The position numbers and the translations under genes were made by a program. The notes under the pieces are model-generated. The model was not told the DNA's origin. It worked only from the letters and a program-made list of their open reading frames with translations, and searched no databases. Below, one piece after another: positions 1 to 64,000 of a stretch of 64,000 bases of DNA. The first letter of the stretch is position 1; each line of letters starts with the position of its first letter. Source of the DNA: Sulfuricurvum kujiense DSM 16994 (GTDB taxonomy: Bacteria > Campylobacterota > Campylobacteria > Campylobacterales > Sulfurimonadaceae); assembly GCF_000183725.1 (NCBI RefSeq), contig NC_014762.1:1178001-1242000 (forward strand), in the 5' to 3' direction.

Positions 1-431
1 GCCGGATCAAATGTCTCCATCTGAAGCAATTTCAAGACGCGCCCCGGGGTGCCGACGATGATATGGGCGCCGTGTTTGAGCGAATGAATCTGCCCTTTCA
101 TCGGAACCCCTCCGCAGAGGGTGAGAACTTTGATATTGCCGATTTCAGATGCTAACGAACGGATCACTTTTGCCACTTGTTCGGCAAGTTCGCGGGTAGG
201 GCAGAGGATCAGTGACTGGGTGCCGAAGGATTTGGGGTTGATCCGTTCCAAAACGCCTAGTCCGAATGCCAAGGTTTTTCCGCTTCCGGTGGCGGCTTGG
301 GCGATACAATCTTTTTTTTGTAAGATAACAGGCAAAGCTTGCGATTGAATAGAGGTCATTTGAGTAAACTCCAACCGTTTCAATGCTTCTTTTAGGGGGA
401 TACGTAATGCTAAGGTTTCGAAGGTGGACAT
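1..431 (-). CDS. dbpA: ATP-dependent RNA helicase DbpA (N-terminal part, cut by window edge)
   Basis: DEAD-box RNA helicase; in known bacteria DbpA acts on 23S rRNA during large-subunit assembly. About 143 residues are visible. They contain the Q-motif region (MTSIQSQALP), Walker A AATGSGKT at residues 46-53, motif Ia PTRELAEQV, the GG motif (LTLCGGVPM) and motif Ib GTPGRV. The LCGG..M..Q..SLKHGAHIIVGTPGR spacing resembles DbpA more than RhlE, but the C-terminal RNA-binding domain that would prove this lies outside the window. The start is ATG at 429-431, about 28 bases downstream of a clear -10 box. The gene is separate from acnB, which is on the same strand and ends further from this start. 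Confidence 0.85.
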   Translation of the reverse strand, partial: MSTFETLALRIPLKEALKRLEFTQMTSIQSQALPVILQKKDCIAQAATGSGKTLAFGLGVLERINPKSFGTQSLILCPTRELAEQVAKVIRSLASEIGNIKVLTLCGGVPMKGQIHSLKHGAHIIVGTPGRVLKLLQMETFDP

Positions 432-458
432 TGTGTCGCTTTATAATATAGATACGCG

Positions 459-464
459 ATTATA
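459..464 (-). promoter_or_regulatory. Extended -10 promoter of dbpA
   Basis: On the minus strand the sequence TATGCTATAATCG holds a consensus TATAAT with an upstream TG, 28 bases before the dbpA start. No good -35 is visible, which is common in Campylobacterota. Confidence 0.6.
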
Positions 465-511
465 GCATAGTTGGAAATCCCCCGCAGGGGAGGGAGTTTG
501 AGTGGTATGCG

Positions 512-3121
512 TTATACGGCTTTAATCGTAACGCCGTATTTTTCTTCAGCCACGTTGCGCGCTTGAAGCGAATACGAAGCGATCTCGTTAAAGTTGAGAT
601 ATTTGTAAACGTCATCCGCTTTTCCTGCCAATTTCTCAGGAACGATGCTCATGTATTCCGCTACGGTCGGGATACGTCCGAGTTTTGCACATACCGCTGC
701 TAGCTCGGCTGATCCTAGGTAAACCTGAGTCCCTTTACCAAGACGGTTGTCGAAGTTACGGGTAGAGGTTGAGAATACGGTTGATCCTTCGCGTGAACTC
801 GCTTGGTTACCCATACAGAGTGAACATCCCGGAACTTCGGTTTGTGCTGCGATCGCTTTGTAAACGTCGTAGTACCCTTCGTTGATAAGTTGTTGCTCAT
901 CCATACGGGTCGGAGGAACGATCCAGAACTTTTCAACCGCAATTTTGCCTTCGCCGCGCATTACTTCACCCGCTGCACGGTAGTGACCGATATTGGTCAT
1001 ACAGCTGCCCAAGAATACTTCATCGATTTTTTCACCCGCAACTTCGCTGAGCAATTTAACATTGTCAGGATCGTTCGGACAAGCAAGGATCGGCTCTTTA
1101 ACTTCATTAAGATCGATTTCGATGATCGCTGCATACTCTGCATCCGCATCCGGTTCCATCAATGACGGAGCGGCCAACCACTCTTTCATTTTATCGGCGC
1201 GGCGTTGAAGCGTGCGAGCATCTTCGTAACCGTCTTTAATCATCGCTTCGATCAGCGTTACGTTTGATTTTAGGTATTCGATAACCGGTTCTTTGTTTAA
1301 ACGAACGGTACAAGCAGCCGCTGAACGCTCAGCCGATGCATCGGAAAGTTCGAACGCTTGTTCCACTTTCATGTTCGGAAGACCTTCGATTTCCAACACA
1401 CGTCCGTTGAAGATATTTTTCTTACCTTTTTTCTCAACCGTGAGTAATCCTTGTTTGATCGCATAATACGGGATCGCGTTAACGAGATCACGTAAAGTGA
1501 TACCCGGCTGCATTTCACCTTTGAAGCGTACAAGAACGGATTCCGGCATTTCAAGAGGCATAGAACCGGTAACCGCTGCAAACGCAACAAGACCTGAACC
1601 TGCAGGGAAACTCACACCGATCGGGAAACGGGTATGAGAGTCACCGCCGGTTCCTACAGTATCCGGAAGAACCATACGGTTCAACCATGAATGGATAACA
1701 CCGTCCGCAGGACGAAGAGCTACACCGCTGCGTGAGCTGATGAATGCCGGCAATGTTGCGTGCAATTTCACGTCGGACGGTTTAGGATACGCCGCCGTAT
1801 GACAGAAAGACTGCAATACGAAATCAGCCGAGAAACCGAGAGCTGAAAGCTCTTTGATCTCATCGCGCGTCATCGGTCCGGTAGTATCTTGGCTACCTAC
1901 GGTGCTAGTCATCGGCTCGCAGTACATACCCGGGCGTACCCCTTCCATACCGCATGCTTTACCGACCATTTTTTGAGCAAGGGTATACCCTTTGCCCGTA
2001 TCGGCAGGCTGGATTGGAGTTGCGAAAATAGTTGCCGGAGCCATACCGAGTGCCGCACGTGCTTTAGCCGTTAAACCGCGGCCGATGATCAACGGAATAC
2101 GTCCGCCTGCACGTACTTCATCTTCGATCGTATTCGGACGAAGGCTGAATGTAGCGATTTGCGTACCGTTTTTAGTAATAGTTCCCGCTTTTGTATCGAT
2201 ATCGAGTACATCACCGGTTTCCATTTGAGATACGTCGGCTTCAATCGGCAATGCGCCTGAATCTTCACACGTAGCGAAGAAGATCGGAGCGATAATGCTT
2301 CCGATTACAACACCGCCGGTACGTTTGTTCGGGATACCCGGAATATCGTCACCCATGTGCCATTGAACAGAGTTTGCAGCAGACTTACGGCTTGAACCGG
2401 TTCCGACAACGTCACCGACGTAAGCGATCTGTTTCCCCATTTTTTTAAGTTCAGCGATTTTAGCGATACCTTCAGGCATTTTAGCCGAAAGCATAGTTGT
2501 CGCATGAAGCGGGATATCCGAACGGGTAAATGCCGCACTTGCAGGAGAGAGGTCATCCGTATTCGTTTCACCCGGGAATTTGAAAACAACAACGCTGAAT
2601 TTTTCAGCAAGCGGTTTTTTCGCTGTGAACCACTCCGCATCAGCCCATGATTGAAGAACTTCTTTAGCATATTTGTTCGTTTGTGACAGATCGACGATAT
2701 CGTTGAACGCATCGTATACCAATAGGGTATGTTTGAGTTCATGCGCCGCTTCGTTTGCGATGGCATCGTTGCTGAGTGCGTCGATTAGAGGCTTAACATT
2801 ATATCCTCCGACCATTTTACCGAGGATTTTAATAGCCGCTTTTTTATGATCATCGCTGTTGATATCGCTGTTATCAGCCAAGAAAGCTTTTACTTGACCT
2901 TGGACGACTTGGTGTAAAAATGCCGCTTTAACGTGAGCACCGTCATCCACACCCGGATTGACACGCTCTGCAAGCATTTCGACCAATTCAGCGTTTTTAG
3001 AGCTCTCTGCCGTAATTAGTTCAACAAGAGCGGTAACTTGCTCTTTTGTAAGTGGCAACGGGGGGATTCCCTGTGCTTCACGTTCCGCTACGTGTGCTTT
3101 GTATTCGTCCATAAAAGCCAT
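512..3121 (-). CDS. acnB: Aconitate hydratase B
   Basis: TCA-cycle enzyme converting citrate to isocitrate through a 4Fe-4S cluster; AcnB also has 2-methylisocitrate dehydratase activity in other bacteria. The 869-residue length fits the AcnB family and not AcnA. The N-terminal HEAT-like domain ([12 protein letters not shown], roughly residues 1-160) comes before the swivel domain, which is the AcnB order. Cluster-binding cysteines are visible in [11 protein letters not shown] (near residue 705) and CSLCMGNQ (near 765). Start ATG 3119-3121 follows AGGAG five bases upstream. It is a single gene with its own promoter and a large inverted repeat upstream (3186-3245). Confidence 0.97.
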
Positions 3122-3151
3122 AGTGACTCCTGTGCATGTTAATTTTGAATG

Positions 3152-3157
3152 ATTATA
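3152..3157 (-). promoter_or_regulatory. -10 box of acnB promoter
   Basis: TATAAT on the minus strand (CTGATATAATCATTC), placing the transcription start near 3146 and leaving a short leader with the AGGAG ribosome site before acnB. Confidence 0.6.
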
Positions 3158-3185
3158 TCAGAAGAAAAAATCAGTTTAATCACAG

Positions 3186-3245
3186 TGTTACTATATTACT
3201 CAATTCTTTTTGATTTTACCGAAAAAAATGAGTAATAAAGTAACA
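3186..3245. promoter_or_regulatory. Long inverted repeat upstream of the acnB promoter
   Basis: TGTTACTATATTACTCA at 3186-3202 is matched by TGAGTAATAAAGTAACA at 3229-3245; the arms are complementary at 16 of 17 positions and are separated by 26 bases of AT-rich sequence. Relative to the inferred acnB start this lies at about -40 to -100, where an activator or a looping regulator would bind. There is no U-tract that would make it a terminator for acnB or ftsK. The regulator is unknown. Confidence 0.6.
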
Positions 3246-3346
3246 TATAGAAAATTTTGCATAAGAATATTTTTTTTTTCAAAAAGAAAGAATGGGATAA
3301 AAAGTTACAAATCCGGTGGATGCGGAAAAATTCCGCACAGATGGAG

Positions 3347-5611
3347 TTAAAAAGGGTCGTTGACGATAATGTCACGATTCCCTTTGGCATTTGGGGCGGA
3401 GAGGATACCGTTGTTTTCAAGCTGCTCTATAAGACGGGCAGAGCGATTGTAGCCGATTTGAAGTCGCCGCTGCAAATAACTGATAGAGGTTTTTTGCTCC
3501 GTGAGGACAATGTTTTTTGCCTCTTCATAAAGCTCGTCAGACTCTTCATCATTTCCGCTTCCGCTATCGGATTTCGCAACATCTTCTTTATCGCGAAGAA
3601 ATCGACGATCATATTCCGGCTCACGCTGTGCTTTGAGGAAATCAACCACTTTTTCGATTTCGACTTCGGTACTCCACGGAGCATGCAGCCGTACAAGGCC
3701 GCTCATCCCCGGAGGGGTAAAGAGCATATCCCCACGGCCGAGGAGCGATTCGGCCCCCATGCCGTCGAGGATGATCTTACTGTCGATTTTCTGCCCCACT
3801 TTGTAACTGATACGAGAGGGGAGATTGGCTTTGATCAGACCGGTGACGACATCGACGCTCGGGCGCTGGGTCGCTACGATGAGATGGATACCGCTAGCGC
3901 GGGCCATTTGGGCAAGACGTGCGATCGAATATTCGACATCTTTTCCGCTGGTCATCATCAAATCGGCCAGCTCATCGATAATAACGACGATGTAGGGGAG
4001 AAGATCGTGCCCCTCTTTTTTCGCTTTTTCATTAAAGTTTTCGATATTTTTGGTACGTGTCTCGCTCATCAGCTGATAACGGCGTTCCATTTCGTAGACC
4101 ATATTGTTGAGGGCTGAAATAGCTTCTTTAGGTTTGGTGATGACCGGGGTCAAAAGGTGCGGTATCTCATTATAGATAGAGAACTCCAGCATTTTCGGGT
4201 CAATCATCAAAAGTTTGAGCTGATCGGGCGAGTTTTTGTACAGCAGACTCAGAATCATCGAGTTGATACCGACACTCTTACCGCTCCCTGTTGTCCCTGC
4301 GATCAAAAGATGGGGAAGCTTTTTAAGATCGGTGATAAACGGTTTTCCGACGATATCTTTTCCTAATATCAATGTGAGCGGGGAAGCCGCTTCTTGGAAA
4401 AGCTGGCTTTCCAGCATCTCGCGCAGATAGATCGTTTCGACGGTTTTATTCGGTATTTCGATCCCTACGACATCTTTGCCGGGAATAGGGGCTTGAATCC
4501 GGATCGTCTGCGCTTTGAGTGCCATCGCTAGGTCATCTTGAAGTCCCAGAATTTTTGAAACTTTGATATTGGCGGCCGGTTTAAACTCAAATGTGGAGAC
4601 GACAGGTCCGGCGTAGGTTCGTACCACATCCCCTTCGATATTAAAGTGCTTGAGTTTTTCGATCAAATCACGGATTTTATCATCCAGCTCCGCTTCGTCC
4701 ACCAAAGTCTGTTTCTTAGGGGGATTTTGAAAGAAATCCAAAGGGGGAAGCTTGAAATTTTTCGGTTTTTCGCTGACCCCTTTGTCGATTTGTTCCAAGA
4801 GCATTTTATTCTCTTCGAGTTCATCAACGACAAGTGCGTGCTGTTTGGACTCTTTGACTTTTTTTGCCATACTCAAAATCGTTGACTCTTTAGGAGTGAT
4901 GTCGGCTGTTTTCGGGGTTTCTTCAGTCTCAGCAGGTTCTGAGAAAAGAGTTTCATTCGGTTTTGATACGGGAACATGTGAGTTTGTTTCATGGTGTTGC
5001 ACAACAGGTGCCGGTTCAAAAACCGGAACAAACGGTTTTTCTTCTTCGTGATGTATCGCAAACTCTTCTTTGATATTGTCTGATGCGTAAATATCATCTG
5101 CATGAGCAGGCGTTTGGGTCGGTTTAGGAGAAGTCAGGGGTTTGTCCATATACTCTTTGATCGGCTGTGCGAGTTCGGATAGGCTTTGCTCCATCACTAA
5201 AATGATTGATACGGTAACCATCATGAGCCATAATATCCATAACCCGAAGACTCCGATATACAGTGATAAGAAGTCTACGATTGTTCCGACCAGGGCACCT
5301 CTGTAAATATCATCTACCACCATTGCCTGAAAAAATAGGAGGGCGAAAAAGAGTAAAGCGAAAATTCCGGTCATTTCCAGACGTCGATGTAGGTCACCAT
5401 GGTATTTATACCAATAAAACAGGGGGACCATTAAAAGGAGAAGATAGGTATACGCCACATATCCGAACACATGGACATTCATCTGGGCAAATGATTCGCC
5501 GTATGCTCCGATTATGGACGCATCCGCGATAATTGTCGCAATTCCTAAATAAAATAAAATACCGAAGCCGGCAATAAACAGTGTATCGCGTAAAATGAGA
5601 GATCCTTGCAA
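3347..5611 (-). CDS. ftsK: DNA translocase FtsK
   Basis: Septal DNA pump that clears chromosomes from the division site and activates XerCD/H recombination. The 754-residue protein has four hydrophobic segments in the first 150 residues, a polar linker (about 150-290), then the motor. Walker A GTTGSGKS is near residue 440 and Walker B VVIIDELADLM near 540. The C-terminal winged-helix gamma domain (about 690-754, ...YLQRRLQIGYNRSARLIEQLE) is the part that reads KOPS-type sites. The linker is short compared with E. coli FtsK, as is usual in this phylum. The first codon used here is TTG at 5611. No ATG fits before the first membrane segment and the ribosome site is weak, so the exact start is uncertain. 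Confidence 0.95.
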   Translation of the reverse strand: MQGSLILRDTLFIAGFGILFYLGIATIIADASIIGAYGESFAQMNVHVFGYVAYTYLLLLMVPLFYWYKYHGDLHRRLEMTGIFALLFFALLFFQAMVVDDIYRGALVGTIVDFLSLYIGVFGLWILWLMMVTVSIILVMEQSLSELAQPIKEYMDKPLTSPKPTQTPAHADDIYASDNIKEEFAIHHEEEKPFVPVFEPAPVVQHHETNSHVPVSKPNETLFSEPAETEETPKTADITPKESTILSMAKKVKESKQHALVVDELEENKMLLEQIDKGVSEKPKNFKLPPLDFFQNPPKKQTLVDEAELDDKIRDLIEKLKHFNIEGDVVRTYAGPVVSTFEFKPAANIKVSKILGLQDDLAMALKAQTIRIQAPIPGKDVVGIEIPNKTVETIYLREMLESQLFQEAASPLTLILGKDIVGKPFITDLKKLPHLLIAGTTGSGKSVGINSMILSLLYKNSPDQLKLLMIDPKMLEFSIYNEIPHLLTPVITKPKEAISALNNMVYEMERRYQLMSETRTKNIENFNEKAKKEGHDLLPYIVVIIDELADLMMTSGKDVEYSIARLAQMARASGIHLIVATQRPSVDVVTGLIKANLPSRISYKVGQKIDSKIILDGMGAESLLGRGDMLFTPPGMSGLVRLHAPWSTEVEIEKVVDFLKAQREPEYDRRFLRDKEDVAKSDSGSGNDEESDELYEEAKNIVLTEQKTSISYLQRRLQIGYNRSARLIEQLENNGILSAPNAKGNRDIIVNDPF

Positions 5612-5639
5612 TTCAGGTTGAAAAGTAGATCGATTATAG

Positions 5640-5667
5640 CAAAAAAGGGGATATAAACCCCTTTTAT
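5640..5667 (-). terminator. Rho-independent terminator after flgL
   Basis: On the minus strand AAAAGGGG - TTTATAT - CCCCTTTTTT forms an eight-pair stem followed by a T-run, immediately downstream of the flgL stop and before ftsK. It separates the two genes. Confidence 0.75.
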
Positions 5668-5676
5668 TGCACTATG

Positions 5677-7788
5677 CTATAAATAATTGACAAGAGAAAG
5701 TTGAGAAACTTTTGAGATATTAGATAAAAGTGCCTGGTAATTAAGTGTAAGCTGCTGCAATTTCAATTGCGATTCGGCAATATCCGTATCGATGACATCG
5801 GACTGAAGTGTTTTGGTACTGATGATTAGAAGATCGCTTCGGTCAGATGAAGCCTGCAGGACTTGAGAATAAGACCCCGCTAATGTTTGAAGACGCGAAA
5901 CATGATCGGTAAGATCATCCATTTTCTGAATCGAGTTTTGAATGCCGATATTTCGAGGGTCTATATCGTCTTGCCCGTTTGCCTGCATTTTTCCTTCTTC
6001 AACCGATTTTATCATCTCTTCGATTTCATCAAAAAAGTTTTTTTTCGGATCGCTGATCGTTAAAGCGTTATTAGTTTGAAACGAAAGTGCGTTTCCCGTA
6101 ATCAGAGGAGGGAAAAAACTGCTGCTTGTCTGATCATACAATGCAAGCTCAGCGCGGGTTGTCGGATGATTCAAATCTTCAAACCCTAGATTACCGGTTG
6201 TACTCAATGAGACTTTGCCTAATACATTTGAAGCACTGATAGCGGCATCATAGCTTACCGGATCATTCGGTACCGTCGGCAAGGTATTGGTTACCGCCAT
6301 ATTCACGACGTCCATAAGCTGCTGATAGGTAACTTCATTTGCATTGGAAGGAATACCTTCCAATGCCTCTTTCACACCGTTTGCATTTAAGTCATTAAAA
6401 GCCGATCCGTAGATAGAGTAGGTAGTTCCGCCGATATTATCGGTAAAGGTGGACGGCGTTCCTAGATTAATGCTGATATCGTATGCAGAACCGTTTATAT
6501 TGGTCCCTTTTAATGCTAAAATTCTGCCGTTGACATTGTTTGAACCCGATGCGTCGACAAGTTTATCGCTCGGAGTGGCGTACACATTGGTATCTTTTAA
6601 AATCTGCGACATATTGGATAAAAGCTTTGCCCCGTCTTTTGTAAAATTAAATTGGTCGTAAATTAACCCCTCTATAGTAGCTGTAGAATCGGTAGGTGCC
6701 AGGCCGCTTTTGACAAATTCTTTGATGTAGAGCTGATTTGAGCCTGAGAGGACATCGGCAAAATCGGTTGTTCCCGATTGCAGCGTACTTAAATCCGGCG
6801 TATCAGCACTGTCAATACCGTCACTGCCCAAATCCATGGCACCGATCATATGGAAATCCAATTTGCTCGAGCCGGCAATTTTGTCCTTAATCTCAATTTG
6901 TCCGCGGGTATTAATGGTGACATCGACTTGATTGGGAGCGAACGCATCACTGATTTCTCTCGTTAAATCTTCCATTGTCGCATCTGTTCCCAGAGTAATT
7001 TTTTGTTTAAATGTTTCTCCGGTTGAACGGGTTCCTTGGATGTAAAAATAAGCTTTTCTCAACGGATCGTCAGTAGCATCGCTATTGGTGTCCCCCATTA
7101 AATCACGTATGGTACTGCTGGAAGTTATATACGTTTCTTTCGAGAAACTATCGGGTATTTGTGAACCTTGCATAATATTCGGATAGAGATCCGTTAAACT
7201 TGTTTGGGGAACGTTGGTCGTAATTTTACGATTGATTATACTTTCGTCACCGAAAAAAAGTTGGGCTCCGGAAATGTTGTACGGTTGTTTAAGACCTGCG
7301 CCCAAGAAGGCTTCCAAGGTTTTGTCGTTTCCTTTGTAGTTACCGTTTTCGTCAATCGGTTTTACGGAGAGTGCTGTTCCGGAAAAGATAAACTGCCCGC
7401 CAATCGATGTATTGGCCAATGTAAGCAAATGGTTTTGTAATCCGCGTAAATCCTGCGCAATAGCATTTCGGCTCGCATCCGATTGGGTGTCCGACGCTGC
7501 ATTTAGGAGTTTTACTTTCATTGATTCGAGTGTTTTTACGATATCACCGATCGTCGTATCGGTTTGCGTAGAGAATTTATAAGCATTTTGAGCACTGTTT
7601 TTAACTTGCCCAAGTGTTGTTAACTCATCGTCTAAACGAATCGTATTGATAAATATGCTCGGATCTTCATGTGCATATTGAATTTTTTGGCCGGATGAAA
7701 TTTGTTTGTTGACATCAAACAATTGTTTATTAATTTTATTATTTTCGCCATATATATTATTGTAGTAAGAGCCTGATGTAATTCTCAT
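5677..7788 (-). CDS. flgL: Flagellar hook-filament junction protein FlgL (long form)
   Basis: Flagellin-like junction protein (HAP3) joining hook and filament. The N-terminal conserved D0/D1 region (MRITSGSYYNNIYGENNKINKQLFDVNKQISSGQKIQYAHEDP, first 43 residues) and the C-terminal helix (DTDIAESQLKLQQLTLNYQALLSNISKVSQLSLVNYL) are typical. The central region, about residues 130-590, is a large variable insertion that would be surface-exposed. Total is 703 aa, more than twice the enterobacterial size; long FlgL forms are usual in Campylobacterota. The start at 7786-7788 is chosen over an upstream one at 7881 because AAAGGATTTGAC sits just before it and the flagellin-like motif starts there. It is transcribed from a sigma54-type site at 7822-7837. 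Confidence 0.9.
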   Translation of the reverse strand: MRITSGSYYNNIYGENNKINKQLFDVNKQISSGQKIQYAHEDPSIFINTIRLDDELTTLGQVKNSAQNAYKFSTQTDTTIGDIVKTLESMKVKLLNAASDTQSDASRNAIAQDLRGLQNHLLTLANTSIGGQFIFSGTALSVKPIDENGNYKGNDKTLEAFLGAGLKQPYNISGAQLFFGDESIINRKITTNVPQTSLTDLYPNIMQGSQIPDSFSKETYITSSSTIRDLMGDTNSDATDDPLRKAYFYIQGTRSTGETFKQKITLGTDATMEDLTREISDAFAPNQVDVTINTRGQIEIKDKIAGSSKLDFHMIGAMDLGSDGIDSADTPDLSTLQSGTTDFADVLSGSNQLYIKEFVKSGLAPTDSTATIEGLIYDQFNFTKDGAKLLSNMSQILKDTNVYATPSDKLVDASGSNNVNGRILALKGTNINGSAYDISINLGTPSTFTDNIGGTTYSIYGSAFNDLNANGVKEALEGIPSNANEVTYQQLMDVVNMAVTNTLPTVPNDPVSYDAAISASNVLGKVSLSTTGNLGFEDLNHPTTRAELALYDQTSSSFFPPLITGNALSFQTNNALTISDPKKNFFDEIEEMIKSVEEGKMQANGQDDIDPRNIGIQNSIQKMDDLTDHVSRLQTLAGSYSQVLQASSDRSDLLIISTKTLQSDVIDTDIAESQLKLQQLTLNYQALLSNISKVSQLSLVNYL

Positions 7789-7821
7789 GTCAAATCCTTT
7801 TGTACAAGCATATCTGCCTAA

Positions 7822-7837
7822 AGCAATAAAAGTTCCA
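7822..7837 (-). promoter_or_regulatory. Sigma54 (RpoN) promoter of flgL
   Basis: The minus strand reads TGGAACTTTTATTGCT, with GG and GC separated by exactly ten bases, the invariant -24/-12 spacing of sigma54 promoters. Transcription would start near 7811, 23 bases before the flgL start. Late hook and hook-associated genes in Campylobacterota are commonly RpoN-dependent. Confidence 0.65.
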
Positions 7838-7909
7838 TACTCTATTATCGGCAAAAGTAAAAATTTGATTAGATAAATCACTTTTACGTATTTTTAAGCA
7901 AAGTCTCTC

Positions 7910-7915
7910 TATAAT
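7910..7915 (+). promoter_or_regulatory. -10 box of tRNA-Leu promoter
   Basis: TATAAT in CTCTCTATAATTCCACC, about 21 bases before the mature tRNA 5' end. Confidence 0.6.
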
Positions 7916-7935
7916 TCCACCTCTTCACAAGACAT

Positions 7936-8019
7936 GCCAGTGTGGTGAAATGGTAGACACGCCGGATTCAAAATCCGGTGGCGCGAGTCGTGGCGGTTCG
8001 AGTCCGCCCACTGGTACCA
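7936..8019 (+). tRNA. tRNA-Leu (anticodon CAA)
   Basis: The 84-base gene folds with acceptor arms GCCAGTG/CACTGGT, anticodon stem CCGGA/TCCGG around loop TTCAAAA (anticodon CAA), a long variable arm typical of leucine tRNA, a T-arm with GGTTCGAGTCC, and an encoded CCA. Confidence 0.95.
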
Positions 8020-8187
8020 CTTACTTAACTCATTTTATGAGTTTCCAAAAAACTTTTTTTCATCATGAATCTGTTTTAAACCCAAGCAATCAAATTTACT
8101 TCCGACTTAATTGCGTTTTTTTCCTTTCTGTTACCATTGGTTATTGAAAATAAACGATGATATGGAAAACAAGTCCGGAGAAATGCT

Positions 8188-8637
8188 ATGAAAATTATGT
8201 TTTGGATTACTCCCCGTGCCGCATTGGTCGTTATTCTCTCTACAAATTTATTTATACCTACAGTCAATGCCGAAAATTTTGAAACGAGAATTGAAAGAAA
8301 GTCTGAAATTTCTAATATACATCACAGTGTATTGAAACTATTGGAAGATGGGGGATTGGAGAAAGAAGCCGCGTTTGAAAAAGTATCGAGTCTTTTTTTA
8401 TCGAATCATGCTGAGGTCGATCGCCAGTTTGATAATCTTAGTAGACATCCCGAACTAGGCATTGACGATGAGAGTCTTCTTCGAGTGCTTTCAAAACGGG
8501 CATTATATGGCAGGAACGTCGATTTTAGAGATTATCATTCCCTTACGGGATTGGTTCACGATATAAAAAAATGTGCGCTCTCAAATTCCGAACGAAAAGC
8601 CATTCACGAGGTATCTGCATTGAATCAGACGGTATAG
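8188..8637 (+). CDS. Secreted hypothetical protein
   Basis: 149 residues with an N-terminal signal peptide (hydrophobic stretch about residues 10-25, likely cleavage after VNA before ENFETR), so the mature protein is expected in the periplasm or outside. The rest is polar and helical with no motif that I recognise. A ribosome site GGAGAAATGCT precedes the ATG. It stands alone between tRNA-Leu and a convergent SprA-like gene. No function is proposed. Confidence 0.7.
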   Translation: MKIMFWITPRAALVVILSTNLFIPTVNAENFETRIERKSEISNIHHSVLKLLEDGGLEKEAAFEKVSSLFLSNHAEVDRQFDNLSRHPELGIDDESLLRVLSKRALYGRNVDFRDYHSLTGLVHDIKKCALSNSERKAIHEVSALNQTV

Positions 8638-8690
8638 GTTAAGTGGGTATGTTGAAAAAGGGTATGAAAGTATAAGGAATAAAGAGAGTA

Positions 8691-9215
8691 TTACGACTGG
8701 CTCGGAACAGAAGAGGAAGCTTCTGCAGGCGGTGTATCTGAAGATGCGATTGCATTGTAGGCTTTTTGGCCGTTTAGTGTGTCTTGGATTTTTTTACTTT
8801 GTTCCAAATGGCCCCGCATCTCCATGACGGCTGCTGATGCTGCGACACGATAGTCCTGCGGACTCGGATCGGAGGGGGCCATAGCCGCCGCGACGATTTG
8901 GCGTGCTTTTCGGATAGTCTCTTCAGGGGTTTTTCCTTCGGACGTATCGATGGGGACTTCCCCGGCCGTGGCGTACATCTTCCCGTCAGGACCCTTGGTA
9001 TAGCTGAAATTTGCTCCGCCGCTGACGATACCGCCGCCTGCGGCAACGTGTGCCGCTTCATGGGCACGTACTTTGGTATCGGAGGATGCCAATTCAGAGA
9101 TTAAAGCTTGATAGGAAGGCGATTTTTCGGGAGTTGCAGGTTCTTTTGATGGTTTGTCATGATTCGAAGTGTAGGATGAGTACTGATAGTGAGAGGGCGA
9201 TACCTGTATATTCAT
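8691..9215 (-). CDS. SprA-related putative metalloprotease
   Basis: 174-residue protein of the SprA-related family, which is widespread and carries a conserved HExxH-type site. Here the site is VRAHEAAHVAAGG (near residue 55), followed by GANFSYTKGPDGKMYATAGEV and EVPID, the family core, and by a conserved C-terminal MEMRGHLEQ. No signal peptide is visible and the first 45 residues are low complexity and rich in Ser, Pro and Lys. HEAAH suggests zinc binding, but catalytic activity is only inferred. Transcribed alone, convergent with the upstream secreted protein. Confidence 0.75.
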   Translation of the reverse strand: MNIQVSPSHYQYSSYTSNHDKPSKEPATPEKSPSYQALISELASSDTKVRAHEAAHVAAGGGIVSGGANFSYTKGPDGKMYATAGEVPIDTSEGKTPEETIRKARQIVAAAMAPSDPSPQDYRVAASAAVMEMRGHLEQSKKIQDTLNGQKAYNAIASSDTPPAEASSSVPSQS

Positions 9216-9348
9216 CTGTTTATAGGATTTCCTTCTACCCTTGTTTGATCCGTTTCACCGATTTAGATAAGAAAATAATAACATGTTTTTATCCTCTCGG
9301 CTACGGGTACATGATAATAGGTTCCCTGCAATAGATAGGTTGATTCGA

Positions 9349-9354
9349 TATAAT
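9349..9354 (+). promoter_or_regulatory. -10 box upstream of the Aat-like gene
   Basis: TATAAT in TTCGATATAATGG, 22 bases before the ATG at 9376. Confidence 0.5.
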
Positions 9355-9375
9355 GGTATTTATGAGGTTTGAAAG

Positions 9376-10095
9376 ATGAACTCTGATGTCAATAAACAAA
9401 TCAAACAAATTCCTTATATCTCTTTAGACGATCTCAGCGAGAGTGAGTTGGTAAAGCGGTACATTTATCCCAATCTGGATATCAATTATTACTGGAGTGA
9501 TGACTTTTCACCTCGGTTTTATATTGCGTTGGCCCGTGCAGGGTTTATTTGTGTTTCGCATGATATCGATAATACATTATTCCTTCTGCCTGAGATGCAG
9601 ACCGAGTATGCGGTCCTGGATTTTTCGGATCTGCACATTTCAAAGAAGGTGAGAAAACTGCTCAATCAGGAACGATATAAGCTCTCGTTTAATACCTGTT
9701 TTAGCCATGTTATCAATTCGATCAAGGATGCTTATCACCCGTGTTGGATCACGAAAGAGTATGAAGGGCTGATGCATGAGCTTTCAGACAATACCTATGA
9801 GAACTTCCGTTTGTTCAGTACGGAGCTTTTTGATAAAGAGAACGGTGAACTCATTGCCGGCGAAGTAGGGTACATCACAGATAATATCTATACCAGTCTC
9901 TCCGGATTTCATATCCACAATAAGCGATACGACAACTGGGGGACTTTGCAGCTTGTACTGCTGGGAAAGTATCTTGAAGCGCAGAAAGTGCGATTTTGGA
10001 ATCTTGGACATGCGCAGATGGAGTATAAAAAAGTATTGGGTGCAAAGGTGCTCTCCAGAGAGGCTTTTTTGCGAAAAACATGTTTACTAACGTAA
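9376..10095 (+). CDS. Aat-like (leucyl/phenylalanyl-tRNA-protein transferase fold) protein
   Basis: 239 residues. The pattern YYWSDDFSPRFYIALARAGFICVSH near residues 38-60, the HISKKVRKLL segment, the HPCWITKEYEGLMHEL block and the C-terminal LGHAQMEYKKVLGAKVLSREAF match in order the WWSP/HISRSLRK/WI...AY..LH/HL.SLGA..I.R..FL landmarks of the Aat family, which attaches Leu or Phe to protein N-termini for ClpS/ClpAP degradation. Similarity is distant and the usual CQ..HL of Aat is HAQMEY here, so substrate and activity are unknown. It lies 66 bases upstream of xthA on the same strand. Confidence 0.55.
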   Translation: MNSDVNKQIKQIPYISLDDLSESELVKRYIYPNLDINYYWSDDFSPRFYIALARAGFICVSHDIDNTLFLLPEMQTEYAVLDFSDLHISKKVRKLLNQERYKLSFNTCFSHVINSIKDAYHPCWITKEYEGLMHELSDNTYENFRLFSTELFDKENGELIAGEVGYITDNIYTSLSGFHIHNKRYDNWGTLQLVLLGKYLEAQKVRFWNLGHAQMEYKKVLGAKVLSREAFLRKTCLLT

Positions 10096-10161
10096 CGGAT
10101 GAGGTCTGTATGAGAATATATCAATATAAATATACGACGGTAGATTACGGAAAGGGAAAGA

Positions 10162-10938
10162 ATGGCTGAATCAATCGAGATTATATCATGGAACGTCAAC
10201 GGCATCCGAGCGGTTGCGGAAAAAGGGGGATTCGATTGGCTCGAAGAGCGTCAGCCTCATATTGTGTGTCTGCAGGAGATAAAAGCCCTGAGTGAACAAA
10301 TACCGCAGAATCTATTTTCACATCATTTTTCCAACATTACTGTCAACAGTGCAGAAAAGAAAGGATATTCGGGGACACTGACCGCAAGCAAACTGGAGCC
10401 GATCTATTCGGATACGCGAGCCGATATCGATATTATGAATGAAGGGCGTATCGTCGAACATCACTACGGAGATATTGCCCTGTTTAACGTTTATTTTCCC
10501 AACGGGCAAAAGGATGAAGAACGTCTCGCCTATAAACTGGAGTTCTATGAGCGTTTCTTGGACTATTGCGAGGCCCTTCGCCGTGAGGGTAAAAAGATAA
10601 TCATCTGCGGGGATGTCAATACGGCCCATCGTCCGATCGATCTCAAAAATCCAAAATCGAACGAAAAGACTTCCGGGTTTTTACCGATTGAGCGTGATTG
10701 GATTGACAAGCTGTTATCACACGGCTACATCGATACCTTTCGTCATGTTCACGGAGATAAAGAGAACGAATACAGCTGGTGGTCGTACCGTTTCAGTGCA
10801 CGTTCGAAAAACGTAGGCTGGAGAATCGATTATTTTTTTATCTCGGATGACCTTGCCGAATCGCTCGAAGATGCTTTTATTCTTCAAGAGATTATGGGAT
10901 CGGATCATTGTCCCGTCGGGATTCGTCTGAAAATCTAA
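10162..10938 (+). CDS. xthA: Exodeoxyribonuclease III
   Basis: AP endonuclease and 3'-5' exonuclease of base-excision repair. All family landmarks are visible in its 258 residues: SWNVNGIRA (residues 8-16), LQEIKA with the metal-binding Glu, GDVNTAHRPIDL, WWSYRFSARSKNVGWRIDYFF and the terminal GSDHCPV with the catalytic His. The length is that of the ExoIII family. AAAGGGAAAGA precedes the ATG. The stop is one base from the start of the next radical SAM gene, so the two are probably co-transcribed. Confidence 0.95.
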   Translation: MAESIEIISWNVNGIRAVAEKGGFDWLEERQPHIVCLQEIKALSEQIPQNLFSHHFSNITVNSAEKKGYSGTLTASKLEPIYSDTRADIDIMNEGRIVEHHYGDIALFNVYFPNGQKDEERLAYKLEFYERFLDYCEALRREGKKIIICGDVNTAHRPIDLKNPKSNEKTSGFLPIERDWIDKLLSHGYIDTFRHVHGDKENEYSWWSYRFSARSKNVGWRIDYFFISDDLAESLEDAFILQEIMGSDHCPVGIRLKI

Positions 10939-10939
10939 C

Positions 10940-11818
10940 ATGATCAACTACTCTTTTCCGCTGTACCGACCGCCGGCAGAAGCCGATAACGTTATTCTTC
11001 AAGCGACCTACGGCTGCAGTCATAACCAGTGTACTTTTTGCTCCATGTATAAGACAAAGAAGTATCAGATACGAGAGATCAGCGATCTTTTTAAAGATAT
11101 CGATACGCTTGCCGCATTGTACCCCGATGCCAACAAAGTGTTTTTGGGAGACGGCGATGCTTTATCGCTGCCGACAGAGTACATGATCACCGTATTACAG
11201 TATTTGAAACGTTCATTTCCTAGACTCAGCAGAGTTTCCGTGTATGCGACGGCTCAAAATGTTTTAGAAAAATCAGAGGAAGAGTTACGGCTGTTACAAG
11301 CCAATCTTCTTAATTTGATCTACTTCGGTATTGAAACGGGCAACGATGGCTTGTTAAAAAAGATTAACAAGGGGGTAAGCGCGAAGCAAATCATCGAATC
11401 GCTGAACAAGGCATCGGCTGCTAAAATAAAAATCTCTGCGACGGTTATTCTGGGCATCGGCGGTGAAGAATACACGGCAGAGCATATCAAAGATACTGCC
11501 GCAATCATTAACGCTTCAACGATCAATTATCTTTCGACATTGCAACTGGGGTTGGAGAACGATGTTAAAGAGCGATTTCTCAAATGCTTCGAACATTTTC
11601 AAATGCTCAATGACTACCAAATTCTTGATGAACAGAAACGATTTCTGGAATTGCTTCACCCCGTCAATAAAGTGATTTTTAGATCAAACCATGCTTCCAA
11701 TGCTTTGCATCTGGCCGGAACTCTTCCTAAAGATACGATGAGATTGCTGGATGAAGTAAAATTCGCGCTTGCTATAGGCGAGAGGGCTTTTATTCCGGAG
11801 CGATTTAGAGGGTTTTGA
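10940..11818 (+). CDS. Radical SAM protein
   Basis: 292-residue radical SAM enzyme with cluster motif GCSHNQCTFCSMYKTKKY (near residues 28-45; cysteines spaced C-x4-C-x2-C), GDGDALSLP, and a conserved YFGIETGNDGLLKKINKG block. This pattern belongs to a common uncharacterised COG1032-like group lacking the B12 domain; the substrate is not known. No second cluster motif is seen. It follows xthA with one intervening base, which suggests an operon but no obvious shared pathway. Confidence 0.8.
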   Translation: MINYSFPLYRPPAEADNVILQATYGCSHNQCTFCSMYKTKKYQIREISDLFKDIDTLAALYPDANKVFLGDGDALSLPTEYMITVLQYLKRSFPRLSRVSVYATAQNVLEKSEEELRLLQANLLNLIYFGIETGNDGLLKKINKGVSAKQIIESLNKASAAKIKISATVILGIGGEEYTAEHIKDTAAIINASTINYLSTLQLGLENDVKERFLKCFEHFQMLNDYQILDEQKRFLELLHPVNKVIFRSNHASNALHLAGTLPKDTMRLLDEVKFALAIGERAFIPERFRGF

Positions 11819-11906
11819 TTTCACTACAACATAATTTTTCATTTTGCAACATATTTGCAACACTAAAGAGAAAGAATTAGTATATCCCAATGGTTTGGAG
11901 GTAGCA

Positions 11907-14021
11907 ATGTCTTTAGTCTCCTCATCCTTACATACCTTAAGAAGTATCCTCGCTTCGTCAATCAATGAAGAGGGTATAACATTGATCGATTCGACGCCGA
12001 CCATTTACGGTTATTCGGCAGAGGGGGAATATGTTAAGCACGCCAATTTAAAAGGTGTCGAGTCTTTTATTAATCGATATGGCAAATCAGTTGCTATGTC
12101 AAGCAACGGTAAATTCGCTTTGGTCAGCGATCAAACGAATAACCGGGCTTTATTTTTATCTCTTGAGCCGATCAAGATGCTTTCGATCATATCAATGCCT
12201 AAGCCAGATGTTGTTTTATTTAACGAAGACAGTACATTGCTGATTATCGGAAGCGAATCGGGTCGGTTGGATATCTACAAGACGGATGATTGCTCGCGAA
12301 TCCTCGAATTGCATTTTTCGGATTCGATTGTGTGTGCCGCATTTTCAAAAAACGGTACGAGTGTCGCTATCGCGACGATGGATAAAAAAATACACCTGTA
12401 CCGCCTCGATGCCGGCAAAATCATCCACGCTTTTCGTGTGGACGGGATAGTCGAATCTTTAACCTTCTCTGCAGATCATAATAAAATCATTGGATTTACC
12501 CGCTTTGGAGCTACGTATGTCCTTAATATTTTGCTAAAGCAACAATTTATCGGAGACCCTACTTTTGAATGGCCGACTCGTGTTGCGTCGGGCTTTAATG
12601 ATAATATTGTTTTACTCGGAACAAGAAGCAATCAACTATTGATTTACAATAATTCAGACGGTATCAAATTGGGATGTTTCAATTTCAATTTCTGGGGCAT
12701 TACTTCGCTTAGCGTATCCGCGGAAAAAGTTTTGGTCGGATTTTCAGATGGAAACGGTGTCGTTATCGACATGAATGAAACACTCAAAGAGGCATCAAGC
12801 GCACTTGAAGGCGGAAATATTGCCAAACTCTCTCGTCTCGTAGCGGAACAGCCTCTGATTTTTATTAATCAGGATTTGTGTACGAAAATGGAGCGGCATT
12901 ATGAAGCGATTTTTCGTTTCAAGCCTTCGGGCGTTAATGAGCGCAAAGGGCATGAAGCCATTGTATCGCTGATTATAGCCGACAGTACATTGCGTAGGGA
13001 ATTGATGCAGAGTTTGTACAGCTCTGAAGAGATCGTACCGTTTATGGAGAAAATTTCGCTCGGAAATGCTCAAGGGGCCTGTACATCAGTGTATAAATCC
13101 CCCCATTTACGGCAGTTGCGCGAGTTTCATGAAGTCCGCTCCAGCTGTTTAAAAGAGCTTATGCACGAAATAAAGCTTTTGGAGATCGATCCGGAGAAGT
13201 TTAACGAATACATCTCATCTGTAGAGGGCGGATGCAATAAATGCGTTCATAATCTCATTCCAAGACCGGAGGAACTCGAAGAGAATTATAAAAAACTGCT
13301 TTCCAGCGCATCTTCAGGAAATTTCTCGGCTTTGGCGGAAATAGGCGAACAGCACGAGATATTGCGACAGACAAAAGTTTACCGCCGTTTTATGAATTAT
13401 GGTGAAGCCCTTATCGACAAAATACTCGCACGAATGGCGGCAGGAAAAATGGATCAAGCCGAAGAGTATGCTGTGAAGCTGATCAAAATAAAGCCGTTTT
13501 TCCATACCGGTAACTATTTTAAAAATCAAATCAAAGCTTTTGACGCGTTTGTCAGTTACGCTGCGGGTAATAACCTCGCAAAGCTGTTTTTGCTCTCAAC
13601 CGAATATCCTGCACTGCGAACGACACAGATTTTTAAAGACCAAATCGATACCTATAAAAGAAATATTGTGACGCCTGCTAATAATCTTGCAAAAAACGGA
13701 GAAGTGACGAAAGTCATGAAGCTATTAGCCCCATATTTGACTATAGAATATTTCGAAGAAAAAAATCTTTTGCTTTTTAAAAAAGCTTTGGTTCATGAGA
13801 TTGAGCTGTATGCGCCTATCGGAGAAGAACAATTGTTACTCGAACGTTATCACGGATATTTTGGGTGGGACAACGAATATGCTCAGGTTTGCCTCACGTT
13901 GAAAGTAGAGCCGAATTTAACCCGGAAACCGGATATAAGAATATCCGAGTATAAAACCGTTACGACCCTCCTGCAGGGAAGCAGAGTGTTAAGAACGCTG
14001 CAAAATCAAGAGACGGCTTGA
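11907..14021 (+). CDS. Large WD40-repeat-like protein of unknown function
   Basis: 704 residues. Residues about 1-300 show beta-propeller-like repeats (for example KYTDDC-type SGRLDIYKTDDC, AFSKNGTSVAIATMDKKIHLYRLDAG, VLVGFSDGNGVVIDM). The remaining 400 residues are helical, with repeat-like units (KIDKILARMAAGKMDQAEEYAVKL type) and one CxxC (CNKC) near residue 445. No signal peptide or TM segment is visible, so it should be cytoplasmic. The start at 11907 is chosen because GGAGGT lies six bases before it; an upstream in-frame start at 11844 lacks one. Convergent with the GGDEF-EAL gene. It probably acts as a scaffold, but I cannot name a partner. Confidence 0.75.
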   Translation: MSLVSSSLHTLRSILASSINEEGITLIDSTPTIYGYSAEGEYVKHANLKGVESFINRYGKSVAMSSNGKFALVSDQTNNRALFLSLEPIKMLSIISMPKPDVVLFNEDSTLLIIGSESGRLDIYKTDDCSRILELHFSDSIVCAAFSKNGTSVAIATMDKKIHLYRLDAGKIIHAFRVDGIVESLTFSADHNKIIGFTRFGATYVLNILLKQQFIGDPTFEWPTRVASGFNDNIVLLGTRSNQLLIYNNSDGIKLGCFNFNFWGITSLSVSAEKVLVGFSDGNGVVIDMNETLKEASSALEGGNIAKLSRLVAEQPLIFINQDLCTKMERHYEAIFRFKPSGVNERKGHEAIVSLIIADSTLRRELMQSLYSSEEIVPFMEKISLGNAQGACTSVYKSPHLRQLREFHEVRSSCLKELMHEIKLLEIDPEKFNEYISSVEGGCNKCVHNLIPRPEELEENYKKLLSSASSGNFSALAEIGEQHEILRQTKVYRRFMNYGEALIDKILARMAAGKMDQAEEYAVKLIKIKPFFHTGNYFKNQIKAFDAFVSYAAGNNLAKLFLLSTEYPALRTTQIFKDQIDTYKRNIVTPANNLAKNGEVTKVMKLLAPYLTIEYFEEKNLLLFKKALVHEIELYAPIGEEQLLLERYHGYFGWDNEYAQVCLTLKVEPNLTRKPDIRISEYKTVTTLLQGSRVLRTLQNQETA

Positions 14022-14091
14022 TATAGTGTACATAGAGTACTGAAATATTTAAAACGGATCGCAACGATTTACATACGCCATGATGATATCG

Positions 14092-15870
14092 TCATTCTTC
14101 GGAATTAAAAAATCGTTTGACAAATTCATCAGCCGGAAGCGGCTTTGAGATGGCATAACCCTGAAGATAATCGCACTTCATCTCTTGCAAAATATCTCGA
14201 TGATATTGTGTTTCCACCCCTTCGGCAATTACCAGCATATTCAGCTGATGTGCGATATCTATAATCATTTTGCATAAGATTTGGTCGCTGAGATTGATTT
14301 CCAGCTGTTTGACGAAGGATTGATCGATTTTAAGGTACTGATACGGATGATTTTTGAGATAGGACAAAGACGAATATCCTGTACCGAAATCATCCAGCGA
14401 TATCTCAATCTTGGCATCTTCCAGTAATTTTAGCCGTTCCCAGACTATCGCGGAATCTTCCAGCATAACGCTTTCGGTGATCTCTACAACGACGGAATCT
14501 TTGGCAAACGCATCGGAGGTCAGAACCTTTATCCATTCGGGCATGCTTCCGTTTTTTTGATGAAACTGAACCGGTGATATATTGACACTTATCTGAAAAC
14601 GTTCATTATACATACGGCGCCATTGGGACACTGTTTTGATGGCTTCGTGGACGATCCATTCGCCGATTTCTAAAATCATTCCGGTCTCTTCGGCGATCGA
14701 GATAAAATCAGCCGGATTTATCAAATACCCGTCCGGATGTTTCCATCGTATTAGGGCTTCGGCTTTATGAATTTGCCCTGTTTTGATTTCAAAAATCGGT
14801 TGATAATATAAAACGAACTGCTCTTCGGCACACGCGATATGCATATCTTTGATCAATTGAAATCTTTTGATCAGAGCATCCTGCATACTTTGCGCAAAAA
14901 AATTGGAGGTGTTTTTACCTGATTTTTTGGACTGATACATTGCCTGATCGGCATATTTGAGAATCGTTTCACTATCCGCAGCGTCATCCGGAGCTATGGC
15001 TATCCCGATCGATGCGGATATAAATACGTTTTTCGAGTTTTCAAGTTCAAAAGGGGACGAAAGCTCTTTGAGGATATTTTGCGCGATGGTTTCCACCATA
15101 TACAGATTTTCGATATCCGGTAGAATGACGGTAAACTCGTCCCCTCCGATACGGAAGCATAAATCAGTGTTGCGTATGCAGCTGATGATACGTGTCGTTA
15201 CCTTTTTCAGCAAAGTATCGCCGATCTGGTGACCGTACATATCATTAATCTCTTTGAAATCGTCCAGATCGATATACATCAAAGCCGTTCGGCGAAAATT
15301 GTTGCGCTCAATTTTGGAAAGCTGCTGTTCCAAATGATGCAGAAACATATGTCTGTTCGGCAAGTCGGTTAACGCATCAAAATTTGTTTCGTACCAAATT
15401 TTTTGATTGGCTTCTTCCATTTTGCTCATATCGGATAAGACGGCAATGTATTTGCTGCTTCCGTCCTCTTCGATTATACGCTGAATCGTCAATAATTTGT
15501 AGTAGAGTTCTTTTCCCTCTTTGTCGGTATAGGTAATTTCACCTTCCCATGATTGTTTTAAAGCTATGGCATTTTTTAAAGCTTTGTAAAACTCCCCGTC
15601 TTTAATATAGGTATCTATTTTGTTCGGCAGTACATTAACAAGTTCGGAAGAATCATAGCCGGATAATCGCTCGAAAGCGGGGTTAACACTGAGAATTACC
15701 CCTCTCTCATCCGCAATAACAATACAGTCATTGCTGTGAAAGTAGATTAGAGAGTGTAAGTTTTGACTCCGAGGAATATCAGCCCCCTCATTACAGGGAC
15801 ATCCAAATTTACTGCGGGAGTTTTTTAGAAAGGTCATTAAAGATGCCAGCATGATCGTAATCTCTTTCAT
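14092..15870 (-). CDS. PAS-GGDEF-EAL cyclic-di-GMP protein
   Basis: 592-residue, soluble, three-domain protein. A PAS domain at about residues 40-150 (HSNDCIVIADERGVILSVNPAFERLSGYDSSELV) is followed by a GGDEF domain with an intact RIGGDEFTV signature (near 250) and an EAL domain with EALIRWKHP (near 370), DDFGTGYSSLSYL and the terminal QGYAISKPL. Both catalytic signatures are intact, so it could make and break cyclic-di-GMP, with PAS as the input. No TM segment is seen. A promoter is not obvious in the AT-rich region upstream. Confidence 0.92.
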   Translation of the reverse strand: MKEITIMLASLMTFLKNSRSKFGCPCNEGADIPRSQNLHSLIYFHSNDCIVIADERGVILSVNPAFERLSGYDSSELVNVLPNKIDTYIKDGEFYKALKNAIALKQSWEGEITYTDKEGKELYYKLLTIQRIIEEDGSSKYIAVLSDMSKMEEANQKIWYETNFDALTDLPNRHMFLHHLEQQLSKIERNNFRRTALMYIDLDDFKEINDMYGHQIGDTLLKKVTTRIISCIRNTDLCFRIGGDEFTVILPDIENLYMVETIAQNILKELSSPFELENSKNVFISASIGIAIAPDDAADSETILKYADQAMYQSKKSGKNTSNFFAQSMQDALIKRFQLIKDMHIACAEEQFVLYYQPIFEIKTGQIHKAEALIRWKHPDGYLINPADFISIAEETGMILEIGEWIVHEAIKTVSQWRRMYNERFQISVNISPVQFHQKNGSMPEWIKVLTSDAFAKDSVVVEITESVMLEDSAIVWERLKLLEDAKIEISLDDFGTGYSSLSYLKNHPYQYLKIDQSFVKQLEINLSDQILCKMIIDIAHQLNMLVIAEGVETQYHRDILQEMKCDYLQGYAISKPLPADEFVKRFFNSEE

Positions 15871-16127
15871 GAAGGTTAGAACCTACTTACTTTCATAATT
15901 TTTACACAAAAAAACATTATATATTTATAACAGTTCTGATTTATGCCCTGGATGTTAAATATATTATAAGTTGTATTTATGCGATGTTATAGATTTAGAC
16001 AATGCTCTCAACGTAAGAGGGGAGTTGGAAACATGGAAAGGCAGGGAAGATTTTGACACACTAAACCAATCGATTGCACTTCTGGGTAAAATGCCGAACA
16101 ATATTAGTGTATGCCGATGGAGAACAT

Positions 16128-16652
16128 GTGATTATTCTGGACTTTGAAACCAACTCCGCCAACATCCATGACGTGATCGAAGCAGCGGCATTTCGGATAA
16201 AAAGAGAATCGGGCGCCTATGTTATCGCCGATACGTTTCACCGTTATTACTTTTCCGAATATGATCTAAATCTTCATGCGCTTGCCGTTCATAAGCTCTC
16301 GCCCGATCGGATAAAGAGACTGCGCTCGAATGTTGATTATGCCGAGTATTTTGCAGAAGATCATGAGTTTGTGGAGTTCTGTCGGGGGGCTGAAACGCTC
16401 ATAGCCCACAATATAGCTTTCGAACTGCGCCACTTAGGCCAACTTGTTACATTTGAGAAACATTTTTGTACCATGAAAGCCAATAAGAAGAGCGTCGGCG
16501 CCCTCAATATCAGAGGGAGTCTCAAAAATCCGAAACTGTTAGAAACCTGCCGACATTACCGCATCGATTTCGATGAAGATCAATACCACTCAGCCCTCTA
16601 TGATGTTACAAAAACGTTGGAGATACTCAACTGCATGGACATAACACTCTGA
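16128..16652 (+). CDS. DnaQ-like 3'-5' exonuclease
   Basis: DEDDh-type exonuclease of about 174 residues. Motif I is ILDFETN (residues 3-9), motif II is IAHNIAFELRHL, where the usual Asp of HN..FD is Glu, and motif III is YHSALYDVTKTLEIL. It could proofread or process nucleic acid as a stand-alone DnaQ-like protein. The start GTG at 16128 is chosen because GGAG lies five bases upstream and the family begins just before motif I. An in-frame TTG at 16074 would add 18 residues without family support. The 500 bases after it are non-coding. Confidence 0.75.
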   Translation: MIILDFETNSANIHDVIEAAAFRIKRESGAYVIADTFHRYYFSEYDLNLHALAVHKLSPDRIKRLRSNVDYAEYFAEDHEFVEFCRGAETLIAHNIAFELRHLGQLVTFEKHFCTMKANKKSVGALNIRGSLKNPKLLETCRHYRIDFDEDQYHSALYDVTKTLEILNCMDITL

Positions 16653-17280
16653 TATTATTCAATACATCCGAATGTCATGTTGGTGATGTGGTATTCTTTA
16701 TACTCTCTACGACGAAAATTAAACAATCTTTTGAGAAAACGTATCATTGGCCACCTCTCATGTTAAAGGGGAACCCTTTTGGGGTTTAGCAACTGCTTGC
16801 TCATGAATGAAAGTGAACGTTTCACAGATCACTTCAACAAATATTCTTTTGTTGGGAGTATCAGATTCCAAACCGTATCTGATGATTTGATCAGACGATA
16901 TTCGGTTCTGATTTTTGAGGGACATTTGTAGTATGCCAATATACCCATGAGAGTTTCATAAGCATTTGATCGCGACTGATTCTTTTCAGTTTTTTCTATG
17001 CTGAATTTCTCAATTAAATGTACAGTTAATGTAACAAAATGTAACTTTACGATTAATTAGGTTTTTTGTTGTTATATAATATTTTCAAATAATGATATGT
17101 TCTGTAGTTGCCACATTGCGGTAATTCGACATATTTTAATATTTAATTTAATATGAGTATCACTTTATTTTACAAAGAATAAGTTAATATTTAATTATTT
17201 TAATTGCTATTAATTGTTGTATATTATTGATAAAAATTCTTTGAAAGAAGTTTTAGCCGGAGTCTAAATATCAATAACAT
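16653..17280. other. AT-rich non-coding stretch before the type I secretion island
   Basis: No credible gene on either strand over about 630 bases. It holds a GC-rich dyad near 16764-16790 (AAAGGG-GAA-CCCTTT overlapping AACCC-TTTTG-GGGTT, two mutually exclusive hairpins), a second dyad ATCAGAT/ATCTGAT near 16860-16887, and a long AT-rich run from about 17010 to 17260. The base composition drops sharply towards the tolC-like gene, which suggests a foreign boundary or a silenced regulatory region. Confidence 0.6.
17075..17080 (+). promoter_or_regulatory. Candidate -10 of the type I secretion operon
   Basis: TATAAT in GTTGTTATATAATATTTTC, about 200 bases upstream of the first gene. The surrounding DNA is so AT-rich that chance matches are likely. 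Confidence 0.3.
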
Positions 17281-18582
17281 ATGAAAAATTTATTATTTTT
17301 AGTATTTCTTGAGATGGTTGCCGCTTCACAAAATCTTTCCTTTGAACAATTAAAAGCATCCGCTTCATTATACTCGCATCGACTCAAACTCCGTACTATT
17401 GATACCTCTATAGAGGAAGCCAGATTGGGAAGTGTCTACTCATCACTGTATCCACAACTATCTCTCGGATACAGCGGTGAGTATAATCAAAATATCGATA
17501 AAGCTGATTCAGGAACCCTTTCGGTAGGGGGTACGACAATAAACTCTAGCGTTCAAAATAAAGACTCGTTGGCATTGAGTCTGAATTACGAACTCTATCA
17601 CTTCGGTACGACTCTTAAACAGATCGAAATGTCTAAAAAAGAGATTGCCTCCAAAAAGCTTGAAGTATGTAATGAAGAGAATAAACTTTATAAAGAGTTA
17701 TTGGATCATTATGCCGATGCTCAAAAAGCCCAGAGTGAACATAAATTTAAAACTGCGATGCACGCTTTGCGTAAAAAACTCTATGGTTATAAGCAACGCC
17801 TTTATGCGGCAGGAAAAGAGTCCCGTGTTTCGATAGGAGATGAAGCGGTTCGACTTATCGATCTTGAACGGGATATTGAACGTTCACTTATGAGTTATGA
17901 GGAAAACCTTCTAGCCCTTACTAAACTTTCCCATATCGAGCTTGATTTGAAGCACACACAATTACTTCCGTTAAATACACAACCTGAAAATATTCATATC
18001 GGTAGATTTGAAGATAATGTTCAAGCACATCAATACCAAGAGAAAATTGCACAAAAAAACGCAGAAATCTCTCTCAACATGCGTTCTCAGCTCCCTGTAA
18101 TATCGTTCTACTCGAACTACTACCTCTACGGCTCCGATCAGCACAACGCTTATGATGCCTTAAACGACATTCGTCCTAATAGCTGGAATATGGGCTTGAG
18201 TATTCGATGGAATCTTTTTGAAGGGTTCAAATACAACAGTGAATCGGCCCGGCTACATTTTGAATTAGACCGTATAAATGAAGAATACAAACTAGCTAAA
18301 CGGGAATTTGATGCCCAGACGCAAATATCCCAACATAAAATAGACCGTTTGGATCAATTGCAAAAAAATGACGTGCTTATAGTCAATGAGTCACGTAGCA
18401 AAATAGCGATGTTGACCCGACTAAGAGAACAGGGGGAAGCGGATGCCGTGGGCGAAGTGAGCGTAAAACTCGAAGCACTGGAGAGAGAATTGACACTGGA
18501 GAATGAAACGATACAACATGCTTTTGAAACAGAAGCATTGAAATTACTTTATAGGGGGGTAGAAGAATGCACTCCGCGCTAA
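17281..18582 (+). CDS. TolC-family outer membrane channel of a type I secretion system
   Basis: 433 residues with a short N-terminal hydrophobic signal (about residues 3-16, then ASQNLSFEQLK) and long amphipathic helices with the duplicated TolC layout; PQLSLGYSGEYNQN and the later LPVISFYSNYYLYG/SWNMGLSIRWNLFEGF segments mark the two beta-barrel parts. It would form the outer membrane exit duct for the exporter encoded next. Its 3' end overlaps the ABC transporter gene by 16 bases. The ribosome site is weak. Codon use is more AT-rich than in the following two genes. Confidence 0.85.
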   Translation: MKNLLFLVFLEMVAASQNLSFEQLKASASLYSHRLKLRTIDTSIEEARLGSVYSSLYPQLSLGYSGEYNQNIDKADSGTLSVGGTTINSSVQNKDSLALSLNYELYHFGTTLKQIEMSKKEIASKKLEVCNEENKLYKELLDHYADAQKAQSEHKFKTAMHALRKKLYGYKQRLYAAGKESRVSIGDEAVRLIDLERDIERSLMSYEENLLALTKLSHIELDLKHTQLLPLNTQPENIHIGRFEDNVQAHQYQEKIAQKNAEISLNMRSQLPVISFYSNYYLYGSDQHNAYDALNDIRPNSWNMGLSIRWNLFEGFKYNSESARLHFELDRINEEYKLAKREFDAQTQISQHKIDRLDQLQKNDVLIVNESRSKIAMLTRLREQGEADAVGEVSVKLEALERELTLENETIQHAFETEALKLLYRGVEECTPR

Positions 18583-20666
18583 CCGCCCTCGAAGTCGCGG
18601 GCAAACTCAACCGCATCGCCATCGATATCCGTGTCATCATCAAAGAGTACGCCCTCAGCGAGCACGAGCCATCCATCGAAGAGCTGACCCGTATCGCTTC
18701 GGCGCAGGGGTTTCGTGCAAGCATCAAAAAACTCTCCATCGAAAGACTGGTCGAGAGCTATCCGATGCCGATCATCGTTCAAAAGCATGACGGCACCTAT
18801 ATGAGTATCATACAGGCGAACACGGAAAAGCAGGAGCTTCTGGTCTTTGATATTACCCGTAAAGAGCCTTATATTATCTCATATGTTGATTGTAACGCTC
18901 AGAGTTCTGGGAAAAGTATCGTCCTTAAACACCGCATCCTCAGCGTCGATGCACGATTCGGGTTTGGGTGGTTCTTTCGACAGATTATGAAGTATAAAAA
19001 GGTGATGGCAGAGGTGCTGATCGCCTCCTTCGTCCTACAGCTCTTCGGACTCGTCGCACCGCTCTTTACGCAGGTAATCCTCGATAAAGTTCTCGTCCAC
19101 CGCTCGATGAGTACTCTCGATGTTCTTGCGATCGCTTTTATCGCCGTAGCGATATTTGAGCTGATGCTCAACCTGATCCGCAGCTACATTTTTGCCCATA
19201 CAACCTCGAAAATCGATGCAACGCTGGGGGCGAAACTTTTCCACCATCTCCTCGCCTTGCCGTTTGTCTATTTCGAGAAGCGCAAAGTGGGGAATATCAT
19301 CGCCCGTGTTCGTGAACTCGATCAGATACGCGAATTCATCGCCAACAAATCGGTCACTTTGATTCTTGATGTCCTTTTCTCGGTGGTTTTTGTCGCGGTG
19401 ATGCTGCTGTACAGCGTCAAACTCACCCTGATCGTACTGGGGTTTGTCACGATCATCGCGATCCTCTATCTAATCATCACCCCTGAATTGCGCCGACGGC
19501 TCGAAGAGAAGTTTCAGATGGGGGCGCAAAGCAACGCCTATCTCGTCGAAGCGGTGACAGGGGTGCAGACGGTCAAATCCCTCGCGCTGGAGGGTTCGAT
19601 GCAGCGGCGCTGGGAAGATTACCTCGCCCGTTACGTCAATGCAGGATTTCAGCTCTCCAATCTCTCGAACATCCTCGGAGGGGTGAGCGGAGCGCTCCAA
19701 AAGTTCCTCACAATCTCGATGCTCTATATGGGGGTGACGTTAGTGTTGGAGGGGAAACTGAGTGTCGGTCAGCTCATCGCATTTCAGATGTTCGCGGGGC
19801 AATTCACCGGTCCAGTATTACGACTGGTGAACCTATGGAATGAGTTTCAGCAAACGCTCCTCTCGGTGGATAGATTGGGTGACATCCTCAACACTCCGAC
19901 AGAGCAAACCAATGATAAAGCGATCACTCTCCCCAAGGTCGAGGGGCGTGTAAACTTCGATAACATCGTCTTCTCCTACGCTCCAGATTCTCCCGCTGTT
20001 CTAAACGGTATCAGTGCCGATATTCCGATAGGTAGCAGTGTAGGACTGGTGGGACGCAGCGGCAGCGGTAAGAGCACTATTACCAAACTCATCCAGCGTC
20101 TCTATATCCCTAACAGCGGAACGATCTACATCGACGGAGTAGACGTCCGCCATATGAATCCCAAATGGCTCCGTAACAATATCGGCGTCGTATTACAAGA
20201 GAACTACCTCTTTAGCGGCACGATCAAAGAGAACATCTCCCTCTCCCGTCCCGATGCTCCGATGGAGCATATCATCGCGGCTTCGCGTATGGCGGGAGCC
20301 GATGAGTTTATCTCCGAACTCTCAGAGGGGTACGATACGCAGGTCGGGGAGAGGGGTGCCGCACTCTCCGGCGGTCAGCGTCAGCGTATCGCTATCGCCC
20401 GCGCCCTGATCACTAACCCCCGAATACTCATATTTGACGAAGCGACCTCGGCATTGGATTACGAGTCCGAACGGATCATTCAGGATAATCTAAACACGAT
20501 CAAGAGCGGACGCACCATGTTCATCGTCGCCCACCGTCTCACTACGGTCAAGGATTGCGACATCATCATCGTCATGGAAAAAGGGTATATCGTCGAACGC
20601 GGAAACCATGAGGAACTGATGCGGCTTCAAGGGTATTACTACAAACTTTATACTCAGCAAGGATAA
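18567..20666 (+). CDS. Type I secretion ABC transporter with C39-like domain (HlyB-like)
   Basis: 699-residue inner membrane exporter. Residues 1-125 form a C39 peptidase-like domain without the catalytic Cys (no Cys before residue about 108), the HlyB-type form that docks RTX substrates without cutting them. Six TM segments lie at about 155-430. The ATPase has Walker A GRSGSGKST (near 495), signature LSGGQRQR (near 600) and Walker B ILIFDEATSALD (near 620). Because no active peptidase is present, substrates with a C-terminal uncleaved signal are expected, in line with the giant RTX protein downstream. It overlaps the TolC-like gene and is followed by a short structured ORF. Confidence 0.95.
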   Translation: MHSALTALEVAGKLNRIAIDIRVIIKEYALSEHEPSIEELTRIASAQGFRASIKKLSIERLVESYPMPIIVQKHDGTYMSIIQANTEKQELLVFDITRKEPYIISYVDCNAQSSGKSIVLKHRILSVDARFGFGWFFRQIMKYKKVMAEVLIASFVLQLFGLVAPLFTQVILDKVLVHRSMSTLDVLAIAFIAVAIFELMLNLIRSYIFAHTTSKIDATLGAKLFHHLLALPFVYFEKRKVGNIIARVRELDQIREFIANKSVTLILDVLFSVVFVAVMLLYSVKLTLIVLGFVTIIAILYLIITPELRRRLEEKFQMGAQSNAYLVEAVTGVQTVKSLALEGSMQRRWEDYLARYVNAGFQLSNLSNILGGVSGALQKFLTISMLYMGVTLVLEGKLSVGQLIAFQMFAGQFTGPVLRLVNLWNEFQQTLLSVDRLGDILNTPTEQTNDKAITLPKVEGRVNFDNIVFSYAPDSPAVLNGISADIPIGSSVGLVGRSGSGKSTITKLIQRLYIPNSGTIYIDGVDVRHMNPKWLRNNIGVVLQENYLFSGTIKENISLSRPDAPMEHIIAASRMAGADEFISELSEGYDTQVGERGAALSGGQRQRIAIARALITNPRILIFDEATSALDYESERIIQDNLNTIKSGRTMFIVAHRLTTVKDCDIIIVMEKGYIVERGNHEELMRLQGYYYKLYTQQG

Positions 20667-20670
20667 AACT

Positions 20671-20805
20671 ATGGGACTCTTTCACTTACATATTGATGTT
20701 ACGCATACAAACCGGCAAAGCCGCTTTGTATGGCAAGGACAATCTTGTCCTTTGCAATCCCCTAAAGCTTTTCGCATAAATGCGAAAGATTCACAAGGAT
20801 TCTAA
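20671..20805 (+). other. 44-codon ORF built of three hairpins, duplicating the start of the HlyD gene
   Basis: Between exporter and adaptor is an ORF beginning MGLFH, the same first five residues as the adaptor, whose TAA overlaps the adaptor ATG (TAATG). ATGGGACTCTTTCA at 20671 is repeated as ATGGGACTTTTTCA at 20805, and CAAGGAT lies before both. Between them are three adjacent hairpins: 20704-20732 (CATACAAA/TTTGTATG), 20733-20755 (GCAAGGACAA/TTGTCCTTTGC) and 20768-20788 (CTTTTCGCAT/ATGCGAAAG). This looks like a small palindromic insertion with a duplicated target. It may instead act as a translational coupler. A real peptide is not ruled out. Confidence 0.6.
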
Positions 20806-22118
20806 TGGGACTTTTTCATACTAAGGATAAACACGAATTTACTCCGCTCCTCGTTGAGATTGAAGAGCGTCCGACTTCACCACTGGGAAGAAGCCTGCTG
20901 TGGAGTCTGTTCGCATTTCTCACTATCTCTTTATTATGGCTTTTCCTTGCCAAAATCGATGTCGTCGTCAGTGCACGGGGTAAAGTCGTCCCCGACGGTG
21001 AGATCAAAACTCTCCAACCCGTAGAGACGGGGGTGATCGGCTCCATCCTCGTCAAAGAGGGGCAAAGCGTTAAAAAAGGGGAGGTGCTCATGGAGATCGA
21101 CCCTTCGGTAACGCAGAGCGATCTCGCATCCAAACAAAAGAACCTCACACTGCTCGAACTCGAAATTGAGAGGCTCGATGCCCAGATCAACGATAGAGCG
21201 TTCCATCCTAGCCGCAAATGCCAAGAGAGCACCGCCATCGCCACTCAGCAGATGATGTATACCTCCGGTAAACTCGCCTACGATCAACAGCGTCAAGTGC
21301 TCCAAGAGCAGATTCGTCAGAACGATGAAGCGACCGAAGCGGCAAAAGCGGATAAAAGCAGACTCAAACAACTTCTCACCTCCGCAAAAGAACATGAAGC
21401 CAGACTCAAAGAGGTACTCGACATCATTGCCAAAAAAGAGTATATCGATGCACAAAACCAGCGGATAGAATACCAAGAACAGCTCACCATGAAAGAGCAT
21501 GCCATCGCTCAGTCCCAAGGGAAACTCAATGAGCTCAACCAACAGCTCAGACTCGTTACCCAAGAGTACCGTAACAAACTCCTAGCCGACCTCACCCAAA
21601 AGTCCAAAGAGGCGACGTCTCTGCGTACCGAAGTCGAAACGACCCAGTTTCGTAATGCCAAACAGCAGATCATCGCCCCTGTTGACGGCACTATCGGCAA
21701 ACTTCTTGTCCATACCGTAGGCGGTGTCGTTACCCCGGCAGAGAAACTCCTCACTGTGATCCCCAAAGGGGTCCCCCTTATCATCAAAGCGACCGTCCTC
21801 AACCAAGACATCGGATTCGTAACCAAGGAGATGGAAGCAGCGGTGAAGATCGATACGTTCGATTTCCAAAAGTACGGACTTATTCACGGAGAGGTCAAAC
21901 ACATCGCCGATGATGCGATAGACGATGAGAAGCTCGGACCCGTCTATGAGATCGCTATCGCACCTTCTAGTCTGACGCTCAAAGGGGAGGGAAAAACCCT
22001 CTCCATCCATCCGGGGATGAGCGTCACAGCAGAACTCAAAGTCGGTAAACGCAGAGTGATCGAGTTCTTTATCTACCCGATGATCAAATATCTCGATGAA
22101 GGGTTGAGTGTGAGATGA
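20805..22118 (+). CDS. HlyD-family type I secretion adaptor
   Basis: 437-residue membrane-fusion protein bridging the ABC exporter and the TolC-like channel. It has a short cytoplasmic N-terminus, one TM helix (about residues 28-52), a lipoyl-like half (VETGVIGSILVKEGQSVKKGEVLMEID, near 75-102), a long coiled-coil hairpin (about 110-285), the second lipoyl half (IIAPVDGTIGKLLVHTVGGVVTPAEKLLTVIP) and a beta-barrel domain. All are typical of HlyD/LapC. The start overlaps the stop of the short upstream ORF. No gene for a LapG protease or LapD is nearby. Confidence 0.93.
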   Translation: MGLFHTKDKHEFTPLLVEIEERPTSPLGRSLLWSLFAFLTISLLWLFLAKIDVVVSARGKVVPDGEIKTLQPVETGVIGSILVKEGQSVKKGEVLMEIDPSVTQSDLASKQKNLTLLELEIERLDAQINDRAFHPSRKCQESTAIATQQMMYTSGKLAYDQQRQVLQEQIRQNDEATEAAKADKSRLKQLLTSAKEHEARLKEVLDIIAKKEYIDAQNQRIEYQEQLTMKEHAIAQSQGKLNELNQQLRLVTQEYRNKLLADLTQKSKEATSLRTEVETTQFRNAKQQIIAPVDGTIGKLLVHTVGGVVTPAEKLLTVIPKGVPLIIKATVLNQDIGFVTKEMEAAVKIDTFDFQKYGLIHGEVKHIADDAIDDEKLGPVYEIAIAPSSLTLKGEGKTLSIHPGMSVTAELKVGKRRVIEFFIYPMIKYLDEGLSVR

Positions 22119-22167
22119 AGAAAAAGCATTTAAAAGGAATCAATTTCATGAAAAGAGGTAATTAAAA

Positions 22168-22911
22168 ATGACTAAAGAGAAAAAAATGTGGCTTATCGCC
22201 GACAGCAATTATGACGGCATCATCGATAGACGTGACGAACTCTACAATCAGCTGAAAATTTGGCAAGACACCAACGGTGACGGTATCTCTCAGGAAAGTG
22301 AATTAAAAACCCTCACCCCCTCAGGAGTAAGCAACATCGAACTCAACGTATTTGCCACCAATATCAACCTAAACGGAAACCTCCTTAGTGAAGCGGGACG
22401 CTACAGTGACAGTAGCGGTGAGCGTTCTCTCGCCGCCGATATCGAACTTACCTTTGATTCGCGGATCACTACCGTCGATACCTCTCTGATCCCCGATTAT
22501 ACCATCCATCCCGATGCGGAAACTCTGCCGAAACTGCGAGGATACGGAACGGTCTACAACAGCTCCATCGCCTACAACGTCAACGATACTCTCCGTAATC
22601 TCGCCATTAGTATGTCACACGACATTACTGCCGTCGCCACACAGTTTGATGCGTTTATCGCCGAATGGTCGGGATTGAATACTCTATTGCGAAACGCTCA
22701 GGAGAAATACGCTCTCACCACCGCACCAATCCTCTCGGAAATGGATAAAAAAGTATGGATATACGAACACTTTATAGGAGTTGACCGTTTCAGCAGCGGT
22801 ATCGAAGCACGGATTAATGCAACGGCATCGGAGATGAAGACAGGGGCTTCGGCGAATGTAGCAGCGGGGCGGTATTTTAAATCAAATTCAACACAAAGGA
22901 AAGCAGCATGA
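22168..22911 (+). CDS. 5'-truncated copy of the RTX Ca-binding core module (copy A)
   Basis: 247 residues that begin with a short unrelated MTKEKKMWL and then match the core module of the giant RTX protein from IADSNYDGIIDRRDELYN onward. The segment contains two EF-hand-like loops (DSNYDGIID and DTNGDGISQESE), then about 150 residues ending ASANVAAGRY, and it closes with a tail, FKSNSTQRKAA, that is shared with copy C but absent from the full-length protein. It has no hydrophobic N-terminal domain, RTX repeats or C-terminal export region. Its stop overlaps the ATG of the next membrane protein gene (ATGA). It is most likely a remnant left by recombination. Confidence 0.75.
   Translation: MTKEKKMWLIADSNYDGIIDRRDELYNQLKIWQDTNGDGISQESELKTLTPSGVSNIELNVFATNINLNGNLLSEAGRYSDSSGERSLAADIELTFDSRITTVDTSLIPDYTIHPDAETLPKLRGYGTVYNSSIAYNVNDTLRNLAISMSHDITAVATQFDAFIAEWSGLNTLLRNAQEKYALTTAPILSEMDKKVWIYEHFIGVDRFSSGIEARINATASEMKTGASANVAAGRYFKSNSTQRKAA
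22195..22910 (+). repeat. Core-module repeat copy A
   Basis: Collinear with 25507-26261 (copy C) except for a 39-base insertion in copy C. Identity is high by eye and extends to the shared 3' tail and ribosome site of the following gene, then breaks exactly after CAGCATGA. Confidence 0.85.
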
Positions 22912-23171
22912 GTCAGTTTTTAAAATGTGAATTTTTCACATTATTGAAGTTAGTAGGACTTCTAATAACAGTCAATATTATTGTAAAAATTATAGGAGCA
23001 GAGTCTTATTCAAAAGTCATATTGCTTGCTAGCGTAATAGCTATTGTAATCTATATATTTTTATTTATATGGAAATTTATACGAGTGCTTGTTACGAATG
23101 ACTCAGAATATCAGTGTAAGCAAGGTGATACATTCAAAAGAGCATTAACTTGGCTCTCTAATATTGTTTAA
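22908..23171 (+). CDS. Small two-TM membrane protein, candidate immunity protein 1
   Basis: 87 residues with two hydrophobic segments (about residues 10-30 and 36-62) and a Lys/Arg-rich tail. No family recognised. AAGGAAAG supplied by the end of copy A precedes the ATG, and ATGA couples it to copy A. Twelve bases after its stop begins the first of three different hydrophobic N-terminal domains, with AAAGGA as ribosome site. It is far more AT-rich than the flanking core module. The same size and topology recur at 24395 and 26299 with unrelated sequence, which is why a role as immunity protein for the adjacent domain is proposed. Confidence 0.65.
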   Translation: MSQFLKCEFFTLLKLVGLLITVNIIVKIIGAESYSKVILLASVIAIVIYIFLFIWKFIRVLVTNDSEYQCKQGDTFKRALTWLSNIV

Positions 23172-23183
23172 AAGGATTTTAAT

Positions 23184-24398
23184 ATGGCAGGAACATTAGA
23201 AACAGCGGGTGGAATGATAGGTAGTGCAGTTGTTAATACGGCTGCTATTGCAGCAGCAATATTAATATTGAGATCAGGAAGAGCAAGTGACCCAAGATTA
23301 ATTGCAGGTGCTATGGCATATTATGTTGCAGTAAAACAAACTGGAAAATTAAATGGTGCAGAATTTGGAAAGGCTTTGGATGATCTTTTAAAAAAGGAAT
23401 ATGGCATTGATGTTGATAAAATTTTAGAACAACAATTTGAAGAGCATCTTATGCCGATTTTGAAGGATTATTTAGGCTATAAAGATACATGGGAAAAATG
23501 GCTTGATTCGACAACCAATGACTCGATACCGCTGGCAAATTTTAATGATTTACTCAAAGATTACCAAAGTGGAGATACTCCTTCCCCAGACGACCTCACC
23601 TACGATCCCAATAAACTTACACCAATTACACCTGATCGCGATACCGACCACGATGGAACACCGGATTGGCGTGATACTGATATGGACGGAGACGGAATAG
23701 ACGATAGAGATGATACAGATAGAGATGGAGACAATATTCCAGACGAAATCGATCCCGATCCATTTGCACCTGAACCCAGTCCAGACGATGGTCACCCATT
23801 CGATCCCGAAACATTCGATCCGCCCCGTCGTCGTGATCCGCTAGTCCTAGATCTAAACAAAGACGGTCTGATCTCTACCGTTTCCCTCGCGGATTCGACA
23901 GCGTTCTTTGACCTCACAGGAGACGGTATCAAAGAAAAAGTAGGCTGGGTACAAGCTTCCGAGGGGATCATCGTAATGGATAAAAACGGTAATAGTAAGA
24001 TAGATGGAATCAGTGAAGTATTCGGAACCGCTACGACGAGCGGATTTGCGGAACTGAGAAGTATCGCCGACAGCAATTATGAGAAGGTGAATGGCGAAGC
24101 CAGAGAGACCACCCTGGGGTGCGGCATCATCGATAGACGTGACGAACTCTACAATCAGCTGAAAATCTGGCAAGACACCAACGGTGACGGTATCTCTCAG
24201 GAAAGTGAATTAAAAACCCTCACCCCCGCAGGGGTAAGCAACATCGAACTCAACGTATTTGCTACCAACATCAACCTAAACGGAAACCTCCTTAGTGAAG
24301 CGGGACGCTACGGTGACAGTAGCGGTGAGCGTTCTCTCGCCGCTATATTTGAGACAATTAATAATCGGAATTTTAAAAATACAAGGAGAGTAGCATGA
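23184..24398 (+). CDS. Orphan N-terminal domain joined to truncated core module (copy B)
   Basis: 404 residues. About residues 1-145 form a unique AT-rich hydrophobic/amphipathic domain (GGMIGSAVVNTAAIAAAILIL near residues 9-29; Gly/Ala-rich, capable of membrane insertion). It is followed by an Asp-rich thrombospondin-type-3-like Ca-binding segment (TDHDGTPDWRDTDMDGDGID, about 150-195) and the core module DPLVLDLNKDG. The core is interrupted by a 13-residue insertion in its EF-hand and then ends at GERSLAA with an unrelated 16-residue tail. There are no RTX repeats or export region, so secretion by the neighbouring exporter is unlikely. The stop overlaps the next small gene (ATGA). Confidence 0.7.
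   Translation: MAGTLETAGGMIGSAVVNTAAIAAAILILRSGRASDPRLIAGAMAYYVAVKQTGKLNGAEFGKALDDLLKKEYGIDVDKILEQQFEEHLMPILKDYLGYKDTWEKWLDSTTNDSIPLANFNDLLKDYQSGDTPSPDDLTYDPNKLTPITPDRDTDHDGTPDWRDTDMDGDGIDDRDDTDRDGDNIPDEIDPDPFAPEPSPDDGHPFDPETFDPPRRRDPLVLDLNKDGLISTVSLADSTAFFDLTGDGIKEKVGWVQASEGIIVMDKNGNSKIDGISEVFGTATTSGFAELRSIADSNYEKVNGEARETTLGCGIIDRRDELYNQLKIWQDTNGDGISQESELKTLTPAGVSNIELNVFATNINLNGNLLSEAGRYGDSSGERSLAAIFETINNRNFKNTRRVA
23817..24343 (+). repeat. Core-module repeat copy B
   Basis: Matches 25261-25787 (copy C) with no length change over 527 bases, including the 39-base insertion at 24081-24122. It diverges abruptly after GCCGC where the AT-rich tail of copy B begins. Confidence 0.88.
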
Positions 24399-24667
24399 TT
24401 ATAGTTTCAATAGGATTGTTTTGTATTTTAGTTAGTGCAGTTGTTTTTATTCATCAATGGCTGGAAAGTGGATTAATTAACAAAGAAGATAGAGAAAAAT
24501 ATCTTTTGATATCTAGTAAGAAAAAAGAAAATCAAACTGAAGAAGAACGTGAGTTTGTTTGGAATAATCAGTATGCATACGTCACATCTAAAATTAGAAG
24601 CATTATCTTCCAATTTGGTGTTATTTTAGTCATATCAGGCTTATTTATGAATTATATTACAAAATAA
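24395..24667 (+). CDS. Small two-TM membrane protein, candidate immunity protein 2
   Basis: 90 residues with TM segments at about 1-22 and 66-86 and a charged loop between them (KKKENQTEEER). Unrelated in sequence to the 87- and 91-residue proteins of the same array but similar in size and topology. The start overlaps the stop of copy B, with AAGGAGAG as ribosome site; copy C starts eleven bases after its stop behind AAAAGGAAAA. Strongly AT-rich. Predicted inner membrane protein; function inferred from position only. Confidence 0.65.
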   Translation: MIIVSIGLFCILVSAVVFIHQWLESGLINKEDREKYLLISSKKKENQTEEEREFVWNNQYAYVTSKIRSIIFQFGVILVISGLFMNYITK

Positions 24668-24678
24668 AAGGAAAAAAA

Positions 24679-26262
24679 ATGGCAATCGAAACAATAACAT
24701 TGGAACCAATTGTAGTAACTCCTAATAACAATCAGTCAAACATTGAAAGAGCTGAAATAATAGCGAATTGGATTCAAACAACAGCAAATATAGTTGCGAA
24801 AAAATTTGGAAATACTACGGGGCAAGCTTTTTCAAATTTTTTAACTGGAAATGGAGCTGCTACAACCAGTATAGGTGATCTTATTGATAAGCTCAATAAA
24901 GGGACTGCCACAGGAGACGATGTCGCTGATGCACTGCAAGATATGGCATCCATTGTTGCAGGATTCGGAGTAATGGCAGGATATGCAAATCCTTGGATGT
25001 TTGGATGGCTGACAATTGTTGGTGGGACGCGAGGTGTATTGGATTATTTAGATACACATCCTGAACTCAAAAGTGACATATTAGACTTATTCTCAAATCC
25101 ATTGACACAAGATGAATGGCTTGATATATGGTACGATCTTGAAAAACAGTACAGTATTGATGACTTACTGGAACAACTTGGCATTGATCCTAATTTAATT
25201 CCTATACCAGCACCTGAACCCAACCCCGCCGACGGTCATCCATTCGATCCTCAAACCTTTGATCCGCCCCGTCGTCGTGATCCGCTAGTCCTAGATCTAA
25301 ACAAAGACGGTCTGATCTCTACCGTTTCCCTCGCGGATTCGACAGCGTTCTTTGACCTCACAGGAGACGGTATCAAAGAAAAAGTAGGCTGGGTAAATGC
25401 CTCTGAGGGGATCGTCGTAATGGATAAAAACGGTAATAGTAAGATAGATGGAATCAGTGAAGTATTCGGAACCGCTACGACGAGCGGATTTGCGGAACTG
25501 AGAAGTATCGCCGACAGCAATTATGAGAAGGTGAATGGCGAAGCCAGAGAGACCACCCTGGGGTGCGGCATCATCGATAGACGTGACGAACTCTACAATC
25601 AGCTGAAAATCTGGCAAGACACCAACGGTGACGGTATCTCTCAGGAAAGTGAATTAAAAACCCTCACCCCCGCAGGGGTAAGCAACATCGAACTAAACGT
25701 ATTTGCCACCAACATCAATCTTAACGGAAACCTCCTCAGTGAAGCGGGACGCTACGGTGACAGTAGCGGTGAGCGTTCTCTCGCCGCCGATATCGAACTC
25801 ACCTTTGATTCGCGGATCACTACCGTCGATACCTCTCTGATCCCCGATTATACCGTCCATCCTGATGCAGCAACCCTGCCGAAACTGCGAGGATACGGAA
25901 CGGTCTACAACAGTGAAATCGCCTACAACGTCAACGATAATCTCCGAAATCTAGCTATCGGTATGTCACAAGATATTACCGCCGTAGCCACACAGTTTGA
26001 TGCGTTTATCGCCGAATGGTCGGGGCTGAATACTCTTCTACGAACTGCACAAGATAAATACAACCTCACCACTGCTCCAATACTTTCCAAAATGGATAAA
26101 AAAGTATGGATTTACGAACACTTTATAGGAGTTGACCGTTTCAGCAGCGGTATCGAAGTACGGATTAATGCAACGGCACAGGCGATGAAGACAGGGGCTT
26201 CGGCGAATGTAGCAGCGGGGCGGTATTTTAAATCAAATTCAACACAAAGGAAAGCAGCATGA
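24679..26262 (+). CDS. Orphan N-terminal domain joined to core module (copy C)
   Basis: 527 residues. The first 175 form an AT-rich domain that resembles the N-terminus of the giant RTX protein in the segment NFLTGNGAATTSIGDLIDKL, then carries a hydrophobic stretch (VAGFGVMAGYANPWMFGWLTIVGG, about 95-118). It lacks the Asp-rich repeat seen in copies B and D and passes through EPNPADGHPFDP straight into the core module. The core has the same 13-residue insertion as copy B and ends with the same FKSNSTQRKAA tail as copy A. No RTX repeats or C-terminal export region. Probably a stored N-terminal cassette and not an exported protein; I cannot exclude an independent role inside the cell. Confidence 0.7.
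   Translation: MAIETITLEPIVVTPNNNQSNIERAEIIANWIQTTANIVAKKFGNTTGQAFSNFLTGNGAATTSIGDLIDKLNKGTATGDDVADALQDMASIVAGFGVMAGYANPWMFGWLTIVGGTRGVLDYLDTHPELKSDILDLFSNPLTQDEWLDIWYDLEKQYSIDDLLEQLGIDPNLIPIPAPEPNPADGHPFDPQTFDPPRRRDPLVLDLNKDGLISTVSLADSTAFFDLTGDGIKEKVGWVNASEGIVVMDKNGNSKIDGISEVFGTATTSGFAELRSIADSNYEKVNGEARETTLGCGIIDRRDELYNQLKIWQDTNGDGISQESELKTLTPAGVSNIELNVFATNINLNGNLLSEAGRYGDSSGERSLAADIELTFDSRITTVDTSLIPDYTVHPDAATLPKLRGYGTVYNSEIAYNVNDNLRNLAIGMSQDITAVATQFDAFIAEWSGLNTLLRTAQDKYNLTTAPILSKMDKKVWIYEHFIGVDRFSSGIEVRINATAQAMKTGASANVAAGRYFKSNSTQRKAA
25261..26261 (+). repeat. Core-module repeat copy C
   Basis: Shares its first half with copy B (23817-24343) and its second half with copies A (22195-22910) and D (27230-28150). 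It acts as the bridging copy and contains the 39-base insertion at 25525-25566. Confidence 0.88.
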
Positions 26263-26306
26263 CAAACAATAAAGGAATTTATCAGCAAGGAATAAAAAAT
26301 GGTTAA
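26259..26306 (+). pseudogene. 15-codon remnant ORF in an immunity-gene slot
   Basis: After the copy C tail, ATGACAAACAAT opens a frame at the same place where copy A leads into candidate immunity gene 1. It runs only 15 codons (MTNNKGIYQQGIKNG) and ends inside the start region of the next small gene. It looks like the first codons of a lost or replaced immunity gene. It is too short to be sure. Confidence 0.35.
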
Positions 26307-26574
26307 GGCATCTTCTTTATGTATTATTGGTGTGATTTTAATAGTTGTTGGTATTTGGTTATATGCGACTATTTATTGGGATAATAGGAATGCTCCTGGA
26401 TTTCAAGAGAAATTAAAAAATCTTGAAGAAAAAGAAAGAAAGAAAGAAACACTTAGTTTTGGTGATTATCTTAATTTACGATCACAAAGTATTATGAAGA
26501 GTATTTCAAAAGTATCTATTGTAGCTGGCTTGATAGTTGTTGCAATAGGATGCATATTAAAATCAGTTTACTAA
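26299..26574 (+). CDS. Small two-TM membrane protein, candidate immunity protein 3
   Basis: 91 residues with TM segments at about 5-25 and 70-88 and a strongly charged middle (KNLEEKERKKE). It is the third of the set of small two-TM proteins and lies nine bases before the giant RTX gene, whose ATG follows AAGGAAG. If each small protein serves the domain downstream of it, this one would protect against the N-terminal domain of the complete RTX protein. AT-rich. No family recognised. Confidence 0.65.
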   Translation: MVKASSLCIIGVILIVVGIWLYATIYWDNRNAPGFQEKLKNLEEKERKKETLSFGDYLNLRSQSIMKSISKVSIVAGLIVVAIGCILKSVY

Positions 26575-26583
26575 GGAAGAACT

Positions 26584-29500
26584 ATGGCGACATCAACTAC
26601 CGAAATTGAAGCTTTTGCTGACAAAATACAACTAATGGGTTTAATACCTGGTCCACAAAAACCTTATATAGGATTTTTAAGTGCGAATGGGGGATTAGTA
26701 ACCAGTCTTGGCGATTTGATTAACAAAATAGACAATGGTACTGTTACACGTAATGACTATATTGATGTATTGAAAGATATAGGTGCAGTTGGAACTGGAG
26801 CAGCAGCATTAGCAAACTTAACAGGTTTAGTTGCAGTAAATCCATTATTATTGCTTGGATTAGGTCTTGGTTTAGCAGCATTAGACTATGCCGACGAACA
26901 TAACTACGATACCACAGAAATGTATAATGATATCAAATCTAAATGGGATCAAGTAACAGATTACCTAAACGATAACGGAGACACTCCTTCTCCAGACGAC
27001 CTCACCTACGACCCAAGTAAGTTTAATCCAAACACACCGCAACCCGATCTCGATCATGACGGTATCCCTGATATCTATGATCCCGATATGGATAACGATG
27101 GAATCCCTGACAACCAAGATTCTGATATGGATAATGACGGTATCCCTGATGACATCGATCCCGATCCGCTGACACCCGAACCACAGCCTGACAACCCCGC
27201 CGACGGTCACCCCTTTGCCCTTGAGCGCTTCGATCCACCGCGCCGTGATCCCTTGGTACTCGACCTAAACAAAGACGGTCTGATTTCCACCGTATCGCTT
27301 GCTGATTCCACCGCCTATTTCGACCTCACAGGGGATGGGATAAAAGAAAAAGTGGGCTGGGTAAGTGCCTCTGAGGGGATCGTAGCATTCGATAAAAACG
27401 GTAACGGTAAGATAGACGGAATCAGTGAAGTATTCGGAACCGCTACGACGAGCGGATTTGCGGAACTGAGAAGTATCGCCGACAGCAACTATGACAACAT
27501 CATCGATAGACGTGACGAACTCTACAATCAGCTGAAAATCTGGCAAGACACCAACGGTGACGGTATTTCCCAATCCAATGAACTCAAATCCCTCACCCAA
27601 GCAGGAGTCAAAAATATAGAGTTAAACGTATTTGCCACCAACATCAATCTTAACGGTAATGTATTATCCGAAGCGGGACGCTACGGTGACAGTAGCGGTA
27701 CCCGTTCTCTCGCCGCCGATATCGAACTCACCTTTGATTCGCGGATCACTACCGTCGATACCTCTCTGATCCCCGATTATACCGTCCATCCTGATGCAGC
27801 AACCCTGCCGAAACTGCGAGGATACGGAACGGTCTACAACAGTGAAATCGCCTACAACGTCAACGATAATCTCCGAAATCTAGCTATCGGTATGTCACAA
27901 GATATTACCGCCGTAGCCACACAGTTTGATGCGTTTATCGCCGAATGGTCGGGATTGAATACTCTATTGCGAAACGCTCAGGAGAAATACGCTCTCACCA
28001 CCGCACCAATCCTCTCGGAAATGGATAAAAAAGTATGGATTTACGAACACTTTATCGGAATTGACCGTTTCAGCAGCGGTATCGAAGCACGGATTAATAC
28101 AACGGCATCGGCGATGAAGACAGGGGCTTCGGCGAATGTAGCTTCAGGACGGTATACAGATGCCAATGTCAATGCCGCTTATGGCAGACTTCACGATCGC
28201 TATCAAGCCGTATTCGCTCTCCAAGCACTTTATCCCCAGATCATGGATATCATGACATATAATGTCAGTATCGATGAATTTACTATTCCCGATACAGCGG
28301 TATTTACCCAAAATGTCATCGATTATCTGAACAATGCGGATAAATCACTCGAATCCAAGCTCTATCTTGCCGATACCATGAATACGCTGGAGACGACGTT
28401 TCTAAATTTTAGCGCTGCCGATGTAACGGCAAGTATCACCGACCCGCTCATGAAAGAGCTCATCAGCGGAATCTATGCCGGAACCTACAAAGCGCACGTC
28501 TATGAAAACGGTACCTACACATCGGGCAATATTCTCGCCGTTGGAAGTGAGAACGGCGAGTCGATCACCATCAACGGTTCGGCAGGTTCTACGGTACTTG
28601 CAGGTGAGGGGAACGATGTTCTCCGCGGCTCAAGCGGAAACGACGTTTATCTCTACCGCAGAGGTGACGGAGTCGATACGATTATCGACGGAGGGGGAAG
28701 CGATACCCTCCGTCTCACCGATATCCTCCAAAGCGATATCATTTTGCGCTCATCAGGCACCGATCTGATTATCGGGTGTGTCGAAGAGGGGAAAACGTTT
28801 GAAGAACTGGGCAATACCGTAACGCTTGTCAATTGGGCGGAGAGTGCGAACCGAATCGAGAATGTCCGTTTCAGCGACGGCAGCAGTCTCGATTTCTCTC
28901 AGGTGATTAAAGATTATTTTATTACGAACAATGATGATCGTATCGATCTAACAGCCTCTTCAGATATCATCAATACACTAGCGGGTAACGATGTAGTACA
29001 TGGTTTGGGTGGAAGCGATACCCTTAATGGTGGAGAGGGAGATGATACTCTTTATGGCGATGAGGGTAATGACACTTATATCTATAATCTCGGGGACGGT
29101 AAAGATATCATTACGGATTTGTCGGGGGCGGATAGTCTCCGATTCGGTGCAGGGATAACGGCAGAGTTAATCGCTGTACGATATCTCGCCAACGGTGATA
29201 TGATGATCGCCCTCAAAGACGCGGATAAAACGTTTGAGGAACTCGGTGATACCATCACGATCAAAGGGTGGAGCAATGCTTCTAACCGTATCGAGCAGAT
29301 TCTTCTGAGCGACGGCACCGCACTGAGTATTGATACGCTGCAAGTCGGAAGTGAGGGGGCGGATACCCTCTTCTTCGGTGATAGCGGTATCGTTTTTAAT
29401 GCACTCGGAGGCGATGATCGGGTTACCTCCGGAAGTGGAGCCGATGTGATCGACGGCGGCAGCGGAAACGACACGATCAATGCGGGGAATGGAGCTAATA

Positions 29501-32500
29501 GTGTTCATGGAGGTGAAGGGGATGACACTCTTATGAGCGGAAGCGGAGCCGATAGTCTAGAAGGGGGAAGCGGAGCCGATATACTGAGTGCCGGAGCGGG
29601 GAATGATACCCTCAGCGGCAGCAGCGGAGTCGATACCTTGCAAGGGGGTGGAGGAAATGATCTCTATCTCTACGTGCGCGGCGACGGCAAAGATACCGTT
29701 ATCGACGAGGCCGGAGCCGATACTCTTGCGTTCGGCGAGGGGATCGCACAGAGCGATCTGATCGAGGTTGTCAAACCCGGCAGTAATGATCTGCTCGTGG
29801 GAGTGCGCGAGGAGGGTAAAAGTTTCGAAGAACTGAGTGACGTTATCACGATCAAAAACTGGGTCAACACCCTCGACCGAGTCGAAACGATTACGTTTTA
29901 TGACGGCAGTATCATCGATTTGGCCGCTATACAATCGGTAACCGAAGGGGCTGATAATCTCGTCTACGGTGATTTTACTACTACCGTCGATGCATTGGGA
30001 GGAGACGATACGGTGATTACGGGTACGGCCGCCGATATGTTGCACGGAGGCAGTGGTAATGACACGCTCCGAAGCAGTGCGGGCGATGATACCCTCTACG
30101 GCGATGCGGGAAGTGATACATTGTATGCGGGTATCGGTAATGACACTCTAAGCGGCGGTGATGGGGCTGATACCCTCTACGGTGAGAACGGTAACGATAC
30201 TTTAGCGGGTAACGGCGGAAACGACACCCTAAGCGGGGGGCTTGGTAACGATACCTATCGCTTTGCTCTGGGAGAAGGTAAAGATATCTTCATTGACGAA
30301 TACAGCTACGGTTCGGGAGATAACGATACTCTTCATTTCGGTGAGGGTATTACGGCGGATAATCTCGTCGCCCGCGCGGTAAGCGGCAGCAACGATCTGC
30401 AAATCGCCATCTGTGAGAGCGGCAAAGGGTTCGATGAACTCAGTGACGTCGTCACCCTCAAAAACTGGTTTGACGCCAACAAACGAATCGAGAACTTCGT
30501 CCTCTCCGACGGAACATCAATCAGCCTCTCGCAAATGCAGGGGGGAACGGACGGAGATGATTACCTTGTCTTCGGGGATAGCGATACCGTGATCGATGCG
30601 CTGGGCGGTAACGATACGGTTATCACCGCCAACGGCAACGACACTCTTGGAGGAGGAACGGGGAATGATATCCTGATCTCTAACGGTGGTAATGACACCC
30701 TCAGCGGCGGCAGCGGTGCCGACACATTAGAGGGGGGAGGGGGCAGCGATACCTACCGTTTCGGCATCGGAGATGGCAAAGACCGCATCACCGATAGTTC
30801 AGGACTCGATTCCCTCATCTTTGGTGAGGGAATTATTGCGGATAATCTGATCGCCCGATTTGTCAGCGGCAGCGACGATCTGCAAATCGGAATCCGCGAA
30901 GAGGGAAAAAATTTCGATCAGCTCAGTGACGTCATTACTATCAGCGGCTGGCGTAACGTGGCGTACCGAGTCGAAAACCTCCGCCTCAGCGATGGAAGTG
31001 CAATCACCCTCACACAGATCGAACACTCCGGCGATGGGGATGATTATCTCGTATTCGGCGATGAGGGAGTCATCGTCGATGCACTCGGGGGTAACGATAC
31101 ACTCATCACAGGAGATGGAGCGGACACAGTAAACGGCGGTGATGGAAATGATACCTTACTCAGCGGTAAGGGTAACGATACCCTCAGCGGCGGCAGCGGC
31201 AGTGACACCCTCAAAGGGGGAACGGGGAACGATACGTATCTCTTCAATCGCGGTGACGGAGCCGATACGATCTTCGATGAACTTGGCAATGACATCTTCA
31301 CTTTCGGAGAAGGGATCACCCAAGACGATTTGATTTTTAAGCAACAGGGAAATACTCTCCTGATCGGTATCGCCGAAGTGAATAAAACGTTCGATCAGCT
31401 CAGTGATGTCGTAACCTTTACCGATTGGTTTAAAACCGATACGAATGTGGAGTCATTGCATTTCGCAGACGGCTCATTTATGAGCCGATCGGATGTTGCC
31501 GGCTTGTTTGTACCCAACGATATAGACGGAGCGCTCTACAGCAAAACGGGTGCGCAGATGTACGGGGGAAGCGGAAACAATGCCTATGTTTACAATCGCG
31601 GCGATTTTATCGTCGTCATCGATGATAGCTATAAACAAGGGGATATTGAAGTCAACGCGGGAGAAGATACCCTTTATCTCAGCGGCGGAATTAATAAAAA
31701 CGATGTGACGTTTGGTGTGGTCGGAAACGATCTTATCCTCAAAATCACCCCGAAAGTCGAGACGTACGAACAGCTCAGAGATTACGTCGTTATCAAAAAC
31801 TGGGCTGATACGAACAAAGGGGTTGAAAAAGTCATCTTCAGCAACGGAGAAATCCTGACAATCGACAAAACCGCTGCCTATCCCGTGACAACGTTTAACT
31901 ACGCATGGGTATCAAGCCGATACAAAATTTACGGTGATGATGTAAATACGGTTGTAGGAACCGTTACGGATGAATCTTTTGAGACCAACGGCGGTAATGA
32001 TACGATCAATGCCGGTGGGGGAAATGACCGCATCGATGCGGGTATAGGTAATGACGTAATCGAGGGGGGAGACGGAAACGATGTTATCACGATGAGTGCA
32101 GGCGATGATACGGTTACCGACAGTGCAGGGGATGATGTCTATCTTTATAATCGCGGAGACGGACAAGATACCGTGTATGATCTCGGCGGAAACGATAAAG
32201 TCATGTTCGGCGAGGGGATTAGCGTTGAGGACGTACTCGTACAGGTTCAGGGAAGCCGGGATATCGTTGTAGCGCTCAAAGACGGAGAACGTCCTTTTGA
32301 AGAGCTAAGCGATAAGCTCATCATCAAAAATTACTATAGCGGCAAGAATTGTATCGAGACGTTCGGATTTGCAAACGGCGAAGCGGATATGAATGTCGAG
32401 GCCATAGTACAAAGTATTCCCAAAGAGGATAATCGTGCGATGAAGTTTGATGGAATAGACGATGCCGTTATCGTTTCAGACGCGAGTACGTTTAATGTCG

Positions 32501-35500
32501 CCGACGGCGTCTCTTTGGTCGCTAATGTGAGTTATCAGGGTAATGGGGGGATGGTTATATCTAAACATTACACCCACAATAACCGTTCCTACGATATGCA
32601 GGTCAATGGTACAGGCAAAGTAATATTTGATGCAATCGATGTGCATAATTCAACGCATATTATAGAGTCAACGACTGTTTTGCAGCCTGGAGAAATGTAT
32701 GATATCGCCGCAACCTACGATAAAGCGACCGGAGTTTCGAGAATTTATATAAACGGTGTGATCGATACGGAAGTTCGTACGGGTAGTTTTGACATTATGC
32801 AATCCAGCCAAGCCGTAGTGGTCGGAGCGTATTGGGGTTCGGGGACTTCTTTACGCGGTTATTTTAACGGGACAATCAGTGACGTGCAGGTTTTTAACCG
32901 GGGATTGACATCGGAGGAGGTGACGACTCTGGTCGCTGATGGCAGCGTAAAAAACAGCTTATTAGCCCATTATGATTTTGAAGGGGTCGATCCGCTGGAA
33001 GATAGTTCCTCTTATGCGCATACGGCAGTTATACGTGGCAATCCGATCGTTGTCGATGTGCGCGATGGGGCTTTCACTCCTCCTCTTATTCTGGATATCA
33101 ATGCCAACGGTACTACGTCGATTTCTCTTAGCGCTTCACATACGTACTTCGACTATGCGGCAGATGGATTGAAAGAGCACACGGCATGGATTGAACAAGG
33201 GGATGCGCTGTTGGTGCGTGATATTAACAATGACGGTATCATTAACGACGGAAGCGAACTCTTCGGAGAGAAAACTAAGCTCATCGATGGATCTTTTGCC
33301 TCAGACGGTTATGCGGCATTGGCGCAATACGATACCGACAGCGACGGTAGAATCGATAAAAAGGATACCGGCTTTTCGCAGCTTAAACTCTGGAAAGATA
33401 CGAATCTCAACGGAAAAACGGATAGCGGAGAGTTGACGTCTCTTTCACTAGAGGGTATTACCTCTCTTTCGCTTAACCGTATCGACGGCAGTGTCTACAC
33501 CCAGACGACTGAAAACGGAAATATCATTACCAATGAAACCAACTATACGACGCTTTTGGATACGGGTACCATGCGCGACGTGTGGTTTAAGATCGATGCA
33601 GCCGATACGATTACCGACAACGATACGATCTACGGTACGCTTGATGAGGAAACGCTCAGCGGAGACGTCGGCAACGATACCTACGTCATCGCCTACGGCG
33701 GCGGGATCGATGTGATCGACGATCATGGCGAGGGAGCGGACACGATCAAATTCATAAACGGCATTACCCCCGATCGTCTGATCGTCCAATGGATTCGCGG
33801 AACGGATGATTTGCGTATCGGCATCCGTGAAAATGGTCAGGATGATACCCCGATGACGGAATTAGCCAATACCTTGACAATTAAAAATTGGTTTAACCGA
33901 ACAGGGAATATCGAACAATTCATATTTAACGACACCACTGCTCTTGATCGTCAAGGTATCTACGATTTACTCTTAAACGTTGAAGGTGATTTGATCGCAC
34001 GTGTTCTCGACAGCGAGGGTACACTCTCCGGCAACAGCGGCAATGACCTCCTCTACGGAGCAGACGGGGGCGAAGTATTAAACGGAAACGGAGGAGACGA
34101 CTACCTTCGTGGACTGTCCGGAGATGATCGCCTCGATGCCGGCAACGGTGACGATACGCTTAATGGGGAAGTCGGAGCCGATACCCTTGAGGGGGGGATG
34201 GGTAATGATTACTATCTCTTTGACAAAGGGGACGGCAAAGACCTCATTATCGATACCGGGGGGATCGATACCCTTTATTTTGGTAAAAAAATTAGCCGCC
34301 GTGATCTCATTATCACGGAAGAGGGTGAGGATTTAGTCGTTACTTTCGGTTACGATGACGGTAAAAATATCGATGAAATCGACCGTATTACGCTCAAAAA
34401 CTGGACTGTGGACGGTTTTAAAATTGAATCCTTTGCGTTCAGTGACGGTCAATCGTACTCATTGAGCGAACTGATTGAAAGAACAACCAATCATACACCT
34501 GAGATGTTTTTCGAAGAAGGAGAACGAAACCTCGGCAAAGAACGTAGTGCCAAGGGGATTTTGCTTGCCGATGATATCGACGGCGATACGTTAACCTACA
34601 CTGTTATCAATGCACCGGTGATGGGTACTATCCATATTAACCAATACGGTATTTGGACTTATACCGGCACCTCGAAGAAAGTCGGTACGGATACAATCAC
34701 AATCGCTATTGATGATGGACAAGGCGGTGAAGTGATAACGACGCTGTCTTTCGTCATGGAAGCATTAAATCAAGCCCCCGAAGCTCTCGCTGAATCTACC
34801 AATACCCTCCAAGACATTCGAGCTCTCAGCGGCGAAGTGGGAGCAACAGACGTAGATGGTGACGTTCTCACTTATACTGTTTCAACAGCAGCATCTCACG
34901 GAATCCTTAGCGTCGATCAGAACGGAGCATGGGATTACAGTGTTGCGGATAGCTATATGGGAAGCGACAGTGCCGTTATCACGATCGATGACGGCAACGG
35001 AGGGATAGTTACCCAAACCTTGAACTTCGAAGTCAACGTTTCAGCTCTGACATTATCCGATAGTATTATCAATATCCTAGAAGACTCATCGACAACCGGA
35101 ATCTTTAGCGTAGAGAATCCTATTCAAGGAGCATTGTCGTATGAAGTTCTAGGCAGTTCAACCAAAGGTGACTTCACCCTCAATGAATCAGGGGAATGGA
35201 GTTATACCCCATCGGAAAATTTCAACGGTGACGATAGTGTCACGATCAAAGTGACAAATGAGTATGGTCTTAGTACAACGGCTACCGTCTCTTTTGCTAT
35301 TGAAGCGGTGAATGATGCTCCTGTGCTCGTAGAAGTTCCGGCTTCTATTACTCTCTATGCAGGTGCGTCAGCAACCGGCAGTATCCAAGCTTCTGATATA
35401 GAGGGCGATACACTAAGCTATAGTGTCACTGCTCCGGAACATGGAGTTCTCAATATAAATGAGAGCGGAGCGTGGAGTTACACCGCAGAACCATACTACG

Positions 35501-36615
35501 CAGGGCAAAGCAGTGCTACCGTTACCATCGATGACGGAAACGGAGGCAGCACAGTGGCCACGTTGAATTTCACAAACCTGATGACCCCGGATTGGCAATA
35601 CAGTTACGCCGGAGAAACCCTCACTATCAACGATAATGACGGAACTGATACGGTGATGATGAACACTGTCTCTATGAATGAACTTACCTTTATCCAAGAA
35701 GGAAATAACCTTCGTATCGATGTTAAAGATCAACCGGATGTACTCCTTACCGATTACTTTGCATCACCGGCTAATGGTGTCGAGTCGATTCAAACTTCAG
35801 AAGGGAATATAAATCTCTTCAAAGAACAAATTGGGACGAGCGGTAGTTTTTTCGGTATAGCATTGGGGAACAATCATGATAATCTGATTAGCGGAAACAC
35901 AAAAAACAACACTGTCTCCGGAGGCAAAGATGATGATATTCTCTTCGGTAATGATGGAAACGATACTTTATTAGGAGATACAGAAAATGATCTGTTGGTA
36001 GGCGGAGAAGGGAATGACACTCTAAGCGGCGGTGATGGGGCAGACATCCTCTATGGGGATAACGGCAACGACACACTTAGCGGTGACGCAGGCAACGATA
36101 AACTCTTTGGAGGTAATGGTAACGATACCCTGTTCGGCGGAAACGGAAACGACCTTTTGTCCGGAGGAGAAGGAACAAACACCCTTAGCGGAGGATCAGG
36201 AGATGATACCTACCTGATTATTAAGGGTACCCCTAATACGACTATCACTGAAAATGTACTAGGATTCGGATTATTCGGTCGTTGGTTCGGACAAGAGGGC
36301 GGTACCGATATACTCAAATTCGGTGAAGAAATTACGAAAGAAGATATTAGTTTCCTGATGAAAGGAAATGATCTTTTGCTCCAATACGGCGATAATGAGT
36401 TCATAACGATCAATAATCAGAAGAGCGAAGCTAACCGAATCGAAAAATTTGAACTAAATGATGGAAGTTATCTTACGAATACCGATATTGACCGAATCAT
36501 TCAGCAATTGAGTGCCTACAGCAAAGATCAAGGCTTCCACATCAAAGACAATACTCAAATACAATCCAACCAGGCACTGATGAATATCGTAGCGGCAGGG
36601 TGGCATGCCCTATAG
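26584..36615 (+). CDS. Giant RTX protein with hydrophobic N-terminal domain (type I substrate)
   Basis: 3343 residues, the only member of the array with a full body. Approximate order: hydrophobic Gly/Leu/Ala-rich domain (1-125, ALANLTGLVAVNPLLLLGLG); Asp-rich type-3-like Ca-binding repeats (150-205, DMDNDGIPDN); core module (218-530); RTX nonapeptide blocks GGxGxDxL alternating with HCBP-related 'VTLKNW..RIENFxLSDG' blocks (650-1950); LamG/concanavalin-like domain (1953-2120); a second, diverged copy of the core module (2165-2300); more RTX (2330-2630); four cadherin/VCBS-like repeats (2635-3000, DDGNGG.V..TLNF); last RTX block (3114-3209); and a Cys-free C-terminus of the type I signal kind. 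Exported and folded by Ca2+; likely adhesive or cell-targeting. It is the natural substrate of the exporter at 17-22 kb. Confidence 0.9.
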   Translation: MATSTTEIEAFADKIQLMGLIPGPQKPYIGFLSANGGLVTSLGDLINKIDNGTVTRNDYIDVLKDIGAVGTGAAALANLTGLVAVNPLLLLGLGLGLAALDYADEHNYDTTEMYNDIKSKWDQVTDYLNDNGDTPSPDDLTYDPSKFNPNTPQPDLDHDGIPDIYDPDMDNDGIPDNQDSDMDNDGIPDDIDPDPLTPEPQPDNPADGHPFALERFDPPRRDPLVLDLNKDGLISTVSLADSTAYFDLTGDGIKEKVGWVSASEGIVAFDKNGNGKIDGISEVFGTATTSGFAELRSIADSNYDNIIDRRDELYNQLKIWQDTNGDGISQSNELKSLTQAGVKNIELNVFATNINLNGNVLSEAGRYGDSSGTRSLAADIELTFDSRITTVDTSLIPDYTVHPDAATLPKLRGYGTVYNSEIAYNVNDNLRNLAIGMSQDITAVATQFDAFIAEWSGLNTLLRNAQEKYALTTAPILSEMDKKVWIYEHFIGIDRFSSGIEARINTTASAMKTGASANVASGRYTDANVNAAYGRLHDRYQAVFALQALYPQIMDIMTYNVSIDEFTIPDTAVFTQNVIDYLNNADKSLESKLYLADTMNTLETTFLNFSAADVTASITDPLMKELISGIYAGTYKAHVYENGTYTSGNILAVGSENGESITINGSAGSTVLAGEGNDVLRGSSGNDVYLYRRGDGVDTIIDGGGSDTLRLTDILQSDIILRSSGTDLIIGCVEEGKTFEELGNTVTLVNWAESANRIENVRFSDGSSLDFSQVIKDYFITNNDDRIDLTASSDIINTLAGNDVVHGLGGSDTLNGGEGDDTLYGDEGNDTYIYNLGDGKDIITDLSGADSLRFGAGITAELIAVRYLANGDMMIALKDADKTFEELGDTITIKGWSNASNRIEQILLSDGTALSIDTLQVGSEGADTLFFGDSGIVFNALGGDDRVTSGSGADVIDGGSGNDTINAGNGANSVHGGEGDDTLMSGSGADSLEGGSGADILSAGAGNDTLSGSSGVDTLQGGGGNDLYLYVRGDGKDTVIDEAGADTLAFGEGIAQSDLIEVVKPGSNDLLVGVREEGKSFEELSDVITIKNWVNTLDRVETITFYDGSIIDLAAIQSVTEGADNLVYGDFTTTVDALGGDDTVITGTAADMLHGGSGNDTLRSSAGDDTLYGDAGSDTLYAGIGNDTLSGGDGADTLYGENGNDTLAGNGGNDTLSGGLGNDTYRFALGEGKDIFIDEYSYGSGDNDTLHFGEGITADNLVARAVSGSNDLQIAICESGKGFDELSDVVTLKNWFDANKRIENFVLSDGTSISLSQMQGGTDGDDYLVFGDSDTVIDALGGNDTVITANGNDTLGGGTGNDILISNGGNDTLSGGSGADTLEGGGGSDTYRFGIGDGKDRITDSSGLDSLIFGEGIIADNLIARFVSGSDDLQIGIREEGKNFDQLSDVITISGWRNVAYRVENLRLSDGSAITLTQIEHSGDGDDYLVFGDEGVIVDALGGNDTLITGDGADTVNGGDGNDTLLSGKGNDTLSGGSGSDTLKGGTGNDTYLFNRGDGADTIFDELGNDIFTFGEGITQDDLIFKQQGNTLLIGIAEVNKTFDQLSDVVTFTDWFKTDTNVESLHFADGSFMSRSDVAGLFVPNDIDGALYSKTGAQMYGGSGNNAYVYNRGDFIVVIDDSYKQGDIEVNAGEDTLYLSGGINKNDVTFGVVGNDLILKITPKVETYEQLRDYVVIKNWADTNKGVEKVIFSNGEILTIDKTAAYPVTTFNYAWVSSRYKIYGDDVNTVVGTVTDESFETNGGNDTINAGGGNDRIDAGIGNDVIEGGDGNDVITMSAGDDTVTDSAGDDVYLYNRGDGQDTVYDLGGNDKVMFGEGISVEDVLVQVQGSRDIVVALKDGERPFEELSDKLIIKNYYSGKNCIETFGFANGEADMNVEAIVQSIPKEDNRAMKFDGIDDAVIVSDASTFNVADGVSLVANVSYQGNGGMVISKHYTHNNRSYDMQVNGTGKVIFDAIDVHNSTHIIESTTVLQPGEMYDIAATYDKATGVSRIYINGVIDTEVRTGSFDIMQSSQAVVVGAYWGSGTSLRGYFNGTISDVQVFNRGLTSEEVTTLVADGSVKNSLLAHYDFEGVDPLEDSSSYAHTAVIRGNPIVVDVRDGAFTPPLILDINANGTTSISLSASHTYFDYAADGLKEHTAWIEQGDALLVRDINNDGIINDGSELFGEKTKLIDGSFASDGYAALAQYDTDSDGRIDKKDTGFSQLKLWKDTNLNGKTDSGELTSLSLEGITSLSLNRIDGSVYTQTTENGNIITNETNYTTLLDTGTMRDVWFKIDAADTITDNDTIYGTLDEETLSGDVGNDTYVIAYGGGIDVIDDHGEGADTIKFINGITPDRLIVQWIRGTDDLRIGIRENGQDDTPMTELANTLTIKNWFNRTGNIEQFIFNDTTALDRQGIYDLLLNVEGDLIARVLDSEGTLSGNSGNDLLYGADGGEVLNGNGGDDYLRGLSGDDRLDAGNGDDTLNGEVGADTLEGGMGNDYYLFDKGDGKDLIIDTGGIDTLYFGKKISRRDLIITEEGEDLVVTFGYDDGKNIDEIDRITLKNWTVDGFKIESFAFSDGQSYSLSELIERTTNHTPEMFFEEGERNLGKERSAKGILLADDIDGDTLTYTVINAPVMGTIHINQYGIWTYTGTSKKVGTDTITIAIDDGQGGEVITTLSFVMEALNQAPEALAESTNTLQDIRALSGEVGATDVDGDVLTYTVSTAASHGILSVDQNGAWDYSVADSYMGSDSAVITIDDGNGGIVTQTLNFEVNVSALTLSDSIINILEDSSTTGIFSVENPIQGALSYEVLGSSTKGDFTLNESGEWSYTPSENFNGDDSVTIKVTNEYGLSTTATVSFAIEAVNDAPVLVEVPASITLYAGASATGSIQASDIEGDTLSYSVTAPEHGVLNINESGAWSYTAEPYYAGQSSATVTIDDGNGGSTVATLNFTNLMTPDWQYSYAGETLTINDNDGTDTVMMNTVSMNELTFIQEGNNLRIDVKDQPDVLLTDYFASPANGVESIQTSEGNINLFKEQIGTSGSFFGIALGNNHDNLISGNTKNNTVSGGKDDDILFGNDGNDTLLGDTENDLLVGGEGNDTLSGGDGADILYGDNGNDTLSGDAGNDKLFGGNGNDTLFGGNGNDLLSGGEGTNTLSGGSGDDTYLIIKGTPNTTITENVLGFGLFGRWFGQEGGTDILKFGEEITKEDISFLMKGNDLLLQYGDNEFITINNQKSEANRIEKFELNDGSYLTNTDIDRIIQQLSAYSKDQGFHIKDNTQIQSNQALMNIVAAGWHAL
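27230..28150 (+). repeat. Core-module repeat copy D (within the full-length RTX gene)
   Basis: The intact parental or recipient copy: no 39-base insertion, one Arg fewer at the PPRR junction, and reading on into the RTX body after ASANVASGRY, exactly where copies A and C switch to their AT-rich tails. Confidence 0.85.
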
Positions 36616-36648
36616 GGAACGAGTAGGGGGAAGAATTACGTTAGTCTC

Positions 36649-38091
36649 TCACAACGCCATCAGCGTTTGATACTCGTTGAGGGCGAAGTCGTCGGTCATT
36701 CCGCTGACGTAATCAGTGACGAGGCGGATACGGTAATAGCGTTCCATAAGGTTGTAGGTTTCCGAATCCTCGGGATTGAGTGTTTTTATATCAGCCTGAT
36801 ACGCAACGATTTGTTTGGAGGAAATGCGTCGGATTAGCCTCATTGCGATAAAACACTCGATCTTTTCATCTTGCAATAGTTTTGTGAAATCTTTAGCACT
36901 GAGTTCCAATAGGGGTTTATAGATATCCAAAAGGCCGTTAACGATCGTATACCCCTGAAGCTCCAGCGTTTGGACTTCACGGTTTTGATAGATGTGTTTT
37001 GCGGAGAGCGTTTCGAGGATTTTTACCGCTTTGTAGTATTTGCTCTGTGTATCATAGTCGAGCAGTGCGCAGTTGAAGCTTCCCTCAAAGATCGCCTGAT
37101 GATTTTTAATATAGATATCCACGACATGATAGACCAACGAGGTAACGAGTTTAGCCTTGATCAGGGTGAAAAACATATTGAACTGGTAGGGTTCTTCTTT
37201 TTCTTTGGCTTGTCGGTACCGATCCTCGATAATCTCAAGGAGATAGTGTTCCCCTTCGGATTCGCACGCTTTTTTGATGAGATCGTAGACCTGATCGAGG
37301 CTCAAAATCCCTTTTTCGACCGCATCTTCCAGATCGGCGGTGAGATAGGAGATGTCATCGGCCGCCTCCATGATGTAGGTGAGGGGAAAACGGTGTCCCG
37401 CTTCGACACCAAGGGTTTGTTGCACCTTTTCAACAAAAGACGCTTCGCTGTAGTAAAAGCCGGGCTTTTTCTTGAGATAGCTAAAGCTATCCTCTTTAGG
37501 AGGTTTTGCCTCATAAGCGCCGCGCGTGTATTTGAGAACCGCTAGGGTTTGGGTATAGGAGAGGTTGAGGCGCTGGAGTTTGGAGATGACCCGTATCGCC
37601 TGTGCATTGCCGTCATAGTTGCAGATATCTTTAGCAATGATATTTTTGATCGTCTGAACTTCTGGACGTGTTGAAGGGAAGGCATCGAGGATCGGCAGCG
37701 CGTTATCCCGCATCCATTTGTTGATCGTCTGCTCCGCAAAATGACCGAACGGAGGATTGCCGATGTCGTGCAGCAGACTCGTCATCTCCGCCGTGGAGAC
37801 GAAAGCGTTTTCGAGCTCTTCGAGACCGTAGGTATCCAGCCCCTGTTTTTTGAGCTTTGCGAGGATCGTTTTGGCGATAAAACGGGCCACCTGAGCCACT
37901 TCGAGCGAATGGGTGAGGCGTGTACGGATCGAGGCGTTAAGCTCCAGTGCGAATACCTGTGTCCGTTTTTGGAGCCGCCTGAATGCCGGAGCCGAGAAAA
38001 TGCGTCCGCGGTCGCTTTCGATGGAGTAATCGAGGTTATCGATGGGGTTGACCTCTCTGTCGGTCGTTATTTTTTTCGTGTAGTCAATCAT
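36649..38091 (-). CDS. dgt: Deoxyguanosinetriphosphate triphosphohydrolase-like protein
   Basis: 480-residue HD-superfamily dNTPase that hydrolyses dNTP to deoxynucleoside and triphosphate, affecting nucleotide pools and phage susceptibility in other bacteria. It has the family start SDRGRIFSAPAFRRLQKRTQVF, metal ligands in THSLEVAQVAR and LLHDIGNPPFGHFAE (the HD pair near residue 110), and MEAADDISYLTADLEDA. The start is ATG 38089-38091 (MIDYTKKI), overlapping the end of the upstream gene by eight bases; a longer frame from 38187 lacks family similarity. Translationally coupled to the fusion gene upstream. Confidence 0.9.
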   Translation of the reverse strand: MIDYTKKITTDREVNPIDNLDYSIESDRGRIFSAPAFRRLQKRTQVFALELNASIRTRLTHSLEVAQVARFIAKTILAKLKKQGLDTYGLEELENAFVSTAEMTSLLHDIGNPPFGHFAEQTINKWMRDNALPILDAFPSTRPEVQTIKNIIAKDICNYDGNAQAIRVISKLQRLNLSYTQTLAVLKYTRGAYEAKPPKEDSFSYLKKKPGFYYSEASFVEKVQQTLGVEAGHRFPLTYIMEAADDISYLTADLEDAVEKGILSLDQVYDLIKKACESEGEHYLLEIIEDRYRQAKEKEEPYQFNMFFTLIKAKLVTSLVYHVVDIYIKNHQAIFEGSFNCALLDYDTQSKYYKAVKILETLSAKHIYQNREVQTLELQGYTIVNGLLDIYKPLLELSAKDFTKLLQDEKIECFIAMRLIRRISSKQIVAYQADIKTLNPEDSETYNLMERYYRIRLVTDYVSGMTDDFALNEYQTLMAL

Positions 38092-40360
38092 GGATAACCT
38101 CTCTGAGTTTTTGATGCACTCTGACCATCGCCAGTGTATCGAGCTTGCAGTATTCGAGAAGGGCGCGGCGGATGCGCTCCTGCTCATTCGAGGTCATTGT
38201 TGCGAGCCTTGCATAGGCGTTCATCGCTTCGCTACCGTTTTGGACGCCGTCGAGCTGTTTGTAGGCATCTGCCATCTCTGGGACGAGGGCGGGGAGGACG
38301 TATTTGATCGAGTAGCTTCCGTTCATGGAGGGGGTGACGTAATGAGCCTTCTGAAACGGCACCATCAGATCACGGAGGTTGGGGAGGATGCTGTTGAGGC
38401 TCTCGCTGAGATCGGGGAAGCTCTGAGCAAGCTTTTCGATCACTCCGCGCTCGAAGCTCATGTTGTACGCCAGTACCGTGACGTTGTTCGGGATGTCACG
38501 GATTAGCTGTTGTGCCAATGCGTAGCGTGGATCGGCACCTGCGGGGGCTAAAAACTCCCGATGCTCCAGTGTCCCGTCGGCGTGCTCGATATGGAGCGAA
38601 TACTGAAACGGTATCTGCTGATAGGGGCTGATCCCGCTCCACTGCGGAACCGCCTGCTGAAACGTCTCGAAATCGAGGTGGTAGATCGGATAGGATAGGG
38701 TGGAGAGGAACTCACCGATAGCGTCGCGGTCGATATGGGTGCGCTGTGCTTTCCAGTTATCGACTTTTTGGCGTTGGAGGGGGGTCATCTTATAGCTATC
38801 GGGTATCTCTTCGATCTGGACGATCCCCTGATCGTAGAGTTCGACCTGATTTTTGCTCCCGAGGTTAAAGATATTAAAGACGGAGTAATCGGGGATGCTG
38901 CGCTGTACTTTCCAGCAGTAGTGCATCGCGTCGCACTCATAGGGATTTTTGCAGTGTTTGCCGATCTCGATGGCAGGTTCGTTCATTTTATTACTTAAGT
39001 AAGATTCAAAGCTTTCTAGAATATTGGGAATATCGACTTGAATTTTTTCTACTTCATCACTGATATCTACTACAGAAAAAAGTTTATAAATGTCTAATGA
39101 ATTACCTCTAACATAGGAACTATCGACATGAACAATATTTGTGCTCTTAATATTTAATCCAAGATTCTTTAATACATAATACTGAATAGACACGTCATGA
39201 ATATATATATCCTTTACAGATGTGGAACTTTTTACTTCATATATTGAAAAACCACTAGCATCAACATGAAGTATATCAATCATGACTAAAATACCATTGT
39301 AGTTAAAGGTGGCTTCGTAAATATACGGCACATTATTTTCAATATACTGTTTAGTTGTATCAAGCATTTGTTTATAATCTTTATTAAATGGTACTTTTTG
39401 TCCATTTGGGAAAAGATTACATGCTAAATCACCTATAACATTACCAGTTTCAAGTATTGCTTCAGCAGATTCATTTTCAATTGTAAGGACAGATGGTTTG
39501 TGCTTTTTTAACCAAAGCGATTTGGGACATTGGATGCCTCTTATATATAGTGATTTAGACAATAGCATACTTATTCTCTCTTCTATACGGTATAACTCTT
39601 TAGAAATTTTATTGAGGGAAAGATAGTTTTTGATCTTTTTATTAATATCATAAATCAGTGGCGCAAGATATAAATTATGTCTTGGTTTCGCAATATCGGT
39701 ATGTGAACAATCTACTGGGCTTGTATGCATTTCTTCAAAAATAGGAAAAGCATTTTCTTTTGGTAACACCCATGATTCATCAGTCGCTCTATAGTAATGT
39801 CTATTTAGTTGATTTTGTAAAATTAAATAATTATCCGTTAAATATTTAATTATTTGTGAGTTTTCTTCAAGTGATTTTACTTGTCTATTAATTCCATTCA
39901 AAAATTTTGCTTTATTTGTTCCTCTATGAGGTGTTGCTAATGTAATATAAAAATTAGTTTTTTCAAAAATATCTGCATTCTTAATTAAAACACCTTTTAC
40001 AATCAATCCACCCATACTATGAGAAATAAAATTAATACTTTTATATTGAGGAATTACTTTTTCGATTTTGAGTGCAGCAAATGTTGATAGTTCTTCAATA
40101 TTTAAATTTTCAATTGGTTCATTTTTAGTAAATCCAAATATCTTATATAACAAAAATACAATACTCTTTTTACTTAATATGTCTTCTGTATGGTATTCTA
40201 AATAACCAATATCTACATGGTCTAAAATTGATTGTTCAAAGTGTTCATGAAAAAATGTTTTATCTTTTGGCTCAAAAAAAGTTTCTTTACTTCCTTGTAA
40301 ACCATGAACGAAAATTATTAGATGATCATTTTTATTGTTTATTTCATAATGTATATTCAA
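38084..40360 (-). CDS. Alpha/beta hydrolase - Cas4-like nuclease - DUF2779 fusion
   Basis: About 758 residues in three parts. The first 250 form a lipase-like alpha/beta hydrolase (LIIFVHGLQGSKETFF; nucleophile elbow FISHSMGGLIV; a candidate catalytic His in CSHTD). Next is a Cas4/RecB-like PD-(D/E)XK segment (LSKSLYIRGIQCPKSLWL; MIDILHVD; IYEVKSS) with a cysteine set (CKNPYECDAMHYC) that could hold an iron-sulphur cluster. The C-terminal third is DUF2779, RNase H-like, with YHLDFETFQ, LAYNMSFERGVIEKL and EYCKLDTLAMV. DUF2779 proteins normally start at LSKSLYIRG, so the hydrolase is an added domain. DNA is AT-rich upstream of about 38985 and host-like below it. TTG at 40360, with AAGGA before it, is the likely start; a TTG at 40390 is also in frame. 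Confidence 0.75.
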   Translation of the reverse strand: MNIHYEINNKNDHLIIFVHGLQGSKETFFEPKDKTFFHEHFEQSILDHVDIGYLEYHTEDILSKKSIVFLLYKIFGFTKNEPIENLNIEELSTFAALKIEKVIPQYKSINFISHSMGGLIVKGVLIKNADIFEKTNFYITLATPHRGTNKAKFLNGINRQVKSLEENSQIIKYLTDNYLILQNQLNRHYYRATDESWVLPKENAFPIFEEMHTSPVDCSHTDIAKPRHNLYLAPLIYDINKKIKNYLSLNKISKELYRIEERISMLLSKSLYIRGIQCPKSLWLKKHKPSVLTIENESAEAILETGNVIGDLACNLFPNGQKVPFNKDYKQMLDTTKQYIENNVPYIYEATFNYNGILVMIDILHVDASGFSIYEVKSSTSVKDIYIHDVSIQYYVLKNLGLNIKSTNIVHVDSSYVRGNSLDIYKLFSVVDISDEVEKIQVDIPNILESFESYLSNKMNEPAIEIGKHCKNPYECDAMHYCWKVQRSIPDYSVFNIFNLGSKNQVELYDQGIVQIEEIPDSYKMTPLQRQKVDNWKAQRTHIDRDAIGEFLSTLSYPIYHLDFETFQQAVPQWSGISPYQQIPFQYSLHIEHADGTLEHREFLAPAGADPRYALAQQLIRDIPNNVTVLAYNMSFERGVIEKLAQSFPDLSESLNSILPNLRDLMVPFQKAHYVTPSMNGSYSIKYVLPALVPEMADAYKQLDGVQNGSEAMNAYARLATMTSNEQERIRRALLEYCKLDTLAMVRVHQKLREVIHD

Positions 40361-40432
40361 GATAATCCTTATTCTAATAATAGCTCTCAATAAAATTTAA
40401 TATAAAATATATCATATTGGACGATTTGTTTA

Positions 40433-42790
40433 TTACAACTCCACCACTTTCTCAAACATCTCTTTAATCTCCGTCTCATGTGAGATCAGAAATATCTGCC
40501 GATACGATTCGCTGATCGTGTGAAACGCTTCCATGATCTGGATGCGCCGCTCCTCGTCCTGAGAACCGAACACCTCGTCGAATGCCAGAAACCCGATATT
40601 GTCGCCGCCGCTGAGTTCTCCCAGCGTTTTTGAGATGGCGATACGGAGGACTAGGTTGGCGAGGTCGATCTCTCCGCCGCTGAACCGCTCGATGGGGTAG
40701 CGCTCGCCGTTGTCGTAGATGTAGAAGTCGAACTCGGGGGAGACCTCGATGTGCTGATAGCGTCCGCGGGTGATGCGGCTGTACATCTCGCTGGCGACTT
40801 CGCCGATGTGGGGGGCGACGCGGGCGTTGATGTGGGTTTTGAACTCCGCCATTACCGCTTTGAGCTTCTCGTAGTCGTCGCGGTCGTTTTCGCGGGATTT
40901 GAGGGAGGCGCGGTTGGTCTCGTCGCGCTTGATCTCTTTGTCGATCGCTTCGATGTCGCGGCGGAGGTTGGTCTGCTCCAGCAGTGCGGCGTTGTGCTCG
41001 ACGGCTTTGGCGTCTTTGGCGCTCTCGGCTGTTTTGACATGGACGGCGGCATCGGCGTGGGCTTTCTCACTGTAGGTGTCCTCAGAAATGAGCTTCTGCT
41101 GTGCGGCGATGCTCTGGGTATCGGTCTGTATCTGCGCTCCGAGCTTTTGCGCCGCTTCGGTTTTGGCGGGGATCGTGGCGATGAGGGCTTCGAGCGAGAG
41201 GAGGGCGTCAACTTGGGGTTTGAGGGTATCGCGCTCGCCTCTGAGAGCGATGTGCACCTTTTCATCGTAATTAATATTAACGAGCTGTGCAAGGGCGGTT
41301 TTGTTTGCCAGTCCGCGCGTTTCGATCTCACGGAACTTCTCCTGCGCTTTGGCGAGGTCATGGGTCTTGCTCAGCAGCAGAGCGATCTGTTTGTCGGTGG
41401 TGCTTTGGCGTGTTTCGGCCTCGGTGAGGGCTTTTTGCTGTTGGGTCTTTTGCTCGTTGAGGGTGTTCAGGCGTATTTGCGCTTCGTCGATCTGACGCTG
41501 ATAGACGTCGATGATCTCCCGGTGGAGCGAAGAGAGGACGGCATCGTAGTTTTCCAGAAGAGGGCGGGTACAGACAGGGCAGGCGGACTCGGCCCCCAGT
41601 TCGGTGATGCGGGAGACTTTTTCCTGAACGCCCGCGATGTTGGTGCGGTTGGAAGCGATCTCGGCGGTAGTGCGGGTTATCTGCTCGGTGAGGGTATCGA
41701 ACGCACTTTTGAGGGCTTTAAACTGCGTCTGCTCCTGAATCAGCTGTGTTTTCAGCGTTTCGAGCGGGGCGGTCTCTTTGATGAGCTGTGCTACTTCCTC
41801 TTTTCGGGCCGTGTAGCTTTTGCGCAGCTCTTCCTGCTCTTTTTCCAAACCCTCTTTTTTCAAAAATGCGGCTTTGAGGCTCTCTTGCTCGGAAAGCGAT
41901 TTTTCGAGAGCGTCGAAGCGCGCTTTTTGAGGGAGCTGTGAGGTGTAGCGGCTCTGCTGTGCTTGGAGGGTTTTAAGCTCTTCATCGAGGGCGGTGAGCT
42001 GTTTTTGTTCCAGTGCGAGGGCTTGCTGGAGTTTGTCGAGCGAATCCAGTTTCTTTTGCCGCTCTTCTTTGGCCCTCTGGTGGGTCTCTACGAGAACTTT
42101 GGCGGCTTCGTAGGCGGATTTCAGGGTTGCGGCTTCCTCGTTCAGCTGTTTGATACGGGTTTCGAGTGTGAGGGCGGTTTCTGTTTTGCTCTTGTGATCC
42201 TCGCGGTGCGCTTTGAGGACGTCGTCGCCGAGCAGGAAGCCCGAAGCGCTTTTGAGTTCGCGGTTAAGCTCCCGCAACTCTTCGCGGATCATCTCCTCGA
42301 TCTTGTCGATCTTCTCCAGCCCCAGCAGTCGGCGCATCATCGCTTTGCGTTCGTCGTTTTTCATGGAGCTCAGCGCCGTCAGCTCTTTTTGGGAGGCGAA
42401 GACCGTGTGCAAGAAAGCCTCTTTCCCCATTCCCAGAAGTTTCGTGACGGCGGTGCTCACTTCACGCGCACCCGTGATGATGCTCACATCCGCTTCTTTA
42501 AGGGTGGCGTAGGCGGTGAGGGCTTTGCCCCGGAACTCGCGGATGGCGGTGTAGCTTTTCCCCTCGATCTCGAAATTCAACTCGACTTTGACCCCTCCTG
42601 TGCTTCCGGCGGTGGGGATCAGCTCTTTGGAGCCTTTGTACTCGCCGTACAGGGCGAAGAACACTCCGTCGAATATCGTCGACTTGCCCCGTCCGTTGCG
42701 TCCGAGGATTCCGCACAGACCGCTCTCGAACGTGATCTCATACTCGGCGTAGCGTTTGAAGTTCTGGAGTCTCAGCGATTCAAGCGTCAC
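40433..42790 (-). CDS. sbcC: SbcC-like SMC-family nuclease ATPase
   Basis: 785-residue Rad50/SbcC ATPase that works with the SbcD nuclease to cut hairpins and protein-blocked DNA ends. Walker A is GRNGRGKST (near residue 32). Two long coiled coils flank a zinc-hook CPVC near residue 402. The C-terminus carries signature FSGGEIDLANLVLR and Walker B IGFLAFDEVFGSQDEE. The protein is shorter than E. coli SbcC (over 1000 aa), because its coiled coils are short. Its start overlaps the sbcD-like gene by 11 bases. Confidence 0.9.
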   Translation of the reverse strand: MTLESLRLQNFKRYAEYEITFESGLCGILGRNGRGKSTIFDGVFFALYGEYKGSKELIPTAGSTGGVKVELNFEIEGKSYTAIREFRGKALTAYATLKEADVSIITGAREVSTAVTKLLGMGKEAFLHTVFASQKELTALSSMKNDERKAMMRRLLGLEKIDKIEEMIREELRELNRELKSASGFLLGDDVLKAHREDHKSKTETALTLETRIKQLNEEAATLKSAYEAAKVLVETHQRAKEERQKKLDSLDKLQQALALEQKQLTALDEELKTLQAQQSRYTSQLPQKARFDALEKSLSEQESLKAAFLKKEGLEKEQEELRKSYTARKEEVAQLIKETAPLETLKTQLIQEQTQFKALKSAFDTLTEQITRTTAEIASNRTNIAGVQEKVSRITELGAESACPVCTRPLLENYDAVLSSLHREIIDVYQRQIDEAQIRLNTLNEQKTQQQKALTEAETRQSTTDKQIALLLSKTHDLAKAQEKFREIETRGLANKTALAQLVNINYDEKVHIALRGERDTLKPQVDALLSLEALIATIPAKTEAAQKLGAQIQTDTQSIAAQQKLISEDTYSEKAHADAAVHVKTAESAKDAKAVEHNAALLEQTNLRRDIEAIDKEIKRDETNRASLKSRENDRDDYEKLKAVMAEFKTHINARVAPHIGEVASEMYSRITRGRYQHIEVSPEFDFYIYDNGERYPIERFSGGEIDLANLVLRIAISKTLGELSGGDNIGFLAFDEVFGSQDEERRIQIMEAFHTISESYRQIFLISHETEIKEMFEKVVEL

Positions 42791-43910
42791 GGGTCACCTC
42801 GTCATAGCGTGCAAAGAGGGTTGCTACTTTGGCATTAAGGCGTGCGGCTTCCTCAGCGCTGGCGGTCTGCTCTTCCAAAAAGGCGCCAAAATACTCCTGC
42901 AACGAGGCGGCATTGACCGATTCGGCGGTGGCGGCGGATTCGGTTCGGCGGAACTTACGCTGAATTTGGACGTTCAGAGCCGTAGGAAAACATGCCTCGA
43001 TGTCGCGGTTGGAAATGTCGATGGATTGGGTGGCACTCAGGTTCTCCAAGGTGATAGTGAGCAATGCTCCCTCAATCTCCAAGGAGGAGCCAAGTATGCG
43101 AAGGTCGTCGAATATATCCGCGGATGCCTGTGCATTGATGCGGAGTCGGTGGCTGGGGCGCAGACGGATCGGGTGAAAAACCACCTCAAGAGAATCTCCC
43201 AGTGTGATGAGGGCGTACCCTTTGTCGTTTCGCGTATCGGCACTGCTGGTGCGCTCGGTGGAGCCGGCATAATAAACATTGGGGTGTTTGCCGACGCTTC
43301 CGAATCCGTGCCAGTGTCCGAGGGCGACGTAGTCCATTTTTTCAAACAATCCCTCTTTATCCCTCGGATAGACCCGCTCGCCGTACTCCTCCATCATAAA
43401 CTGCGCGCCGACGGAGCAGTGGAGCATCATCACGTTATGCTTCTCCTCATCCACAGAGGCCTCGCATTGCCCGATCGCCGCGAGATTGGCTTCCTCATCG
43501 TTGATATGGGGAATGCAGTGAAAGTTAATATTATCAAATATTACTTTTTCATACGCTTCTTCGAACACGGGAAAAATATGATCGAGCGTCCGCAGTGCCG
43601 CGAGGATCGGGGAGGCGGAACGGGTGCGGGGGGTGGAGTGGTTTCCCGCGATGATGATCGTCGGGATTCGGGCGACACTGAGCCGTTTGAGCTGGCTGAG
43701 GCAAAAGCTGATGGCGCGGTTGGAAGGGTGGGGCCGGTGGAAGAGGTCGCCCGTGTGGATGACGTAATCGGGTCTGGTTTCCAGTACCGCGTCGATGACC
43801 TGGGTAAAGGCGTCGTAGAAATCGGCTTCGCGCTGATTGATACCCTGAACACTCAGTATCTCAAGATCGTTAAACCCCAGATGGGTGTCGGAGAAATGGA
43901 GGATTCTCAA
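42780..43910 (-). CDS. sbcD: SbcD/Mre11-like nuclease
   Basis: 376-residue metallophosphoesterase, the nuclease partner of the SbcC-like ATPase. All metal-binding motifs are visible: FSDTHLG (residues 6-12), HTGDLFHR, IIAGNHST, LGHWHGFG. The remaining C-terminal region provides the capping domain and the helices that bind the ATPase coiled coil. Co-transcribed with sbcC (overlapping stop/start). Confidence 0.92.
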   Translation of the reverse strand: MRILHFSDTHLGFNDLEILSVQGINQREADFYDAFTQVIDAVLETRPDYVIHTGDLFHRPHPSNRAISFCLSQLKRLSVARIPTIIIAGNHSTPRTRSASPILAALRTLDHIFPVFEEAYEKVIFDNINFHCIPHINDEEANLAAIGQCEASVDEEKHNVMMLHCSVGAQFMMEEYGERVYPRDKEGLFEKMDYVALGHWHGFGSVGKHPNVYYAGSTERTSSADTRNDKGYALITLGDSLEVVFHPIRLRPSHRLRINAQASADIFDDLRILGSSLEIEGALLTITLENLSATQSIDISNRDIEACFPTALNVQIQRKFRRTESAATAESVNAASLQEYFGAFLEEQTASAEEAARLNAKVATLFARYDEVTRDA

Positions 43911-44028
43911 CGCAGGCCTTAGTATTATTTTTAACAGAATATAATTTTTTTGCTTAAACCGAAGAATACGGCGGAGTGGATTTTGTGATAACTATGAAAT
44001 AGATTTTTAAAAGAGAAAATTACGGAGA

Positions 44029-44054
44029 GCGGCATCTGCCGCGAAAAAGCGGCA
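44029..44054 (-). terminator. GC-rich dyad after the MCP gene
   Basis: GCGGCATCTGCCGC at 44029-44042 and another GCGGCA at 44049-44054 allow two alternative strong stems just downstream of the MCP gene. There is no clear T-run, so termination is plausible but unproven. Confidence 0.4.
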
Positions 44055-44061
44055 CGACAGC

Positions 44062-45156
44062 TTAGAGACGTTTTTTCTGAATAGCGGCGAGAAGAATTTC
44101 AAATCCCTCTTTACTCGATTTTTCCACATCTTTGAGAACTTTGACCCCTTCAGCGAGGTTTTTGCCCTCTGAAAAAATGCTCACCGCACGCGTAAGGCCT
44201 GTGTGGACATTTTCATGGTGACGTCCGACCTCATTGATGGTTTGCTGGTCGTTTCCGAGGAGTTTTACGACGTCGTTCGAGAACCATTTTCCGAAACGGC
44301 AGCTGTGATGGTCGCTGATCTCCGCTTTTTGATGGTAAAGAGCGGCTTTGTATCCTTGGAGTTTCAGATTGATATGATCGATTTTTCCGTTGCTGATGCT
44401 GACTTCGTTCGTAACGTTAATGGTTTGGTTGAGGATATCCTGAGAATTCTTGTTGACAAAATCGATATTGTTCTGGAATTCCTGCAACGTACTCATTACG
44501 TTGGATGCGAGGGAGTAAAACGTTTCGCTCGCTTCGGTCATCGCCGTAGAGTTTTGTTTGAGTCCGCTGATGTTGACTTCGACCTCCTGGGTCGCTTTTT
44601 GGGTCCGCTCCGCGAGTTTGCGCACTTCGTCGGCAACGACGGCGAAGCCGCGTCCGTGTTCTCCGGCCCGTGCCGCTTCGATAGCGGCATTCAGAGCGAG
44701 AAGGTTGGTTTGATCCGAGATGTCTTTAATCAGATTGATGATTTGGGCAATCGAGAGGACGCTGTCGTTGAGTGACGAGGTGTCGCTTTGGATATTTCCG
44801 CTCATTTGCTGGATATTGTCGATCGATTCGACGACAAACTGGGTTTGTTCCCGAAGGGTTTCACTGCGCATGGCTGTTTTATTGTTGACCTCGTTGATGT
44901 TGGCGAGCATTTTGAGGTTTTCTTCCATCGTCCCCTGCAAAAAGTGCATGCCGTCGCCATAGCTTTCGAGCAGGGTAGATAGAATCTCATCCTGAACTTT
45001 AGGCGATTTGTCGTTTTGGAGTTCACTGAGTTCATATTTACATGACTTAAGAGACTCATGTGCTTCTTCAAGTGAACGTTTGAGCGCTTCGTTTTCGTTT
45101 TGAAGCTGTTTGTTTTGTTCAGTAAGTTCTCTGACTTTACCAGTGTTAAACATCAA
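44062..45156 (-). CDS. Cytoplasmic methyl-accepting chemotaxis protein with CZB domain
   Basis: 364 residues and no TM segment or periplasmic domain. An N-terminal coiled coil (residues 1-45) leads into an MCP signalling hairpin with the conserved tip [38 protein letters not shown], and the C-terminal third is a chemoreceptor zinc-binding (CZB) domain (DHINLKL...[10 protein letters not shown]...HHENVH). CZB domains sense zinc or hypochlorous acid in related bacteria. So this is a soluble receptor, probably clustered with other receptors through the tip. Single gene with its own promoter, upstream of sbcD. Confidence 0.88.
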
Positions 45157-45231
45157 TATCCTTTGTCCTGTAATTGTGCGATACGATAACGGAATACATC
45201 TAAATCAATTATTAACTTTATGTCTAAATCA

Positions 45232-45654
45232 TTACTGTGCTCCGTTTCGAAGTGCGGCTACCAATTTTCTAAGCCATTTTTCTTTATAGGCTTGTGTTTT
45301 CGAATGGTAGTTTCCGACCGCCTGCAGGTTAAATCCGTGCTCTTTGATATGTTCCGAGAGGAGCCAGCTTCCGACGTAGATATTGACTTTCGGATTCATG
45401 ATATTGTGTTCATTGACTCCCCACTGTGCGAGTCGGCGAAAATGGATCGAGTTAATCTGCATCAGACCGTAGTCTTTTGTTCCGTTGTCATTGATTCGCA
45501 GGGCGTTCGGATTACCGTTGCTCTCAATCCTGACAATATTTTTGAGCAAAAGAGGGGGGATGTTGTAATGGTGTCCCGCCTCTTCGAAATAGGGATCAAA
45601 AGAAGCACTGTACAAAGAGGGGATAAAAAAAATAATAAAAAGGATTTTATTCAT
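45232..45654 (-). CDS. Small lytic transglycosylase (SLT-domain)
   Basis: 140 residues: a signal peptide (MNKILFIIFFIPSLYSA) then a lysozyme-like SLT domain with catalytic Glu in IVRIESNGNPNAL and DYGLMQIN. It cuts peptidoglycan in the periplasm. Small SLT proteins of this sort often open the wall for secretion systems, pili or flagella, and the neighbouring type II secretion locus makes that attractive. The start at 45654 is chosen because the signal peptide begins there; the longer open frame upstream lies antisense within the PhoX gene's reading region. Confidence 0.85.
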   Translation of the reverse strand: MNKILFIIFFIPSLYSASFDPYFEEAGHHYNIPPLLLKNIVRIESNGNPNALRINDNGTKDYGLMQINSIHFRRLAQWGVNEHNIMNPKVNIYVGSWLLSEHIKEHGFNLQAVGNYHSKTQAYKEKWLRKLVAALRNGAQ

Positions 45655-45697
45655 AAAAACAAGTAGAGCACCTCTCTTACAAGAGGTACTTAAGGGA

Positions 45698-47890
45698 TTA
45701 CATTCCAATAATTCCACCGTCATTTTTAGTAATGACAATGGTTGACGAACGCGGGCGAGATGTTGTGTCGGATGCTGGCCAGTGGCTTTCATAATTGGCA
45801 GGAGTTGCAATATCCGCATCGGCAGTATTTTCACCCGGGTGCTGAATATTAATAAAGATGGTTTTACCGTCCGGCGTTTCAGTAATACCTGTAATTTCGC
45901 ATCCTTTTGGTCCGACGAGGAAACGTTTGAGTGTACTTGCACTAGCATCTTTACCGACAAAGGTTGTAATCTCTTGATCGGCATTGCCATTAGTAGGAAC
46001 AGCGGTATTGGTTACTTTGTAGTTTGCAGTACCATCACCATGTGTCCCCGGTACGGCTGCAAGCATCATACAGTTGGTAACGTCACGGTACGCACCATCA
46101 TCTGTTTGTAGCCACATTAATCCTTTTGTCGCTTGGCTGAAGAAAAGGCCGTCTGGGCTAGAGAAATCGTTATCATTGGTGAGTCCTGAGATATTGACAT
46201 TGGTTCCATTGGCATCCGATTGTGCACCGAAGAGGTAGATATCCCAGTTGAATGTTGTAGCGGCAGCATTGGCACCACTCTCTTTGATACGGATGATATG
46301 TCCGTTGACATTTCCTTTGTTCGTTGTAGAAGTTCCGTAAGTATCGGTATAGTAACGTGGATTAGCGGCATCTAACCCATATTTACCTGATTTGGCACGA
46401 TCTGAGTTATTGGTGAGTGTGATATAGACATCACCGGTTGTCGGGTGAACTCCTGACCATTCCGGTCTGTCCATTTTGGTTGCTCCCACTGCATCGGCTG
46501 CGAGACGGGTATTGATCGCAACATCTGCTGCATCGCTAAATGCATACGTTGCATAGGAAGCAATTGAAGTATTTGTGAGAGTGAGCTCTGTCCATGTCCC
46601 TGAACCATCACTATTGAATTTAGCAACATAGAGTTTACCGTTATCAAGATATTTATTTCCGGCGACAAGTCCACCGTTCGCATCGGCTGCATCCCAGTTT
46701 TGTGTTGAGACGTATTTGTAGATGTATTCGCCTTTTGAGTCATCACCCATATAATAAACGATCGGTTTGCCGGCAGTTACGATTCCCGGCATTGCACCTT
46801 CATGTCCAAAACGTCCCATAGCGGTGCGTTTACGTGGTGTTGAACTAGGATTATACGGATCGATTTCGACAACCCATCCGAACGTATTCGCGATATTGCG
46901 GTAATCAGCTGTAGCATCCGCACCGGTGATGGCGATATGCCAACGATCATATTTATCATCAGCTGTTGCAGAGTTTGCCCATCCATAGCTTCCGTTTGAA
47001 CTGGTTGTGCCGTAACGGCTTTGAGCTACAAGCTCTTTGGCACTAAAACTAGTTGATGTACGTTTAAAATAACCAGCCCAGTTCTCTTCACAAGTGAGGT
47101 ACGTTCCCCATGGTGTATAGCCGTTTGCGCAGTTGTTAAGTGTACCACGTGTTTTACTACCGTCTGTGGAATATTTGGTTGTCATCATGGTACTATTTTT
47201 TGCAGGACCTGAAATGTCCATCGGTGTTGCAGCCGTAATACGACGGTTGAAATTAGAGCTTTTATTGAGTGTAAAACCACTTCCTGTGTTTTGAACTTCG
47301 ATAATAGAAATACCGTGAACATTCACCTCTTTATCAATTTGTGACGCAGGTCTGTTGGTTGTCGAAAGCGATGCAACTTCAGCAGATGTATGTAAGAACA
47401 TTTGTGTAATGTTCTCGTGATTCATTGCGATAAGTCCACGTGTTGAATTGGTAGTATCTTTTGCGGTACCTCCAACATTAAGACCAAAATAGCTCATACC
47501 GTCATGATGGTCACCTGCACGGAATTCAAAGCTTGCTGCGCTGTCTGTACCATCATTAGCATAGGCTGCCGTTGATGTATTGATAGGATCACCAAGACTG
47601 TATAAAACTTTTGCAGTGTATCCGCTAGGGATAGTTACCGTGTCATTTAGATTTTTAGCAACAGCGGTAAATCCTAAAAGAGCAGCCGCTGCCGCAGGCG
47701 AAGTGGAAGTAGATGAATCATCATCATTGCACCCTGTTATAAATGAGCCGAATAAAGCAGTTCCGATAAGCCCGGCTCCCATTTTAATTACATCGCGTCG
47801 GCTCATGCGATCCGCTAGTACATTATCAAAACTTTCGTTGTTTGAAGTGTTACAGTCATCGTGTCCGATGTCAAACTCTTTTTTCGTCAT
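45698..47890 (-). CDS. PhoX-like phosphatase, Tat-exported lipoprotein
   Basis: 730 residues of the PhoX/DUF839 family (Ca/Fe-dependent alkaline phosphatases). A twin-arginine signal (MSRRDVIKMGAGLIGTALFG, near residues 28-47) runs into a lipobox FITGC, so it should be exported folded and lipid-anchored. Family blocks include GLIAMNHENITQMFL, TYLTCEENWAGYF, RFGHEGAMPG, YMGDDSKGEYIYKYV, DRPEWSGVHPTTGDVYITLTNNSDR and CEITGITETPDGKTIFINIQHPGE. Folded Tat exports are natural substrates of type II secretion, whose genes begin 115 bases upstream on the same strand. Confidence 0.88.
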   Translation of the reverse strand: MTKKEFDIGHDDCNTSNNESFDNVLADRMSRRDVIKMGAGLIGTALFGSFITGCNDDDSSTSTSPAAAAALLGFTAVAKNLNDTVTIPSGYTAKVLYSLGDPINTSTAAYANDGTDSAASFEFRAGDHHDGMSYFGLNVGGTAKDTTNSTRGLIAMNHENITQMFLHTSAEVASLSTTNRPASQIDKEVNVHGISIIEVQNTGSGFTLNKSSNFNRRITAATPMDISGPAKNSTMMTTKYSTDGSKTRGTLNNCANGYTPWGTYLTCEENWAGYFKRTSTSFSAKELVAQSRYGTTSSNGSYGWANSATADDKYDRWHIAITGADATADYRNIANTFGWVVEIDPYNPSSTPRKRTAMGRFGHEGAMPGIVTAGKPIVYYMGDDSKGEYIYKYVSTQNWDAADANGGLVAGNKYLDNGKLYVAKFNSDGSGTWTELTLTNTSIASYATYAFSDAADVAINTRLAADAVGATKMDRPEWSGVHPTTGDVYITLTNNSDRAKSGKYGLDAANPRYYTDTYGTSTTNKGNVNGHIIRIKESGANAAATTFNWDIYLFGAQSDANGTNVNISGLTNDNDFSSPDGLFFSQATKGLMWLQTDDGAYRDVTNCMMLAAVPGTHGDGTANYKVTNTAVPTNGNADQEITTFVGKDASASTLKRFLVGPKGCEITGITETPDGKTIFINIQHPGENTADADIATPANYESHWPASDTTSRPRSSTIVITKNDGGIIGM

Positions 47891-48005
47891 TGTGAGTTCC
47901 TTTTATTAATTTATCGGCGTAAATAGTAGGGGGCTGAGGTTACGGATTAATTACTGTAATGAAATCTATCGGTAATAAAAATAAATTAGTGTGGTATAGC
48001 GGTTG

Positions 48006-48506
48006 TTATTTTTTTGTTTCAACAATCAGCGGCGACTCATTTGTAAATTTGATATAAATCATTCTGCCGGATGATGACTCGTACACCCTGAAAATTTCAC
48101 ACTCTTTTCCTACAACATCACTGTGTATCTGATAAATCGATTCGGGACGTAGGGGTAAGGTGATGGGAGAAGCAGATTCGAGGCGTATCAGCGTATTATC
48201 CGATTTGATCACCATCCATATGACATTGGGGCGATAAATCCCGTACAACGAGCGGTTTGAACCGCTTATGGAGACGGTATTGAAGTTTTTTTCAGACGTA
48301 GCGAGGATTTTAAGTGAGGCCGGTCGGTCGTAATCGCCTCGCATGAGAGAGAGGATTTGGTTTTTTTCACCGAGATGACGTTCTTTTTCCTTGAAAAACG
48401 AGAGCTGAGCTCGGAGATTGTCAATCGTTCCGAACAGTATGACGGTGATGAGGCCGAAGAGGAGTATCGATACCAGCAGTTCGACAAGAGTGAACCCTTT
48501 TTTCAT
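48006..48506 (-). CDS. gspJ: Type II secretion pseudopilin GspJ-like
   Basis: 166 residues with a class III prepilin leader (MKKGFTLVELLVSILLFG; cleavage between G and F), the last of four minus-strand pseudopilin genes. Its size and position after the GspI-like protein fit the minor pseudopilin GspJ of the pilus tip. Its start overlaps the end of the GspI-like gene by four bases. Confidence 0.7.
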   Translation of the reverse strand: MKKGFTLVELLVSILLFGLITVILFGTIDNLRAQLSFFKEKERHLGEKNQILSLMRGDYDRPASLKILATSEKNFNTVSISGSNRSLYGIYRPNVIWMVIKSDNTLIRLESASPITLPLRPESIYQIHSDVVGKECEIFRVYESSSGRMIYIKFTNESPLIVETKK

Positions 48507-48943
48507 TGAAACGTTCCCGACGAGATGCCGAAGCAGCTTTTTTTATCATTGCCGATCTCAAATCGGATGTTTTGGACGGCGAGCGAATGTGCGGCCGCTG
48601 CACCGGAAACATCCATCATCATAAGCGGATCGAGATACTCTTTGTCCATTGTCCGGACATTGATGCGATAAGGTTCAAGTGATTCGAGGATATCGGAATT
48701 ATCGATAGTGTAGCGCTCTCTCAGAAAATCAGATACATAGACGGTTTGTCCGTCCATAGTATCGTCGGCACTTTCGGCAAGAAGCCCCATCATCATCGAT
48801 GCATCAAAACGATCGAGTGCATTTTGCGATATTTTCGAAGCATTGGAAACGACATTCAACAGTGCTAAGGCGGCAATTGCCACCAAGGCAACGGCAACCA
48901 TGGTCTCAATAAGAGAGAACCCTCTTTTATGGCTGTTGTACAT
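48503..48943 (-). CDS. gspI: Type II secretion pseudopilin GspI-like
   Basis: 146 residues with prepilin leader KRGFSLIETMVAVALVAIAALAL. Start ATG 48941-48943 (MYNSHKRG) is placed just ahead of the leader; it overlaps the GspH-like gene. A minor pseudopilin that should form the tip complex with GspJ and GspK; the assignment to I rather than J rests on order and size. Confidence 0.7.
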   Translation of the reverse strand: MYNSHKRGFSLIETMVAVALVAIAALALLNVVSNASKISQNALDRFDASMMMGLLAESADDTMDGQTVYVSDFLRERYTIDNSDILESLEPYRINVRTMDKEYLDPLMMMDVSGAAAAHSLAVQNIRFEIGNDKKSCFGISSGTFQ

Positions 48944-49481
48944 AATATCGGTCACTCTTGAGAGGGTAGCGAAGTTCATCAAAAAGGTGAAGGCGGAGCG
49001 TTTCGGCTGAGTCGGTGATAAAAGGTTTCTCTCCCTGCAGCGGTGTGTAGAGGTAATAGGATGCGTTGTCTTTGAGGATGAGCGGCGATGAAGTCCCGTC
49101 CGGATAGAGGGTAAATTCAAAACACTCCTGAGAGAATTTATTATCGATGTTTGTAACGGTTTTTTCAAGGGGACGGAGCTCGCCGAGGCGATCGAATCCG
49201 TAGCGCTGAAGGGGGCCGTCTGATGAGAGACGGATCGATGCGACCACAGAATCCCTAGTATCCAATACGCGGCATTCATGACACGAATTGTCGCAAATCA
49301 GACGGATTTTTTTACTATGATCCAAAGCTGTGAGGGCGCTTTTGAGTTCGGAGGCTTTAATGGAAGAGGATACGGCTTTTTCCTTTTTGATCGCAAAGAG
49401 GCCGATAGAGTAAACGATCCCTACGATTATCATAACGATCAACAGTTCAAAAAGGGTCATCCCCTTTTTAGCATGATCCAC
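48927..49481 (-). CDS. gspH: Type II secretion pseudopilin GspH-like
   Basis: 184 residues with prepilin leader KKGMTLFELLIVMIIVGIVYSIGLF; the residue after the cleavage Gly is Met in place of the usual Phe. Two CxxC-like pairs (CDNSCHEC) are present. Between gspG and the gspI-like gene and overlapping the latter by 17 bases. Minor pseudopilin of the secretion pseudopilus. Confidence 0.7.
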   Translation of the reverse strand: MDHAKKGMTLFELLIVMIIVGIVYSIGLFAIKKEKAVSSSIKASELKSALTALDHSKKIRLICDNSCHECRVLDTRDSVVASIRLSSDGPLQRYGFDRLGELRPLEKTVTNIDNKFSQECFEFTLYPDGTSSPLILKDNASYYLYTPLQGEKPFITDSAETLRLHLFDELRYPLKSDRYYVQQP

Positions 49482-49913
49482 TTAGCGGCACTCTGAGAGT
49501 TTTTGATCCTTGTCCGCGCCGTTTCCACCCTCTTTGCCGTCACTTCCGAGGGAAATCAGCTCGATTTTATCCTCAAGATTGAGATAAATGTAAGGGCGGT
49601 TCCATGGGTCCTGCGGAAGCTTTTTCCCCTCGATATAGCCGTTTTCAGAATATGTGGTATAGGTATCCGGATCAGGGTTGGCGATCAGCGCATTAAGAGA
49701 CTCTTCGGTAGTCGGATAGGAGCCGTTGTCGACTCTGAACATTTTGAGGCTTTCGTTCAGGCTTTTCATCTGAACACAGACGAGCTTTTGTTTTGCCTCA
49801 TCGCTTTTTCCTGTCACGTTAGGGACGACGAACGCTGCCAGCAGCCCCAGAATAATGATAACAACCATGATTTCGATCAGGGTGAATGCCTTTTTGCTAT
49901 TGTTGATTTTCAT
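49482..49913 (-). CDS. gspG: Major pseudopilin GspG
   Basis: 143 residues, with leader KKAFTLIEIMVVIIILGLLAAFVVPNV and the diagnostic GspG features: YPTTEESLNALIANP, QDPWNRPYIY and a Ca-binding SLGSDGKEGG loop. This is the body subunit of the pseudopilus that pushes substrate through the secretin. First gene of the minus-strand gsp set; its stop abuts the start of gspH. Confidence 0.93.
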   Translation of the reverse strand: MKINNSKKAFTLIEIMVVIIILGLLAAFVVPNVTGKSDEAKQKLVCVQMKSLNESLKMFRVDNGSYPTTEESLNALIANPDPDTYTTYSENGYIEGKKLPQDPWNRPYIYLNLEDKIELISLGSDGKEGGNGADKDQKLSECR

Positions 49914-50064
49914 GCACGGGTACCTTTTTCCTCTATCACAAACGCGATTTAATCGATGTAAGTATAACGAGACTTATCCGGATCATTTGAGTCCGTCTTG
50001 TAACCTGCCGCAACTATACTTCTGCCAATTTCCGATGAATCAATCGAACAAAGACACAATTTGA

Positions 50065-50973
50065 ATGAAAAAAAGCGGCATCGTTTTAATGATGACTTTA
50101 ATTCTTATTACGGTGATGATGGGTATCGTTGCTTTAATACTGAGTCAGAGCTCCTACCTCAGCAAACTTGTCCAGAACAGTTTTACGCAGAACCTCTCCA
50201 TGCGCGTAGTCAATGATCTCGAACGTGAGCTTCCCGCTTTGCTGAGTTCCGTGACGGGCGCCGAAGAGTTGGATATGGCGATGAAGCTGCCGTTGCAAAT
50301 CGAAAAAGAGGATCAGACCTTTAAACTCAAAGCAATCCTCACCTCTCCTTATTCGAAAATCAATATCAACCGTCTCATAAGTGCCGACGGCTCGTTGAAT
50401 GAATCCTACCATTTGCTGTTTGCACGGCTATTCACGCTCTATCCGATCAGTCAGCCGGAGGTTTTTTATAATCTTATTTCGGACACGATAGATAAAGATG
50501 CGGATGAACGGGGGAATGAGACTGAGATTTCTTTGAGACGGCCCGATTTTCAAAACGGCGCGATCGATACGCCAGAAGAGTTCCGTCAGATTTTGGAACG
50601 GTATATCGAATTAAGCGGGGATACGGCGATCTTGGCAATACCGTGGAACGATTACATCGGTTTTCTAGGCGAGAAGATGGACATTAATACGGTCAATCCG
50701 CAGGTATTGGCATTGATACTCCCGGATACGGCATCTGAGAAAATCCGATCGATGAGCCGGTATAAAACCAAAGCCTATGTCTCCAGAGAGGAGGCGGTCG
50801 CCGCGGAGCCTCAGCTTTACCCCGTATTTGACACCTATTTTTTTGTTTATCAGGGAGGAGCCTCATACACTCTTTTGTGCGATGTACAGCTGCAGGAAAA
50901 TTTTCAAAATCAACATCTGACATTTCAATACGATTTGCTTGAGAAGAAAGTCAAACATGTCGAATTTCTTTAA
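50065..50973 (+). CDS. gspK: Type II secretion pseudopilin GspK-like
   Basis: 302 residues beginning with a hydrophobic prepilin-like segment (KKSGIVLMMTLILITVMMGIVALILSQSSYL) lacking the standard GFTLIE. KLPLQIEKEDQTFKLKAILTSPYSKININRL and the SLRRPDFQNGAIDTPEEF region are K-like (large alpha-domain). Tip component of the pseudopilus. First gene of the divergent plus-strand set, 151 bases from gspG; its stop overlaps the start of the GspL-like gene. Confidence 0.75.
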   Translation: MKKSGIVLMMTLILITVMMGIVALILSQSSYLSKLVQNSFTQNLSMRVVNDLERELPALLSSVTGAEELDMAMKLPLQIEKEDQTFKLKAILTSPYSKININRLISADGSLNESYHLLFARLFTLYPISQPEVFYNLISDTIDKDADERGNETEISLRRPDFQNGAIDTPEEFRQILERYIELSGDTAILAIPWNDYIGFLGEKMDINTVNPQVLALILPDTASEKIRSMSRYKTKAYVSREEAVAAEPQLYPVFDTYFFVYQGGASYTLLCDVQLQENFQNQHLTFQYDLLEKKVKHVEFL

Positions 50974-52108
50974 AGCAGTTTTTTCTGTGCCGTTTCTTCA
51001 GCGTTTGGAAAAGCTGCGTCTTTTTGCATGCGACAGAGTTTCTTTGCTGAGACGTATACTTTGCCCGATCTACCCTCTGGTATACGCCGATGACGTGAGG
51101 GGAGAAATTAGCGCCGAGACCCTTGTTGTTCTCTCGCCCAAAGAGTATTGGGTTATGGAAGCCTCTCTAAACGTCAGTACAGAAAAAGAGGCGATCAAGT
51201 ACGCACCGGCTCTTTTCGATCTCGGCGAAAACCACCTCTATCAAGCTAAAAAAACAGCTGATAACTCCTATCTCCTTCTCGCGTACAACCCAAAAGAAGT
51301 GGAAAATAAAATACGCAAGAATCCGATTTTATCAAATGCACAGAAAGTGACGTTCGCCCAATGGGTGTTTGGCGATCTTGATAAGCCCGTACGTCTGAAC
51401 AATAACCGTTATTTAAGCGTGGTAGACGGGATCGTTTTGGAAATGGAAGTAGCCTATCTTTCCAAACACGGTTCAATCACTCTTGAGGAGGCGCTGCGCT
51501 CTCCACAAAAATCCTATAAATCGGTTTCACTCTCAACGCTTATCAGCGATACGCCGGCTCCTAAAACATTTAAAATGTCGCTTTTTGTGCTGCTGCTCCT
51601 TTCGGGAAATTTTTTCTTTCAGGCCGTTAACGATCATCTCACGATAGCCGAATCGAATGCAAAAATCGAGGCGCTGCTCAACTCATCGCATCTGAGTGCG
51701 ACATCGATCGAGAGGGATGTGATTTTGCGATCGCTCAGGGAGAAAGAAGAGACGCAGTTGGCATTGCGCCAGAAATGCTACGCAGTGAGCATGCTTGATA
51801 TTCCGCTAGAGAAAGCCGTTTCAAACGTTCCTGCAACCTTAAGCGGGAATGAGGGTATCGTACTGATCCCAGGGTCAAAACCGGGGGATAGCAATCGTCT
51901 TTTGATCGACGGGAAAACGGATACAGCCTCCGCTATTGGAGGAATGACAGGGTTTTCAGAACTTCTGTATGATGGAAAAACGCTCAAAATAACGCTCGAT
52001 GCCGCGGATGACAAGCGTGCGGACGAGATTAAAAGCATAGTGCTAAAAAAATTCAAACACTCCCGTATCAATGAACAAAATCATAAGATTGAGGTGCGCA
52101 TCAAATGA
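50957..52108 (+). CDS. gspL: GspL-like assembly protein
   Basis: About 383 residues. The first 190 residues form a cytoplasmic domain (LVVLSPKEYWVMEASLN), one TM helix follows (about 200-218, MSLFVLLLLSGNFFF), then a periplasmic ferredoxin-like domain. This architecture and its place before a GspM-like gene fit GspL, which links the ATPase GspE to the membrane. Overall sequence identity to known GspL looks low. Start ATG 50957 lies inside the end of gspK. Confidence 0.6.
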   Translation: MSNFFKAVFSVPFLQRLEKLRLFACDRVSLLRRILCPIYPLVYADDVRGEISAETLVVLSPKEYWVMEASLNVSTEKEAIKYAPALFDLGENHLYQAKKTADNSYLLLAYNPKEVENKIRKNPILSNAQKVTFAQWVFGDLDKPVRLNNNRYLSVVDGIVLEMEVAYLSKHGSITLEEALRSPQKSYKSVSLSTLISDTPAPKTFKMSLFVLLLLSGNFFFQAVNDHLTIAESNAKIEALLNSSHLSATSIERDVILRSLREKEETQLALRQKCYAVSMLDIPLEKAVSNVPATLSGNEGIVLIPGSKPGDSNRLLIDGKTDTASAIGGMTGFSELLYDGKTLKITLDAADDKRADEIKSIVLKKFKHSRINEQNHKIEVRIK

Positions 52109-52506
52109 AAACGGATACCTCGAACCCTCTGACAATACCTTTGGGCGTATCGTTGGGAATTTTGCTGCTCAGCATAAGTGCCGCATGGTATGAGCATACC
52201 AAAAAAGAGGAGGTTCTGGAACAGCAGACACTTCTCGAAACCCAGATCAACGAATACGATTCCCTAAAACAGCGATGGTCGACAGAAGCTTCTCAAAATG
52301 TTTACGCCTATCTAAAATCGCATCCGAATCTCGTTAAACAGCAGACGCGTGGAGGGAAGAGTGAAATGGAGTTCGATCATCTCTCGAGCGACGAGTTTGA
52401 TACCCTCTCGAACAAGATTCTCAACTCCATGCTGATGATCAAAAAACTCACGATGCAGCGTGCCTCTGGGGCTAAGGGGAGAATCGTCGTGGAGTTTGAA
52501 TCATGA
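52105..52506 (+). CDS. gspM: GspM-like inner membrane protein
   Basis: 133 residues: an N-terminal TM helix (about 12-28, IPLGVSLGILLLSISAAWY), a coiled coil, and a small periplasmic domain. Position between L-like and N-like genes fits GspM, the GspL partner. The sequence itself has no strong signature. Confidence 0.55.
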   Translation: MKTDTSNPLTIPLGVSLGILLLSISAAWYEHTKKEEVLEQQTLLETQINEYDSLKQRWSTEASQNVYAYLKSHPNLVKQQTRGGKSEMEFDHLSSDEFDTLSNKILNSMLMIKKLTMQRASGAKGRIVVEFES

Positions 52507-53015
52507 AACGGCTCCTCTATGTTTTGTATGTTCTTGTGATCGCGATCGTACTGATTCCTAAAGAGAAAATGTTTTATACCCTAGAGGGGGTATTGGCCGA
52601 GAATCAGATATTTTTGAACAATGAAACTCTGAGTGACCGGTTTATCTCTTTGGAGATCGACAATACACAGGTAATGGCCGATCATCTGAATGTCGCCAGC
52701 ATAAAACAGATGCGATTTACCCCATGGATTATCTACAACCGTTTCAGTTTGAGTGAGATCGAGGTATCGCCGCAGTTTCGGACGTTCTTTCCCGGAAAAG
52801 CGGATAACGTGGTGGTGAGCTATTCGATTCTTCATCCTTTGAGCCTGAGTATACGTGCGGACGGGGATTTCGGCAGCTGCGAAGGATCGGCGGATTTGAT
52901 CAAAGGGACGGTGAGAGTCGTGTTTGCTCAGACGCCGAAACTGCGAAATTACCCTTTGCTTGTGCTCAAACTTCATCAAGAGAAGGAGGGGATGGTCTAT
53001 GAATCGGATTTTTAA
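52503..53015 (+). CDS. gspN: GspN-like protein
   Basis: 170 residues with an N-terminal TM segment (LLYVLYVLVIAIVLIP) and a beta-rich periplasmic part (GVLAENQIFLNNETL; LSIRADGDFGSCEGSADLIKGTVRV). That pattern resembles the accessory protein GspN, shorter than in enterobacteria. Start overlaps the GspM-like stop by four bases. Confidence 0.5.
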   Translation: MKRLLYVLYVLVIAIVLIPKEKMFYTLEGVLAENQIFLNNETLSDRFISLEIDNTQVMADHLNVASIKQMRFTPWIIYNRFSLSEIEVSPQFRTFFPGKADNVVVSYSILHPLSLSIRADGDFGSCEGSADLIKGTVRVVFAQTPKLRNYPLLVLKLHQEKEGMVYESDF

Positions 53016-53817
53016 TGAACTGAATCTGCGTCAGTTTAATCTCTTTTTTCTTCCAATCGCTGTGGTCTGGTGCATGATAAATATGGGGAGTATGCTGCTC
53101 GCTCAAAAAGGGATCGAGCACTATTCCGACACCTTCGATCCTTTTTTTGAGATGATCCGTCTCGGAGATAAATTTCTCCTCACTCATGAGGCGGGATCGT
53201 TTCTAAAAGGCAAAACCGTCACTACGACGATATCGGTTCCCTATCCGCACCGCATCAAAGCGATTTACCGTTCACCGTCCTCTTCGTTTGCGAGTATCAG
53301 CGACGGACAAACGACGACGGTAGTCGCATTGGGCGAAAAATACAAAAAAGTCTACTCCCTCATAGGGCTCAGTGACGATGCCGCTGTTTTCAAAGGACAC
53401 GGCAAATCCTATCGCCTCCGTTTGGGACATGACGATCCTCTGAGTTTTGAGCAGACCGTTACCCGAAGCGTTGCCGATGTGTCGCAGAATAAAAACGAGT
53501 GGCGCACGATTCCGCGCGATGTAGTGATGCAGCAGTCAAAAGATCTCCGAGCCATTTATAAGCAAATCGACATAAGCGAAGTTTACAAAGGGGATAAAAT
53601 CGACGGGTTCCGGGTAAATTCGATCGATCCGAACTCGATATTCGGACGGCTGGGTTTGGTGTCGGGGGATGTGATCCTCGCCGTGAACAATCAGAAGCTC
53701 GAATCGTATGCCGATGCATTCAGTATCTATAACAAAGTGCCCCGTATGCGAAGTATCCAAATAACTGTTCTTCGAAATAACCTCCCAAAGGATATCGTCT
53801 ATGAAATCATCCGTTAA
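52999..53817 (+). CDS. gspC: Type II secretion protein GspC with PDZ domain
   Basis: 272 residues: TM helix (about 15-33), an HR-like domain (about 90-160), and a C-terminal PDZ domain (FRVNSIDPNSIFGRLGLVSGDVILAVNNQKLESYADAFSIYNK, about 205-250). GspC recruits substrate and contacts the secretin. Start ATG 52999 follows GGAGGGG; a longer frame is not supported. Followed by gspD with overlapping start. Confidence 0.85.
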   Translation: MNRIFNELNLRQFNLFFLPIAVVWCMINMGSMLLAQKGIEHYSDTFDPFFEMIRLGDKFLLTHEAGSFLKGKTVTTTISVPYPHRIKAIYRSPSSSFASISDGQTTTVVALGEKYKKVYSLIGLSDDAAVFKGHGKSYRLRLGHDDPLSFEQTVTRSVADVSQNKNEWRTIPRDVVMQQSKDLRAIYKQIDISEVYKGDKIDGFRVNSIDPNSIFGRLGLVSGDVILAVNNQKLESYADAFSIYNKVPRMRSIQITVLRNNLPKDIVYEIIR

Positions 53818-55408
53818 AACCGTTTTCCTATCCCTGGCTTTGAGTTTCTCGTTGTCAGCCGCCACTGTCAACCCAAAAATATCTCTCTCGATCGACGGGA
53901 TGGCGGTCAATGATTTGATCAAACTCGTCGCCGCAACCACAAAGAAAAATATCTTTATCGGAGAAGAGGTACCCGGCACGATCAGTTATGTCGGCAACAA
54001 GCCGATCACGAAGCGTGAGCTGTACGGATTGCTTCAGACCACGCTTGAATCCAGAGGCTATACGATGATCGATACGGGAGGAGGGTATCTCAGCGTCGTA
54101 AAAATGGCCGATGCCACGCAGATGAATCTGCCGCTGATGGAAAAAAGCGATATTCCCCAGATGCAGAACCACATCTTTACCTTCCGTTTTGCCACAGCCG
54201 AGAACATGAGTACGAAAATCAAACATTTTACGAGCAAAAACGGCAAGATTACTGCGTCGAAAGAGTCCAATTCCGTGATCGTAACCGATTTTCCCGACTA
54301 CATTTCCACGATCGAAAAGGCGATGAAAATTCTGGATACCCGCGATGAAACGATCGCGAATACCACCCATGTGATTTCACTCCGAAATGCCGATGCCAAG
54401 TCGCTGGTCACCACGCTCAATACCATCATCGGCAAGATGACGCTGATCCCCGGCCAGCAGCCGCCGAGTATTACGAGCGACGAGACGACGAACTCTTTGA
54501 TCGTGATCGCCAGCGACGAACTGTATAAGAGTTTGGAAGCGACCGTTAAAAGTTTGGATCTTGATCGCCAGCAGGTCTATGTGCGAGCAAAAATCATTGA
54601 AATCAGCGAGGGGAAATCCAAAGAGGTGGGGATCAAATACGGCCTCTCAGGAGGAACCGTAGGCTCGAATGGCGTGTTTACCTTCAATACGATGTTAGGG
54701 GACGGGACTGCGGCGGCGGTAGCCCTCGATCCCTCCGTGACAACCGCCCTTAAATTCGATATTCCGACCATTACATCGGGGATTGCGTTGGGGGCCAATA
54801 TCGCCTTGCTCAACACCAACGGTGCGGCTGAGATCCTCTCGGAGCCCTCTATCCTCTGCATCGATAATCTGGAATCCTCGATCTATGTCGGAAAAACCGA
54901 ATCCATCAGTTCAGGGGTAACGCAAGGGGTCGGAACGGGGATAACCCAAAACTTTACCCGTCAGGACATCGGGCTTACCCTGAAGATCAAACCGCGGCTT
55001 TCAAACGATAATAAGGTCCTTTTGGGGGTAAATGCCAAACTCGAGGATATCGACAGCAACACAAACCTGCAATTGCCGAGTACGACAAAGCGCGAAGTGA
55101 TCACATCGGCGATTGTCAATAACGGAGAAACGGTCATAATCGGGGGCTTGATTCGGGAGAAAACGGACCATAATGACAACAGAGTCCCGTTCTTGGGTGA
55201 TATTCCCGTTTTGGGCCATTTGTTTCGGGATGAATCCAGCAAAACCGATAAAATCAATCTGGTTATTTTACTGACGCCGTATATCATTGAAAAAAGCGGC
55301 GATTTGAGCTCTCTGAGAGCACAGCTGAATCAACTGGACGCTATTCAAGCCCGCTATGTCGACCGGATCACCCAGAGCCTCGAAAGCAAAAAGAAGAGCA
55401 ATCCATGA
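53801..55408 (+). CDS. gspD: Type II secretion secretin GspD
   Basis: 535 residues with a signal peptide (about 1-20), N0/N1 ring domains (SIDGMAVNDLIKLVAATTKKNIFIG), N2/N3 repeats (HVISLRNADAKSLVTTLNTII) and the secretin barrel (VREVITSAIVNNGETVIIGGLI...VPFLGDIPVLGHLFR). It is the outer membrane gate. Shorter than the enterobacterial 650 residues. Start overlaps gspC. Confidence 0.93.
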   Translation: MKSSVKTVFLSLALSFSLSAATVNPKISLSIDGMAVNDLIKLVAATTKKNIFIGEEVPGTISYVGNKPITKRELYGLLQTTLESRGYTMIDTGGGYLSVVKMADATQMNLPLMEKSDIPQMQNHIFTFRFATAENMSTKIKHFTSKNGKITASKESNSVIVTDFPDYISTIEKAMKILDTRDETIANTTHVISLRNADAKSLVTTLNTIIGKMTLIPGQQPPSITSDETTNSLIVIASDELYKSLEATVKSLDLDRQQVYVRAKIIEISEGKSKEVGIKYGLSGGTVGSNGVFTFNTMLGDGTAAAVALDPSVTTALKFDIPTITSGIALGANIALLNTNGAAEILSEPSILCIDNLESSIYVGKTESISSGVTQGVGTGITQNFTRQDIGLTLKIKPRLSNDNKVLLGVNAKLEDIDSNTNLQLPSTTKREVITSAIVNNGETVIIGGLIREKTDHNDNRVPFLGDIPVLGHLFRDESSKTDKINLVILLTPYIIEKSGDLSSLRAQLNQLDAIQARYVDRITQSLESKKKSNP

Positions 55409-56919
55409 TCTCACTTCCACTGCTGGACGAAAAACACTTAGAATTTGCGGTTCCCGAGGGTGTGGATACCTCACTGTCAATCCGCTATTCGCTTCTGTTT
55501 GGCCGTTACGAGGGGGAAGTCTATGCGATTATCCCCGAAGCCGAGCAGACAAAAGCGCTGCAGCTGTACAACAAACTCGGTCTGATCTATCCATTGGCAC
55601 GTTTGTCCCGGGAAGGGTATGACAACCTCTATTTGAAATTTTTGGAATTGCGTACCGATATGGAAATATCCAAACGCCCTATGGAGACGAATGAGTTTAT
55701 AGACGAAGAGCTTTCCCTGGTCGATTTTATCAAAAATTCGGCCGACCTGCTGACCAGCGAAGAATCGGCTCCGATCATCAAATTCGTCAATACCATCTTT
55801 TATCAGGCGATCAAGCGCAAAGCAAGTGATATCCATATCGAAACCCATGAGAAAAAAGGGGAGGTCCGTTTCCGGATAGACGGAGCGCTCATCAAACACA
55901 TCGATCTGGATAAGAACGTTATCGATCTGATCATCAGTCGCATAAAAGTGATCTCTGCGTTGGATATCTCCGAAAAACGGCTTCCGCAGGACGGGAGAAC
56001 GCAGGTAAAAGTTGCGGGGAAAAATCTCGATATCCGTGTTTCGGTACTCCCCACGTATCACGGTGAGAGGGTGGTATTGCGGCTGTTGATGAATTCCGCA
56101 TCGATTCCGACGCTTCGGGAACTCGGTTTTGACGAAACGACCACCTCACAGTTTGAAGATCTGCTCAAATTTTCCCACGGGATCATTTTGGTAACGGGGC
56201 CGACGGGGAGCGGTAAATCGACGACCCTCCACTCATTTTTGCAGCAGCTGGCCAGTCCGGAGAAAAATATCCTCTCCATTGAAGACCCGGTCGAATACGA
56301 TGCCCCCCATGTGAGCCAGATCGCCGTCAATACCAAAGCAGGATTGACGTTTGCGAGCGGGCTTCGCTCTATATTGCGTCAAGACCCCGATATTATCATG
56401 GTGGGGGAGATCCGTGACGCCGAAACGGCACACATTGCGATTCAGGCAGCTATGACCGGACATTTAGTTCTTTCCACACTGCATACGAACAATGCAACGG
56501 CGGCGTTTTCCAGATTGGCGGATATGGGAGTAGACAAATTCCTGATCAGTTCCACCCTCCTTGGGGTACTGGCGCAGAGGCTGGTACGACGCTTATGCCC
56601 CTCATGCAAAGAGCGTGTGCCGCTTGCCGATCATGATGCGGATGAACTGGGGATTGAACACGGTTTGAGCGTCGCCAGAGCCTCAGGGTGTGCCGACTGC
56701 CACCATACCGGATATCGGGGGCGCATTGCCATCGGAGAGTTTTTTATGGTGGATGACGGGGTTCGGAATTTGTTCAAAAATATTGACAGCGATTTTGAAA
56801 TCCGAGAAGCGATGAAACAAAGCGGAATGAAAGTGATCGGCAACCAGCTCATAGCATTGCTGAAAGAGCATACCACCAGTCTGGACGAGATTATCCGTGT
56901 CGGGGTCAAAGAGGCCTAA
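55405..56919 (+). CDS. gspE: Type II secretion ATPase GspE
   Basis: 504-residue cytoplasmic ATPase powering the pseudopilus. Walker A GPTGSGKST is near residue 270, Asp box ILSIEDPVEY, Walker B and His box (MVGEIRDAETAHIAIQAAMTGHLVLSTLHTN), and a zinc-binding tetracysteine (CPSC...CADC, near 395-433). Length is as expected for GspE/PilB. Start overlaps the gspD stop by four bases and its stop TAA overlaps the gspF ATG. Confidence 0.96.
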   Translation: MISLPLLDEKHLEFAVPEGVDTSLSIRYSLLFGRYEGEVYAIIPEAEQTKALQLYNKLGLIYPLARLSREGYDNLYLKFLELRTDMEISKRPMETNEFIDEELSLVDFIKNSADLLTSEESAPIIKFVNTIFYQAIKRKASDIHIETHEKKGEVRFRIDGALIKHIDLDKNVIDLIISRIKVISALDISEKRLPQDGRTQVKVAGKNLDIRVSVLPTYHGERVVLRLLMNSASIPTLRELGFDETTTSQFEDLLKFSHGIILVTGPTGSGKSTTLHSFLQQLASPEKNILSIEDPVEYDAPHVSQIAVNTKAGLTFASGLRSILRQDPDIIMVGEIRDAETAHIAIQAAMTGHLVLSTLHTNNATAAFSRLADMGVDKFLISSTLLGVLAQRLVRRLCPSCKERVPLADHDADELGIEHGLSVARASGCADCHHTGYRGRIAIGEFFMVDDGVRNLFKNIDSDFEIREAMKQSGMKVIGNQLIALLKEHTTSLDEIIRVGVKEA

Positions 56920-58136
56920 TGGAATTTTTTTACAAAGGGATCAGTACCGACGGAAACACGATAAAAGGTTCCATTGAAGCGGCCAATCTCGACGAGGCCA
57001 AAAAAAAGCTCAAAGCCCAAAATATTCTTTTCTCCGAGCTGTCAGAGCGTTCACAAGGTCTTTTGGAGACGTTATCGCTCTTTCGCAGAGATACCCTCTC
57101 CTCCGGCGCTCTCTCACAGCTCAGCCGTGACCTAGCGGTCTATCTCAACGCCGGTGTCCCTTTGGTGCGCTCTTTGACGCTGCTGCGGCATCAAAGCCGA
57201 TCGGATAGCCGTATGGAGCGGTTCTATGATACACTGATCGAACACATCCATGAGGGGAAAAGCTTTGCGCAGGCACTCGATATGCAAGAGTTTTACACCC
57301 TGCCGGTTTTTTATGTCGGTACATTGAAAATTTCCGAAGACCGCGGTATCCTCGCGCAGGTGCTGAACGAACTCTCGCACTATTTAAACATACAGGAAAA
57401 AATCAAAAAGCAGCTTTCGCAGGCGATGGTCTATCCGTCGTTCATCATTATTGTCGCAGTACTGATGATCTCTTTTATGCTGACGGTGGTCGTTCCGAAA
57501 ATCACTTCGGTTTTTGAAAGTACCGGACAGCCCTTACCGATGCTGACGCAGTGGGTGATTTCGAGTGCCCATTTTTTTGCCCAGTATTGGATAGTGCTAT
57601 TTGCCGGATTGCTTGCGGCTATTTCTTTTTTCGTATTTAAAATGGCAACGGACAGCCGGTTTAAAAGATTGATCCACGGGATAGTTTTAAAACTCCCTAT
57701 TGTCGGAAAGATGGTTGAGACAGCCGATCTCGCCCGTTTTTGCACTATCTCGTCTTTGCTGATCCGTTCCGGTGTTCCGGTGGTCAATACGATGAAACTC
57801 TCCAGCATCACCCTCTCATCCGCCGTAATCAAAGAGCTTTTTGAACAGGCATCGACAAAAGTCGTAGAGGGTTCCTCCCTCTCGAACGCCTTGCGCCAGT
57901 CCGATGTGTATTCTATCGACGCTTCGTTTGTCGAAGCGGTTGCCATCGGGGAAGAGACGAGCGAAGTCTCCACGATGCTGGAACACCTCTCAACGCTTTA
58001 CATTGATACGAACAAAGACCGTATTTCGATCTTTCTTGCCGTACTGGAACCGGCTCTGATGCTGCTGATCGGGGGGATGATCGGAGTGATCGTGACGGCG
58101 ATGCTGCTGCCGATTTTTTCGCTTAATCTGGAATGA
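56919..58136 (+). CDS. gspF: Type II secretion inner membrane platform GspF
   Basis: 405-residue polytopic inner membrane platform protein. Two T2SSF domains are visible (LSQLSRDLAVYLNAGVPLVRSL and LARFCTISSLLIRSGVPVVNTMKLS), with TM segments near 168-190, 220-240 and 375-400. Last gene of the plus-strand gsp set. Confidence 0.95.
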   Translation: MEFFYKGISTDGNTIKGSIEAANLDEAKKKLKAQNILFSELSERSQGLLETLSLFRRDTLSSGALSQLSRDLAVYLNAGVPLVRSLTLLRHQSRSDSRMERFYDTLIEHIHEGKSFAQALDMQEFYTLPVFYVGTLKISEDRGILAQVLNELSHYLNIQEKIKKQLSQAMVYPSFIIIVAVLMISFMLTVVVPKITSVFESTGQPLPMLTQWVISSAHFFAQYWIVLFAGLLAAISFFVFKMATDSRFKRLIHGIVLKLPIVGKMVETADLARFCTISSLLIRSGVPVVNTMKLSSITLSSAVIKELFEQASTKVVEGSSLSNALRQSDVYSIDASFVEAVAIGEETSEVSTMLEHLSTLYIDTNKDRISIFLAVLEPALMLLIGGMIGVIVTAMLLPIFSLNLE

Positions 58137-58225
58137 TAAATCGATAAAAATTTGATGGTGAATGAAGTATTGTTGAAATCGTTTAAAAAAGGGGTTACTC
58201 TAATGGGGTAGGGTGATTGTGGGGT

Positions 58226-58302
<77 letters not shown>

Positions 58303-58359
58303 GTGTCAAAATCGTTATCAAAAGAATGGTTAAATATTAGAAAGAAATAATATCTAGGT

Positions 58360-58436
<77 letters not shown>

Positions 58437-58472
58437 GTGTGTCTTCTGATTATAAATAAAAAGAAAGATAAG

Positions 58473-58547
58473 TGGATGGGGAAGAGGGATTCGAACCCCC
58501 GAATGACTGGACCAAAACCAGTTGCCTTACCGCTTGGCGATACCCCA
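58473..58547 (-). tRNA. tRNA-Gln (anticodon TTG)
   Basis: 75 bases on the minus strand: TGGGGTATCGCCAAGCGG start, anticodon stem CTGGT/ACCAG-type around TTTTGGT, T-arm with GGGTTCGAATCCC, and encoded CCA. First gene of the tRNA-Gln/fMet/fMet transcript. Confidence 0.93.
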
Positions 58548-58569
58548 ACGTTCTCGTTGTGAGGCCGAA

Positions 58570-58598
58570 ATTATAGACATTTTTATCAAATTTGTCAA
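58570..58598 (-). promoter_or_regulatory. Consensus promoter of the tRNA cluster
   Basis: On the minus strand TTGACA (58593-58598) is 17 bases from TATAAT (58570-58575), a perfect sigma70 promoter just upstream of tRNA-Gln. It is the strongest promoter in the window. Confidence 0.85.
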
Positions 58599-58668
58599 GT
58601 GTTTCGGAAAATGCGCTCTTTAAATGGAGTATTTTTTTGTTTGTGCCGGAATTTTAAACCTTTTTGCC

Positions 58669-58674
58669 TATAAT
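58669..58674 (+). promoter_or_regulatory. -10 box of ribB promoter
   Basis: TATAAT in TTGCCTATAATTGCC, 34 bases before the ribB ATG. No FMN riboswitch-like sequence fits in the short leader. Confidence 0.55.
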
Positions 58675-58707
58675 TGCCTAACTATATTAATAACAAAAGA
58701 GTATTAA

Positions 58708-59745
58708 ATGTCAGCAGTACAACGGGTATTGGATGCGATAGAAGAGTTTAAAAAAGGGCGGATGGTCATCATGGTAGATGACGAAGACCGCGAAAACGAA
58801 GGGGATCTGGTCTATGCCTCTGTTTTTTCGACCCCCGAACATGTCAATTTTATGGCAACTCACGCCAAGGGACTGATATGTGTGGCTATCAATCCGGGCA
58901 TTGCCAAGCGCCTTAATCTGGAACCGATGGTCAAATCCAATACATCGATGCATGAAACCGCGTTTACCGTCTCTGTGGACGCTACGGCGGCGACTACGGG
59001 TATTTCTACTGCAGAGCGGGATATGACGATTAAAATTCTCGCCAATCCTCTGTCTCACCCGTCCGAACTGGTCGCACCGGGACATATTTTCCCGCTGATC
59101 GCCAAAGAGGGGGGGACGCTGGTCCGTATCGGACATACGGAAGGCTCCGTCGACCTTTGCCGCCTTTCCGGTTTAGCCGAATCGGCGGTAATCTGTGAGA
59201 TCATGAAAGAAGACGGGACGATGGCCCGCCGCGACGATTTGGATGTTTTTGCCGCTAAACATGATCTCAAAACCGTTTACATCTCGGACATCGTCGAATT
59301 CCGTCTGGCTAATGAAACACTGGTAAAAGCGGTCTCGGAAGAGGAGATCGAATTTTTCGGCGTTCATGTCAAAAAGTACGAGTTTGCCGATCATCAGGAC
59401 AACCGGCATACGGCGGTGGTCTTTTATAAAGCGGGAGAGACGGCGAATGTCAAAGTACATAACGTCGTACCGGACATCGATTTATTGCTGAATCAAAGCA
59501 AATACGGCCATTTGATCGATTCGATCCATTATCTCAAACACAACAGCGGCGTATTGCTTTTTATTAACAAACCGCACCACCAGCAGGTCAATATGAAAGA
59601 GTACGGTATCGGTGCGCAGATCCTCAAATCACTTGGTGTAAAACATATGCGTCTGATTGCCGATTCGAAAATTTCGGATTTTGCGGGACTCGGCGGATTC
59701 GGCCTTGATGTGATAGAGACGATCAACCCCGCTGAGGGGATTTAA
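58708..59745 (+). CDS. ribB: DHBP synthase RibB with degenerate GTP cyclohydrolase II-like domain
   Basis: 345 residues. Residues 1-200 are RibB (3,4-dihydroxy-2-butanone-4-phosphate synthase), which makes a riboflavin precursor from ribulose 5-phosphate: MVDDEDRENEGDLVYAS, THAKGLICVAI, RIGHTEGSVDLCRLSGL. The rest resembles the RibA fold (GIGAQILKSLGVKHMRLIAD at the end), but the zinc-binding Cys residues and RxHSECxTGD site of GTP cyclohydrolase II are missing, so that activity is not expected and a separate RibA should exist elsewhere. The -10 at 58669 drives it. Confidence 0.9.
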   Translation: MSAVQRVLDAIEEFKKGRMVIMVDDEDRENEGDLVYASVFSTPEHVNFMATHAKGLICVAINPGIAKRLNLEPMVKSNTSMHETAFTVSVDATAATTGISTAERDMTIKILANPLSHPSELVAPGHIFPLIAKEGGTLVRIGHTEGSVDLCRLSGLAESAVICEIMKEDGTMARRDDLDVFAAKHDLKTVYISDIVEFRLANETLVKAVSEEEIEFFGVHVKKYEFADHQDNRHTAVVFYKAGETANVKVHNVVPDIDLLLNQSKYGHLIDSIHYLKHNSGVLLFINKPHHQQVNMKEYGIGAQILKSLGVKHMRLIADSKISDFAGLGGFGLDVIETINPAEGI

Positions 59746-59757
59746 CCGTATTTCTTG

Positions 59758-60147
59758 CTAGCGTGAGGTATTGCACTTTTTAATCAGTTGGTACTGAGGA
59801 GTAGTGGGGGTATTGCCCGCACCCGCTCCGAGCGCCGTCCCGAGTGCGGCACCGGCAACGGTTGCGGCTGTTTTGCCGCTTCCGCCTCCGAATTGATGGC
59901 CGACGACTCCTCCGATGATCCCCCCTACGATCGCTCCGCCGACGTTGGGGGTATTCTCCCCTTGTGCGGTACCGTTTACGGGTACCTGCTCATACCAGCA
60001 TTGCTCTTGCACGGAAGAGGTTGCCGATGAGGGTGAAGAGGATGTTGGAGAACTCATATAATAATCATTGCTCCCGGTATTGAGCATCTCGGCATGAGAA
60101 AGCGATGAGGCGATCAAAGCCGCGAGGGCGATTGTGTAATATTTCAT
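59758..60147 (-). CDS. Glycine-zipper 2TM-like secreted protein
   Basis: 129 residues: signal peptide (MKYYTIALAALIASSLSHA), a Ser/Pro-rich region, then a glycine-zipper segment (VGGAIVGGIIGGVVGHQFGG ... AGAALGTALGAGAG, about 68-108). The family sits in the envelope and includes SlyB/Rick-17kDa-type proteins; function is unknown. Last gene of the five-gene envelope operon; its end is 12 bases from ribB, convergent. Confidence 0.75.
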   Translation of the reverse strand: MKYYTIALAALIASSLSHAEMLNTGSNDYYMSSPTSSSPSSATSSVQEQCWYEQVPVNGTAQGENTPNVGGAIVGGIIGGVVGHQFGGGSGKTAATVAGAALGTALGAGAGNTPTTPQYQLIKKCNTSR

Positions 60148-60160
60148 AATAACCCCTTTT

Positions 60161-60919
60161 TTACTCTACGAGACGTTTTCCGGGAGAGTCTTGATAATCG
60201 ACTTCGGTTGGTCTTTTTTTGCCTGTGAGCGTTTCAATCATGGAGGCGGTCAAATCATTAACCGACATATCAACCGTATCGTCGACCGGAACCGGATCGT
60301 TCATGTTGAAGGTTTGTTGCCCCGTTCCGGTAAATGTTTTGGCGAAAATAACTTTACCCGTATTTTTGTTTGCAATTTGGATGTGTACGGATGTGGTTGC
60401 GGTGATGGCGTATCGTACGTTGCTACCATCGGGCACCAGACGCGGTTTGCTGCAGCGCATCGCTTTGATCGACCCGCTTAGAACATAGTTTCCGGACTTT
60501 GACATCGATACACCCGCCTCATTGAATGCCGATTCGATAATACCGGTCATTTTCTCCGAATACATCACTTTTTCAACCATGACCGTATCGTTGTATCTGC
60601 TTGCCATGTAGTTATGATTTTCCTTATACGCTTTGTATTCGTTATCGCGTTTTGCGCTTGTATTTGCCGACCCGGCGGCATGAACAGAGAAAAATCCCGA
60701 TCCGCTTACGTGCTCACTGTGCGAGAGACTCTCATTTTCTTTGATCGTTCCGTCGACATTATGGCTTACTTCTGCGACGCTGTGCTCAAAATCCTGAACC
60801 ACGACATAGTTGTAGGTGAGAGGTTTCACCTCTACGCTTTCGCCTGCGGGGAGGATAGCGCCATTCAGAGCAAAGGAGGCCGTACACAAAGCGATAACGG
60901 CGTATTGTATGAGTTTCAT
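60161..60919 (-). CDS. Periplasmic hypothetical protein of the LpoB-like operon
   Basis: 252 residues with a signal peptide (LIQYAVIALCTASFALNGA). The body has a CsgG/LpoB-like cue (GNYVLSGSIKAMRCSKPRL...ATTSVHIQIANKNTGKVIFAKTFTG), and an N-terminal half without known motifs. It probably acts with the LpoB-like lipoprotein encoded four bases before it, but I cannot name a role. Confidence 0.7.
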   Translation of the reverse strand: MKLIQYAVIALCTASFALNGAILPAGESVEVKPLTYNYVVVQDFEHSVAEVSHNVDGTIKENESLSHSEHVSGSGFFSVHAAGSANTSAKRDNEYKAYKENHNYMASRYNDTVMVEKVMYSEKMTGIIESAFNEAGVSMSKSGNYVLSGSIKAMRCSKPRLVPDGSNVRYAITATTSVHIQIANKNTGKVIFAKTFTGTGQQTFNMNDPVPVDDTVDMSVNDLTASMIETLTGKKRPTEVDYQDSPGKRLVE

Positions 60920-60922
60920 GGT

Positions 60923-61540
60923 TTACCATCCGACCGAAGATTTAGACGTTACCTTGCGAATCTCTTTTTCGTCGGCCCAGAGGATTTCTCCGCTTTGCGG
61001 GTCTACCAGTTCGAGAGAAACATTGTAATAGACGTCTTTGATATCGTCATTGGCTTTTTTAATGGAGCGGACGTTTCCGGTGATGATGTAATCTGAGTCG
61101 GTCATCGCTTTCATAGCGGTTTTAGTCGTAGCACTCACCGTCAAGTCACGCTCCGCATTGACCTGATTGAGGTTGGCGGTATCGGCCAAAAAGCGGACTT
61201 GTCCCGATTTGAGAAGCTTGATGCGGATTTTGTCGGTAATCGCTTTGGTATCGATATGCTCATAGGTTTTGTTTTCAACACTTCGGAGGCGCACTTTCGG
61301 CGGCTGCTGCGCTTTGGCGATATAGCGTGATTCCAGAAGCGATTGGGTCAGAGTCTCAGCCGTTGACTGCAGATCGGTCGATCCGAAATCGGCGGTCACC
61401 GTTTCAGCCGCTTTTGCGTCACCGTATTTCACGTTTGATGAAGCGCCTACCATTCCGGCACCGCCGGTAGCGCATCCGCTTATTAAAAAAGATGAGATAA
61501 GAAGCGTTGTCGAGAGAGAAAGTTTTGTCAATGTGTTCAT
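60923..61540 (-). CDS. lpoB: LpoB-like lipoprotein (PBP activator)
   Basis: 205 residues with a lipobox (SFLISGCATGG). The fold cues fit LpoB, which activates PBP1b from the outer membrane: DLQSTAETLTQSLLESRYIA, VENKTYEHIDTKAITDKIRIKLLKSGQVRFL, and VYYNVSLELVDPQSGEILWADEKEIRKV. In E. coli ycfL and lpoB are neighbours too, which supports the call. Confidence 0.8.
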   Translation of the reverse strand: MNTLTKLSLSTTLLISSFLISGCATGGAGMVGASSNVKYGDAKAAETVTADFGSTDLQSTAETLTQSLLESRYIAKAQQPPKVRLRSVENKTYEHIDTKAITDKIRIKLLKSGQVRFLADTANLNQVNAERDLTVSATTKTAMKAMTDSDYIITGNVRSIKKANDDIKDVYYNVSLELVDPQSGEILWADEKEIRKVTSKSSVGW

Positions 61541-61551
61541 GTCTGTTTTCC

Positions 61552-61920
61552 TTATTTATTTGGGGTTGAAATCACGATGCGGTAATCGGTCACATCCGGG
61601 CGACTTGCCATATTGACCACATGAATCTGTTGTCTTCCGATGATGGTAAACGGTGTCCAAGGTGTTTGATCCACGACGATACCGCGGCCATCAAGCCATT
61701 CGATTTGATATACCATCCCTTCGACTTTCGTATCGTCTTCGTTTTCAAACGTCGCGGCGACTTTTAAAAATTTTCCTTCTTGAAAGCTTTTATGCTCTTT
61801 GAGAACAACGCGCTCTTTACCGATGAAATGTTCTTGATTTTTCGTTGCGCAACCGCCCAATCCCAGAAGCAGAAGGGACCCGAGGGCTAGTGAGAGAAAA
61901 GTGTTTTTAGTAAGCAACAT
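61552..61920 (-). CDS. YcfL-family lipoprotein
   Basis: 122 residues, lipobox LLGLGGCATKN, and the YcfL/DUF1425 pattern VEGMVYQIEWLDGRGIVVDQTPWTPFTIIGRQQIHVVNMASRPDVTDYRIVI. Its start overlaps the end of the COG3014-like gene by 14 bases; the LpoB-like gene follows after 11 bases. Envelope lipoprotein of unknown role. Confidence 0.82.
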   Translation of the reverse strand: MLLTKNTFLSLALGSLLLLGLGGCATKNQEHFIGKERVVLKEHKSFQEGKFLKVAATFENEDDTKVEGMVYQIEWLDGRGIVVDQTPWTPFTIIGRQQIHVVNMASRPDVTDYRIVISTPNK

Positions 61921-63295
61921 GGTCGATCCTTATGTTATCGTTAGTGATGTAAGAGACAAGAACAAGAACCCCTTTTTTGCCTTTCGGAAGGGTGAACGAC
62001 TCTTGTCGATCGTTCATGGTTATCGTCAAAGTCTCCCCTTCGATTCCCTCGAATTTGGAGAGATATCCTGAGTTTGGAAGCATCTCCCAATTTCGGAATT
62101 TAGAATCGGCCATCGAGCTTCCGACGTCCATCGCCAAGGATGCCATCAGCCCCCCGAAAGCTCCGAACTTATCGGAGGCCTGTTTCGCCAGGACAGCTTT
62201 TGCTGTGGCACGGACGACGGCTTTGGAAAGTTCGCCGGTCAACTCGTCTTTAAGCGTCTTGTAGGCCAGTGCATTGGTTTGCAGCAGTCTCGGAGGCTGA
62301 AGGCGAAGCCTCTGTGTTGAAATGGTAATCATACTGAGATCATTGATCGGTGGATTATAGGCCGGCAAATCGATGCTGGTATATTCCGCGGCATGAAAAA
62401 TCGGGAAACGAATTTTCTCAATCTTGATTGAGGGCGCCTCGCCCGCTAAAACCACAACCGTAACATCCATTTTAGCACTTTTCGGTGTCTCTTCGGAAAA
62501 CGATTTTTTCCCTTTTGGCGTGATTTTGGATTGAGGAGCTGAAATCGGGAGTTTGACAAAAATTTTGGAGACGTCGGGATTGAGCAAAAGGGCCCGTTTT
62601 AGGCTTACTTCTCCCAAATTTTCAGACGGGAAGGCGATGTTAGAGAGTATGCTGCTCAGGGCATAGGAAAAAGGGTCTTGATAGTTGTTGGCGAGTTTGC
62701 GGACACTTTCGTCTTCCAGCATTGCCGCCATGGAGTATTCGGCGGGGATATTTGAGACATTATTTCCTTCTCTCTGCGCTTTGGCTTTGTCATTTGCGGC
62801 CTCTTTGATTTTTTCTTCGGACTCGGCAAGCCAAAACTCTTGGCGCTGCTCCATCCGCCGCATCTCGACCGACGCACCTTCAAAATTGCCGATCATCGCG
62901 TAGTTAAGGGCATTGAGGGTATGCATAAGGGTACGTTCATACCCTTTTCCGTAATAGGTTTCGGACCCTTTGGATAAAAAGGTTGAACCTAAAAAAGAGC
63001 CGACATTGCGAAGACTCACTTTGGCCCGGTTTTCATATTCATCCAAAATATCGAATGCCTTTTGAAAAGAGACGATGGAGCCGTTAAAATCACCGTTTGC
63101 CTGCTGCAGACGCGCAAGATCCAGCCAGTACCAGTATTCATTTTGATCCGATGTATCAGCACTCATGGTTGCGAGTGTCTGATCGAATCGGGGTTTTGAG
63201 AGACCGGCACGCAAGGCATCGGCATCTATGGATGCGGCATGAATCTGGAGTGTGCAGAGCAAAGAGAAAGCGATAGTTTTTAGCGAATTCGCCAT
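61907..63295 (-). CDS. COG3014-like periplasmic protein
   Basis: 462 residues with a signal peptide (KTIAFSLLCTLQIHA). A helical TPR-like front half (YWYWLDLARLQQANGDFNGSIVSFQKAFDILDEYENRAKVSLRNVGSFLGS) and the signature YYGKGYERTLMHTLNALNYAMIGNFEGASVEMRR identify the COG3014 family, which is found beside YcfL/LpoB-like genes. First gene of the operon. A candidate -10 (TATAAA) lies near 63340 on the minus strand. Confidence 0.8.
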   Translation of the reverse strand: MANSLKTIAFSLLCTLQIHAASIDADALRAGLSKPRFDQTLATMSADTSDQNEYWYWLDLARLQQANGDFNGSIVSFQKAFDILDEYENRAKVSLRNVGSFLGSTFLSKGSETYYGKGYERTLMHTLNALNYAMIGNFEGASVEMRRMEQRQEFWLAESEEKIKEAANDKAKAQREGNNVSNIPAEYSMAAMLEDESVRKLANNYQDPFSYALSSILSNIAFPSENLGEVSLKRALLLNPDVSKIFVKLPISAPQSKITPKGKKSFSEETPKSAKMDVTVVVLAGEAPSIKIEKIRFPIFHAAEYTSIDLPAYNPPINDLSMITISTQRLRLQPPRLLQTNALAYKTLKDELTGELSKAVVRATAKAVLAKQASDKFGAFGGLMASLAMDVGSSMADSKFRNWEMLPNSGYLSKFEGIEGETLTITMNDRQESFTLPKGKKGVLVLVSYITNDNIRIDHVAY

Positions 63296-63407
63296 TCAAA
63301 ACCTTGTGTATAAATCAGCGCTGGATAGAAGCCATTGTAATTTTATATGGATTAAACGTTGTTTAAAAAAGTGGGCGAAAATTCGGTATTCAGGAGGAAA
63401 ATGAGGG

Positions 63408-64000
63408 CTAATTTTTCATAGCCCGGATAAACGATTCGTAGATATTTTCAAGCTGCAGATCCTGCTCTAAAATTTCCGTATTATCTTGAACCATATAATG
63501 CTCCAGTACGGCAACGCGACGGAGAAGATACTCAAACATCTCTTTGTTGATATCGGGAAGTTTGTTGTGGCTGAACGGATCTTTATCACGACCTTTTTGG
63601 ATCACATGTGCGGGGATACCGATAGCGGTACTGTTGTCGGGGACTTCACGTACGACGACCGAATTTGCTCCGATTTTGGAGTTTGTTCCGATCGTAATGT
63701 TTCCAAGCACTTTGGCTCCGGCTCCGATAACGACGCCGCTTTTAATCGTCGGATGGCGTTTGCCCGGAATAAGGCTGACACCGCCGAGTGTTACCCCTTG
63801 ATAGATAAGGACGTCATCTTCGATAATCGTCGTCTGTCCGATGACGACGCCGAAACCGTGGTCGATAAAGACGCGTCGGCCGATCGTGGCCCCCGGATGG
63901 ATATCGATATTGGTAATGATCTGATTGAGCCCCATAATAGAGCGGGCGAGGGCGCGGAAACCTTTTCGGTAAAGGCGGTTGGAGATACGGTACCAGAAGA
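63408..64000 (-). CDS. cysE: Serine O-acetyltransferase CysE (C-terminal part, cut by window edge)
   Basis: Left-handed beta-helix acyltransferase that acetylates serine as the first step in cysteine synthesis. About 197 residues are visible: the frame continues past an internal ATG at 63935 to the edge (FWYRISNRLYRKG), so the true start lies outside. Catalytic residues are visible in DIHPGATIGRRVFIDHGFGVVIG and the hexapeptide repeats run to IGANSVVVREVP. The C-terminal tail is longer than that of E. coli CysE. Confidence 0.93.
   Translation of the reverse strand, partial: FWYRISNRLYRKGFRALARSIMGLNQIITNIDIHPGATIGRRVFIDHGFGVVIGQTTIIEDDVLIYQGVTLGGVSLIPGKRHPTIKSGVVIGAGAKVLGNITIGTNSKIGANSVVVREVPDNSTAIGIPAHVIQKGRDKDPFSHNKLPDINKEMFEYLLRRVAVLEHYMVQDNTEILEQDLQLENIYESFIRAMKN

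What the first reader, a model, noticed from the sequence alone, without database searches (positions are those of the whole stretch)
38084..40360. Three-domain fusion: lipase-like hydrolase, Cas4-like nuclease and DUF2779
DUF2779 proteins with a Cas4-like front are known, but here a serine hydrolase with FISHSMGG is fused ahead of them. Hydrolase plus nuclease fusions are reminiscent of defence effectors. Neighbours include dgt (overlapping by eight bases) and SbcCD; all three act on nucleic acids or nucleotides and related proteins affect phage growth. The group could be a defence module, but no experimental link is visible here.
Basis: partly seen in the sequence, partly recalled or inferred. 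Interest (0 to 1): 0.6.

Follow-up and report, generated by a model that had tools for sequence, protein, structure and literature searches.

The report
Mosaic hydrolase–nuclease fusion in defence island
A bacterial gene has been stitched together by recombination so that a lipase-like enzyme related to one used in the Lamassu anti-phage system is joined to a DNA-cutting protein, inside a gene frame whose middle is otherwise filled with exchangeable anti-phage systems.

Summary
The fusion is real: one open frame of 758 codons (40360→38084, minus strand) with a DUF676-type serine hydrolase, a Cas4-like nuclease with its four cysteines, and a DUF2779 DEDDy exonuclease. All predicted catalytic residues are present. 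It is a mosaic. Residues 1–458 are AT-rich (GC3 12–20%) and of foreign origin; residues 459–758 (GC3 about 70%) are the host lineage's gene. Congeners carry an intact, unfused Cas4-DUF2779 that matches the window at 88–89% in the C-terminal half but 47–51% in the Cas4 half (AU test p=5e-13). No other DUF2779 gene found (91 of 397 phylum genomes, 44 of 228 family genomes) carries an N-terminal fusion. The hydrolase's nearest relatives include LmuA effectors of Lamassu/ABC-3C systems. The protein lies in a recurrent frame, SbcD–SbcC–[slot 1]–Cas4/DUF2779–[slot 2]–dGTPase, found on chromosomes and Aliarcobacter plasmids. Slot 1 holds interchangeable defence genes: Qat, Hachiman, Lamassu, SIR2-HerA, OLD, TrlF. 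Best reading: a slot-1 hydrolase effector became fused to the frame's nuclease in a donor and was then recombined into this genome. A defence role is likely; hydrolase activation through the nuclease/SbcCD is inferred, not shown.

The parts
38084..40360 (-). Three-domain mosaic ORF (TTG start, 758 aa): hydrolase, Cas4-like, DUF2779
   Evidence: Open frame; Pfam/PADLOC; Shine-Dalgarno AAGGA before the TTG
39656..40360 (-). Alpha/beta (serine) hydrolase domain, residues 1-235; HG oxyanion motif 40301-40312, nucleophile in ISHSMGG 40007-40027, putative acid in ATDESW, His in SHTDIAKP 39683-39706
   Evidence: DUF676 43.8 bits; PADLOC LmuA PDLC03851 E 1.4e-6; motif alignment with relatives; coordinates; GC3 12%
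39587..39655 (-). Linker, residues 236-258, followed by the normal start region of Cas4-DUF2779 (Met265 at 39568, a possible internal start)
38987..39586 (-). Foreign, AT-rich Cas4-like half, residues 259-458: first Cys (QCPKSLW), D362, E375-x-K377, QYY motif
   Evidence: GC3 19.5%; 47-51% identity to congeners that are 84-88% identical to each other; AU p=4.6e-13; Pfam Cas_Cas4 20.9 bits
38984..38987 (-). Recombination breakpoint inside the gene (residue 458/459)
   Evidence: blastn homology to four relatives resumes here; GC3 switches from ~20-30% to 70%
38084..38986 (-). Native half: last three Fe-S cysteines and DUF2779 DEDDy 3'-5' exonuclease (D563/E565, D664, Y737xxxD741)
   Evidence: 88-89% identity to congeners, clade support 100/99; Pfam 160 bits; VIA-align Z 13.2, rmsd 3.4, 169 residues against family-B DNA polymerase 5mdn_A
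36649..38091 (-). dgt, dGTPase (ATG at 38091; 8-base overlap), distal end of the frame
   Evidence: NCBIfam NF003429 dGTPase 550 bits, cut-off 405; start by homology
40433..42790 (-). sbcC (Rad50-type, 785 aa), proximal end of the frame; AT-rich DNA begins at its stop codon
   Evidence: Pfam AAA_23/SbcC_Walker_B, Rad50 models, composition, breakpoint
42780..43910 (-). sbcD (Mre11-type nuclease, 376 aa)
   Evidence: Metallophos 54.5 bits; Mre11 model 105.6 bits

Best explanation
The gene is a recombinant (mosaic) effector carried in a mobile-type defence island. SHOWN: a frame of accessory genes, sbcD-sbcC-[slot 1]-Cas4/DUF2779-[slot 2]-dgt, holds interchangeable cargo, much of it known anti-phage systems. 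In this genome slot 1 holds a hydrolase related to the LmuA effectors of Lamassu, and that hydrolase is in one frame with the Cas4/DUF2779 nuclease. The AT-rich segment from the sbcC stop to residue 458 came from another Campylobacterales lineage and was joined to the resident C-terminal half by a crossover inside the DUF2779 gene. The hydrolase-Cas4 junction (residues 236-264) lies wholly inside the foreign DNA, so the fusion most likely predates the transfer. INFERRED: the Cas4 plus DEDDy nuclease part engages invader or damaged DNA ends, probably with SbcCD, and this engagement positions or activates the hydrolase, which then attacks a host ester or lipid substrate so that infection aborts. 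The nuclease part would take the role that the C-terminal docking domain and the Rad50-like LmuB play in Lamassu.
For: Intact ORF with all three predicted active sites. Mosaic: GC3 12-20% versus ~70%, identity split 47-51% versus 88-89%, AU test p=4.6e-13, breakpoint at 38984 in four comparisons. Hydrolase relatives are LmuA effectors with partners: G293 LmuA 261.7 bits plus CTD8 of ABC-3C, followed by a small gene and an ATPase; Klebsiella LmuA 333 bits next to LmuB 712 bits. Frame with cargo exchange: SbcC in 17 and dgt in 13 of 50 DUF2779 loci; frame genes 89-99% identical while cargo between them is unrelated, with borders at gene ends. Cargo includes QatABCD, SIR2 + DUF87 ATPase, Hachiman HamB, OLD, Lamassu LmuA, SIR2 and TrlF. 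Gabija A/B follows sbcC in a congener without DUF2779. DUF2779 = exonuclease clade with a DUF83 front, from published analysis (PMC3985635), supported by fold.
Against: The fusion is known from one genome only. Match of the hydrolase to LmuA is weak (26 bits), and it lacks CTD8, LmuC and LmuB. An internal start at Met265 could yield an ordinary Cas4-DUF2779. The hydrolase part of the structure model is of low confidence. No experiment, no phage data, no substrate.
Confidence: 0.55

Rival explanations
1. The fusion is a passive by-product of cassette exchange. Slot-1 cargo lost its stop codon, and hydrolase and nuclease have no joint function; the nuclease is still made from the internal start at Met265 or merely tolerates the extra domain.
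For: Cargo genes often abut or overlap the DUF2779 start, so loss of one stop suffices for fusion. The Cas4-DUF2779 start region (MLLSKSLY) is preserved. No second case of the fusion.
Against: The junction falls cleanly between the end of the hydrolase domain and the start of Cas4 with an open linker, and all hydrolase motifs are intact in AT-rich DNA where stops arise easily. If the fusion predates the transfer, it also survived it.
Confidence: 0.28
2. The frame is a DNA-repair or nucleotide-metabolism operon: SbcCD, a Cas4/DEDDy exonuclease and dGTPase process DNA ends and dNTPs; nearby defence genes are coincidental passengers.
For: SbcCD and dGTPase have housekeeping roles in other bacteria (established knowledge). 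dgt hits the general dGTPase equivalog (550 bits), not the anti-phage dGTPase model (181 bits, cut-off 400).
Against: SbcC matches only 11 of 41 congeners, several of them fragments, and the long dgt only about five. The set lies on plasmids. Cargo between the frame genes changes completely while frame genes stay ~90% identical.
Confidence: 0.12
3. Assembly chimera or decaying pseudogene.
For: Abrupt composition change inside a gene; unique architecture.
Against: Genome in 5 contigs, 100% complete. Frame open over 758 codons. The AT-rich part lies where congeners also carry AT-rich (28-36% GC) cargo between ~50% GC frame genes. The breakpoint keeps the frame and keeps the Cas4 cysteines from both parents.
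Confidence: 0.03

Closest known systems
Lamassu / ABC-3C, LmuA effector with alpha/beta hydrolase domain (PADLOC PDLC03851; Pfam CTD8 architecture); review PMC10586767
   Same: N-terminal hydrolase domain of the same family; lies next to a Rad50-type ATPase (SbcC); effector part at the N-terminus, proposed DNA-engaging/docking part at the C-terminus
   Different: No CTD8 docking domain, no LmuC, no dedicated LmuB; the C-terminal part is a Cas4-like plus DEDDy nuclease; SbcC comes with its own SbcD nuclease
Cas4(DUF83)-DUF2779 proteins, family F.17 of the RNase H-like superfamily (PMC3985635)
   Same: Cas4-like PD-(D/E)XK front with four Cys and C-terminal DEDDy exonuclease; 62-73% identical to other Campylobacterales members
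   Different: All other members examined start at the Cas4 domain; here a 255-residue hydrolase is fused in front and the Cas4 half is of foreign origin
SbcD-SbcC-cargo-DUF2779-cargo-dGTPase region of Aliarcobacter plasmids (pM830MA, listed gene by gene in PMC6690266; pACRY43158, pAFAEC)
   Same: Same gene order and orientation, same two slots
   Different: Published only as a gene table, without defence interpretation in the passage read; cargo there is Qat, SIR2 + DUF87 ATPase and unnamed ATPases, unfused

Membership tests
Lamassu / ABC-3C (LmuA effector) | N-terminal effector domain of a known LmuA type | tested here: met
   PADLOC LmuA PDLC03851 E 1.4e-6, residues 10-228; weak in bits, but nearest relatives include full LmuA proteins
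Lamassu / ABC-3C (LmuA effector) | C-terminal ABC-3C docking domain (CTD) | tested here: not met
   Pfam finds CTD8 in the G293 relative (217 bits) but none in the window protein
Lamassu / ABC-3C (LmuA effector) | LmuC (middle component) encoded beside it | tested here: not met
   No gene between sbcC and the fusion or between the fusion and dgt
Lamassu / ABC-3C (LmuA effector) | LmuB SMC-like ATPase encoded beside it | tested here: inconclusive
   SbcC hits LmuB at 88 bits, but Rad50 models score 122-156 bits and an Mre11 partner is present
Cas4-like PD-(D/E)XK nuclease | D...ExK catalytic motif and following Q/Y-type motif | tested here: met
   D362, E375xK377 and Q393 YY, aligned over 13 sequences
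Cas4-like PD-(D/E)XK nuclease | Four cysteines for the Fe-S cluster | tested here: met
   C278 from the foreign half, C470/C476/C482 from the native half
Cas4-like PD-(D/E)XK nuclease | Passes the Pfam Cas_Cas4 cut-off | tested here: inconclusive
   20.9 bits against 22.7; Foldseek to Cas4 4r5q E 8.6e-4, prob 1.00
DUF2779 DEDD exonuclease | Passes the Pfam DUF2779 cut-off | tested here: met
   160 bits, cut-off 23.3
DUF2779 DEDD exonuclease | DEDDy motif and exonuclease fold | tested here: met
   D563/E565, D664, Y737xxxD741; Z 13.2, rmsd 3.4 over 169 residues to the family-B polymerase region
DUF676-type serine hydrolase | Family score and GxSxG-like nucleophile elbow with Ser/Asp/His | tested here: met
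   43.8 bits, cut-off 20.3; HSMGG, ATD, SHTDIAKP
SbcCD-DUF2779-dGTPase frame | sbcD, sbcC, DUF2779, dgt in this order, one strand, cargo in the slots | tested here: met
   Window order; further complete or nearly complete frames on chromosomes and plasmids, e.g. L040, L041, L101, L102, L128, L129, L130

The most novel reading that the evidence does not exclude
SbcCD, Cas4/DUF2779 and dGTPase form a previously undescribed cassette platform in Campylobacterales into which whole defence systems are swapped, and the Cas4/DUF2779 nuclease is an adaptor that couples DNA-end sensing by SbcCD to exchangeable effectors. The window fusion is the direct physical link of one such effector (a Lamassu-type hydrolase) to that adaptor.
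Probability: 0.3. Interest if true: 0.8.

Novelty: new variant of a known kind. Interest (0 to 1): 0.6.

Why it matters
DUF2779 has a predicted exonuclease fold but no known function. Its fixed place between SbcCD and dGTPase, with known anti-phage systems swapped in beside it, gives it a testable role in defence. The fusion suggests which kind of partner it works with: a Lamassu-type hydrolase usually tethered to a Rad50-like ATPase. The mosaic also shows how defence cassettes can be exchanged: by crossovers at the ends of, or within, the conserved frame genes.

Tried and rejected
Searches for the hydrolase or the fusion elsewhere found no fusion: genome collection, 399 relatives, plasmids (two distant hits), phages (none), viral contigs (none). 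I considered that the stand-alone hydrolases next to DUF2779 in L042 and L047 were the unfused version of the same domain; the one scanned (L042) gives no LmuA hit and only a weak DUF7379 match, so this was dropped. L022 first looked like a second N-terminal swap, but its 5' part reads as a transposase joined to a disrupted DUF2779 gene. G016/L029, with only the C-terminal part, is simply a contig end. A duplication of the sbcC end in the window's own genome was not found. PDB sequence searches gave nothing useful for the nuclease part and only weak lipase matches for the hydrolase. The structure model (mean pLDDT 55, only 4 sequences in the alignment) is usable for the C-terminal exonuclease and part of Cas4, not for the hydrolase or the chimeric junction. 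Promoter scan uninformative in AT-rich DNA; no terminator-like site on the coding strand between sbcC and dgt. PADLOC hits alone are not proof of defence: 2 of 10 unrelated window genes also score, so I rely on the multi-gene systems. Literature searches found no paper that interprets this frame.
Full report
OBSERVATION. The minus-strand frame 40360-38084 is open over 758 codons, starting at TTG with AAGGA five bases upstream. Pfam finds DUF676 (43.8 bits), PGAP1 (28.5) and DUF2779 (160). The middle part scores 20.9 bits to Cas_Cas4, just under its cut-off, but has the Cas4 motifs and cysteines, and the predicted model matches a Cas4 crystal structure. The DUF2779 part has a DEDDy motif and aligns with the exonuclease region of family-B DNA polymerases (Z 13.2, rmsd 3.4, 169 residues). 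This agrees with the published placement of DUF2779 in the 3'-5' exonuclease clade with a DUF83 front (PMC3985635). dgt begins at 38091, an 8-base overlap.

THE GENE IS A MOSAIC. G+C drops from about 55% to 24-31% at ~38985 and returns at the sbcC stop. GC3 is 12% in the hydrolase, 19.5% in the Cas4 part and 68-71% beyond residue 459. DNA homology with four relatives starts exactly at 38983/38984. Four congeners are 84-88% identical to each other in the Cas4 half and 86-91% in the rest; the window is 47-51% and 88-89%. In the Cas4-half tree the window groups away from its congeners, next to a Sulfurimonas sequence and another member of the same family (67% identity); holding it with the congeners is rejected at p=4.6e-13. 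In the C-terminal tree it falls inside the congener clade at 100/99. Thus a foreign segment reaching from the sbcC stop to residue 458 replaced the resident gene's front. The first Fe-S cysteine comes from the donor, the last three from the recipient.

WHERE THE FUSION AROSE. The hydrolase-Cas4 junction (residues 236-264) lies inside the foreign AT-rich DNA, 200 codons from the recombination point. The simplest inference is that the donor already had the fusion. A later loss of a stop codon in this genome cannot be excluded. The congeners have an unfused gene starting at MxLSKSLY. No above-cut-off DUF2779 frame longer than 553 aa was seen apart from the window's, among 91 positive genomes of 397 in the phylum and 44 of 228 in the family. 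The hydrolase itself was found in 5 of 399 relatives besides this genome (about 25-43% identical, some over short stretches), and none of the loci fetched for them carries DUF2779.

WHAT THE HYDROLASE IS. PADLOC assigns residues 10-228 to LmuA PDLC03851 (1.4e-6). Its relative in G293 is a full LmuA (261.7 bits) with the CTD8 domain of ABC-3C systems, followed by a small gene and an ATPase. The Klebsiella relative is LmuA (333 bits) followed by a small gene and LmuB (712 bits). Two further relatives also hit LmuA. So the domain family includes the hydrolase effectors of Lamassu. The window protein is not itself a Lamassu LmuA: CTD and LmuC are absent (membership test).

THE NEIGHBOURHOOD IS A CASSETTE FRAME. 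In 50 DUF2779 loci of Campylobacterales (chosen for relatedness or score, not at random) SbcC occurs in 17, SbcD in 11 and dgt in 13; SbcC and SbcD are always upstream on the same strand, dgt mostly directly downstream. In congeners the frame genes have 43-51% G+C and the slot cargo 28-36%. Four chromosomal loci of one family share sbcC and DUF2779 at about 89-93% DNA identity while the DNA between them is unrelated, with homology ending within about 20 bases of the gene ends. Five Aliarcobacter plasmids show the same, with dgt shared by four of them. Slot-1 contents include TrlF-type PHP-ATPase, Hachiman HamB, PDC-S06 and PDC-S53 candidates, OLD, Lamassu LmuA and SIR2, complete QatABCD, and SIR2 + DUF87 ATPase. 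Gabija A/B directly follows sbcC in a congener lacking DUF2779. Slot 2 carries helicase-type genes with Mokosh-like hits or a RecQ/UvrD-type protein. The frame on pM830MA appears in a published table without a defence interpretation in the passage read (PMC6690266).

FUNCTION. Shown: domain content, intact motifs, mosaic origin, cassette context. From family knowledge: LmuA hydrolases are effector domains of abortive-infection-type Lamassu systems (PMC10586767); SbcCD processes DNA ends. Inferred: the Cas4/DEDDy part, perhaps with SbcCD, engages invader or broken DNA and controls the hydrolase, replacing the CTD-LmuB arrangement. Main alternative: a tolerated by-product of cassette exchange, with the nuclease made from Met265. 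No experiment was available to separate these.

LIMITS. Defence models alone are a weak test (2 of 10 unrelated window genes also hit). The hydrolase fold was not modelled confidently. One genome per species was held, so purifying selection on the fusion could not be tested.

Noticed in passing
L119:10477-10601, L121:4096-4219, L122:8415-8539, L123:9766-9848, L039:2919-3032: The last ~125 bp of sbcC recurs as an isolated fragment (84-92% identical) in congeners, in four of five cases directly before SIR2, FRG, PHP-ATPase or SIR2-HerA genes and usually where no complete sbcC precedes it; left ends fall within about 5 bp of each other in four of five. It may be a recombination anchor, an att-like site or a carried promoter.
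   Followed up: partly
L120:5114-8983: Congener G031 has a complete Gabija system (GajA 822 bits, GajB 736 bits) directly behind sbcDC, without Cas4-DUF2779.
   Followed up: no
L041:9368-12061, L042:5151-7835, L048:9200-11893: An ~895 aa SF1 helicase-DUF2726 protein with Mokosh-like (MkoA/MkoC) hits recurs directly downstream of Cas4-DUF2779 in slot 2.
   Followed up: partly
L044:7772-12592, L114:8846-13642: A ~1600 aa protein with an exonuclease-like N-terminus (by eye) followed by RecQ-type and UvrD-type helicase domains sits directly behind DUF2779.
   Followed up: no
L022:862-2469: A transposase-like sequence reads in one frame into a DUF2779 remnant: apparently an IS insertion that disrupts the gene in G092.
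   Followed up: no
L131:11642-19464: On Aliarcobacter plasmid pCNAC48 the DUF2779 region is followed by ere(B), msr(D) and mef(A) macrolide resistance genes and transposases in the place where dgt lies on sister plasmids.
   Followed up: no
window 26584-36615: A 3343-aa open frame lies convergent to dgt; not examined.
   Followed up: no
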